In this document: one piece after another, positions 1-34,436 of the stretch
How the letters are laid out: each line of letters starts with the position of its first letter
Numbering within the stretch: the stretch's first letter is position 1
Source of the DNA: a virus
Virus record (IMG/VR): IMGVR_UViG_3300030328_002261
Location: 1-34,436 of that record
Strand: one strand, 5' to 3'
DNA: 34,436 nt
Position numbers and translations under genes: made by a program
Notes under the pieces: model-generated
The model's database searches: none
The model's input: the letters and a program-made list of their open reading frames with translations, nothing else
What the model was told of the DNA's origin: nothing

Positions 1-169
1 GAGTTACTGGATACAGTCATTATCAGAAAATGGATTTGATGTATTTACATTAGTGTACATCGCTGTTTTATTAATAGCCTATCACTATCTGCAAAGATGG
101 TTTATTAATAAAAAATTTGACAAGATGGAATCAATGTTATTAGAAATCTTTGATGAGGTAGAGAGATGA
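1..169 (+). CDS. Small membrane protein, 3' part (gene continues from window end)
   Basis: The reading frame is open from base 2 and stops with TGA at 167-169, so the start lies outside the left edge. It encodes WIQSLSENGFDVF, then a hydrophobic helix (about residues 14-28 of the visible part), then a charged tail ending in DEVER. The motif WIQSLSENGFDVF is nearly the same as WLQSLQENAFDVF in the partial gene at the right window end. Joining base 34436 to base 1 keeps the frame and gives one 79-residue protein with two copies of the motif 23 residues apart. The next gene starts inside this one (ATGA overlap). Function unknown; a one- or two-pass inner-membrane protein is inferred. Confidence 0.7.
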   Translation, partial: SYWIQSLSENGFDVFTLVYIAVLLIAYHYLQRWFINKKFDKMESMLLEIFDEVER

Positions 170-297
170 TTATTATTGATATTCCTACATGGATGCTGAT
201 GATTGGATGGTTTTTTACTCAAGTATTTAAAATGGTAGGAGCAATGTTCATTTTAGTAGTCAGTTTAAATAAGATAGATATTTGGAGAAAGCAATGA
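166..297 (+). CDS. Small hydrophobic membrane protein (43 aa)
   Basis: The ATG at 166 overlaps the previous stop (ATGA), and its own TGA overlaps the ATG of the next gene at 294, so it sits in a chain of translationally coupled genes. The product is mostly hydrophobic, from IIIDIPTWMLMIGWFF through MVGAMFILVVSL, and has a short basic end (WRKQ). One or two membrane helices are likely. No family recognised. Coupling on both sides is the main evidence that it is real. Confidence 0.65.
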   Translation: MIIIDIPTWMLMIGWFFTQVFKMVGAMFILVVSLNKIDIWRKQ

Positions 298-698
298 GTA
301 AGTGGCAGGTATATAATGATAAGAAGGATGTGCCGATATGTTGTGGTGTCTATGTGATGTATAAAGATGGTAAGGTGATATATATCGGTATTAGTAAGAA
401 TGTACGGCAACGGTTTACGAAACACACGATTAAAGAATGGGATTATGTGAAGATGAAACCTGCCACTACTTACGGAGCTGCACATGATTTAGAATCAAAG
501 CTGATTAAGAAGATTAAACCTGAGTTGAATAGTCAGGGTAGTAATCGTATGCAGTTATCTACAAGGCATAGACTTACTGTGCAACCAGATGTATATAAGC
601 GATTTAGAACATTTTGTTATAGTAAAAATTTAAAGATGAAAGAACTCTTAAATGATATACTTCAAGGATTTTTGGAGGCAGCAGAAAATGGCAAGTAA
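294..698 (+). CDS. GIY-YIG nuclease-like protein with ribbon-helix-helix-like C-terminus
   Basis: The start is ATG 294, not the upstream in-frame TTG at 282, because GGAG (284-287) is well spaced for it and it overlaps the previous stop. The N-terminal part has the GIY-YIG signature as GVYVMYKDGKVIYIGIS, followed by an Arg-rich helix (VRQRF) and the catalytic-type Glu region (LESKLIKKIKPELNSQG). From about residue 88, RLTVQPDVYKRFRTFCYSKN followed by a helix ending LLNDILQGFL looks like a beta-strand plus two helices of the ribbon-helix-helix (CopG/Arc) DNA-binding fold. A DNA nuclease that binds a defined site is inferred. Homing, host-DNA attack and recombination are all possible roles; no intron or intein is seen nearby. 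Confidence 0.75.
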   Translation: MSKWQVYNDKKDVPICCGVYVMYKDGKVIYIGISKNVRQRFTKHTIKEWDYVKMKPATTYGAAHDLESKLIKKIKPELNSQGSNRMQLSTRHRLTVQPDVYKRFRTFCYSKNLKMKELLNDILQGFLEAAENGK

Positions 699-981
699 AT
701 CTAAATCAAAAGGAAATACTTACGAAAGGGAACTCGTAGAGCAACTAGCTAAAGCGGGGTATAAGGTAAAACGCGCTTGGGGATCAGATGGCAGGAGTAT
801 GGGGTTTACTGAAGATGTGGATATAGTGGCGAAGAAGAACAAAAAAACTTTGAAGATACAAGCAAAGCGAAGAAAAAGTATTCCACAATGGTTAGCCTTT
901 GGAAATTGTGACTTGGTGATGACCAGGGCAGACCGAGGAGAAACGGTGGTACTAATGAAAATGAAGGATTGGTTGAAATGA
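688..981 (+). CDS. Hjc-like Holliday junction resolvase / PD-(D/E)XK nuclease
   Basis: ATG 688 overlaps the end of the GIY-YIG gene by 11 bases and follows TTGGAGGCAGCAG, which contains GGAGG. The 97-residue product fits the archaeal Hjc-type fold: GNTYERELVEQLAKAGY gives the first acidic residue (Glu of ERELV), then a basic GSDGRS loop, then VDIVAKK (Asp) and LKIQAKRR. The usual E-x-K is here Q-A-K, a variant active site. Its length is close to small Hjc proteins (about 100-130). The likely role is resolving branched replication or recombination intermediates before packaging. It lies in the replication operon, which supports this. The Q replacement leaves catalytic activity unproven. Confidence 0.75.
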   Translation: MASKSKSKGNTYERELVEQLAKAGYKVKRAWGSDGRSMGFTEDVDIVAKKNKKTLKIQAKRRKSIPQWLAFGNCDLVMTRADRGETVVLMKMKDWLK

Positions 982-1226
982 GAGATGAAATAGCAATACA
1001 TAATCCTGATGCAATCGTCTATGACCCAAAAGAACTGGATGCTGCCATTTTAGGAGTCAGTCATTGTGGTAAGGTAGTGTATAGCTATACCAAACTGGTG
1101 GAGTTATTTAAAGGTGTAAATGATTGGACAGATGAAGAGTCAGTAGACTGGATTCAATACAATGTGGTAGGTGCGTATTTAGGTGAATTTAATCCAATCA
1201 TAGTCTATGACTTACTACACGATTAA
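978..1226 (+). CDS. Hypothetical protein (82 aa) in replication operon
   Basis: ATG 978 overlaps the resolvase stop (ATGA at 978-981), so translation is probably coupled. The product is acidic. Its visible features are a YSYTKLVELF helix and a C-terminal IQYNVVGAYLGEFNPIIVYD stretch. It resembles small phage proteins of unknown role that I cannot assign to a named family. No membrane segment and no metal motif. Only an early phage function is suggested, from position. Confidence 0.7.
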   Translation: MRDEIAIHNPDAIVYDPKELDAAILGVSHCGKVVYSYTKLVELFKGVNDWTDEESVDWIQYNVVGAYLGEFNPIIVYDLLHD

Positions 1227-1383
1227 CATCAAGATTACAGAAAAACTTTCTTCCTCGCAGGTTTTATCCGAAATGCGCGAGGGAGCAATAGAATGGGGTT
1301 ATTGCATAGGTAAAACTCCAACAAAAAGAGAAGAAATAAAGAAAATCGGTAATAACTACTATATGAAAGTAGGATATAAATAA
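1207..1383 (+). CDS. Hypothetical protein (58 aa), starts inside previous gene
   Basis: An open frame from ATG 1207 to TAA 1383 fills the otherwise empty gap between the 82-aa gene and the MazG-like gene. It overlaps the former by 20 bases. The product begins MTYYTINIKITEKLSSSQ and ends NNYYMKVGYK, with a basic KTPTKREEIKKIG segment. It reads like a small folded, slightly basic protein. No clear Shine-Dalgarno is visible before 1207; a shorter start at 1273 is possible. Kept because it closes the gap in a gene-dense operon. Confidence 0.5.
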   Translation: MTYYTINIKITEKLSSSQVLSEMREGAIEWGYCIGKTPTKREEIKKIGNNYYMKVGYK

Positions 1384-1392
1384 GGAGATATA

Positions 1393-1779
1393 ATGCAAGT
1401 AGATACATTTTTTAAGCTAAGTGATGAATTTTTAGCTGAATGTAAGTCCATTCAAATTGAAAAAGGTCGCGAATACACAGTAGATAGCGCAGATAAATTT
1501 AAAAACTTTAAATCAATAGGTGACAGATTGGGAATGGATGCAAAAACGGTGGCTTTAGTGTATATGCTAAAGCACATGGACTCTATACGCGCCTATATAA
1601 TTTCAGGAAAAGAAGGATCAGAAGGACTGAAAGGAAGATGTCAAGATTTGGTGAATTATGCAATTATGCTCTGGGCGATGGATTATGAGGAAAAAGAATA
1701 TATAAAACTTGAAAAAGATATTGATGCAAATGGAGAAGATTTAACCTATTTTAATGAGTTAAAGAAACTTCATGCCTGA
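1393..1779 (+). CDS. MazG-like / DUF1599-type all-alpha protein
   Basis: Strong ribosome site (AAGGAGATATA) before ATG 1393. The 128-residue product is predicted mostly helical. It contains KGREYTV, then DKFKNFKSIGDRLG, then YMLKHMDSIRAYI, then RCQDLVNYAIMLWAMD. This order of an early acidic/Asn-Phe segment, a central KHMDSI helix and a terminal D-x-x-N-Y helix is typical of phage proteins annotated as nucleotide-modification-associated or MazG-like (all-alpha NTP pyrophosphohydrolase related). Such proteins are thought to act on the nucleotide pool, but the metal-binding ExxE pattern of true MazG is not obvious, so the enzyme activity is an inference. Overlaps the primase start by 8 bases. 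Confidence 0.55.
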   Translation: MQVDTFFKLSDEFLAECKSIQIEKGREYTVDSADKFKNFKSIGDRLGMDAKTVALVYMLKHMDSIRAYIISGKEGSEGLKGRCQDLVNYAIMLWAMDYEEKEYIKLEKDIDANGEDLTYFNELKKLHA

Positions 1780-3676
1780 TTTTAAGTATTTTTATGAATA
1801 CGAAGTAGGAGTAGAGCGAGTAAAATATCAAGGTGATCAAGGAAAGGGCAGTTGTCCACTTGGTACACATGAAGATAGTAAACCCTCTTTTTCTTTTAAC
1901 CTTACCAATGGTCAATGTAAGTGTTTTAGCTGCGGATGGAAGGGAAATGCCTACTTACTCGCAAAGGCTTTAGACATGAATAATCCTGAGAAGATGATTA
2001 ATGGTGAAGCTCCTGTAAAAAACGGGCATATACCCCCTAAAAAACGCGAAATAAAGGGAAGTTTAGATCATATCGCGGATAGATATATTAAGAATATACC
2101 CGCGCAACACTTACAGTCCTTACCAAGACTTAAACAAATGAAGGTAGGATATACCGATGATGGACTTAAAGTCTTTAATTACTTGGATGTTAACGGGAAA
2201 ATTACAGGGATTAAAATTCATAAGTCTTATTGGCAAGAAGGGGATAAGCATTGTCAGATATATGGATTAAATCTTTTAAAGGATTATGATAAGAATAAAC
2301 CCTTAATTATCTGTGAAGGTGAAACCGATATGTTGGTTTGTCCTAATAATGCAATCAGTTTTAGTGCAGGTGCAGGTTCAGTACCTGAAGATTTAAGTGT
2401 TATTCTTGATTTTAAGACTATTTATATCGCGTATGATAATGACACGCCAGGTCGAGAGGGTGCTAATAGACTGGCGCAACGCATTAAGACTGAGAGTAGA
2501 GGAATTAAGGTATTCATTACTACTTGGAGTGAGTATTTACCTGAAGGATACGATATACGAGATGAGTTTACTAAGTATAAGGAAGATGAAGAGTACCAAT
2601 ACAAAGAATTAAAGGCTAGTATTCAAAATGCAGTTGAATATAAGCTACCAAGCAGAGGATATGATGTGATAGATACCTCGGACTTAACCGCATCATACAA
2701 TACCCCACCAGAACCGATTGTACAATATCTCCTTTACGAAGGTGGGGTCAGCTTGGTGGCGGGAACAGATGGAGTAGGGAAAACTTGGTTTGTATTGCAG
2801 ATGGCGTATGCTATTGCTAGTGGTACTGAGTTTTTAGGGTTTCATGTTAATAAAAAAGATGTATTGCTGATTCAATTTGAACTCTCGCTAGAGCAACTAT
2901 CGAATCGAGTCAAGGCAGTACGAAACAATTTTCCTGAAGATACAAAGGTACAAATAGCAAGATTTGATGATAATGACATGATGTTTACCGATCAATGGCA
3001 GAAGATTAAGGATACAGTAGAGGATGTAGGACTCAAAAATGGGGTAATTATCGTAGATAACATCTATACGAGTACCAACCAAGACCTTTCCGATAATAAT
3101 GCCTTACAACAAATCCTGTCGATGATACAGTTAATTAAAACTCAGACAGGCAACTCTATAGTTTTGGTAGGACACCATAATAAAAGCAGCAACCATGATG
3201 AAGAACCGATATTAAGTAAGGGACTGATTCATGGGGGTAAACACTTAACCAATTATGTACATAATGTATTTCAGATAGGTGATAGCACTTTAGGAACAGA
3301 TTTGCGAAGAGGTAAGATTACAAAGGTAAGGGATGAGCATTGTGAATTAAATGGTATGGCTTTTAAACTGAATTGGAATCGGGAAGAGGTACTCTTTGAA
3401 AGAGGTGCAGTAATTGTAAATGAAAAACTGCATTGTGTAGAAGCAAATGAAAAATGGGAAATTAAGTTATTAAAAGATTTCTACACATATACTAATAAAC
3501 AAGAATTTGATCGTAAGTATATGTGGAATTTTTTGGAAGCGGATCAAGGTTGGATGCCTACTAAATATAATGTAGATGTAAAGTTATCAAGATATTTAAA
3601 AACAATGGTGAAATGGGGTTATATCACTAAAACAAAACATGGAATTTATGCTTTTAACCATCATGAATTTGAGTAA
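1772..3676 (+). CDS. Bifunctional primase-helicase (zinc finger, Toprim, RecA-like ATPase)
   Basis: The 634-residue product carries three modules. (a) A CHC2-type zinc finger, with Cys28, His33, Cys51 and Cys54 as ligands. (b) A Toprim domain, with ICEGETDML around residue 180 and AYDNDTPGREGA around 220. (c) A RecA-like ATPase, with Walker A AGTDGVGKTWF around residues 330-340, a Walker B-like GVIIVDNIY around 423-431 and the VLVGHHNKSS sensor region. It should make RNA primers and unwind the replication fork. The ATPase is closer to the RepA/AAA_25 type than to T7 gp4. This is the largest early gene, and no phage DNA polymerase accompanies it, so it probably hands over to the host replicase. 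The C-terminal 120 residues look like a winged-helix tail. Confidence 0.9.
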   Translation: MPDFKYFYEYEVGVERVKYQGDQGKGSCPLGTHEDSKPSFSFNLTNGQCKCFSCGWKGNAYLLAKALDMNNPEKMINGEAPVKNGHIPPKKREIKGSLDHIADRYIKNIPAQHLQSLPRLKQMKVGYTDDGLKVFNYLDVNGKITGIKIHKSYWQEGDKHCQIYGLNLLKDYDKNKPLIICEGETDMLVCPNNAISFSAGAGSVPEDLSVILDFKTIYIAYDNDTPGREGANRLAQRIKTESRGIKVFITTWSEYLPEGYDIRDEFTKYKEDEEYQYKELKASIQNAVEYKLPSRGYDVIDTSDLTASYNTPPEPIVQYLLYEGGVSLVAGTDGVGKTWFVLQMAYAIASGTEFLGFHVNKKDVLLIQFELSLEQLSNRVKAVRNNFPEDTKVQIARFDDNDMMFTDQWQKIKDTVEDVGLKNGVIIVDNIYTSTNQDLSDNNALQQILSMIQLIKTQTGNSIVLVGHHNKSSNHDEEPILSKGLIHGGKHLTNYVHNVFQIGDSTLGTDLRRGKITKVRDEHCELNGMAFKLNWNREEVLFERGAVIVNEKLHCVEANEKWEIKLLKDFYTYTNKQEFDRKYMWNFLEADQGWMPTKYNVDVKLSRYLKTMVKWGYITKTKHGIYAFNHHEFE

Positions 3677-3767
3677 TACCATCATAAAACCCTATATGGT
3701 TAAATAGTGATGGTATGATGGTTTGGGTGTTTTTTACTATATGTTTTGTCGAGGAATACCATCATAA
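3675..3767. repeat. Direct and inverted repeats of AATACCATCATAA after the primase gene
   Basis: AATACCATCATAA occurs exactly at 3675-3687 (overlapping the primase stop) and again at 3755-3767, 80 bp apart. Between them TGATGGTA (3708-3715) and ATGATGGT (3715-3722) are inverted copies, so the first copy can fold with the middle one into a stem. It is followed by GGGTGTTTTTT (3725-3735), which resembles a weak rho-independent terminator. The second direct copy and a nearby CATCATCATATAA suggest a protein-binding or origin-like site. Which role applies cannot be decided from sequence. Confidence 0.5.
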
Positions 3768-3799
3768 CATCATCATATAATGAACGGGGTTAGTTAACT

Positions 3800-4000
3800 A
3801 TGACAATAAGTGGATTATTATGTTGTAAACAATGTGGAGTTTATGAAACTGAAAGCTTGTATAGATATACAAATAAAAGGAAGTATTTGGTAAAAATATA
3901 CTATTGGTCAAACTTACCAAAGAGAGGGTTGCAGCTAGAAGATTGTCCTAAATGCAACCCATCTGAAAAGCATGACCTGGTATATGATTTCTATGGTTAA
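3800..4000 (+). CDS. Small zinc-ribbon-like protein (66 aa)
   Basis: Begins at ATG 3800, about 120 bases after the primase. The upstream AACGGGG is at most a weak ribosome site. The product has two Cys pairs, CKQC near residue 9 and CPKC near residue 50, the pattern of a zinc ribbon. A basic, aromatic stretch lies between them (YRYTNKRKYLVKIYYW). It is the last gene of the rightward early operon. Its TAA ends at 4000 and the stop of the opposite-strand gene begins at 4001. Function unknown; nucleic-acid or protein binding is a guess from the fold. Confidence 0.6.
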   Translation: MTISGLLCCKQCGVYETESLYRYTNKRKYLVKIYYWSNLPKRGLQLEDCPKCNPSEKHDLVYDFYG

Positions 4001-4099
4001 CTACTCCTTATCTTCCCAAACATCACAATGTTCTTTACACTCTGAGCAAATATCGGTATCATCATACACCTTTGCTCCACAACACTCTGATCTATTCAT
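4001..4099 (-). CDS. Cysteine-rich microprotein (32 aa)
   Basis: On the - strand, ATG at 4099-4097 is preceded by AAAAAGGAGAGCTAAT, a strong ribosome site, and the frame ends at TAG 4003-4001. The peptide starts MNRSECCG and contains CSECKEHC, so it has five cysteines and a histidine in 32 residues and probably binds one metal ion. It is the last gene of the leftward cluster. The ribosome-binding spacer is the same style as its neighbours (GGAGAG followed by an A/T-rich spacer). Real by signal and context; function unknown. Confidence 0.6.
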   Translation of the reverse strand: MNRSECCGAKVYDDTDICSECKEHCDVWEDKE

Positions 4100-4100
4100 A

Positions 4101-4241
4101 TTAGCTCTCCTTTTTGGTTATTGTTCTTTGATCCTCAGAACTATATTTATCCATAAAGTTCATTAAATCCTTTAATATCCAATTAATATGCTGTTCACAC
4201 TTTTCGCAGCTTTTGGCTTTGGTGCATTTTTTACACTTCAT
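4101..4241 (-). CDS. Zinc-knuckle-like microprotein (46 aa)
   Basis: The frame runs from ATG 4241-4239 to TAA 4103-4101, one base before the next microprotein. The start MKCKKCTKAKSCEKCEQH holds CxxC ... CxxC plus a His within 18 residues, a compact metal site, followed by an amphipathic helix (NWILKDLMNFMDKY) and a basic end. The stop lies in the spacer of the downstream gene's ribosome site, so the two are likely co-translated. No family assignment. The Cys spacing suggests a zinc finger that could bind nucleic acid or a host protein. Confidence 0.6.
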   Translation of the reverse strand: MKCKKCTKAKSCEKCEQHINWILKDLMNFMDKYSSEDQRTITKKES

Positions 4242-4243
4242 TG

Positions 4244-4636
4244 TTAATCTCTTTCTGTTATTATTTTTAAGTTAATAATTTCATAATTTGATTTATCTAC
4301 TTCGTAGTATTTACCATCTGATTTTAAAATATGAAGATCATCATTTTCTTGCCATTGGAATTGGAATAGATTTCCTACCTTGTCTTTTGCATACCATCCT
4401 AAGTAATCATCCAATAACCACTTATTAAATGATTCTATCCAACTACCATTAGGTTTGTGTTTTATATCCCATTCTTTCCATTCCCTGTGCATTTCATAAA
4501 TCAATGTGTAAATATCCTCCGATGAATCACATTTATTAATATATTCCCTTACTTTGTGATTGTTTGGCTCTGAATCCATTGCCATGTGCAAGATCACAAA
4601 CCTTTCATATTCATCACTATATAATTTGTTCATCAT
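4244..4636 (-). CDS. Hypothetical acidic protein (130 aa)
   Basis: A longer in-frame start exists at 4663. ATG 4636 is preferred because AAAGGAG lies 8 bases upstream and because it overlaps the stop of the preceding gene (ATGA at 4636-4633). The product begins MMNKLYSDEYERFVILHMAM and is rich in Trp and acidic residues (WKEWDIKHKPNGSW). A C-terminal beta-rich part ends in NLKIITERD. No motif recognised and no membrane segment. Part of the leftward cluster. Confidence 0.65.
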   Translation of the reverse strand: MMNKLYSDEYERFVILHMAMDSEPNNHKVREYINKCDSSEDIYTLIYEMHREWKEWDIKHKPNGSWIESFNKWLLDDYLGWYAKDKVGNLFQFQWQENDDLHILKSDGKYYEVDKSNYEIINLKIITERD

Positions 4637-4785
4637 CTCTGCAACTCCTTTAACACTATCCATTGTTTTCTGTTAATTGACCATAATAGTTTCCAATTTT
4701 TAAGATCACCAATAAAATCAACTGCTTTTTGTTTTTCGTCAAAACAATATAATTCACATCCTAATTTGTAAGCTGTATAGTCCAT
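4633..4785 (-). CDS. Hypothetical protein (50 aa)
   Basis: The longer frame to 4848 is probably not used. ATG 4785 follows AAAAAGGAGTTACAAAGATA and forms a TAATG overlap with the stop of the 52-aa membrane gene. The peptide begins MDYTAYKLGCELYCFDEKQK and continues to NWKLLWSINRKQWIVLKELQR. The end of this protein (KELQR) is the same as the end of the upstream 52-aa protein, because both stop in similar AAAGGAGTTRCARAGAT segments. This hints at duplicated gene-junction sequence. Confidence 0.6.
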   Translation of the reverse strand: MDYTAYKLGCELYCFDEKQKAVDFIGDLKNWKLLWSINRKQWIVLKELQR

Positions 4786-4943
4786 TATCTTTGTAACTCC
4801 TTTTTCATGTTTATTTGCTTGGTTAACATCATTGCGGTTTCTCTCCATGAATCGGTGTTATTCCGCTCAATGTTTAAATCTGTCTGATATTTAGCTATTA
4901 TTAAGCCAAATATCATTATTATGATTGCTAATATGTTGATCAT
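4785..4943 (-). CDS. Single-pass membrane microprotein (52 aa)
   Basis: ATG 4943-4941 follows GGAGAGTAAATA and the frame ends at TAA 4787-4785. Residues 1-17 (MINILAIIIMIFGLIIA) form one hydrophobic helix. A short charged tail follows, ending NMKKELQR. The coding sequence also contains the ribosome site for the next gene. N-terminal anchor with a cytoplasmic tail is inferred from the positive tail residues. Function unknown; small membrane proteins in such clusters are often involved in host takeover or exclusion, but nothing here proves that. Confidence 0.6.
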   Translation of the reverse strand: MINILAIIIMIFGLIIAKYQTDLNIERNNTDSWRETAMMLTKQINMKKELQR

Positions 4944-4946
4944 TAT

Positions 4947-5252
4947 TTACTCTCCTTTATTATTTTTTATAGTTCCTGAATTATTACATGAATCACAATC
5001 ATCAATTATTTCATCGGGATGTCTGAGATTTCTCATACAATCAGAACATTCCTCACCGAAATAATGAATGACACCTTTTTTATCCACTATATATTCATCA
5101 CTCATCTCACATTGTTGTTTAGCATCTTTTAAAGTTTTAAATATTGCTATCTTGCTTTCATCTTCATTAGCTGAATCATAACCAAATCCACCCTCAACCT
5201 CTAATAGAGGTTCATCCCTACCTAAACATTCTAATTTTATATAGTATTCCAT
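4947..5252 (-). CDS. Hypothetical protein with C-terminal CxxC pairs (101 aa)
   Basis: ATG 5252 is preceded by AAAAAGGAGAGTAAATA. The N-terminal 60 residues look like a small alpha/beta domain (MEYYIKLECLGRDE and then FKTLKDAKQQCEMSDEYIV). The C-terminal third has ECSDC and CDSC, a likely zinc-binding tail. The stop codon falls inside the ribosome-binding spacer of the downstream membrane gene. Acidic overall. No family recognised. Confidence 0.65.
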   Translation of the reverse strand: MEYYIKLECLGRDEPLLEVEGGFGYDSANEDESKIAIFKTLKDAKQQCEMSDEYIVDKKGVIHYFGEECSDCMRNLRHPDEIIDDCDSCNNSGTIKNNKGE

Positions 5253-5269
5253 TATTTACTCTCCTTTTT

Positions 5270-5330
5270 TTCTCCGAGGGGTAAGGGTGGGGCGTTGCTA
5301 TGCGGAGCTACCCCACCCTTTGAGGGAGAA
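5270..5330. promoter_or_regulatory. Strong GC-rich hairpin between two leftward genes
   Basis: AAGGGTGGGG (5283-5292) pairs perfectly with CCCCACCCTT (5311-5320). An outer stem TTCTCC (5270-5275) / GGAGAA (5325-5330) adds to it. It stands out in AT-rich surroundings. In the leftward direction it is followed by AAAAAAAGGAG, the ribosome site of the next gene, not by a T-run, so it is not an ordinary terminator for that operon. In the rightward direction it is followed by AAAATTTTATTTT. An RNA-processing, stability or translation-control element is the best reading. Its loop contains ATGCGGAGCTA, the reverse complement of TAGCTCCGCAT at 6837-6847. Confidence 0.6.
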
Positions 5331-5334
5331 AATT

Positions 5335-5496
5335 TTATTTTGTTAATTTTAGTTTTAAGTAATACCACATTCTTTTTAATTGATAGCCTAAATAGGTTTC
5401 ATTATCCCTCAATAAATGGTATTTATCTGTCATTATAGCCCATTCTAGCTGCTGATCTTTAAGCTGATAATGAATTTCTCTTTTGTTATCTTGCAT
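5335..5496 (-). CDS. Hypothetical basic protein (53 aa)
   Basis: A 98-codon frame extends upstream to 5631, but ATG 5496 with AAAGGAGAATAAAAGCT before it is the likely start. The longer version would overlap the 201-aa gene, which ends at 5516. The peptide starts MQDNKREIHYQLKDQQLEWA and ends in YLKLKLTK. It is helical and basic at the C-terminus. No family recognised. Confidence 0.55.
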   Translation of the reverse strand: MQDNKREIHYQLKDQQLEWAIMTDKYHLLRDNETYLGYQLKRMWYYLKLKLTK

Positions 5497-5515
5497 AGCT
5501 TTTATTCTCCTTTGG

Positions 5516-6121
5516 TTAATTGATTCTGTAACAATAGTAAAAATTGTTATTGATGTATTGTTCATGTTCCTCTCCATCGTAAAAACTGATAAAATGCCCT
5601 CTACCGTCTGAATTAATAGCATCTTCGACAAAGTAATCTTTATCCTTTATCATTCGTAATATTGCATCGTTTGAGCCTTCGCATTTGTCTTGCAATAGCT
5701 TAAATACTTCTTCGTCAATGTCAGTATGATATGAAAGGAAAGAGGGATTAAACGCCCAAACGGAATCCAGGATGTATTCCTCGGCTCTTTCGTCTGCCTC
5801 TTCGTCTGATAAGCAAATCCAATCTTCATCAATAATTAATTCTATTGCTTCCTTTGGTGTTACCTCTGCCGATTGACTTACCGCAATGACTCGAGGATCT
5901 GTCAGCGAATACCCATTTATAAGGCTTTCCCTTTGCCTTTTTAGGCGTTTTTCTTTCTCTGCCTTTACTTGTTTATACTCTGCATAAAAAGAGGTATCTT
6001 GGTTGTTTTCTTCCATTGATTTAATTGCCTCTTCATCGGTTTTATTAAATCTGCTTTTCATGTATTGGAATAATTCAAAGCCTGTTAATTGTGATGTGTG
6101 TTTGTCTACTTGTTTTATCAT
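5516..6121 (-). CDS. Hypothetical acidic protein (201 aa)
   Basis: Largest gene of the leftward cluster. ATG 6121 is preceded by CTCTAAAAAGGAGAAATAAAACC. The product is strongly acidic in its second half. It has a charged helical segment (YKQVKAEKEKRLKRQRES) in the middle, and its C-terminal part contains SDGRGHFISFYDGEEHE and ends YYCYRIN. Similar ends occur in uncharacterised proteins of other phages, as far as I can recall, but I cannot name a family. The high negative charge would fit a DNA-mimic-like or host-protein-binding role; that is speculation. Confidence 0.65.
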   Translation of the reverse strand: MIKQVDKHTSQLTGFELFQYMKSRFNKTDEEAIKSMEENNQDTSFYAEYKQVKAEKEKRLKRQRESLINGYSLTDPRVIAVSQSAEVTPKEAIELIIDEDWICLSDEEADERAEEYILDSVWAFNPSFLSYHTDIDEEVFKLLQDKCEGSNDAILRMIKDKDYFVEDAINSDGRGHFISFYDGEEHEQYINNNFYYCYRIN

Positions 6122-6148
6122 GGTTTTATTTCTCCTTTTTAGAGGGGT

Positions 6149-6361
6149 TTAAATATTTTTGAAGTAATGGTTATTAAGTATCTCGCTAAATATTGATCTG
6201 CTTTCTGAGTCCATTTGGCAAATAAAGTCAATACCATCCTTTTTATATCTATTATGCCACTGTTTTTTATATGATGGACTCGCTGTGCTTCCGAACCTTT
6301 TTTCTAAAAATTCGTCAATTAGTTCTTTCATTTTAAGGTCTATGTTTTCTTTTGTAATCAT
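6149..6361 (-). CDS. Hypothetical protein (70 aa)
   Basis: Start ATG 6361 is chosen over 6394 because CTCTAAAAAGGAGAAATAAT sits just upstream, as in the neighbouring genes. The product begins MITKENIDLKMKELIDEFLE and is helical, with an aromatic stretch SYKKQWHNRYKKDGIDFI. No motif recognised. Followed after 27 bases by the 201-aa gene. Confidence 0.6.
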   Translation of the reverse strand: MITKENIDLKMKELIDEFLEKRFGSTASPSYKKQWHNRYKKDGIDFICQMDSESRSIFSEILNNHYFKNI

Positions 6362-6365
6362 TTTA

Positions 6366-6605
6366 TTATTTCTCCTTTTTAGAGCGGTTTTCATTGGTTT
6401 CGTACTCTTCGATAAAGTTCATTATCTCGGCATAATTACCAAGTGCTAAAGCAGTATCTTTATAATAGAGTTGAAATGCAATCTTGACAGTACCACATTT
6501 AAAAACTTGTACTATTGGTTTTACTTTTTCGTTATCTTGACAATGTCTGTTTAAGTCTGTAAGTAAACTCACTAATTTTTTTTCTTGTTTTGGTTCTAAT
6601 CTCAT
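6366..6605 (-). CDS. Hypothetical protein (79 aa)
   Basis: ATG 6605 follows CTCTAAAAAGGAAAAATAATAAA. The protein begins MRLEPKQEKKLVSLLTDLNR and ends NRSKKEK. Its last codons are written by the same CTCTAAAAAGGAGAAA cassette that serves as ribosome site for the next gene, so coding and translation signals are shared. No family recognised. Confidence 0.6.
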   Translation of the reverse strand: MRLEPKQEKKLVSLLTDLNRHCQDNEKVKPIVQVFKCGTVKIAFQLYYKDTALALGNYAEIMNFIEEYETNENRSKKEK

Positions 6606-6614
6606 TTTATTATT

Positions 6615-6640
6615 TTTCCTTTTTAGAGGGTGAAAACAAT
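6615..6640 (-). promoter_or_regulatory. Intercistronic stem-loop before the 79-aa gene
   Basis: On the - strand AGGGGGTG (6640-6633) pairs with CACCCTCT (6622-6615), 8 bp with one G-U pair and a 10-base loop. It ends 9 bases before the start codon region and is followed by AAAAAGG, the ribosome site. It could modulate translation or protect RNA; there is no T-run. Confidence 0.4.
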
Positions 6641-6672
6641 TCCACCCCCTAACTTTCCTATTAAAAAAGGGT

Positions 6673-6810
6673 TTATTGATTAATTTTAAATGCTGGACTA
6701 GTGTCTATTATATATTTAGCCATTTTTTTAGATAATTCTTTTAAAGCCTTATCCCTTTGAGCGTTTGATTTCCACCCATACTTTTTTAATTCTTTTTTGG
6801 TAAGTCGCAT
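6673..6810 (-). CDS. Hypothetical basic microprotein (45 aa), first gene of leftward cluster
   Basis: ATG 6810-6808 is preceded by AACAAGGAGAAAAA, and the frame ends at TAA 6675-6673. The peptide starts MRLTKKELKKYGWKSNAQRD and is lysine-rich and helical. It is the promoter-proximal gene of the leftward cluster, so it should be the earliest made of that set. No family recognised; DNA binding is possible from charge only. Confidence 0.6.
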   Translation of the reverse strand: MRLTKKELKKYGWKSNAQRDKALKELSKKMAKYIIDTSPAFKINQ

Positions 6811-6836
6811 TTTTTCTCCTTGTTAACTGTTTGTAA

Positions 6837-6853
6837 TAGCTCCGCATGAGCTA
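6837..6853. repeat. Perfect inverted repeat TAGCTC-CGCAT-GAGCTA
   Basis: A 6-bp perfect inverted repeat with a 5-base loop, 27 bases upstream of the 45-aa gene's start codon in the leftward transcript. It fits an operator or a 5'-UTR hairpin. The first 11 bases (TAGCTCCGCAT) recur in reverse complement at 5300-5310. Confidence 0.45.
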
Positions 6854-6857
6854 CATA

Positions 6858-6887
6858 ATATTACTTACTATTTCTAATGATTCCTAA
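6858..6887 (-). promoter_or_regulatory. Candidate leftward promoter
   Basis: On the - strand TTAGGA (6887-6882) and TAATAT (6863-6858) are separated by 18 bases and could be -35 and -10 boxes of a sigma70-type promoter for the leftward cluster. The three 10-bp repeats begin immediately upstream of this -35 (6888), where activator or UP-element sites would lie. Match to consensus is only moderate. Confidence 0.3.
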
Positions 6888-6917
6888 AGATATATTAAGA
6901 TATATTAAGATATATTA
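6888..6917. repeat. Three tandem 10-bp repeats AGATATATTA
   Basis: AGATATATTA repeats exactly three times with a period of one helical turn, then breaks down into AGTAAAGATAAG. Very AT-rich. Could be an iteron/unwinding element of an origin or phased protein-binding sites for the leftward promoter. Confidence 0.7.
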
Positions 6918-6930
6918 AGTAAAGATAAGA

Positions 6931-6952
6931 CCGCACCGCACACCGCACCGCA
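6931..6952. repeat. Direct repeat CCGCACCGCA x2
   Basis: CCGCACCGCA at 6931-6940 and 6943-6952 with a CA spacer, itself built of CCGCA units. A GC-rich block directly beside the AT-rich tandem repeats. This AT-block plus GC-iteron layout is seen at phage and plasmid origins, but function is not shown. Confidence 0.6.
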
Positions 6953-7130
6953 TTATAAATACCTGGTTTTATTGTACTTACAGCACAGTATATATAAAAG
7001 AAATCGGCATTATATATTATAAGGAGAGCGGACAAAACGACGAGCGACAAACCATGTCAACCACCCCCCCCCATACACCGCTCCGACAAACGCACAGGGG
7101 GTGTATTATGTAACCCAGAGTATTTTTTAT

Positions 7131-7148
7131 GCCTAAAAGGCTTTTTTT
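7131..7148 (+). terminator. Short rho-independent terminator-like hairpin
   Basis: GCCT-AAA-AGGC (7131-7141) followed by seven T (7142-7148). It is the best terminator shape on the + strand in this region. It would stop a rightward transcript begun around 6950-7120, for example a short RNA, or insulate the structural operon. Confidence 0.5.
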
Positions 7149-7200
7149 CTAGCAGAGAAGTGTACTTCACTATTGCACTTTCTCTCTATTAATGATTGAA

Positions 7201-7225
7201 AGTGAAGATAGTGAAGATAATGAAG
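7201..7225. repeat. Tandem AGTGAAGAT repeats
   Basis: AGTGAAGAT at 7201-7209 and 7210-7218 followed by the related AATGAAGTA. An inverted copy CTTCACT lies at 7165-7171, and a GAAGT-GT-ACTTC inverted repeat at 7158-7169. A candidate binding array for a regulator of the structural operon. Confidence 0.5.
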
Positions 7226-7246
7226 TATAGTTCTCCACTCATTTTA

Positions 7247-7326
7247 GGATACTCGGAGTATCGCGGAGTATCCAATATACTTTGTAAACCCCAGTCTTGA
7301 TATTGAGGGAACTATAAGTGTATGTT
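7247..7326 (+). promoter_or_regulatory. Operator-like GAGTATCC cluster and candidate late promoter
   Basis: GGATACTC (7247-7254) is a perfect inverted copy of GAGTATCC (7266-7273). A further direct copy GGAGTATC lies at 7255-7262, so three half-sites occur in 27 bp. Downstream, TTGATA (7297-7302) and TATGTT (7321-7326) with an 18-base spacer could be -35 and -10. If so the TerS transcript has a very short leader. The half-site cluster lies just upstream of this promoter, a position typical for activators. The promoter match is modest. Confidence 0.4.
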
Positions 7327-7340
7327 TTCGTTATACTTAT

Positions 7341-7838
7341 ATGCCAAGAAAGAAGAAGAGCAAGACGGAAGTGATAAAGCAAGCTACAAAAAACGCGCAA
7401 GACAATCCTTATTTAAAGACATTTCTTGCTGAATATGAAGAAGAAACAGGCTTAAAAACTCGTTTTACTGCAAAAAAAGACAAATTCTTGACATATTTAG
7501 TAGCAAATAACGGGTTTATATCCCATGCTGCTAAAGAAATGGGTTATTTCCCACAATCGGTACGATTCGCGATGAAAGGTGATCCTGCATTTCAGCAGGC
7601 AGTCAAAGAAATACAACAAGGATTCTTAACCGATAGATTGGATGAACTCGAAAAGCTCTCTTTCACTCAAGCAGGAAAAGCGGGCAATGTAACTGAGCGT
7701 ATCTTTCAGCTCAAAGCACACGACCCAGGTAAGTATAGAGACAGAACAAATCAACAAAATACACAGGTGAATGTGATGGTTTCTGGCACTTCACCAAAGG
7801 ATAGGGAAGCGGTATTAAAGAAGATGAAGATAAATTAA
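7341..7838 (+). CDS. terS: Terminase small subunit
   Basis: First gene of the packaging/structural operon, immediately upstream of the large subunit region. The 165-residue product has a lysine-rich start (MPRKKKSKTE) and a helix-turn-helix-like segment (VANNGFISHAAKEMGYFPQS) around residues 55-75. A helical oligomerisation region and a disordered basic tail follow, with LKAHDPGKYRDRT near residue 125, typical of small terminase proteins. It should recognise the packaging site and regulate the large subunit. No Shine-Dalgarno is visible before ATG 7341, so initiation may be on a very short or leaderless mRNA. Confidence 0.75.
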   Translation: MPRKKKSKTEVIKQATKNAQDNPYLKTFLAEYEEETGLKTRFTAKKDKFLTYLVANNGFISHAAKEMGYFPQSVRFAMKGDPAFQQAVKEIQQGFLTDRLDELEKLSFTQAGKAGNVTERIFQLKAHDPGKYRDRTNQQNTQVNVMVSGTSPKDREAVLKKMKIN

Positions 7839-7843
7839 GCAGA

Positions 7844-8038
7844 TTGGAACGAGAAGCCATCCGCGATAACATTCACATGACCCCAAAAGATATATTTGAG
7901 GTATATCTTCGCACTTCTTATGGGTTAACCCCATTTATGGCTAATGAAGCCACACAATTTGCTTTAGATCTGTTTCAATTAGATAATAATGGCAAATTAC
8001 CTATTGATTGGGAAATGTGGTATAAGGGTCAGGCTTAA
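7844..8038 (+). CDS. Hypothetical protein between terminase genes (up to 64 aa)
   Basis: The frame can start at TTG 7844 or at ATG 7877; neither has a strong ribosome site. It ends at TAA 8036-8038, overlapping the TerL ATG (TAATG). The core TPKDIFEVYLRTSYGLTPFM and the acidic, Trp-rich end (LPIDWEMWYKGQA) suggest a small helical protein. Position between the two terminase genes suggests a packaging accessory role; no family recognised. Confidence 0.55.
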   Translation: MEREAIRDNIHMTPKDIFEVYLRTSYGLTPFMANEATQFALDLFQLDNNGKLPIDWEMWYKGQA

Positions 8039-9444
8039 TGGAAGTCAATATATCGTATAGAGATGGTGAAGGGAACGCAACCTCGCCTTTAGATCATCAG
8101 GAAGAGTATCATTTATTTACAGGTTGGAGCAAACATCAAGTATTAGCGGGATCTTTGGGAACAGGTAAAACTGAAGCTATGTGTATGGAGGCTATCCATC
8201 AAAGTGCAGCATTTCAGGGCAATTTAGGGTTAATGGGCAGAAAAGTATTGGATTCATTCAAGAAATCTACGCTCATCCAGTTGCTCGATCTTGGTCAGGG
8301 GTTTATTGACAAACATCGCGCCCAAGACCGAGAAATTATCTTTAAAAACAGGTCTAAAATCGTGTATATGGCGTTAGATGACTCCAGAGACTCTATTCAA
8401 AGGATAAAATCTATGAATTTAGGGTGGTTTGCGTTTGATCAGATCGAAGAAATGACTGAAGCTACTTTTATTGCTGCTGCGGGTCAGATGCGTAGAAAAA
8501 ACGCAATGCGTTGTTCCTTTCATACTTGCAATCCAGCAGGGCATGACTGGGTATGGAAGAGATGGAAGAAGGATAAGGAAAAACAGAATAAAAAGAAGGG
8601 TGATTATAGATTAATTGAGACAATGACTTGGCAACCAGGCGCACCCGCACCTAAAACAGACAAGGAAGTAGCATTATACTCCGATAATCCGCATTTACCT
8701 GCTGATTACATTAAACATTTACTATCTATGCCAGATCAATGGGTCAACAGGTATGTATATTGCAGTTGGGATGACTTTGCAGGGTTAGTATATCCAGAGT
8801 TTAAGCAGGAAACACATTGTATTAAGTCTTTTGAAATTCCTGATTGGTGGAATCACTATGTAGTCTATGATTATGGGTATCGTAACCCAAGTTCTATACT
8901 TTTTGCTGCTACAGATGAAGAAGGTACGATTTATGTTTATGATTTAATCTATGAATCAGAACATACCATAGAAATGTTAGTGCCAAAGGTAGAACGCAGG
9001 TTAAAACGCGGGGTTAACTACACTTTTTTAGCAGATCCTAGTATTGTACGCACAGAAAGAGATGGTAATAGTGTTGCAGATGAGTGGTATGATTATGGAA
9101 TTGAATGGGAAAAAGCAAAGAATGATAAGCGTGCTGGATTTGAAAGAGTGTCATCATATCTGAAGGTAGATGAGAATATGCGCTCTAAGTTATTGTTTTT
9201 TAATAAATTAAATATGAAACCTTTGCTCGAAGAAATCGTTGATTATAAGTGGAAGGAACTCAAACACGGATTTGAAAATAAGAACTTACCAGAAGAACCC
9301 GTTAAGAAAAACGATCACGCAATGGACTGTCTTAGGTATCTCGTACATTATGTCGAAGATAGCTTTTCTCCCCAAGAACCAAGTGATGATTATGGTTTAT
9401 GGGGTTTTTCACAAAATAAACGAACAAGTTGGATGAGTGCATGA
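8038..9444 (+). CDS. terL: Terminase large subunit (ATPase-nuclease)
   Basis: The 468-residue product has an N-terminal packaging ATPase, with Walker A GSLGTGKTEAM around residues 37-47 and a Walker B-like GWFAFDQIEEM around 130-138. A C-terminal RNase H-like nuclease follows, with acidic sites in VYDYGYRNPSS near residue 276, FLADPSIVRT near 331 and KNDHAMDCLRYL near 424. It pumps DNA into the prohead through the portal and cuts the concatemer. Length and layout match phage large terminases. Start ATG is coupled to the preceding stop, and the portal gene starts at its stop (ATGA). Confidence 0.93.
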   Translation: MEVNISYRDGEGNATSPLDHQEEYHLFTGWSKHQVLAGSLGTGKTEAMCMEAIHQSAAFQGNLGLMGRKVLDSFKKSTLIQLLDLGQGFIDKHRAQDREIIFKNRSKIVYMALDDSRDSIQRIKSMNLGWFAFDQIEEMTEATFIAAAGQMRRKNAMRCSFHTCNPAGHDWVWKRWKKDKEKQNKKKGDYRLIETMTWQPGAPAPKTDKEVALYSDNPHLPADYIKHLLSMPDQWVNRYVYCSWDDFAGLVYPEFKQETHCIKSFEIPDWWNHYVVYDYGYRNPSSILFAATDEEGTIYVYDLIYESEHTIEMLVPKVERRLKRGVNYTFLADPSIVRTERDGNSVADEWYDYGIEWEKAKNDKRAGFERVSSYLKVDENMRSKLLFFNKLNMKPLLEEIVDYKWKELKHGFENKNLPEEPVKKNDHAMDCLRYLVHYVEDSFSPQEPSDDYGLWGFSQNKRTSWMSA

Positions 9445-11267
9445 ATTTACACGAAGTACATGAAGTTTTTGAAGCCATGTTAGAGAATGATTCTCACTGG
9501 ATGGATGCAGCAGAAGAATCAGCACGGTTTTATACAGGTAGTTTTGGAACTGGTCAATGGGAAGAAGCGGATCTACAAACATTACGAGCAGAGGGTAGAC
9601 CACCATTACAGTTAAATATTATTTTACCAAAGGTCAATTTAGTGACTGGAGTAGAAAGACAGGGAAGATCCTCATGGAAGGCGCGCCCTGTAGAGTCTGA
9701 TGATGAGAATGAAGCTATGCTCACGACTGCTCTTTTATATCATTTGGACAGAAATCGCAAATTACAGAGCTTATTCAGTCGCGTATTTAAAGATGGTGTG
9801 ATTACAGGAAGAGGCTGGATTGATGTATGTGTAGAACCAGGGAAATATTATGACGGTGAATTGACAATCAAGAGAGAGTCGTGGGCAAATGTTCATATAG
9901 ATCCTGAATGTAGAACTCCAGATACAAAAGATTGGAATTATTTAGCGCGTACTAAGTACCTAACTTTAAATCAGTTACGCTCTATGTATCCAGATGCAGT
10001 AGGAGAATTAGAAACCATAGATAGTTTTATGGATTTACCTGCCGAAATCGGAGAAGAAATTGGTAGTTATTACCGTAATGCTGAACCGATTAACCCTGCA
10101 TATCATTTAGATCCTGCTCATAGAAAGGTCAGAGTCTTAGAAATGTGGAACAGAGAGTACGAAAAAGAGCATTTTATCATCAATAAAGCCTCTGCAAGAA
10201 TTTCTCCTAACGGTTTTAACACAAAAAGAGCAGCAGAAAAGCAAATTAAAGAGTTACAAGCTCTTGAAGAGGCTGCAAACGTACCTATGAGAACAGATTT
10301 TGGTGTTATTAGCAGGGTAGTTCCCAAAACCTATGTGACTTTATCGGCTGGTATGCACATTTTACAGGAAAAAAAGAAAAATCCGTATATGCACAACGAA
10401 TTTCCGTTGATTCCTTACTTTTATCACTTTGAAGATATGGGCGATTATATTGAAACCTTTGGTATTGTAGAAAATATGAAAGACCCACAGCGTGAAAAAG
10501 ATAAAAGACGTTCACAGATGCTAGATATTATCAACCGATCACCTAGAGGTGGCGGTGTATTCGCTGGTAATAAGGTTTCGCAGGAAGAAATGAATGAAGC
10601 ATCTACATCAGGTAGGTGGATTGGTATTCCTGGCTTTAAAGGAAGAGTAACAGATTTTATGCAACAATGGTCAAACTCTCACCTTTCTATCGTAGGTAGT
10701 ATTGCTGCTATGGAACAAAAGGCGGAGTTTGATGCCAAAGAAATTAGTGGTGCTACTGATCCTATGATGGGTATTGCCACATCAACAAAAGAAAGTGGTA
10801 TTGCTGCCCAGACCAGAATACGACAAGGTATGATGACCTTACAAGAGCAGATGGAAAACTTAGATATGACTAAGACCACTGTTCTGATGCAGGCATTAAA
10901 AAATATGCAACAGTTCTATACCCCTGATAAAATTAAAAGAATTATTGGTGCAGAAACCGAAAAAGCAGAGTCTCCTGAAGAAGTAGCAGTTATTAATGAG
11001 ACTATAGCAAGGTTTTTAACCAACTTTGAAAAATTTGAATTTGATATTGTTCTTGATAAGGGCGAGAACTCACCTACAATGAAAGCTGCCAAAGCGCAGC
11101 AGGTGGGCGAACTTGTCAGGAATGGATTTTCGAGTTTATTCCCGCTCTATGTAGAGCTTTCCGACATGGATGCAGGAAGGGAAATCCTAGAGAAATTTGA
11201 AGAAGAGCGATCCTCACAAATGCAAGCGCAGCAAATGCAGCCTATGGCTGGTAAGGATAAATCGTGA
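9441..11267 (+). CDS. P22-type portal protein
   Basis: About 608 residues. ATG 9441 overlaps the TerL stop and is preferred over the in-frame ATG 9429. The N-terminus matches the P22/gp1-type portal pattern: WMDAAEESARFYTGSFGTGQ, then AEGRPPLQLNIILPKVNLVT and GVERQGRSSWKARPV. The WANVHIDPECRTPDTKDWNY segment near residue 160 is also typical. It forms the dodecameric ring at one head vertex through which DNA passes. The C-terminus is Gln/Met-rich (SSQMQAQQMQPM), probably disordered. P22-type portals point to a short-tailed phage. Confidence 0.9.
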   Translation: MNLHEVHEVFEAMLENDSHWMDAAEESARFYTGSFGTGQWEEADLQTLRAEGRPPLQLNIILPKVNLVTGVERQGRSSWKARPVESDDENEAMLTTALLYHLDRNRKLQSLFSRVFKDGVITGRGWIDVCVEPGKYYDGELTIKRESWANVHIDPECRTPDTKDWNYLARTKYLTLNQLRSMYPDAVGELETIDSFMDLPAEIGEEIGSYYRNAEPINPAYHLDPAHRKVRVLEMWNREYEKEHFIINKASARISPNGFNTKRAAEKQIKELQALEEAANVPMRTDFGVISRVVPKTYVTLSAGMHILQEKKKNPYMHNEFPLIPYFYHFEDMGDYIETFGIVENMKDPQREKDKRRSQMLDIINRSPRGGGVFAGNKVSQEEMNEASTSGRWIGIPGFKGRVTDFMQQWSNSHLSIVGSIAAMEQKAEFDAKEISGATDPMMGIATSTKESGIAAQTRIRQGMMTLQEQMENLDMTKTTVLMQALKNMQQFYTPDKIKRIIGAETEKAESPEEVAVINETIARFLTNFEKFEFDIVLDKGENSPTMKAAKAQQVGELVRNGFSSLFPLYVELSDMDAGREILEKFEEERSSQMQAQQMQPMAGKDKS

Positions 11268-11301
11268 TTCATAACACCCCCGAAACAAAGGACAAGGTAC
11301 A

Positions 11302-12072
11302 ATGGAAGAGCAAGTAAACTACATTGATGAGGCTAAAGAATTGGATGGCACTGCCACAGATTCTCCAGAATCAAATGTAACAGAGCAAACAGCAGAGACA
11401 CCTGTTGCAGAAACACAAAGCTACAAAGTCGGAGACAGAGAATTTTCTTCTGTGGATGAGTTGGTAGAATATGCTTCAAATACAGATAAGTCTTATAGGA
11501 ATCTTCAGGAACTCAATGGCAGGCAGACCAATGAACTTGGTGAACTGCGTAAGTCACTTGATGAAATCAGGGTAAATACCGCTCCACAGAAAGTAGAGCA
11601 AGAATTACCAGAATTAGATCCGTATGATGCTAATTCATTCACCCCACATATCTCTAAAATCGTAGAAAAACAATTCGCTGAACAGCGCAAAATACAAGAA
11701 AGAGAGATCAATGAGAAACGAATGAAAACAGCTCAACAGGATATGATTGATGGTTTTATTAAATCACACCCTGATATGTCTAATGAAGCACTCCAAGCTG
11801 TTGCCAAATTCGGAGATGAGCGTGGGATCGCACAAATTGAAGATGCGTACACGCTTATGACTTTAAACCAGGAGAAGAGTAAAGCAAAAACGGAAGGCGT
11901 AAAACAAGTCACAGAAAAACTTACCCAAGCAGATGAAGTGCCAACAACACTTTCTAACGCTACTGGTGGGAATAAAACTGCGATTGACTTTGATGCCATC
12001 TCTCAGGCAGATTGGAATAAACTACCTGAAGATGTCCGTAGAAAGGCTTTAGAACAGACTTCTGCTGGTTAA
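11302..12072 (+). CDS. Scaffolding protein
   Basis: Located between portal and capsid genes, the classic scaffold place. The 256-residue product is acidic, low in hydrophobic residues and rich in charged helices (IQEREINEKRMKTAQQD). It has a disordered acidic N-terminus and a C-terminal helix (ADWNKLPEDVRRKALEQ) that could bind the coat. It should guide prohead assembly and leave before packaging. Assignment rests on position and composition; there is no protease gene nearby. Confidence 0.75.
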   Translation: MEEQVNYIDEAKELDGTATDSPESNVTEQTAETPVAETQSYKVGDREFSSVDELVEYASNTDKSYRNLQELNGRQTNELGELRKSLDEIRVNTAPQKVEQELPELDPYDANSFTPHISKIVEKQFAEQRKIQEREINEKRMKTAQQDMIDGFIKSHPDMSNEALQAVAKFGDERGIAQIEDAYTLMTLNQEKSKAKTEGVKQVTEKLTQADEVPTTLSNATGGNKTAIDFDAISQADWNKLPEDVRRKALEQTSAG

Positions 12073-12098
12073 TGAACGATTAATAGAAGGAGGATAAG

Positions 12099-12521
12099 AT
12101 GGCTGTAGACCAGGCTTATTCAGATAGCTTTCTATCATCTGTGAGTCAACTTGGTGTGCCTCAGGGATTTATGTCAGCTATTTTAGATACCGCATCAGTA
12201 AATATTGGTGCAGGCGATCAATGGGAGGCTTTAAGCATCCCTGCTGGTACATTAGTAACCGAAGTAGGACTTTTAATAATGACTGCTGAAGGTGCAACAA
12301 TGACCATAGACGTAGGAGCATCAGATCCAGATGGATTTCTTGATGGAGTAAATGGAAACGTAGCAAATGCTGTATATAATAGTCTTGAAGATGGCGCAGC
12401 AGCCAAAGCAGGTGGAGAATATTTTTCTTCTGCTGATACTATTGATGTCACATTTGTAAATGCAGCAGACACAGCAAAGGTAATGATATGGTGTCGTTAC
12501 GTTGCTAGTAAAGACCTGTAA
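12099..12521 (+). CDS. Capsid decoration-like protein (140 aa)
   Basis: Preceded by AAGGAGGATAAG, one of the strongest ribosome sites in the window. The product is beta-rich and acidic: SVNIGAGDQWEALSIPAGTL, then GATMTIDVGASDPDGFLDG, and an end VMIWCRYVASKDL. Its place directly before the major capsid gene and its high-expression ribosome site suggest a head decoration (cement) or fibre-like head protein. A jelly-roll-like fold is inferred from the alternating strands. No named family. Confidence 0.6.
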   Translation: MAVDQAYSDSFLSSVSQLGVPQGFMSAILDTASVNIGAGDQWEALSIPAGTLVTEVGLLIMTAEGATMTIDVGASDPDGFLDGVNGNVANAVYNSLEDGAAAKAGGEYFSSADTIDVTFVNAADTAKVMIWCRYVASKDL

Positions 12522-12534
12522 GGAGGTATGAACT

Positions 12535-13521
12535 ATGGCACATGAATGGGCATCAGGTTTAAATGTATCAAGATGGGCAAAGCAACTTGCTTATGAAGTT
12601 GGAAAAGAAATTTATTTTTCTAAGTTCATGGGAGATACATTTGACTCAATGATCGTTGAAAAGGCGATGGATGAAGGCAAAGGTAAAGATGTTACTTTTG
12701 GTCTTGTAGGATTAACAGGAACAGTAGTCACAGGTGATTCTTCTTTAGAAGGTAACGAAGATGGTTTGTCAAGCTACTCTTTAACAGTTACCACTTCTCA
12801 AAGAAGATTTGGTGTAACAAACGCAGGTAACTTTGACAATAGTAAAGTTCTTTACAACTTTAGAAATGAAGCTATGTCTCAGTTAAAAAGAGTATATGCA
12901 GAAGATATTGATGCACAAATCTTTTCAGCTATGACTGCTACTTCAGGTACATTTGGTAATGTACTTGCTGTTACTTCTGCTGGTTCAACTTATAGTAATT
13001 CTGACCAATCTTCAAGTTTAGCTTCTAATGGTCAGATTCAGTTGGAAGATATTAGCAGATTAAAGCGTATTGCACAGCTTGGTGGAACTGGAACTTGGAA
13101 AATGAAGCCAATTAAGGTAGAAGGAAAAGACTATTATGTTCTTTTAATTCACCCTGAAGTTGCGTATGACCTTTTTAAGTTAGATGGATGGACACAAGCA
13201 CAGCGTGAAGCGAATGTTCGTGGCGATGATAACCCTCTATTCACAGGTTCTTTAGGAATCTATGATGGAGTAGTAATCCATGAGCATGAAGGTATTACAA
13301 CAGGTGCTTATAATGGTCAAGCAGGTGCAAGAAACTTGTTTTTAGGAGCAGGTGCTGGCTGTATGGGTAATGTTGGTGATATGACCTGGGTGGAAAAATC
13401 ATTTGATTATGGTAATAAGCTCGGTGTTGCAGGTGGTAAGATATATGGTGTATCTAGGACTGCTTTCAACAGTAAGGACTATGGTTGTATTCAGTATATC
13501 AGTAAGCGTACTGATCTGTAA
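12535..13521 (+). CDS. Major capsid protein (N4 gp56-like)
   Basis: Near-perfect ribosome site AAGGAGGT before ATG 12535. The 328-residue product fits the N4-gp56 family. Its start LNVSRWAKQLAYEVGKEIYF and FSKFMGDTFDSMIVEK are followed by KDVTFGLVGLTGTVVTGDSS and a QRRFGVTNAG segment. Later YYVLLIHPEVAYDLFK is a typical capsid P-domain stretch. It should form the HK97-fold shell. It ends just before a very strong hairpin (13533-13566). Family name is from remembered pattern, not from a search. Confidence 0.85.
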   Translation: MAHEWASGLNVSRWAKQLAYEVGKEIYFSKFMGDTFDSMIVEKAMDEGKGKDVTFGLVGLTGTVVTGDSSLEGNEDGLSSYSLTVTTSQRRFGVTNAGNFDNSKVLYNFRNEAMSQLKRVYAEDIDAQIFSAMTATSGTFGNVLAVTSAGSTYSNSDQSSSLASNGQIQLEDISRLKRIAQLGGTGTWKMKPIKVEGKDYYVLLIHPEVAYDLFKLDGWTQAQREANVRGDDNPLFTGSLGIYDGVVIHEHEGITTGAYNGQAGARNLFLGAGAGCMGNVGDMTWVEKSFDYGNKLGVAGGKIYGVSRTAFNSKDYGCIQYISKRTDL

Positions 13522-13532
13522 TCAGTAACTAA

Positions 13533-13566
13533 CTAAGGGGCGGGCATTTTGCTCGCCCCGCCTTAG
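13533..13566 (+). promoter_or_regulatory. Strong hairpin after the major capsid gene
   Basis: GGGGCGGGC (13537-13545) pairs with GCTCGCCCC (13551-13559) with one G-U pair and a 5-base loop. CTAAGG / CCTTAG gives an alternative outer stem. No T-run follows; the next gene starts 8 bases after the outer stem. It could act as a partial terminator or, more likely, a 3'-end stabiliser that keeps capsid mRNA abundant relative to downstream genes. Confidence 0.6.
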
Positions 13567-13573
13567 AGAGATT

Positions 13574-14260
13574 ATGACATTAACTCAAATTAGAACCGAA
13601 ATAAGAAATATTACTGGCGTAGAAGATACCAGTGTAGTTGCAGATGCTGTATTAACAGATTTGATAAATAAAGGTCAAATTATTTTAGCTGATGAAGCAA
13701 ATTTGTTTTATGGATATGCAACAAGAAATAGTGTTGCAGGTACTGGAGAATACCAAATACTCACTGGTAATGGTGTTACAGTAAATACATGGACAATCGT
13801 GGAAAATGCAGTTGCTGCTGATAGTCAGAGCCTTGCAAATATGATTCGTATTTATCGAGTAGACTTTGATGGTGATCAAATGACTCGTATTGGTATGGAT
13901 CAGATTCATAATATTTCCAGTGATGTCGGTGATGTCCAAATGCCTTCTGCTTATGGATATTATATTAACGATGTCAACTTAGGAATCTTTCCTATTCCTC
14001 AAGTAGTTAAGGTAATCAAAGTATATTACTATCATTTACCTACTACATTATCTGGTGATTCAGATGTACCTATGATAGATGCTCGTTATCACGAATGTTT
14101 AATTTATTATGGAGCATGGAAAACAGCAGAAAGACTTAGAGATATGAATATGATACCGTATTTCAAGAATGAATGGTTAGAATGGAAAGAAAAAGTAGTA
14201 ATGGATCGTCAGCGTAGATCAGGAGAGCCAAAGTTTAGCATTAATTATAAGGATTTTTAA
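13574..14260 (+). CDS. Head-tail (neck) adaptor protein
   Basis: The 228-residue product starts MTLTQIRTEIRNITGVEDTS, the common opening of neck adaptors, with a helical first part (VLTDLINKGQIILADEANLF). A beta-rich centre is followed by C-terminal helices (CLIYYGAWKTAERLRDM). It occupies the place between capsid and tail nozzle, matching the role of T7 gp11 or P22 gp4, joining portal to tail. Stop and next start overlap (TAATG at 14258-14262). No clear ribosome site beyond AGAGAGATT. Confidence 0.75.
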   Translation: MTLTQIRTEIRNITGVEDTSVVADAVLTDLINKGQIILADEANLFYGYATRNSVAGTGEYQILTGNGVTVNTWTIVENAVAADSQSLANMIRIYRVDFDGDQMTRIGMDQIHNISSDVGDVQMPSAYGYYINDVNLGIFPIPQVVKVIKVYYYHLPTTLSGDSDVPMIDARYHECLIYYGAWKTAERLRDMNMIPYFKNEWLEWKEKVVMDRQRRSGEPKFSINYKDF

Positions 14261-17244
14261 TGCCAAGATTGCAAATTAGGAATTTCTCAGGTGGTTTAGT
14301 CACAAATCAATCTGAATTTGATATATCAGAAAATCAATATACTGCTTTTGAAAATGTAAGAAATAGAAAGCCAGGTCGTTTAGAAAAGTTTTTAAATGAT
14401 TCTGATTCTAGCGGTGGTATTACCAGTTTAACTGATGTTCAGACAGAATTAATTTTATATAGAACTGAAAAAAATGCAGCAGATGCTGATACATCTACTC
14501 GTTGGTGGGTGATGGGAAATGGCACTGTATTGCGTAGGCAAGATACAGCAGATGGTAGCGGTGGAACATTTACTGATATCACTACAGGGTGGTCTGGATC
14601 ACCTATATATGATTTTTTAGCTCATAACCAAATATTAAGAATATCTGATGGTAGTTTTACCAACACTACAAAATGGTTTGGTCATATTAAAAGAGATATT
14701 TTTGGGAAAAATATTTTATTAGGTGATACCGCAAGTGAGGACAGCACTCAAGTTCCAAGATTTACACCTGTTCATAATAGAATGACACTTAATGATTGGT
14801 ATGTAGTGAACGCAAAGCTGGAAGCTCCAACTGTTGTTAAAATGAATATGGCGCATGATGGTGAAATTACTTTAGCAGATTGTAGTTATAATAATAGTAC
14901 TTCTATTGCTACGGAAAACGACACACTTGATTTATCTCCTGGTATGGCGGTATCGGGTGACAATATTCCCTCTGGTGCATATATTACACAGATTACCGAT
15001 GATACCAACTTTGTCATTAGTGCTGCTACAACAGGTGGTGACTTAGATGAAAAAACATTAAAGTTTTCCACCTTAAACAATGATTCCGATGTTGGGTTAT
15101 TCGTGTATGAGCCTAGACATAAATATGATAGTGACGATTTAGAAAATGATGAACATAATGCTTGGGTAAACGCATTAGATAATGAAACATTTGATCCAGC
15201 AGATAGATGGGCAGTAACCTATCTTTATGATTATGTACAGGAATCTTCTTTATCATTAAATCGTGATGGTGAAATAGGAATTACTGGTTTTGAAGTTGAA
15301 AAAGGTTCAGATGAAGAATCAGATAGCACTGCAACCATAGGGGAGGCATTGACAGAAACGGAAGGCGATATTACCGTTTCAGATGGTTCATTATTTTCAA
15401 CATATACTTATATCAAGATTGATGAAGAAGTGATGTTTATTACCGCAATTAGTAGTAACACATTGTATGTTAGGCGCGGTCAGCTAAATTCTCAAGCAAA
15501 AGAACACGCTTCTGGAGCATCTATTTTCTATCGTAGCTCACCACAAAAAGGTAGAGCAGTCAATTTAGTCTTAAATAATATTTCAGCATCTGGTTATCAT
15601 AATCCTAGAATTACTGGGTTAAATATATATTGGCAACCAAAAGATGATGTAGACTGGTATTTAGTAGAAACAGTAGATATGAATAAAGGGTATTCGGAAA
15701 GTATTTTAGGTAATGTCCCCAATACTTTTGTTCTTGGTTCAAGTAACTTACTTCCCTTTTTTGGTTCTAATAGTTATAATAGTTATGCGTTAAAAAATTA
15801 TGGGTATTGGCTTCCATGTCCAAATCCTGTAGCAGCAGATGATGTTACAAAAGCATCCGATGGTAGCGCGCCACAGTTTAGTGCTAATACTAGTAGTTGG
15901 ACTGGAGCAAATAATGATTTTTCAAATTCAGGTTCAGGTGGAGTGACACTCGCAATTCTATCTCGAAAAGAAAGCGGTGATAGTACCAATTTAAGTACGC
16001 AATTTAATCGCATAGGTTCATATTATACGCGCTTTACTTCTATTAGTAATACTAATTCTAAGATTAATTTCAGGAAAAACAATAATATAAATCGTGTTCA
16101 AGCCACACATACTTCTACCTTTGCTAATGTTTCTAAGCAAAATCGTATTACCACACATACAGCGTTACAAGATAAAGTAACTACATGGTATATTCCTTTT
16201 GATGGTTTAAAATTAGCTACTTATAATTCCTTAACTGGTAGAGCTGCAAAAACAAAATTAGTAGAATTGAAATGGAACACATCTGCTGTTGTGAATAATA
16301 GAGCATATTATGCTGATATTGATACTTTAGATGAAAATGATCAAACTGCTAGAGAAAAGAACCAGGTTTATTTTACTGATCCCTATAAGTTAGATGAGGT
16401 ACTTCCTGGTAAATATTTTGATGTAGGAAGAAATGATGGCGATAATATTACTCGTATTTATGCTTATCGTAATAAGTTATTTGTTTTTAAACCTAATGAT
16501 ACTTACATCTATAATCAACGCCATCAATTAGAAAGGGTTTTTCAGGGCGTAGGCGCAGTACATAAGCACGCGGTCATTGAATCACCGCTTGGATTAATCT
16601 GTGCAAGTGAAGTAGGTGTATTTAGTGTAACCCCTACACAAACCAGAGAGCTTACCTTTAATATTAGATATACTTACCAGGCGTTAACCTTTGATCAAAC
16701 TGCTGTCGGATATAATGCTTTAGATAATGAGTTGTATGTCATGTATGATGCAGATGATTCCTCTATTTATGTAATGAATTTGGATAATGGAAGTTGGGTC
16801 AAGCGTACTATTGATGCGACTAATATTCGCACTAGAAGTAATTATGTATATGGTACAAATCTACGCGCTCAGTTTTTTAATGTTACTTCAGGAGCATCAA
16901 CAGTAAGGGTTGTAGGTACTGGATCTCAAAATACAGATAATCTAACAGTTACTACTAAGCGTTTTGATTTTGGTTCGCCAGAGTTACAAAAAAGATTTAA
17001 AAAAATTAATATCACTTATCAATCTGCTGCTGAATTAACGGTGACAATCTATGCAGGAGAATCAGGAACAGGCTCATCTGCAACGGAAACATTAACTTTT
17101 CCCGTTAAGTCTAGTATTGTAAATATTAGTAAAGCTATGCGTGCAGTGGGTAAGACTTTATCAGTAAAGATCACATCAGCAACAAGAGAATTAAAATTAG
17201 AATCTATTGATATTGATTATGATCTATTAGGGAGTAATCCATAA
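14260..17244 (+). CDS. Tail nozzle / tail tube protein (beta-propeller-like, 994 aa)
   Basis: Starts MPRLQIRNFSGGLVTNQSEF, the standard opening of podovirus nozzle proteins (P22 gp10 / T7 gp12 type). The C-terminal third has NKLFVFKPNDTYIYN, SPLGLICASEVGVFSVTP and DNELYVMYDADDSSIYVMN, repeats with a blade-like spacing as in these propeller proteins. It should form the distal tail tube through which DNA passes. At 994 residues it is larger than T7 gp12 (about 790) and P22 gp10 (about 470), with an insertion around residues 300-600 that may carry extra beta domains. Both ends are coupled to neighbours by TAATG overlaps. Confidence 0.75.
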   Translation: MPRLQIRNFSGGLVTNQSEFDISENQYTAFENVRNRKPGRLEKFLNDSDSSGGITSLTDVQTELILYRTEKNAADADTSTRWWVMGNGTVLRRQDTADGSGGTFTDITTGWSGSPIYDFLAHNQILRISDGSFTNTTKWFGHIKRDIFGKNILLGDTASEDSTQVPRFTPVHNRMTLNDWYVVNAKLEAPTVVKMNMAHDGEITLADCSYNNSTSIATENDTLDLSPGMAVSGDNIPSGAYITQITDDTNFVISAATTGGDLDEKTLKFSTLNNDSDVGLFVYEPRHKYDSDDLENDEHNAWVNALDNETFDPADRWAVTYLYDYVQESSLSLNRDGEIGITGFEVEKGSDEESDSTATIGEALTETEGDITVSDGSLFSTYTYIKIDEEVMFITAISSNTLYVRRGQLNSQAKEHASGASIFYRSSPQKGRAVNLVLNNISASGYHNPRITGLNIYWQPKDDVDWYLVETVDMNKGYSESILGNVPNTFVLGSSNLLPFFGSNSYNSYALKNYGYWLPCPNPVAADDVTKASDGSAPQFSANTSSWTGANNDFSNSGSGGVTLAILSRKESGDSTNLSTQFNRIGSYYTRFTSISNTNSKINFRKNNNINRVQATHTSTFANVSKQNRITTHTALQDKVTTWYIPFDGLKLATYNSLTGRAAKTKLVELKWNTSAVVNNRAYYADIDTLDENDQTAREKNQVYFTDPYKLDEVLPGKYFDVGRNDGDNITRIYAYRNKLFVFKPNDTYIYNQRHQLERVFQGVGAVHKHAVIESPLGLICASEVGVFSVTPTQTRELTFNIRYTYQALTFDQTAVGYNALDNELYVMYDADDSSIYVMNLDNGSWVKRTIDATNIRTRSNYVYGTNLRAQFFNVTSGASTVRVVGTGSQNTDNLTVTTKRFDFGSPELQKRFKKINITYQSAAELTVTIYAGESGTGSSATETLTFPVKSSIVNISKAMRAVGKTLSVKITSATRELKLESIDIDYDLLGSNP

Positions 17245-18035
17245 TGTCTGATGTAACACAGGATTTACTTTTTACTGAACTGGAAACAAAACAAGATACC
17301 TTGTTACCATTAAAGCATGGATTGTATTCTAGTGGAGAAGGTAGCGATGGGGATATGTGTGTATGTATCAATAATGGAAAAAAGGTATTTGGAGTTAAGC
17401 TACAAGGAGAATGGAATTATACTGAATTAACTTTAGAATTTGATACAATAGACAAGAATGTTATACATGAAGAGATTAATAATGATTTTGTATCTTTATT
17501 AACGCGTTATTCAGCAAATATTACACGAATTTTAAATCGTAGAACTCCAAGAACATACACTTTTCCATTTTATGCTAGATCTTTTACCGATTCAGGTAGT
17601 GGAGATACATACATTGGTAGTGCAGTAATTGTTCCAGGTATTCAAGATCAATCTTTAATGGATAGAATTATTAGTGGGACAGCAACTGCTACTTTAGGTA
17701 ATCCTAATGCTTATTCGGTTGTCCCCTTTAGATGTAAATTAAAGACTGTTATTATTACCGCAAGGCATATTTCTCATAGTACAGATGATCGTAGTTCTAC
17801 CACTCTTGGATTAACAGGAAATGCTTATAATACCTCTTTATCTACTTTAGGTACTGACAATAAAACTTTAACAGCTACAGTTGCAGATATTTTTACGCGA
17901 TATAGTGACGAAAATTTTTCAAGTATTATTATTCCTCAATTTGGGCATTTCGATATGGTTATTGCTGTTAATAACCCTACAAATCGTAAAGTAGCATCAT
18001 TAAATGGAATTATGGTATTTGAAGAGGTAATATGA
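17244..18035 (+). CDS. Structural protein of unknown role (263 aa)
   Basis: ATG 17244 overlaps the nozzle stop (TAATG). N-terminal region (residues 1-90) has SDGDMCVCINNGKKVFGVKL, resembling an attachment domain. The rest is beta-rich and ends FGHFDMVIAVNNPTNRKVAS and LNGIMVFEEVI, typical of small virion fibre or decoration proteins. Its place right after the nozzle suggests a tail-associated role. No family assigned. Confidence 0.6.
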   Translation: MSDVTQDLLFTELETKQDTLLPLKHGLYSSGEGSDGDMCVCINNGKKVFGVKLQGEWNYTELTLEFDTIDKNVIHEEINNDFVSLLTRYSANITRILNRRTPRTYTFPFYARSFTDSGSGDTYIGSAVIVPGIQDQSLMDRIISGTATATLGNPNAYSVVPFRCKLKTVIITARHISHSTDDRSSTTLGLTGNAYNTSLSTLGTDNKTLTATVADIFTRYSDENFSSIIIPQFGHFDMVIAVNNPTNRKVASLNGIMVFEEVI

Positions 18036-18088
18036 AACTTAATAAAAATAAAGAGTTATATAACATTAAAGAGGTGAATTATGGGTAG
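18032..18088 (+). CDS. Possible 18-codon ORF between structural genes
   Basis: ATG 18032 overlaps the previous stop (ATGA). The frame reads MKLNKNKELYNIKEVNYG and ends at TAG 18086-18088 inside the next gene's start. It could be a coupling peptide that carries ribosomes to ATG 18081, or chance. Weak support. Confidence 0.25.
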   Translation: MKLNKNKELYNIKEVNYG

Positions 18089-18920
18089 ATATCAGGTAAG
18101 AGCCTGGAAAGCTAAAAATTTTATAGGACAAACATACACAACAAAATATGGTGTCATTGATACAGAAAATGGTAATATGGTTGTGGCAGAATATAGTACA
18201 AAAGGTAGAAGGCAACCAGAAGCTCTTGCTAGTGCGAATAATAAAGCTAGGGAATTAAATGCACTAGCTAGTCAGGGTATGGAAATAAATCCTGATAAAA
18301 CATTTTCTGCGACAGATGGCACAACTTATGCCACTGCTGAAGAAGCACAAGCTAGAAATGATGAAATTGAAGCTGAAAATCTTGAACTTGAGCGTAGAGA
18401 AGGTTTAGAAGCAAATGTTGCTAAGTTTGAAAAGCGTATTAAAGAAGCAGGAAGGGAGCGAGCTGAGTTAGCTGAAAATGTATCTGCTAGAAGGCAAGGA
18501 CAAATGCTAAGTAATCTTCAAAGAGCTATTTTAGGCACTGGTGGAGATCAGGCACAAATAGAAGCTATAGCACCACAACTGCAAGAGCAATCTGGTAGAA
18601 CATTACAAGATTTACTTGCAGGTAGTAAGGCAAGAACTCAGGAGCAGTTAGCTCAATTTGTTCCTACAGAAATTAGTGCTGAATATAACCAAGCCCAGCT
18701 TGCTGATGCTATGAGTCAGTTTTTAATGCAGTCAGAAGCAGATAAATCAAGAATACAATTAGATAGAGCAAGAACACAAGCAGAATTAGATTCTCAACCT
18801 GAGTGGTGGGAGGGTCTTTTAGGTCAAGGAGCAACATTACTTGGTACACTAGCAGTAAATGCTCTGGCAGGTGGTGGAGAATCAGGATCTGGAGGTATGG
18901 GTTCTGGAGGAGGATATTAA
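18081..18920 (+). CDS. Internal virion / ejection protein candidate (279 aa)
   Basis: AGAGGTG precedes ATG 18081. The middle of the protein is a long charged coiled coil (about residues 90-150, ELERREGLEANVAKFEKRIK) and an Ala/Gln-rich helix region. The end has an amphipathic-to-hydrophobic helix (LLGQGATLLGTLAVNALAGG) and a Gly/Ser tail. Such coiled-coil proteins with a C-terminal membrane-active helix, located between tail and giant internal-protein genes, are typical of podovirus ejection proteins that form a channel across the cell envelope. Function is inferred from layout. Confidence 0.65.
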   Translation: MGRYQVRAWKAKNFIGQTYTTKYGVIDTENGNMVVAEYSTKGRRQPEALASANNKARELNALASQGMEINPDKTFSATDGTTYATAEEAQARNDEIEAENLELERREGLEANVAKFEKRIKEAGRERAELAENVSARRQGQMLSNLQRAILGTGGDQAQIEAIAPQLQEQSGRTLQDLLAGSKARTQEQLAQFVPTEISAEYNQAQLADAMSQFLMQSEADKSRIQLDRARTQAELDSQPEWWEGLLGQGATLLGTLAVNALAGGGESGSGGMGSGGGY

Positions 18921-18921
18921 T

Positions 18922-19755
18922 ATGGCTTTCAAGTTTAAAGTAAAGAAAAGACCAAATATGGCAGAAGCTGTCGCGAGTGCATTTGCATTAGGTGCAGTGC
19001 AAGGTGGCACTACCGCTTTGCAAAATGCTATGAAAGAAAGGGAAGATAGAAAAAATAATAGTACAAAGGAATTAAACTCATTTAATAGTGTTATTGCTGG
19101 TTTACCTTCTACTGCAGAAAATCTATCAAAGATTATACCAATTAAAGCAGACATTGCTACAGGTAAAATTACCGCACGCAATGGTTTGGATATTTTAGGT
19201 TATGATTTAGACTATCAAACAACACAGCAAAAAAATGCTGAGATAAAAGCTAGAGAAGAAGCACTAGATCCAATGATTGAATCTGCTGAAAGAGGTGCGA
19301 TGGCAGCAAGGAAAGATATTGGTTTAACTACTCAGCCATTTAAAATGGAAAAAAAAGTAAGGACTAGAGAGGCTGAAAAGCGTTTAGGTTTACGAGGTGA
19401 GGCTACTCCACCATCTACTATAGAACAACAACAACTAAAAAACCTACAAAGATCTTTAATAGAATCAGCTAATCTTGCAGGAATGACATTCGATCAGTAT
19501 TTAGCTAGTAATGTAAATAATGTAGATGTCAAATTATATAAAGAAATGACTGGTAGTCAGTCTGTATCAGATGATGGAATGAGATTAACAGATACAGCTC
19601 GCATAGGAAGTAGGTCTATTACGCAACCTCAATTTAATACAACTCAAGCTGAATCAACTTCTCAACCTCAATCATTTGAAGGTACTAGAGCTGTAAATCC
19701 AAGTACAGGTGAAGTGTTAATATTACAAAATGGCAAATGGCAAACGGTAGAGTAG
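18922..19755 (+). CDS. Internal virion protein candidate (277 aa)
   Basis: ATG 18922 is chosen over an upstream in-frame start at 18859, because GGAGGAGGATATTAAT lies directly before it and the longer form would overlap the previous gene by 60 bases. The product begins MAFKFKVKKRPNMAEAVASA and is Ala/Lys-rich and helical. Its C-terminus contains FEGTRAVNPSTGEVLILQNG and ends KWQTVE. Overlaps the start of the 1570-aa gene by 19 bases. Likely a second ejection protein by position; no family recognised. Confidence 0.6.
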   Translation: MAFKFKVKKRPNMAEAVASAFALGAVQGGTTALQNAMKEREDRKNNSTKELNSFNSVIAGLPSTAENLSKIIPIKADIATGKITARNGLDILGYDLDYQTTQQKNAEIKAREEALDPMIESAERGAMAARKDIGLTTQPFKMEKKVRTREAEKRLGLRGEATPPSTIEQQQLKNLQRSLIESANLAGMTFDQYLASNVNNVDVKLYKEMTGSQSVSDDGMRLTDTARIGSRSITQPQFNTTQAESTSQPQSFEGTRAVNPSTGEVLILQNGKWQTVE

Positions 19756-22700
19756 GCTTACCACCATTACCAGAGGGTTTTGTTATAGAAGAAACTCCTA
19801 TGCCACCATTACCACCTGGCTTTGAGTTAGAATCTCCTAAACTAGAAACTGTTAAAGTTAGTGACCTTTTTCCAAAAGAAGATCAACCACCTGAAATTGA
19901 TGATAGTCAACCCTCATTACGAGCTGCCCCAGAACCAACAGTAGGGAAAAAGTTTAAAAACTTTATTCGTAATATTTTTGAGGATAAGACCGAAACCAAT
20001 GTAAAAGGTCAAATGATATATCAGATTAGTAAGGATACTGGAAGATCACTAAGAGATGTAGAAAAGAATTATGATTTACTAATTAGAGATCCAAAGATCA
20101 CTGGTATTCAACCCGATCCAAGCACTATAGAATCTATTGAAACTGCATTTTCTGCTGCAATACCCATTGCAGCTTTATCCAATCCTTTAACTCTATCTTT
20201 AAGTAATAGTGTATTATCAACATCATTAGGTGTAGCATCTTTTATGGCTTTAGATGAAGCAGAAAACGCTATCATTTCTGCTGTAACAGATGAGGAATAT
20301 GAATTAGGTGGTGGTAAGAACATTTCTGATCTACTTCCAGAGGATGCTACAAGAACCTCTAAAGAATTTGTTGAAATATTAGATTTAATCGGAAAGGGTA
20401 TGATTATTGGTGGTGTTCGTAATCGTACTAAAGGAGCTTTTGGTAGACTTTCTGAGCAGGTAACTAAAAAATACATAGATGAGTATAAACTACCTCAAGA
20501 TATTTATATGGATGCAGGCAAGGTAAGATCTGTGTTAAGAGGCGGTAGAAAAGATAGGTTTAGTCCTGAAGAAAAAGATTTACTATTGGATCTAAACTTA
20601 TCTGGATCACAGTATAGAAAAGCACTAAGCGATGGTGTAACAATAAGAGTACCCGCAGAAAAAGTAACTAAGTTAGTAGATAGGGCATGGTGGGGAAAGG
20701 TGAAAGAAACTTTTGGTAAACCCAAAGCTGGTATTGCAGATAGAGTAGTGACAACAGAAAGAGCAGGAGAGTTAACAGAAGCACCAAGAGGTTTACTTAC
20801 TGAAGGTAGACCTATAACACAGCCAAGAGTAAAGCCACCTAAAGTAGAAAAACCAAAGATACAAGCTCCAACTCCAAAAATATTATTAAAATATAAAGAA
20901 AACATTACTTTAGGTCGAAACACATTAAAAGAGTCAATAGAAACTACACGCGAAATATTTAGGGAAGATTTGGGAAACAGAGAAATAACAGAAGCTGAAA
21001 TAGTAAGAAGAGGTACAGAAAGTTATAATCTTGCCCAGAAAAGTTTAAAAGATTTTGAAAAAAACCCTTTAGTATACTTGGAAATAGATTTGAAATCTTT
21101 AAATAGTCTACAGTCTAAGGGTACAGCAGATTGGACTGAGGATATAATAAATGTCAAATCTTTAATTGCAGAGTTTAAAAAAACATCTACTAAGCAACCA
21201 AAACTCACTCAAAGAGAGTCGCAAGAATTATCAGAGTTAAAAGCAAATCTTAATACTACCTTTGAAAGACTTGCAGATCCCAATAGAACTAATACTCAGT
21301 TATTACAAGATCAGCGTTCAGCACAACGAATGATTAAACTAATACAGGATAAAGAACCAGAATTTCAAGCTCCTGAACTTCCATTTGAATCTGATATAAA
21401 AGATGTGGATGCTAGCAGTTTAAGACAAGCAAATATCGAAGCATCAGAAAGAGTACAGCATTTTAGCGATACTAAGGCAGCAAAAGAAAGAATAGAAGAT
21501 GTAGAGAGGGTTAGTAGAGCAGAGATCACTCAATTTTTACGAAATGCTTTCGATGTTACTATTCGAGGTAAGGCTACACATAGAATGAAAGGCGTAGCTG
21601 GGTTTTTTAGTCCTGTTACAAAGACAGTTAGATCAGCAATAACAGACGATATTTATGTTTTATCACATGAAGTAGCACACTTTATTGATAATAAAATATG
21701 GGGAAATCAGCCAAAACAAAGACCGCAATTTGCACCCTGGCAAAATGAATTAGGTAAACTGGACTATGATCCTACTAAACAAAGAACCAGTGAGGGTTTT
21801 GCAGAATTTATTAGGCATTTTGTAAGTACAGGAAAAGCAAAAGAATTAGCTCCAACTTTTTATGATTATTTTGTAGGAGATTTTGCTAGAGCTAACCCAA
21901 AGATTTATGAAGATATATTAAAATTAAGAGACTTGATGACTCGCTATAATAAACAGGGATCTGTTGAAAGAGTTAAGTCTCAAATAAATTTTGATGGTAA
22001 ACCGCCTAAAGAGCCAATAATGGAAAGATTAAAAGATGTAAACCTATGGTTAAAGAAAAGTTTTTTAGATGATATTGCATTTTTATCAGATATAATGAGG
22101 CAGGAGAAAATAAAAGATTTACCAGCAGATAAAGATCCATTACAATTATTGAGAGCATTTAAAGGAAAAGCTCGAAGTAAAGCTGAAATGGCAATTCGTT
22201 ATAATACAATAGATTATGTTGGTAGAGTAACTGGAAAAGGTTTAGTAGATGTATTGAAACCAGTATCTAAAAATAAAAAAGAGTTAGCTGATTTTATGGC
22301 ATACGCATACGCAAGAAGGGCATTATCAAGACCTGATATAGATGCAGGTATTGAGTTAACAGATGCTCAATTTGTTTTTGATAAGTATGATAGTAAAAAA
22401 TTTAGAGAAGCAAGTGATGAATTAAGTGGGTTTGCTGATCGTATTTTAGAATACTATGTAGACTCTCGCGCTATTAGTCCAGAAGCAAGAAACAGAATTA
22501 AAGAACTCAATCCTATTTATCTACCATTATATCGCTTTTTTTCAGATGAGCCAAGATTTAGATCAAGGGGAAGTAAAGTAAGTGGTGGGAAGCCAATAAA
22601 AGGATTAAAAGGTAGTGGTAGACAAATCTTAAATCCGATTGAAAGTATGATTAAATATGTTGAAAATATTTATTCTTCAGCAGATAAAGTAAGAGTTGCT

Positions 22701-24449
22701 ATTGCATTAAGAGATTTATCTGAGCAAAACATTCTTCCTGGAAAATTAATTGAAAAAGTCCCTCCTCCAATTCAAGCAACTACTATAAAAACAAAAGATT
22801 TAAACAAAAAGTTAGAAGCTAAAGGGTTAGGGATCTTTAGCATATTTGAAGACGAACCTGCTGCGATACCTGATGTAATGACAATGTTTTTAGCAAGCAA
22901 AAATTATTCTGGAAAAGAAAGCATTATCCCTATTTATGAAGGGGATCAAGTTTCGTTTTATGAAATAGATCCAAGATTATATTCTATGATTAAAAACTTA
23001 GATCATTATCAACTAGACCCTGTAACAGATTTTTTCTTCGGTAGACCTACAAGAGTTTTAAAATTAGGTGCTGTTGGTTTAAATGCGGGGTTTAGCTATA
23101 TAACAAACCCGATACGAGATTTAGTTGCGTATTCAATATTCACTAAAGATAAATTACCAAATCCAGCAGCTCCTATGTTTGCATTAGCAGCCGATCTTGG
23201 TCTTGGTACAAAGGCGGGTAAAGATGCTTCCAGAAGATTTAAAGCAATGGGCGGAGAGATGGCTACAGTCATGGGAAGGGATAGAGCTAGATACCGTAGG
23301 ATGGTTGTAGATGTTGAAAATCAAGCAGTGGGCGGAGTTACTGGAAATATAAAAAATGTTACACTACATCCAATAAATACCTTACGAAGAATTTTTGAAG
23401 TTCCAGAATTAGCTCCAAGAATAGCAGAATTTCAAAGTAGAATTAAATATTATGAAAAAATACATGGTAAAGATTCAGATGCAGCATATTTAGCAGCATT
23501 TAATGAAGCACAAGATATTACAATTAATTTTAGTAAAATGGGTGAAATTTCAAAAATCCTAAATCAGTTAATACCTTTTTTTAATCCTACATTGCAAGGT
23601 GGAGAAAAAATATATAGAGAGGCAAAAAGCAACCCAATGAAAGTAGTAGTGCGTGGGACAGCATTTATTACTACCGCAGCTATGTATTTCTGGAATCAGA
23701 ATAAAGATAAAGAATGGTATCAGAATTTACCACCTGAGTTAAAATATTCACATTTATACATAGACACTGGTGATTTTGGTGGTAGTGGAGATATCGTCAC
23801 ATTACCACTTCCACATGAAATGGGTACATTGTTTGGTGGATTGCCAATGGCATTTTGGGATGAAATGTATGAAATCAATAAAGAAGGCGTTAATGAAGCT
23901 ATGAAGTTGAGCTTAGAGCAGTTAAATCCTGGTATAACACCATCAGCTATTAAGCCATTTATGCTAGTAGCATCTAATAAAACTTGGTATGGTGCGCCTA
24001 TTGAAACAATGTCTGATCAAAGAAAAGAAATTCCATTTAGATATAATGATTATACAATGCCAATGGCAAAAGTATTAAGTAGATGGATATATGATAACAT
24101 AGGAGCGTATGAACACGCATCCCCTAAAAAAATTGAAGTATTTGCAAACGCAGCTACAGGTGGATTAACTAAAAATATTAATGATATTGTAACATTTAGC
24201 AATAAAGAAATAGAATCTAAAGCCGATATTCCAGCAGTAGGTAAATTATTTTTAAGAAAAGAACTTTATGAAAATAGACCTACACTTAATTTTGATAGAT
24301 TCAGGCTTTTACAGCAAAAAAAGGTCAGTAAAACCATTACTCCAGAACAACAAATTGAACTGCGTAAACTAGAAGCTGAGTATAAACAATATACTAGAAA
24401 TAGAAAACGCAGAGAATTACAAAAGGAAATGGAACAAAACACACCCTAA
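19737..24449 (+). CDS. Giant internal virion protein with metallopeptidase motif (1570 aa)
   Basis: The largest gene in the window. The N-terminus is Pro-rich (PPLPEGF and PPLPPGF repeats), followed by a hydrophobic segment near residues 130-170 (FSAAIPIAALSNPLTLSLSN). Around 644-648 lies HEVAH, inside VLSHEVAHFID, and 38 residues later SEGFAEF (Glu686 or Glu690) supplies a possible third ligand; this is the pattern of an HExxH zinc metallopeptidase. Residues of about 760-960 (DFMAYAYARRALSRPDI and similar) resemble the large polyvalent protein domains of phage and mobile-element ejected proteins (LPD38-like). The remainder is helical, like T7 gp16-type internal proteins. A protein injected with the DNA, perhaps cutting cell-wall or host proteins, is inferred. 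Confidence 0.7.
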   Translation: MANGRVGLPPLPEGFVIEETPMPPLPPGFELESPKLETVKVSDLFPKEDQPPEIDDSQPSLRAAPEPTVGKKFKNFIRNIFEDKTETNVKGQMIYQISKDTGRSLRDVEKNYDLLIRDPKITGIQPDPSTIESIETAFSAAIPIAALSNPLTLSLSNSVLSTSLGVASFMALDEAENAIISAVTDEEYELGGGKNISDLLPEDATRTSKEFVEILDLIGKGMIIGGVRNRTKGAFGRLSEQVTKKYIDEYKLPQDIYMDAGKVRSVLRGGRKDRFSPEEKDLLLDLNLSGSQYRKALSDGVTIRVPAEKVTKLVDRAWWGKVKETFGKPKAGIADRVVTTERAGELTEAPRGLLTEGRPITQPRVKPPKVEKPKIQAPTPKILLKYKENITLGRNTLKESIETTREIFREDLGNREITEAEIVRRGTESYNLAQKSLKDFEKNPLVYLEIDLKSLNSLQSKGTADWTEDIINVKSLIAEFKKTSTKQPKLTQRESQELSELKANLNTTFERLADPNRTNTQLLQDQRSAQRMIKLIQDKEPEFQAPELPFESDIKDVDASSLRQANIEASERVQHFSDTKAAKERIEDVERVSRAEITQFLRNAFDVTIRGKATHRMKGVAGFFSPVTKTVRSAITDDIYVLSHEVAHFIDNKIWGNQPKQRPQFAPWQNELGKLDYDPTKQRTSEGFAEFIRHFVSTGKAKELAPTFYDYFVGDFARANPKIYEDILKLRDLMTRYNKQGSVERVKSQINFDGKPPKEPIMERLKDVNLWLKKSFLDDIAFLSDIMRQEKIKDLPADKDPLQLLRAFKGKARSKAEMAIRYNTIDYVGRVTGKGLVDVLKPVSKNKKELADFMAYAYARRALSRPDIDAGIELTDAQFVFDKYDSKKFREASDELSGFADRILEYYVDSRAISPEARNRIKELNPIYLPLYRFFSDEPRFRSRGSKVSGGKPIKGLKGSGRQILNPIESMIKYVENIYSSADKVRVAIALRDLSEQNILPGKLIEKVPPPIQATTIKTKDLNKKLEAKGLGIFSIFEDEPAAIPDVMTMFLASKNYSGKESIIPIYEGDQVSFYEIDPRLYSMIKNLDHYQLDPVTDFFFGRPTRVLKLGAVGLNAGFSYITNPIRDLVAYSIFTKDKLPNPAAPMFALAADLGLGTKAGKDASRRFKAMGGEMATVMGRDRARYRRMVVDVENQAVGGVTGNIKNVTLHPINTLRRIFEVPELAPRIAEFQSRIKYYEKIHGKDSDAAYLAAFNEAQDITINFSKMGEISKILNQLIPFFNPTLQGGEKIYREAKSNPMKVVVRGTAFITTAAMYFWNQNKDKEWYQNLPPELKYSHLYIDTGDFGGSGDIVTLPLPHEMGTLFGGLPMAFWDEMYEINKEGVNEAMKLSLEQLNPGITPSAIKPFMLVASNKTWYGAPIETMSDQRKEIPFRYNDYTMPMAKVLSRWIYDNIGAYEHASPKKIEVFANAATGGLTKNINDIVTFSNKEIESKADIPAVGKLFLRKELYENRPTLNFDRFRLLQQKKVSKTITPEQQIELRKLEAEYKQYTRNRKRRELQKEMEQNTP

Positions 24450-24531
24450 CTCGTTAATATTATTGAACTAACAGCTCGGTCATGCTTACCATAGGCTTAG
24501 AGCGTTGCAAACATTAAATAGCGAGGGAAAT

Positions 24532-24798
24532 ATGGGTACATACCGCGACTTTACAGTACAACAGGCAGTCACTCCAGGTGCATCTGCGGTTAACATTACC
24601 AACACTAATACTACAAACGATGAATGTCGTGCTGTATATGTTGGTGCTTCTGGAAATTATAAATTTTATATAAATGGTGCTTGGGTACAGTTTAATGGTA
24701 CAAATGCAGGATCAATATTACCGATTAGAGCCACAGGCGCGGTAGATGCTGCTGATGATTCAGCACCAGGTTCAAACGAAATTATTTTTATTTACTAA
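24532..24798 (+). CDS. Spike base-like small virion protein (88 aa)
   Basis: The longer frame starts at TTG 24505, but ATG 24532 after AGCGAGGGAAAT is the likely start. The product starts MGTYRDFTVQQAVTPGASAV, then CRAVYVGASGNYKFY, and ends in APGSNEIIFIY. This follows the pattern of small proteins annotated as spike base proteins in some phages and gene transfer agents (value-at-location, Gly-rich turns, terminal beta strand). It sits just before the tail fibre gene, as expected. Family match is from memory and moderate. Confidence 0.55.
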   Translation: MGTYRDFTVQQAVTPGASAVNITNTNTTNDECRAVYVGASGNYKFYINGAWVQFNGTNAGSILPIRATGAVDAADDSAPGSNEIIFIY

Positions 24799-24923
24799 TG
24801 TTAGGATTAGGTATAGCTTTATTTAAAGCGTACAACCAAGTGTTAGAAACCCTATATGACACTTGGAACTCTATTAGTGAATCATGGGAAAATGTAGACT
24901 CAAAATGGGAAGATTTAGGATAA
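24798..24923 (+). CDS. Hypothetical tail-region microprotein (41 aa)
   Basis: TAATG overlap with the preceding gene (24796-24800) and ends at TAA 24921-24923, 4 bases before the fibre gene. The peptide begins MLGLGIALFKAYNQVLETLY and has a Trp/Ser/Glu-rich repeat-like end (DTWNSISESWENVDSKWEDL). Small Trp-rich proteins are common between phage tail genes. Function unknown. Confidence 0.55.
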   Translation: MLGLGIALFKAYNQVLETLYDTWNSISESWENVDSKWEDLG

Positions 24924-24927
24924 TATT

Positions 24928-27027
24928 ATGGCAAGTTTAACAGGATCAAGTATAGCATCATCGTATGAGCAATTATTGGCTCTTCCAGATGGTGGATTAA
25001 ATGGCACAACATTAGTTGCAATAACAGACGGAGACAGTTCAACAGAGGTTGGATTTAAAATAAGTACAAATGCTTTAAGCATGAATAGTACAAACCAACT
25101 TCAGTTTGGAGATACAGGAACATATATACATCAATCAGCAGATGGTGTTTTAGATTTAGTAAGTGATACAACTTTAGAGTTAAATGGCGGTGCTGGTAGT
25201 ATGAAAATAGATGCCAACTCCAGAATCTCACTTGGTAATAATGATTCTAGTGGTGCAGACAGTTGTACAATATTCGGATATTTAGCTGGTGATAAAATTG
25301 AAAGTGGTGGTACACATAATACACTTATCGGAAGGCAATCTGGAAATCAAGGTACTTATGGAATCACAACTGGAGACCATAATACAGGTTTAGGCTCAAA
25401 TTCACTTGGAGGCTCTGCTGGCGCTCATATTACTGGAAGTTCTAACACTGCTATTGGTAGCCAAGCAATGACTGAAGCTGAAGGTGCAGTTGCTGAAAAT
25501 ACAGCTATCGGTTATAACTCTATGTTGGATATTACTACAGGAACTGAAAATACAGCCATAGGTTCTGGTTCACACGCCAATTTAACTGATGGTGCAAATA
25601 ATGTTGTTGTAGGATGTAATGCTTTAAATACAGCTACAACTCAAGACGAATGTGTTGCTATCGGTAAAGGAGCTTTATATGCCTTAAACCATGATGATGC
25701 TGATGGAACAGTAGCGATAGGATTTGAGGCTGGTGTTGCTATTACTTCTGCGATAGGTAGTACGGCTATTGGTTATAAATCATTGCGTGGGACTACAACT
25801 GGAGATAAGAATACAGCGATAGGTTTTGAATCTGCTATTGGTCTAACAACTGGAAGTGAGTCGGTTATAATTGGATATCAAAGTGGTGCATCATCCACTA
25901 TTGGTAATAAAAATGTCCTAGTGGGTATGTATTCGGGTAATACAATAGTAGAAGATTCAAATAATACTGCTGTTGGTTATAGTGCATTAATAAATGCTAA
26001 TGGTGGTGGTTCAGATGGAAGTGCGACAGATACAAATAACACAGCGATAGGATACAATTCTGGCGATGTAATAACCACAGGAACAAATATTACTTGTCTT
26101 GGGGCAAATACCGACCCAAGTGCAAATAATGCATCTAATCAAACTGTAATAGGTCAAGGCACAACAGGAGTAGCGGATAATTCTGTAACACTTGGTAATG
26201 CCTCTGTAACTGCTGTTTATATGGCACAAGATAGTGGTGCTAAAGTTCATATGGGTGATTTTCACTTACAAAATCCTACGTCTTATACTTATAATGACAA
26301 TGCTTCGAATGAACTTTGTTCTTTTGAGGCAAGGTTTACAGGGCATCCATCAGGAACAACAGGGGCGCATATAGCTTTTAGAGCATCATCGGATAGTTTT
26401 ACCTCTGGAACTGAAACTGCCCGTATCGCAAATATTGGAACTTCTGGAGCTTTAAATTCTAATTATAGTTCTTCTTTAGAGTTTCATGTTATAAGCGGTC
26501 ACACCATGACAAAAACCCTTACAATAGGAAGTTCAGATGGTAATGATAGGGTGCAGTTGCATAAAGGTAGATTACAATTCCCAGCTAGTCAAAATGCAGA
26601 TTCAGATGCAAATACTTTGGATGACTACGAAGAAGGCTATTTTACAGGTGCTTTAACTTGTGGTTCAGGCACAGTAACTGTCAATGGAAGTTATGACCAA
26701 TTAGCATATACAAAAATTGGCAGAATGGTTCATGTTCAAGGTGCATTAGTTATGAGTTCTATCAGTAGCCCTTCAGGTACTTTGGTTGTAAATCTTCCAT
26801 TTACAAGTGGAACATTGACTGAAGCGGCAGACTTTGTAACAGGAGTTGCTTCTTATACTGGTGTTAATGCTTTGAAATCTGCATCTCTATTAGGAGTAAG
26901 AATTGGTCAGGGAGCTAATACTGCATCCCTTGTAGAATTTACTACAACTACAGAAGATGGTTCAGATGCCGCAGATAATATTACAGCATCAACTCAAATA
27001 TATTTTGGATTCTCATATATGGTGTAA
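24928..27027 (+). CDS. Tail fibre / receptor-binding protein with NTAIG repeats (699 aa)
   Basis: The N-terminal 120 residues (MASLTGSSIASSYEQLLALP, then LSMNSTNQLQFGDTGT) are an attachment part. From about residue 130 to 410 there are many degenerate repeats of the form G-x-x-N-T-A-I-G-Y-x-S/A (NTAIGSQAM, NTAIGYNSM, NTAIGSGSH, NTAIGFES, NTAVGYSA), as in trimeric adhesin heads and phage fibres that form a beta-roll. The last 200 residues, starting near LDDYEEGYFTGAL, look like the receptor-binding tip. No S74 chaperone/peptidase is seen. This is the likely host-range determinant. Confidence 0.8.
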   Translation: MASLTGSSIASSYEQLLALPDGGLNGTTLVAITDGDSSTEVGFKISTNALSMNSTNQLQFGDTGTYIHQSADGVLDLVSDTTLELNGGAGSMKIDANSRISLGNNDSSGADSCTIFGYLAGDKIESGGTHNTLIGRQSGNQGTYGITTGDHNTGLGSNSLGGSAGAHITGSSNTAIGSQAMTEAEGAVAENTAIGYNSMLDITTGTENTAIGSGSHANLTDGANNVVVGCNALNTATTQDECVAIGKGALYALNHDDADGTVAIGFEAGVAITSAIGSTAIGYKSLRGTTTGDKNTAIGFESAIGLTTGSESVIIGYQSGASSTIGNKNVLVGMYSGNTIVEDSNNTAVGYSALINANGGGSDGSATDTNNTAIGYNSGDVITTGTNITCLGANTDPSANNASNQTVIGQGTTGVADNSVTLGNASVTAVYMAQDSGAKVHMGDFHLQNPTSYTYNDNASNELCSFEARFTGHPSGTTGAHIAFRASSDSFTSGTETARIANIGTSGALNSNYSSSLEFHVISGHTMTKTLTIGSSDGNDRVQLHKGRLQFPASQNADSDANTLDDYEEGYFTGALTCGSGTVTVNGSYDQLAYTKIGRMVHVQGALVMSSISSPSGTLVVNLPFTSGTLTEAADFVTGVASYTGVNALKSASLLGVRIGQGANTASLVEFTTTTEDGSDAADNITASTQIYFGFSYMV

Positions 27028-27083
27028 TAATAAAATTTTTAATTGGATAATTAAATGGAACAAATAAACCAAAGGAGTCAATA

Positions 27084-27320
27084 GTGGCTTTATCAAAAGT
27101 AGAAAAAGATGATTACGAAGTAAGAGGTGAGTACAAACATATTAATGTTCGTACAAAAACATCTATTATGGAAGATAATAAAGAACTTTCTTATTCATAT
27201 CATAGAAAAATATTAACACCAGATATGGATGTATCTGGAGAGTCAGCAGAGGTGAAAGCTTTGGCTAGTGCTTTGTGGACAGATGACATTAAGAAAGCAT
27301 GGTCAGATAAGCAAAAATAA
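27084..27320 (+). CDS. Hypothetical protein (78 aa)
   Basis: Starts at GTG 27084 with AAAGGAGTCAATA before it. The product begins MALSKVEKDDYEVRGEYKHI and ends WTDDIKKAWSDKQK. It is charged and helical with a central beta part (NVRTKTSIMEDNKELSYSYH). It reads like a small virion-associated or chaperone-like protein next to the fibre gene; similar proteins follow tail fibres in other phages, but no function is known to me. Confidence 0.65.
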   Translation: MALSKVEKDDYEVRGEYKHINVRTKTSIMEDNKELSYSYHRKILTPDMDVSGESAEVKALASALWTDDIKKAWSDKQK

Positions 27321-27343
27321 TCAATTTAAATAAGGAGTCTCAA

Positions 27344-27670
27344 ATGAATTGGGCAACATACGCTGATAAGAAAGGTAAGACAGCTGATTTTAAAAGCAAA
27401 GAAAAAGTAGTGCAAGAAGCTATTTTAGAAGTAAAAGATGAAGATGGTAAGGTTGTACGAGAAGCAGTAGCAGAAAAGAAAGAAACATACATTGCTATGG
27501 TAGAGAAAAGATGGGATGCTGAAAGTGGTGATGCCTTAGCTGATAGTGAAAGAGAATACAAGTTATCAGATTTAGAAAGAGAAAAAGAAAGATGTGATGC
27601 CGATATGGCAAGAGCAAAAGCACAATCTGATGGATTAGCCTCTGCAATCGCTGATTTTAAAAAACTTTAA
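27344..27670 (+). CDS. Hypothetical charged coiled-coil protein (108 aa)
   Basis: Strong ribosome site TAAGGAGTCTCAA before ATG 27344. Very rich in Lys, Glu, Asp and Ala. The C-terminal half (SDLEREKERCDADMARAKAQ) is a coiled coil. No membrane segment. Located between the fibre and the lysis genes; could be a fibre assembly helper. No family recognised. Confidence 0.65.
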   Translation: MNWATYADKKGKTADFKSKEKVVQEAILEVKDEDGKVVREAVAEKKETYIAMVEKRWDAESGDALADSEREYKLSDLEREKERCDADMARAKAQSDGLASAIADFKKL

Positions 27671-27693
27671 TTAACAAATAAAAAGGAAATATA

Positions 27694-27921
27694 ATGGCTA
27701 AAACAAAAGACAAAGAGCCTTTATTGGTGTTAGATGATCAATCATATTTTAAAGAAGATATGGATGGTAAACAGTTAAGAATCTGCGATCATTTAAAAAA
27801 TGTAACAGATAAACAAAATAGCAATTTCTTTATGCAAGAGCAGTTAGAAATTACTAAGAATGGCTTAATCCAGATGTTTAGGGAAACTTTAATTGAAGAA
27901 CCAAATCAAGAAACTGCATAA
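27694..27921 (+). CDS. Hypothetical protein (75 aa)
   Basis: AAAAAGGAAATATA precedes ATG 27694. Starts MAKTKDKEPLLVLDDQSYFK; a helix with Gln/Asn-rich centre follows (NVTDKQNSNFFMQEQLEI), and it ends acidic (EEPNQETA). Resembles small tail-region proteins of other phages that are predicted chaperones or fibre accessories; not assigned. Confidence 0.6.
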   Translation: MAKTKDKEPLLVLDDQSYFKEDMDGKQLRICDHLKNVTDKQNSNFFMQEQLEITKNGLIQMFRETLIEEPNQETA

Positions 27922-27941
27922 CGGGGATTTTATCGTAATCT

Positions 27942-28169
27942 ATGAGAATACTAATGCCTCTTATGATATTCCTGTTGCTTACAAGTTGCACAAGTCAGGG
28001 ATGGATAGTCGGAAATCTACCAGTCACACCATCGGATACAGTTACAAATTCGGTTTTTATAGAAGTAATGGATGTTGACTCAACTATTCATTGGTATCAT
28101 GGTCGCGTATCTGATAACTCAAATTGGTGTTACCTACACAATGATTGGGAAACAATCAGGAAGCAGTGA
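27942..28169 (+). CDS. Lipoprotein (75 aa), possible outer-membrane spanin
   Basis: The N-terminus MRILMPLMIFLLLTSCTSQG has a short hydrophobic core and a lipobox (LLTSC, Cys16), so a signal-peptidase II lipoprotein is predicted. The mature part is about 60 residues and contains CYLHNDWETIRK. A small phage lipoprotein in the lysis region is the hallmark of an outer-membrane spanin subunit, which joins inner and outer membranes during lysis of Gram-negative hosts. The mature part has little proline, unlike Rz1, so this is uncertain. The following gene starts at its stop (GTGA). Confidence 0.6.
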   Translation: MRILMPLMIFLLLTSCTSQGWIVGNLPVTPSDTVTNSVFIEVMDVDSTIHWYHGRVSDNSNWCYLHNDWETIRKQ

Positions 28170-28492
28170 GTGACAAACCAAATACAGCCAGAAGTTATCG
28201 CACTGCTATTCTTGATGATAACGCCATTGTTAGCATTAACCTTAAATGGCTTGGTCAAATTGCAGTTCTTATCGGAATGTTGGTCTATGGTTATTGGCAG
28301 ATTGAAAGTCGGATTAGAAAACTTGAAGATAAAGTTACTTATGCGGATGAACAAATTGGGAGCTTACTTGATAAGCATATCTTGGAAGAACGGGTTGAGA
28401 GACAAGAGCTGGCAGAGAAAGTAGCCTTCTATGAAAAAGAGTTTAACATCAACCCCTTATCCTGGGGTAAAAAGAAAAGAGGTAAAAAGTAG
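28166..28492 (+). CDS. Single-TM coiled-coil protein (108 aa)
   Basis: GTG 28166 is preferred over an upstream TTG because it overlaps the lipoprotein stop (GTGA) and follows AGGAAGCA. Residues 1-27 are polar. About 28-47 (LKWLGQIAVLIGMLVYGYWQ) form one membrane helix. The remainder is a coiled coil rich in Glu/Lys (RIRKLEDKVTYADEQIG), and the end is basic (WGKKKRGKK). The topology (short cytoplasmic tail, TM, long periplasmic coil) is that of an inner-membrane spanin; it may work with the lipoprotein just upstream. A virion or holin-like role cannot be excluded. Confidence 0.6.
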   Translation: MSDKPNTARSYRTAILDDNAIVSINLKWLGQIAVLIGMLVYGYWQIESRIRKLEDKVTYADEQIGSLLDKHILEERVERQELAEKVAFYEKEFNINPLSWGKKKRGKK

Positions 28493-28827
28493 TGGATACA
28501 GCGACTTTATTAGAAGCTTACGGTACGCTTGGAGCAACAGGGGTTATTTCTCTTTTATTTGGATTTATGATTACCAATCTAATTAAATCTCAAGCTGCAC
28601 AAAATGAAGCACTAGACAAAATGTCTGTTGACTTAGCGAAAGCAGAAGGGACTACAGCAAATGTAGAAGGAATCTTGTTGAAGTTGTTAGACAGGATTCA
28701 AAGAGATTCAGAGTCTCAGTCCAATGAAAGAAATAGAAGGCATGAATCTCTTATGAAAGAGGTAGATGACTTATCTGATAAAATTAGCTACATGAGTGGC
28801 AGATTAAATGGTGGAGGAAAACACTAA
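28492..28827 (+). CDS. Holin-like single-TM coiled-coil protein (111 aa)
   Basis: GTG 28492 overlaps the previous stop (TAGTG), with GAGGTAAAAAG upstream. An N-terminal hydrophobic helix (YGTLGATGVISLLFGFMITN) is followed by a coiled coil (NEALDKMSVDLAKAEGT and later). A Gly-rich end (GRLNGGGKH) closes it. The small size, one TM and lysis-region position suggest a holin or holin-associated protein. There are several similar candidates here, so which is the actual holin is unresolved. Confidence 0.5.
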   Translation: MDTATLLEAYGTLGATGVISLLFGFMITNLIKSQAAQNEALDKMSVDLAKAEGTTANVEGILLKLLDRIQRDSESQSNERNRRHESLMKEVDDLSDKISYMSGRLNGGGKH

Positions 28828-28970
28828 TGGATAGTTTAAAAGTATCTTCAATATCCTTTGCCAACTATGGCGTATATATGGCAGAATTGAATTTATTATT
28901 ACAATGTGTAGTGGCAATAATGAGCATTGTATATCTTACATATAAAATCAAAAGAATTAAAAGTGATTAA
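28827..28970 (+). CDS. Small single-TM protein, holin candidate (47 aa)
   Basis: TAATG overlap with the previous gene. The product begins MDSLKVSSISFANYGVYMAE and has one hydrophobic helix (LNLLLQCVVAIMSIVYLTY) ending in a basic tail (KIKRIKSD). This matches the compact N-out/C-in arrangement of very small holin-like proteins found beside phage lysins. Function inferred. Confidence 0.55.
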   Translation: MDSLKVSSISFANYGVYMAELNLLLQCVVAIMSIVYLTYKIKRIKSD

Positions 28971-28988
28971 AAAGGGATTAAAAATAGC

Positions 28989-29132
28989 ATGAAAGTAAAA
29001 GCACCTAAAGGGTATCACTGGATGAAGAAGGGTAATACATTAAAGTTAATGAAACATAAAGGTGCATTTAAAAGACATAAAGGCGCATCATTAACAGCAA
29101 ATTTTCCTATTATGAAAATACATAAAGGGTAA
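28989..29132 (+). CDS. Basic hypothetical protein (47 aa)
   Basis: No strong ribosome site; GGGATTAAAAATAGC precedes ATG 28989. The product starts MKVKAPKGYHWMKKGNTLKL and has His/Lys-rich repeats (KHKGAFKRHKGAS). Small proteins opening with KVKAPKGYHWMKKG are familiar from other environmental phages, usually without function. Probably real because of that recognisable opening and its place in a tight gene chain. Confidence 0.6.
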   Translation: MKVKAPKGYHWMKKGNTLKLMKHKGAFKRHKGASLTANFPIMKIHKG

Positions 29133-29136
29133 AGAG

Positions 29137-29217
29137 ATGCCATACGGTAAAAAGAAAAAAATGAAAACCAAAAAGGTTAGAACTACAAAAAAGAAAAAGA
29201 TGAAAAGGAAATACTAA
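29137..29217 (+). CDS. Very basic microprotein (26 aa)
   Basis: ATG 29137 follows GGGTAAAGAG; TAA ends at 29217 and overlaps the next ATG (TAATG). The peptide MPYGKKKKMKTKKVRTTKKK plus six residues is almost all Lys/Thr/Arg. Such short poly-basic ORFs recur in phage genomes of this type and may be DNA-packing peptides. Low-complexity makes chance ORF possible, but the coupling supports it. Confidence 0.5.
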   Translation: MPYGKKKKMKTKKVRTTKKKKMKRKY

Positions 29218-29393
29218 TGTTAGCAAAACTAATCGCAGATGATTTACTATCAGATGAAAACGGAGCTGAAATTATTGCTGAAATTAATAAGGCTGTGGAT
29301 ATACCCATTATTTCAGAGGCTACAGAAAAAAAGATACTGGAAGCTCTTTGGAAAGTAATTAAAGGTGTGCTGCTTAAAAAGATTGGCATATAG
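29217..29393 (+). CDS. Hypothetical helical protein (58 aa)
   Basis: ATG 29217 is coupled to the previous stop, and AAAAGGAAATACTA lies upstream. Starts MLAKLIADDLLSDENGAEII and ends with KVIKGVLLKKIGI, an amphipathic helix. Acidic front and basic end. No family recognised. Confidence 0.55.
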   Translation: MLAKLIADDLLSDENGAEIIAEINKAVDIPIISEATEKKILEALWKVIKGVLLKKIGI

Positions 29394-29432
29394 CGTTGAG
29401 ATTGTCCTAGTCTACTTACTAATTTCTCTTTA

Positions 29433-29693
29433 ATGAGGAGTTATGCTTTATACGGATTAGGACTCATCGCCATTCTATACTTGGTGTATAACCGAGGAAC
29501 TACTACTAAAAAAATTACTTACAGAGAAGAAACTATAGATTATGTCTATGTACATGAATATAAGGTAACACGATATGCACGCAAGAAAACAGAAACAGAT
29601 CAGGGAGCTTATAGAGAACATATTGAGGAAAATAAATATGTACTCCCCAGAAGCGGAGAATTTGATATTTGGGACTGGTCTAATAGAAAGTAA
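29433..29693 (+). CDS. Membrane-anchored protein overlapping the lysin gene (86 aa)
   Basis: ATG 29433 lacks a clear ribosome site. The N-terminus (MRSYALYGLGLIAILYLVYN) is a membrane helix. The rest is polar, with YREETIDYVYVHEYKVTRYA and an end in WDWSNRK. It overlaps the lysin gene by 119 bases in another frame, an unusually long overlap here. Role unknown; a lysis-associated inner-membrane protein is suggested by place. Confidence 0.5.
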   Translation: MRSYALYGLGLIAILYLVYNRGTTTKKITYREETIDYVYVHEYKVTRYARKKTETDQGAYREHIEENKYVLPRSGEFDIWDWSNRK

Positions 29694-30072
29694 TTATGAT
29701 TATTTAAAACAATGGAACAATGGAGTAGCGCGTAGTTGGTGGCAGATAGAACCAGGAATGACTGGTGCTATGGATACGATTGTTAACTACCTTGATTATA
29801 GAAAGAATCTATTAGGTAAATGTGCGGTAGCTGCAAAGGTAGCACCCTTTTATTTTCGTAAAGGCGTGGAAGAGGAAGAGGTAAGAGATTTATTAGAAAC
29901 CAATATTTCCTATGCGATAATTATGTGTAGATTAAAGTATCGGAGAGTCCCTAAAAAACTTCCAAAAACTGTAGAAGAGATGGCACATTATTGGAAGAAA
30001 TATTACAATTCAGATTTAGGAAAGGGTGATCCAGAAGAATTTATTGAAAAGTATAAAATGACACAAAAATGA
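29575..30072 (+). CDS. Lysozyme/transglycosylase-like endolysin (165 aa)
   Basis: The frame starts at ATG 29575 (AAGGTAACACG upstream); a shorter start at 29638 (GAGGAAAATAAAT) exists. The longer form is preferred since the helix before MYSPEAENL belongs to the fold. IFGTGLIESNYDYLKQW carries the probable catalytic Glu38 (GLIES), and VARSWWQIEPGMTGAMDTIV follows as in phage lysins of the type G-T-x-x-x-E-S ... W-Q-x-E-P. It should cleave peptidoglycan at the end of infection. No signal peptide, so it needs a holin. The gene's last codons (ATGACACAAAAATGA) overlap the first pair of integrase arm repeats. Confidence 0.75.
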   Translation: MHARKQKQIRELIENILRKINMYSPEAENLIFGTGLIESNYDYLKQWNNGVARSWWQIEPGMTGAMDTIVNYLDYRKNLLGKCAVAAKVAPFYFRKGVEEEEVRDLLETNISYAIIMCRLKYRRVPKKLPKTVEEMAHYWKKYYNSDLGKGDPEEFIEKYKMTQK

Positions 30073-30087
30073 CACAGTAAGTATTTA

Positions 30088-30093
30088 TATAAT
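30088..30093 (+). promoter_or_regulatory. TATAAT -10 box upstream of the tRNA fragment
   Basis: A perfect TATAAT hexamer ends 12 bases before the tRNA 5' end. No good -35 at 17 bp is visible (TGACAC copies are at 12 and 23 bp). It may supply transcription to the tRNA that is rebuilt on integration. Confidence 0.4.
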
Positions 30094-30105
30094 TATTTTA
30101 TCTTC

Positions 30106-30150
30106 GGAGGGGTGGCAGAGTCTGGCTGAATGCACTGGTCTTGAAAACCG
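30106..30150 (+). pseudogene. 5' half of tRNA-Ser(UGA), acceptor strand to anticodon arm
   Basis: GGAGGGG (30106-30112) is the 5' acceptor strand. GCA...TGC around GAGTCTGGCTGAA is the D arm, and GGT-CTTGAAA-ACC (30137-30149) is the anticodon arm with TGA at 30142-30144. The match to bacterial tRNA-Ser(UGA) stops near 30150: no variable arm, no T arm (no TTCRA) and no 3' acceptor follow. It marks the identity block with the host attB, in a tRNA-Ser gene. Usually phages carry the 3' part; carrying the 5' part is less common. Confidence 0.75.
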
Positions 30151-30256
30151 ATCCGACCTTCCTCGTTACATTTTATTTTCCCTCGTAAAATACACTCTCA
30201 TTCATCATCATAAGTAGTAGTAAGTTGTAGTAAATATGACACATTAATGACACACT

Positions 30257-31207
30257 TTATATATTATAAATAGCAGGTTTAAACTTGGATACACTTTTAT
30301 GAATATATCGCCAGGTAATATCATCTATTCTATGTCCCATTAAAAACTTCACTTCTAAATACTCTAATCCTTGTTCTTCTAGTCTTTCACCATAAGTATG
30401 TCTGATACTATGATAATCACCTTCTTCTCCAAATTCTTTTAATCTTCTTTGTAAACGCAAAGTAACAGATCTTCTTTTTGATTTCTTAGGTTTTAGGTTC
30501 ACTAAATCCATTGAATTGAATATAGGATGTTTTGGAACTACGCATTTTCTTCCCACTTTACCTTGTTTCCATACAAAATATTCATCATGGATCTCATCTT
30601 TTGTGATTGTCCCTGCATCTTTAGCGCGAAATCCTGCGTATAGAGCAAGACTAAACATGGCTTTATCTTTAGGATCAGTAGTAGTGTTAATGATTTCCTT
30701 TATAATATGTAAGGGGATAGGGTCGCGTACATCTTCTGAGGTGTCAATCCGCGCAACAAAAAAGGGATCAGCAGGGTTACTAAATGCCATTCTTCTCATT
30801 TGAGCGTACTTAAACAAACCAGAGATCATAGATAACTCATGGTTAACCGTATTCCCTGATACCGATTTCATTCTATACTTCTTAAATGCGGTAATATGTT
30901 CAATATCCATATTACTTATATCCATAGAAGCATACATAGTTTTAAAGGTTTGTAGACCATACTCTACTCGTTCACTCCAATCTTTCTTTTTATTGTCTTT
31001 GTGCCATAGTAGATAGGAGTCAATAAACTTGGCAAGGTTAGGGGATGCGGTCAAACCCTGCCTTTCATATTTTTCGTCAAATTCTTTCTGCTTTATTTTC
31101 GCAGCATGATGATTGGTTTGCCCTGTACTTCGTCTTATTCGATTGGGTGCTGTCCCTGTAGTATATTGATAGTATTTAGAGCCAGGGCGTTTTCTTATCT
31201 TACTCAA
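30257..31207 (-). CDS. int: Tyrosine recombinase integrase (316 aa)
   Basis: Length and motifs fit phage lambda-type integrases. An N-terminal Arg/Lys-rich part (MSKIRKRPGSKYYQYTTGTA) could be the arm-binding domain and residues of about 55-145 the SAM-like core-binding domain. The catalytic domain has Arg194 (AGFRAKD), a Lys in KVGRK near 217, His266-x-x-Arg269 (HSIRHT), His292 (MGHRIDD) and the nucleophile Tyr301 (WRYIH). All required residues are present, so it should be active. It lies next to attP, reading towards it. The last codon is 3 bases after the right-hand arm repeats. It should integrate the phage at the tRNA-Ser gene. Confidence 0.93.
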   Translation of the reverse strand: MSKIRKRPGSKYYQYTTGTAPNRIRRSTGQTNHHAAKIKQKEFDEKYERQGLTASPNLAKFIDSYLLWHKDNKKKDWSERVEYGLQTFKTMYASMDISNMDIEHITAFKKYRMKSVSGNTVNHELSMISGLFKYAQMRRMAFSNPADPFFVARIDTSEDVRDPIPLHIIKEIINTTTDPKDKAMFSLALYAGFRAKDAGTITKDEIHDEYFVWKQGKVGRKCVVPKHPIFNSMDLVNLKPKKSKRRSVTLRLQRRLKEFGEEGDYHSIRHTYGERLEEQGLEYLEVKFLMGHRIDDITWRYIHKSVSKFKPAIYNI

Positions 31208-31218
31208 TTATAAATTAT

Positions 31219-32022
31219 CTAATCATTCATAAAATTTAGCTTACAAACTATCCTTTTTTCCCACCAAAGAATCTTAGCAGTTACATTAACTGGAACTTTG
31301 TGACCTTCTTTATGGATATAATAGTATTGCATTGTATAAAAATGATCCCCTATAATAGTTTCTTCATCTTTCATTTTTTTAGGCAAATCTTCTGATTGAT
31401 TTTTAAACTTTTCTCTTGAATCTTTATCAATAATTTTATCTATAGGGTGATTGGCAAATTTATGCTTAACACCTAAATCCCAATAATCTTCCATTTCTTG
31501 CTTAGTATAGCCTAACATTTTTGGAAACATTTCGATATTTGTAATGCTATTTATAGTTCTGGTAATTCCTCTTAATCCAAATCCGATACTTACATCGAAT
31601 AAACAATCATAAGGTTGGGAATCAAAACTTGCATTTTCTATGGTTTTTCTATTTAATGCGGATTTTAATTGAGCTATTTCGTTTTTAAGATATCCTATAT
31701 ATCCTCTTTTTTCATCTAAATCTTGTAACAGATCGTTTGTACTAATTTTATTTACGGTGCTATTCACTTTTTTGTCTCCTTCTATTGTGATTTGGTTCTC
31801 TTCTACTTGTACTCCTTGACTTTGTACTATTTCTCCTGCCCCTGAAATTATTTGATCATACTCAATCATAAATCTTTGTGGTACTCCGCGCTTATACCAC
31901 TGTGCCACCGCAGAAGGTGACACTTTTAATTTCTTTGCTAAAGCATCATCTGTATATATCTTAAGGTGATTCTTTATTTTACTAATGAAATCTTTATATA
32001 TATTAAGGTTTTTATCTTGCAT
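31219..32022 (-). CDS. CI-type repressor with PAS-like C-terminal domain (267 aa)
   Basis: Residues of about 20-55 form a helix-turn-helix of the bacteriophage CI type (YTDDALAKKLKVSPSAVAQW, then KRGVPQRFM). A linker of about 45 residues and a coiled coil (99-128) follow. The C-terminal part (about 142-264) reads like a PAS domain: NSITNIEMFPKMLGYTKQEM, a D-x-x-x-R-E-K-F helix and the strands MQYYYIHKEGHKVPVNVTAK. No Ser-Lys LexA/S24 protease motif (A/C-G cleavage, Ser, Lys) is found. This points to a repressor that senses a ligand, redox state or protein instead of RecA-driven self-cleavage. Divergent from the excisionase-like gene, as expected for the lysogeny switch. The start lacks a strong ribosome site. 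Confidence 0.75.
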   Translation of the reverse strand: MQDKNLNIYKDFISKIKNHLKIYTDDALAKKLKVSPSAVAQWYKRGVPQRFMIEYDQIISGAGEIVQSQGVQVEENQITIEGDKKVNSTVNKISTNDLLQDLDEKRGYIGYLKNEIAQLKSALNRKTIENASFDSQPYDCLFDVSIGFGLRGITRTINSITNIEMFPKMLGYTKQEMEDYWDLGVKHKFANHPIDKIIDKDSREKFKNQSEDLPKKMKDEETIIGDHFYTMQYYYIHKEGHKVPVNVTAKILWWEKRIVCKLNFMND

Positions 32023-32102
32023 CTTTAGTTTTATTTAGATAACTTTAGATTAAGTTTTGTTAATAAATGTTTAAATAACATGACAAATAATAAGGAATAG
32101 CA
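32023..32102. promoter_or_regulatory. Lysogeny switch region with TTTAG repeats at 10-bp spacing
   Basis: TTTAG occurs at 32024-32028, 32034-32038 and 32044-32048, exactly one helical turn apart and directly upstream of the repressor start (CTAAA on the repressor strand). It is AT-rich throughout and carries the divergent promoters for repressor and early operon. Boxes are not sharp: TTAAGT (32051-32056) with TAAATA (32072-32077) could serve the rightward direction. The AAGGA ribosome site for the next gene is at its right end. Confidence 0.5.
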
Positions 32103-32267
32103 ATGAAAGATACAAGTAATTATTCACTAATGACTACGAAAGAAGCATCTGAGCATTTTAAAGTTTCGCCATATACAATTAGAGTTTGGGCAAAGTCAGG
32201 AAAGATCAAAGAAATCAATCTTGGCTACAGAACAAAACGCTATGACATCAGCGATTTAATCATATAA
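32103..32267 (+). CDS. Excisionase / Cro-like MerR-type HTH protein (54 aa)
   Basis: AATAAGGAATAGCA precedes ATG 32103. The peptide has LMTTKEASEHFKVSPYTIRV, then WAKSGKIKEINLGYRTKRYD, the winged-helix pattern of HTH_17/excisionase proteins (turn K-V-S-P-Y-T-I, wing G-Y-R-T-K-R-Y). It is the first gene of the early operon, divergent from the repressor. It is either the excisionase that directs the integrase to excision or a Cro-type antirepressor; both roles may be combined. Basic and small, as usual. Confidence 0.75.
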   Translation: MKDTSNYSLMTTKEASEHFKVSPYTIRVWAKSGKIKEINLGYRTKRYDISDLII

Positions 32268-32283
32268 CAAAAAAGGTAATAGT

Positions 32284-33159
32284 ATGTTAGAACAGGAACT
32301 ACTACAATCACCGATACCCGTTGAAAGGCATGACCTTGCCAATGGAAGATGGTATTCTCCATTAGAAGATTATTGGGAAGAACATTTTAAAGATGCACCG
32401 ATGATATATAAGCGATCATCTACCACCTTTGAGAATGTCTTAGATAAAGGTATCGGCTTTCACACTTGGTTAGGTAATGCACCTACTTATCAGGATGCTA
32501 TGGATTATGCTAATAAGCGCGCAGCTATAGGAACAATCGTACATGATTACTGTGAACGATTATTATTAGGTACAAAAATAGATTTTGAAAGGGAAACTAA
32601 ATGGCACAATAAAGATACCGATGAATTAGTGCCAATCACCAGAGAGATGATTAAGTATATTATGTCTTTTATGCAGTTTTGTGAGGACTCTCAAGTAAAT
32701 GGAGAGTTTACTACAGAAGCTACAGAGATATGTATGTTTGACTTAGCAGCAGACTCAGAGGGGAATCAGTTACATCCCTGGGCAGGAACTGCGGATTGGG
32801 TAGTGAGGTTAGTTAATAAGAAAGGTGAAGAAGAACGATGGATTGTGGATTGGAAAACAGGGAAACCATATAATGTACATCAACTTCAGTTAACCTCATA
32901 TAAGATATTGTGGGAATCGTTATTCCCTGATTATCCGATAGATGGTGTAGCGTGTCTATACTTGAAGTCAGGATGGCGTAAAGCACCTAACTATACTTTT
33001 AAGAAGTATAAGTGCGATGAAGTAACTTGGAAAAAGGTTGTAGAAGTCTCGGATTGGGCGAATAATAATCCTGTTCCGTCTTTTCCACCAGATTTACCTA
33101 CAACCTTCACATTAGTAGAAGAAGAAGAAGAACAGGAACAACTAAAGGAGTCAGCGTAA
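32284..33159 (+). CDS. RecB/Cas4-like PD-(D/E)XK nuclease (291 aa)
   Basis: Starts at ATG 32284 after AAAAAAGGTAATAGT. Residues of about 90-105 (RAAIGTIVHDYCERLLLG) give the conserved G-x-x-x-H/E helix. Around 165-205 are AGTADWVVRL (Asp), then RWIVDWKTGKPYN (Asp and Lys of the D-x-K pair) and VHQLQLTSYKILW (Q-x-x-x-Y). These are the marks of the PDDEXK_1 (Cas4/RecB C-terminal) family. It should be a DNA exonuclease used in recombination or replication. The C-terminus is a poly-Glu tail (EEEEEQEQLKESA). Coupled to the next gene (TAATG). Confidence 0.85.
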   Translation: MLEQELLQSPIPVERHDLANGRWYSPLEDYWEEHFKDAPMIYKRSSTTFENVLDKGIGFHTWLGNAPTYQDAMDYANKRAAIGTIVHDYCERLLLGTKIDFERETKWHNKDTDELVPITREMIKYIMSFMQFCEDSQVNGEFTTEATEICMFDLAADSEGNQLHPWAGTADWVVRLVNKKGEEERWIVDWKTGKPYNVHQLQLTSYKILWESLFPDYPIDGVACLYLKSGWRKAPNYTFKKYKCDEVTWKKVVEVSDWANNNPVPSFPPDLPTTFTLVEEEEEQEQLKESA

Positions 33160-33377
33160 TGGCTTTTGACAATACAAATAAAGGTGCTTTGTTTACTGCA
33201 AAAGAGCGTAAGACAGACAAGCATCCCCACATGACTGGGAAAATCAATCTTGATGGAAAAGACTATAGCTTATCTGCTTGGTCTAATCAATCAAAGAAAG
33301 GAGATAAGTATTTATCTCTGAAGGTTAGCGAGTTTCAAGCTAATCAACAAAAACAGGATGATGAACTACCCTTCTAA
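33159..33377 (+). CDS. Small SSB-like protein with C-terminal DDELPF tail (72 aa)
   Basis: TAATG overlap with the nuclease gene. The product has MTGKINLDGKDYSLSAWSNQ and KKGDKYLSLKVSEFQ, a short OB-like barrel, and ends in QKQDDELPF. The end copies the acidic tip of bacterial SSB proteins (DDDIPF), the docking site for SSB partners such as helicases, exonucleases and resolvases. At 72 residues it is much smaller than SSB (about 170). It may bind single-stranded DNA in replication or bait host SSB-interacting proteins. Confidence 0.65.
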   Translation: MAFDNTNKGALFTAKERKTDKHPHMTGKINLDGKDYSLSAWSNQSKKGDKYLSLKVSEFQANQQKQDDELPF

Positions 33378-33597
33378 ATCCATACCAGACTGTAATGGGC
33401 GGGCGCATCCCCGCCCTGAACAGTTTGAGTACATGACTGCCGAAGAGCAAGCGGACTACTTCAAGGAGTTTGCGGAAACAACTTGTAAGTATTGTTCTGG
33501 TGATGGTGGTGTACTTGAGTTTGAGTATGAAGAGAGAGGGTACTATCAAGTACCACATCAATTTTTTGAACCCTGCGACTGTATAGATCAGGAGTAG
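33358..33597 (+). CDS. Zinc-binding protein (79 aa) with hairpin in its 5' coding part
   Basis: ATG 33358 (or 33361) overlaps the SSB-like gene by 20 bases; a weak ribosome site (ACAGG) precedes it. A shorter start at 33433 is possible. Residues 43-49 (CKYCSGD) and the end (CDCID) form a CxxC ... CxC metal site, like DnaJ-type or zinc-ribbon proteins. The bases 33397-33416 form a GC-rich hairpin inside the gene. Function unknown; a small metal-binding protein in the replication operon. Confidence 0.55.
   Translation: MMNYPSKSIPDCNGRAHPRPEQFEYMTAEEQADYFKEFAETTCKYCSGDGGVLEFEYEERGYYQVPHQFFEPCDCIDQE
33397..33416 (+). promoter_or_regulatory. GC-rich hairpin GGGCGGG / CCCGCCC
   Basis: A perfect 7-bp stem with a 6-base loop, 20 bases after the end of the SSB-like gene. 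Its GGGCGGG stem resembles that of the hairpin after the major capsid gene. No T-run. It may block ribosomes or RNases, or set the start used by the next gene. Confidence 0.5.
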
Positions 33598-33601
33598 CAA
33601 C

Positions 33602-33652
33602 ATGAGAACCACATACCATGCCTACATTCAACGAAGCGCTATTATACGGTAA
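33602..33652 (+). CDS. Possible 16-residue leader peptide
   Basis: AGGAG (33590-33594) is perfectly placed for ATG 33602, whose frame is MRTTYHAYIQRSAIIR then TAA. The real 150-aa gene starts 16 bases later in another frame at 33618. Either a small leader that couples translation, or the nuclease-like gene is read by re-initiation. Low confidence as a functional peptide. Confidence 0.3.
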   Translation: MRTTYHAYIQRSAIIR

Positions 33653-34070
33653 ACAGATAGAACAATTAGTTCTCGATAGGATTCGAGAGCAAGACCCCTT
33701 TGCTTTGCCTATTCCTGGCAAGTTTAAACAGTTCGATCTGTATTCACCTTCTACCAATACAAGGATAGAAGTAAAAAGTGACCAAAAGTCACAACACACC
33801 AATAATTTTTTAATTGAAACTTATATGTATCATAAACCATCAGGTATTCTGTCAACAGAGGCTGATATATGGGTGTTTTATGATGGAAAGAATTTAGTCT
33901 GGGTAAAGCCTGAGAAGATTAAAGATTTAATTTTAGAGAAAGGGTATCAACAAAGATTGATTACAGGGAAAGGAGATACAGAACCAAAACGCTGCTATCT
34001 CATTCCTACCCATGAAATTTATAGTATATCAACTAAAGTGGAGTCAGTACATGAAGATCACACCAAATGA
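33618..34070 (+). CDS. PD-(D/E)XK-like nuclease (150 aa)
   Basis: MPTFNEALLYGKQIEQLVLD opens the product. Around residues 38-65 FKQFDLYSPSTNTRIEVKSD gives Asp ... Glu-x-Lys (RIEVKSD), then QKSQHTNNFLIETYM, the layout of small PD-(D/E)XK endonucleases of the Holliday junction or restriction type. The C-terminal part (LVWVKPEKIKDLILEKGYQQ) is a beta-helix segment. No ribosome site at 8 bases, but one serves a 16-codon frame upstream. Likely role: DNA processing in replication, or host-DNA cutting. Confidence 0.65.
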   Translation: MPTFNEALLYGKQIEQLVLDRIREQDPFALPIPGKFKQFDLYSPSTNTRIEVKSDQKSQHTNNFLIETYMYHKPSGILSTEADIWVFYDGKNLVWVKPEKIKDLILEKGYQQRLITGKGDTEPKRCYLIPTHEIYSISTKVESVHEDHTK

Positions 34071-34218
34071 TTTAACATGGATCAGAAAAGGTCTAGCGAG
34101 TGAAGTTTTAAAAAGTAAAGCAGATAATAATAAAAATGCAGTACAAGAAGTGCAGCAGTTATTGGGTCGCTTAGATGTTATGGAAAAAGAATTTTATAAA
34201 AAAAATGCCCTACAATAA
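34051..34218 (+). CDS. Hypothetical helical protein (55 aa)
   Basis: ATG 34051 is preferred over 34012 since GGAGTCAGTAC lies directly before it. Overlaps the nuclease gene by 20 bases. The peptide begins MKITPNDLTWIRKGLASEVL, then a Lys/Asn helix and VQEVQQLLGRLDVMEKEFYK. Basic and all-helical. No family recognised. Confidence 0.6.
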   Translation: MKITPNDLTWIRKGLASEVLKSKADNNKNAVQEVQQLLGRLDVMEKEFYKKNALQ

Positions 34219-34336
34219 TCATTTAATTAAGCCTGTAAGCCTAACACATAAGCGAGCAGGAATTTGGATTGATGACGAAGATTGGCAAATAAATGATAAA
34301 TGTATTCTTATGGTTGGCACTAAAAGAAACCTGTAG
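34205..34336 (+). CDS. Hypothetical protein (43 aa)
   Basis: ATG 34205 overlaps the previous gene by 14 bases; no strong ribosome site. The product starts MPYNNHLIKPVSLTHKRAGI and continues WIDDEDWQINDKCILMVGTK. Beta-rich in look. Short, supported only by packing between two genes. Confidence 0.45.
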   Translation: MPYNNHLIKPVSLTHKRAGIWIDDEDWQINDKCILMVGTKRNL

Positions 34337-34365
34337 GGCAAGATTTACAAACAAAGGAGAATCAA

Positions 34366-34436
34366 ATGAAGTTTTGGTTACAGTCATTACAAGAAAATGC
34401 TTTTGATGTGTTTATTGTAACAATCGTTATCGTATC
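34366..34436 (+). CDS. Small membrane protein, 5' part (continues at window start)
   Basis: AAAGGAGAATCAA precedes ATG 34366, an excellent ribosome site. The visible 23 codons read MKFWLQSLQENAFDVFIVTI plus VIV, a polar start and the beginning of a hydrophobic helix, and the frame is still open at the edge. Linked to base 1, it continues in frame (TCG AGT TAC TGG) into the gene ending at 169. See the first entry. Confidence 0.7.
   Translation, partial: MKFWLQSLQENAFDVFIVTIVIV

Follow-up and report, generated by a model that had tools for sequence, protein, structure and literature searches.

Which cue ends the dormancy of a phage whose CI-type repressor carries a sensor-like domain in place of the self-cleaving half? 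DNA damage is described as the near-universal driver of prophage induction in the systems studied (PMC10432266), while prophages that act independently of SOS are predicted to be pervasive (PMC12527982). Few mechanisms are known for SOS-independent induction, and a sensor replacing the self-cleaving half of the repressor would be a direct and testable one. We analysed a locus of this kind in an IMG/VR virus record of 34,436 bases and 35.4% G+C, the whole of which is referred to as the window (Table 1). The repressor reading frame starts with an ATG at 32022, and its range counts the stop codon.

Table 1. Coordinates of the repressor, its domains and the neighbouring features in the window
Feature	Position	Strand	Basis
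HTH - coiled coil - PAS lysogeny repressor, 267 aa	31219..32022	-	Open reading frame with Pfam; integrase beside it, Xis-like gene divergent
Phage_CI_repr helix-turn-helix (HTH), residues 11-54	31861..31992	-	Pfam PF07022, 23.5 bits against a cut-off of 22
Short linker block YDQIISGAGEIV, residues 54-65, likely recombination seam	31828..31863	-	blastn islands and similarity breaks
Coiled-coil helix, residues 95-124	31651..31740	-	AlphaFold model H7-36, one long helix
PAS domain, residues about 138-267	31222..31611	-	AlphaFold, Foldseek and VIA-align; weak Pfam PAS_9
Tyrosine integrase, 316 aa, TTG start 11 bases after the repressor stop	30257..31207	-	Pfam Phage_integrase, 42.6 bits
Putative attP core, 5' half of a tRNA-Ser(TGA)-like gene	30105..30152	+	Sequence comparison
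Putative divergent intergenic operator/promoter region, 80 bp	32023..32102	.	Alignment A8, repeats, blastn break
54-aa MerR/HTH_17 excisionase- or Cro-like protein	32103..32267	+	Pfam HTH_17, 35.3 bits; PHROG excisionase/regulator
PD-(D/E)XK exonuclease, first large gene of the rightward early region	32284..33159	+	Pfam/PHROG

The first-pass annotation of this gene had described a CI-like HTH, a coiled coil and a C-terminal part with PAS-like motif order, and had seen no LexA-type Ser/Lys pair. The N-terminal part scores above the Pfam cut-off for Phage_CI_repr, and the protein matches a PHROG annotated as transcriptional regulator (E = 8.7e-6). The coiled coil is likewise recovered, as a long helix in the AlphaFold model. 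Peptidase S24, the domain with the Ser/Lys pair, has no Pfam match in the repressor at E <= 1 and a PAS fold is predicted instead; a repressor without a detectable S24 domain has no visible route to RecA-stimulated self-cleavage. The PAS-like motif is present as described, but its spacing had been misread: it is N-x3-F-x4-G-Y-x3-E-M, not N-x5-F. The only cysteines of the repressor are residue 140, at the N-terminal edge of the PAS domain, and residue 260, in its last strand.

Sequence profiles place the C-terminal half near the PAS families without reaching their thresholds: Pfam PAS_9 matches the full-length protein at E = 0.005 and residues 89-267 at E = 0.002, with 18.8 bits against a curated cut-off of 27. 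A single-sequence AlphaFold model of the full protein was discarded (pLDDT 35.5), and the fold call therefore rests on a family alignment of 15 sequences (A7), built with relatives gathered from viral contigs. The model based on this alignment has a mean pLDDT of 83.7, with most core blocks at 87-95, and its elements follow one another as a long helix, two strands, short helices, a long helix and three strands, which corresponds to the PAS order A-B-C-D-E-F-G-H-I. All nine matches found by Foldseek in the PDB at E <= 0.001 are PAS proteins. The 50 PDB entries listed by VIA-align are without exception PAS, LOV or PAS-containing proteins. A diguanylate cyclase supplies the best of them with its PAS domain (Z 9.8; 101 residues at 2.6 A), and the nearest folds include PAS domains with widely differing roles. 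The best viral match, A0A516M3Q0, is an unnamed 245-aa protein with 30% identity (E = 2.2e-17), so that an unannotated homologue is already public. Structure prediction and profile search, the checks proposed with the first-pass annotation, thus bear it out: the HTH is of the CI family by Pfam, and a PAS fold of the C-terminus, including residues 142-264, is confirmed at the level of the predicted model.

Searches by sequence were less productive. Matches of the repressor (phmmer) and of the sensor profiles (hmmsearch) to PDB sequences were weak only and lay mostly along the coiled coil, and a phage database search returned no relative except an HTH stretch at E = 0.3. A protein of Cellulophaga phage phi19:1 that emerged from the fold search, encoded by a 240-aa gene near a lysozyme gene, was dropped, as no HTH could be recognised in it by eye.

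The locus has, by its gene content, the anatomy of a lysogeny module. The repressor combines a CI-family HTH with a divergent early operon and an adjoining integrase, as is typical of CI-type lysogeny repressors. The integrase adjoins the repressor in the window and in the related contigs L002, L003 and L005; an integrase is also found in 11 of 13 further phage records with PAS repressors, close by in 10 of those. The tRNA-Ser-like sequence beyond the end of the integrase is identical in at least five relatives while the surrounding bases differ, and is the likely attP core; no complete tRNA was called there. On the opposite side, an SSB-like gene comes after the exonuclease. The putative operator region contains an imperfect 16-bp inverted repeat (32030-32045 and 32052-32067, separated by a 6-bp gap), and a promoter scan of the region found nothing. 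The repeat, together with the joint exchange of this region and the HTH described below, provides indirect hints that the repressor binds here.

Several sister contigs persist without the repressor gene, a situation also compatible with the protein being an accessory regulator and not the lysogeny repressor. L006 (IMGVR_UViG_3300030101_001085) retains the first 19 repressor codons and then, at 2823-2890, jumps past the integrase, a deletion of 1.6 kb between flanks 94-97% identical to L007. L066, with flanks 98.5-99.2% identical to the window, yet with a different immunity cassette, has a deletion at 4109-4391 that begins inside the HTH and reaches the end of the integrase, and L084 and L086 miss both the repressor and the integrase between L087-like flanks. 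However, these contigs also have no integrase or a truncated one, meaning that the whole lysogeny module is gone. They look like repeated, independent losses of lysogeny in L006, L066 and L084/L086, with assembly errors possible for single contigs. The position of the gene, the divergent Xis/Cro-like gene and the S24 repressor that fills this slot in L087 indicate a repressor as well, and an accessory role appears very improbable.

The S24 repressor of L087 came to light in a census that involved no selection on the sensor: relatives of the neighbouring exonuclease were collected and the gene upstream was read. Among the 23 loci, some of which derive from contigs already present among the collected repressor relatives, 18 encode a coiled-coil protein with a C-terminal part of class A, B or C (see below), and four have no such gene (L066, L082, which is the same as L006, L084 and L086). 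At L087, an HTH of the same family is fused to Peptidase_S24 (E = 3.6e-10, with 40.0 bits where the cut-off is 23.3); the exonuclease there is 70% identical, and a homologous integrase adjoins the repressor gene. With L087 as the positive control, Peptidase_S24 is detected there and not in the window repressor. PAS and the SOS-type autoprotease therefore share one slot of homologous repressors, which together with the fold matches sustains the initial description of a PAS-like sensor instead of a self-cleaving domain.

The relatives of the window phage, which come from environmental sequence collections, carry at least three classes of C-terminal domain in this slot. The sensor of the window belongs to class B, whose other members have no PAS match by sequence. 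Class A is a second and commoner class (L005, L008, L009, L010, L044 and others), in which seven of 10 members match Pfam PAS_3, the best at E = 3.3e-5, with the listed bit scores just below the cut-off of 25.6. Class C (L068, L072, L085 and L023) has no PAS match by sequence; its end strands, compared by eye, resemble those of class B (HKDG...P...SKIKF). Two of the at least three classes are thus supported as PAS. Class A PAS-like domains were also observed in L013, L048 and L051, which are different phages, fused to other kinds of HTH (HTH_3/HTH_19 in L013), indicating that the sensor cassette travels beyond the phage group of the window.

Comparison of closely related contigs places the breaks in DNA similarity between the DNA-binding part and the sensor. 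The window and L005 share 91% identity in blastn up to about codon 65 of the repressor and again from the start of the integrase, with no DNA similarity detected across the coiled coil and the PAS domain. The alignment with L002 and L003 shows the reverse: identity of 98.5% extends to the inside of the Xis-like gene, no similarity is detected over the operator region plus the HTH, and from about codon 57 it resumes at 82%. DNA islands of 37 and 30 bp within codons 54-65 are common to the window and to L012 and L032, whose DNA diverges to either side of them, making this stretch a likely recombination seam. Alignment of the divergent region (A8) distinguishes three immunity cassettes; from one to another, the operator varies jointly with the repressor HTH and with the N-terminal half of the Xis/Cro-like protein.

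The identities of the encoded proteins follow the same division. The HTH and the sensor are, respectively, 93% and 24% identical between the window and L007, 95% and 23% between L002 and L008, 87% and 32% between L010 and L026, and 82% and 28% between L032 and L044, while the window and L002 display the opposite pattern (35% and 69%). HTH identity of 93-95% can thus coexist with sensor identity of about 23-26%. Clustering of the collected proteins by their HTH produced 19 clusters, six of them with more than one member; five of these six carry two or three sensor classes, and the sixth consists of six close relatives with class B only. The HTH and operator reassort independently of the coiled coil and PAS domain, and the breakpoints in the DNA fall where the domains meet. 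The combination of different sensors with different DNA-binding parts suggests that related viruses leave dormancy on different cues. A broader proposal, on which our confidence is evenly divided, is that temperate phages of this group draw on a common stock of interchangeable sensor cassettes (three classes or more, of which two are PAS-supported) and of immunity cassettes (HTH, operator and Cro/Xis N-terminus). Reassortment at the conserved linker seam would let the induction cue evolve independently of immunity, with S24, responsive to DNA damage, as one cassette.

We consider it likely that the repressor is a one-component CI-type lysogeny switch, in which immunity would lie with the HTH and its operator, and the choice of the inducing cue, independently of RecA, with the exchangeable PAS domain. 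The N-terminal HTH would bind operators in the divergent intergenic region, and the bound repressor would keep the rightward early operon (the Xis/Cro-like protein, exonuclease, SSB and replication) switched off, with the coiled coil and PAS domain presumably dimerising the protein. Binding of a host-derived small molecule, a cofactor state or a host protein to the PAS domain would then change the affinity for DNA and decide induction, which would proceed without RecA-driven self-cleavage. It is reasonable to infer a metabolic or redox trigger rather than SOS. LOV domains are marked by a cysteine motif of the NCRFLQ type, and haem sensing of the FixL type by a histidine on the F helix. The former motif is absent from the repressor, and the long F helix has no histidine, according to the residues read from the sequence and the model, which makes light or FixL-type haem sensing less likely; no cofactor-binding signature was recognised in the repressor.

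Many PAS domains only dimerise. The PAS domain of the repressor might be such a dimerisation or cooperativity module, replacing that role of S24, in which case its diversity would prevent mixed dimers of co-resident repressors and induction would be spontaneous or governed by the repressor level. The coiled coil preceding the PAS domain and the strong divergence of sensor classes even behind near-identical HTHs agree with such a role, as does the requirement of the PAS domain of VqmA for dimerisation (PMC8284805). Avoidance of mixed dimers would, however, favour fixed pairs of HTH and dimeriser, yet one HTH is found with several sensors and one sensor class with several HTHs. In addition, Arg155, His192, Pro193, His227, Tyr235 and Trp253, which are invariant or nearly so in alignment A7, may line a binding site and argue weakly against a purely dimerising function, which on the whole we regard as unlikely.

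The domain might instead be the place where an antirepressor, encoded by the phage or the host, docks and inactivates the repressor, in the way that Qtip, Tum or Ant act on others. PAS domains often bind proteins, many short open reading frames of the window have no assigned function, and small antirepressors targeting CI-type repressors are known (PMC10432266; PMC3121763). Against this stands the comparison of the window with L005, where the flanks are about 91% identical on both sides and contain no gene that co-varies with the sensor class. The same observation favours a host-derived cue, as the one-component switch would have it, and antirepressor docking seems to us improbable, more so than a purely dimerising role, although an antirepressor gene elsewhere in the genome is conceivable.

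Clues to the host are few. Shine-Dalgarno-like sites before 18 of the 29 window genes argue against a Bacteroidota host. The class A sensor profile found no relative in genome_contigs, and the tRNA-Ser-like att core, searched as an exact 34-bp pattern, had no match in genome_contigs, nor, as a variant, in viral_contigs; the last core bases of these patterns are perhaps phage-specific, and the absence of matches says little about the host. PHROGs for a large terminase, portal, major head protein, primase/helicase and exonuclease are present in the window. Its two ends (1-47 and 34368-34414) both align to positions 6585-6631 of L066, which continues from the window end into its start, so that the record probably represents a permuted genome that is nearly complete. 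A minus-strand cluster of small genes with no PHROG function occupies 4244-6605, between primase/helicase and terminase. A 699-aa protein encoded at 24928-27027 contains many repeats of the NTAIGYNS type and matches tail spike/virion structural PHROGs; the gene in the same place of L002 (8643-9635) ends in a chaperone-like tail of the ERTKKDIQDY type.

Several sensors occur naturally behind one immunity type, and S24 in one case behind an HTH of this family, providing ready natural chimeras. These make it possible to ask which cue each phage heeds and how co-resident phages avoid one common trigger. Phages with PAS regulators are already known, and so are repressors that are not cleaved. A PAS domain in a CI-type repressor was described in no paper of the literature searched, the scope of which excluded most subscription papers; in the same literature we did not find PAS as the C-terminal half of such a repressor, in alternation with S24 and in changing combinations with immunity.

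The window repressor resembles the lambda-type CI and LexA-like repressors (HTH with Peptidase_S24) in its CI-family HTH, its divergent operator with a Cro/Xis-like gene and the neighbouring integrase, and differs from them in the C-terminus, which is PAS with S24 undetectable; the repressor of L087 represents the lambda-type kind at the same locus. P2 C and 186 CI (with Tum) are repressors without SOS cleavage. Self-cleavage is absent from them, as it would be from the window repressor, but they are not known to have a sensor domain of the PAS type. The TF-smORF and XRE-LuxR modules of linear plasmid phages share with the proposed switch an SOS-independent, cue-specific induction; there, a separate regulator makes a small CI-inactivating protein, whereas in the window the sensor and the repressor are one protein (PMC10432266).

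The closest experimental precedent is VqmA-phage of vibriophage VP882, a phage-encoded PAS one-component regulator that controls induction without DNA damage, as the window repressor would (PMC12802170, PMC8284805). Its PAS domain sets the DNA-binding affinity through the ligand and is needed for dimerisation, and its DNA-binding domain sets selectivity (PMC8284805). VqmA-phage senses the autoinducer DPO and activates the antirepressor gene qtip, and a separate CI remains (PMC12802170, PMC8284805). It is an activator with an N-terminal PAS domain and a C-terminal HTH, whereas the window protein has the order HTH, coil and PAS, with the sensor placed inside the repressor itself.
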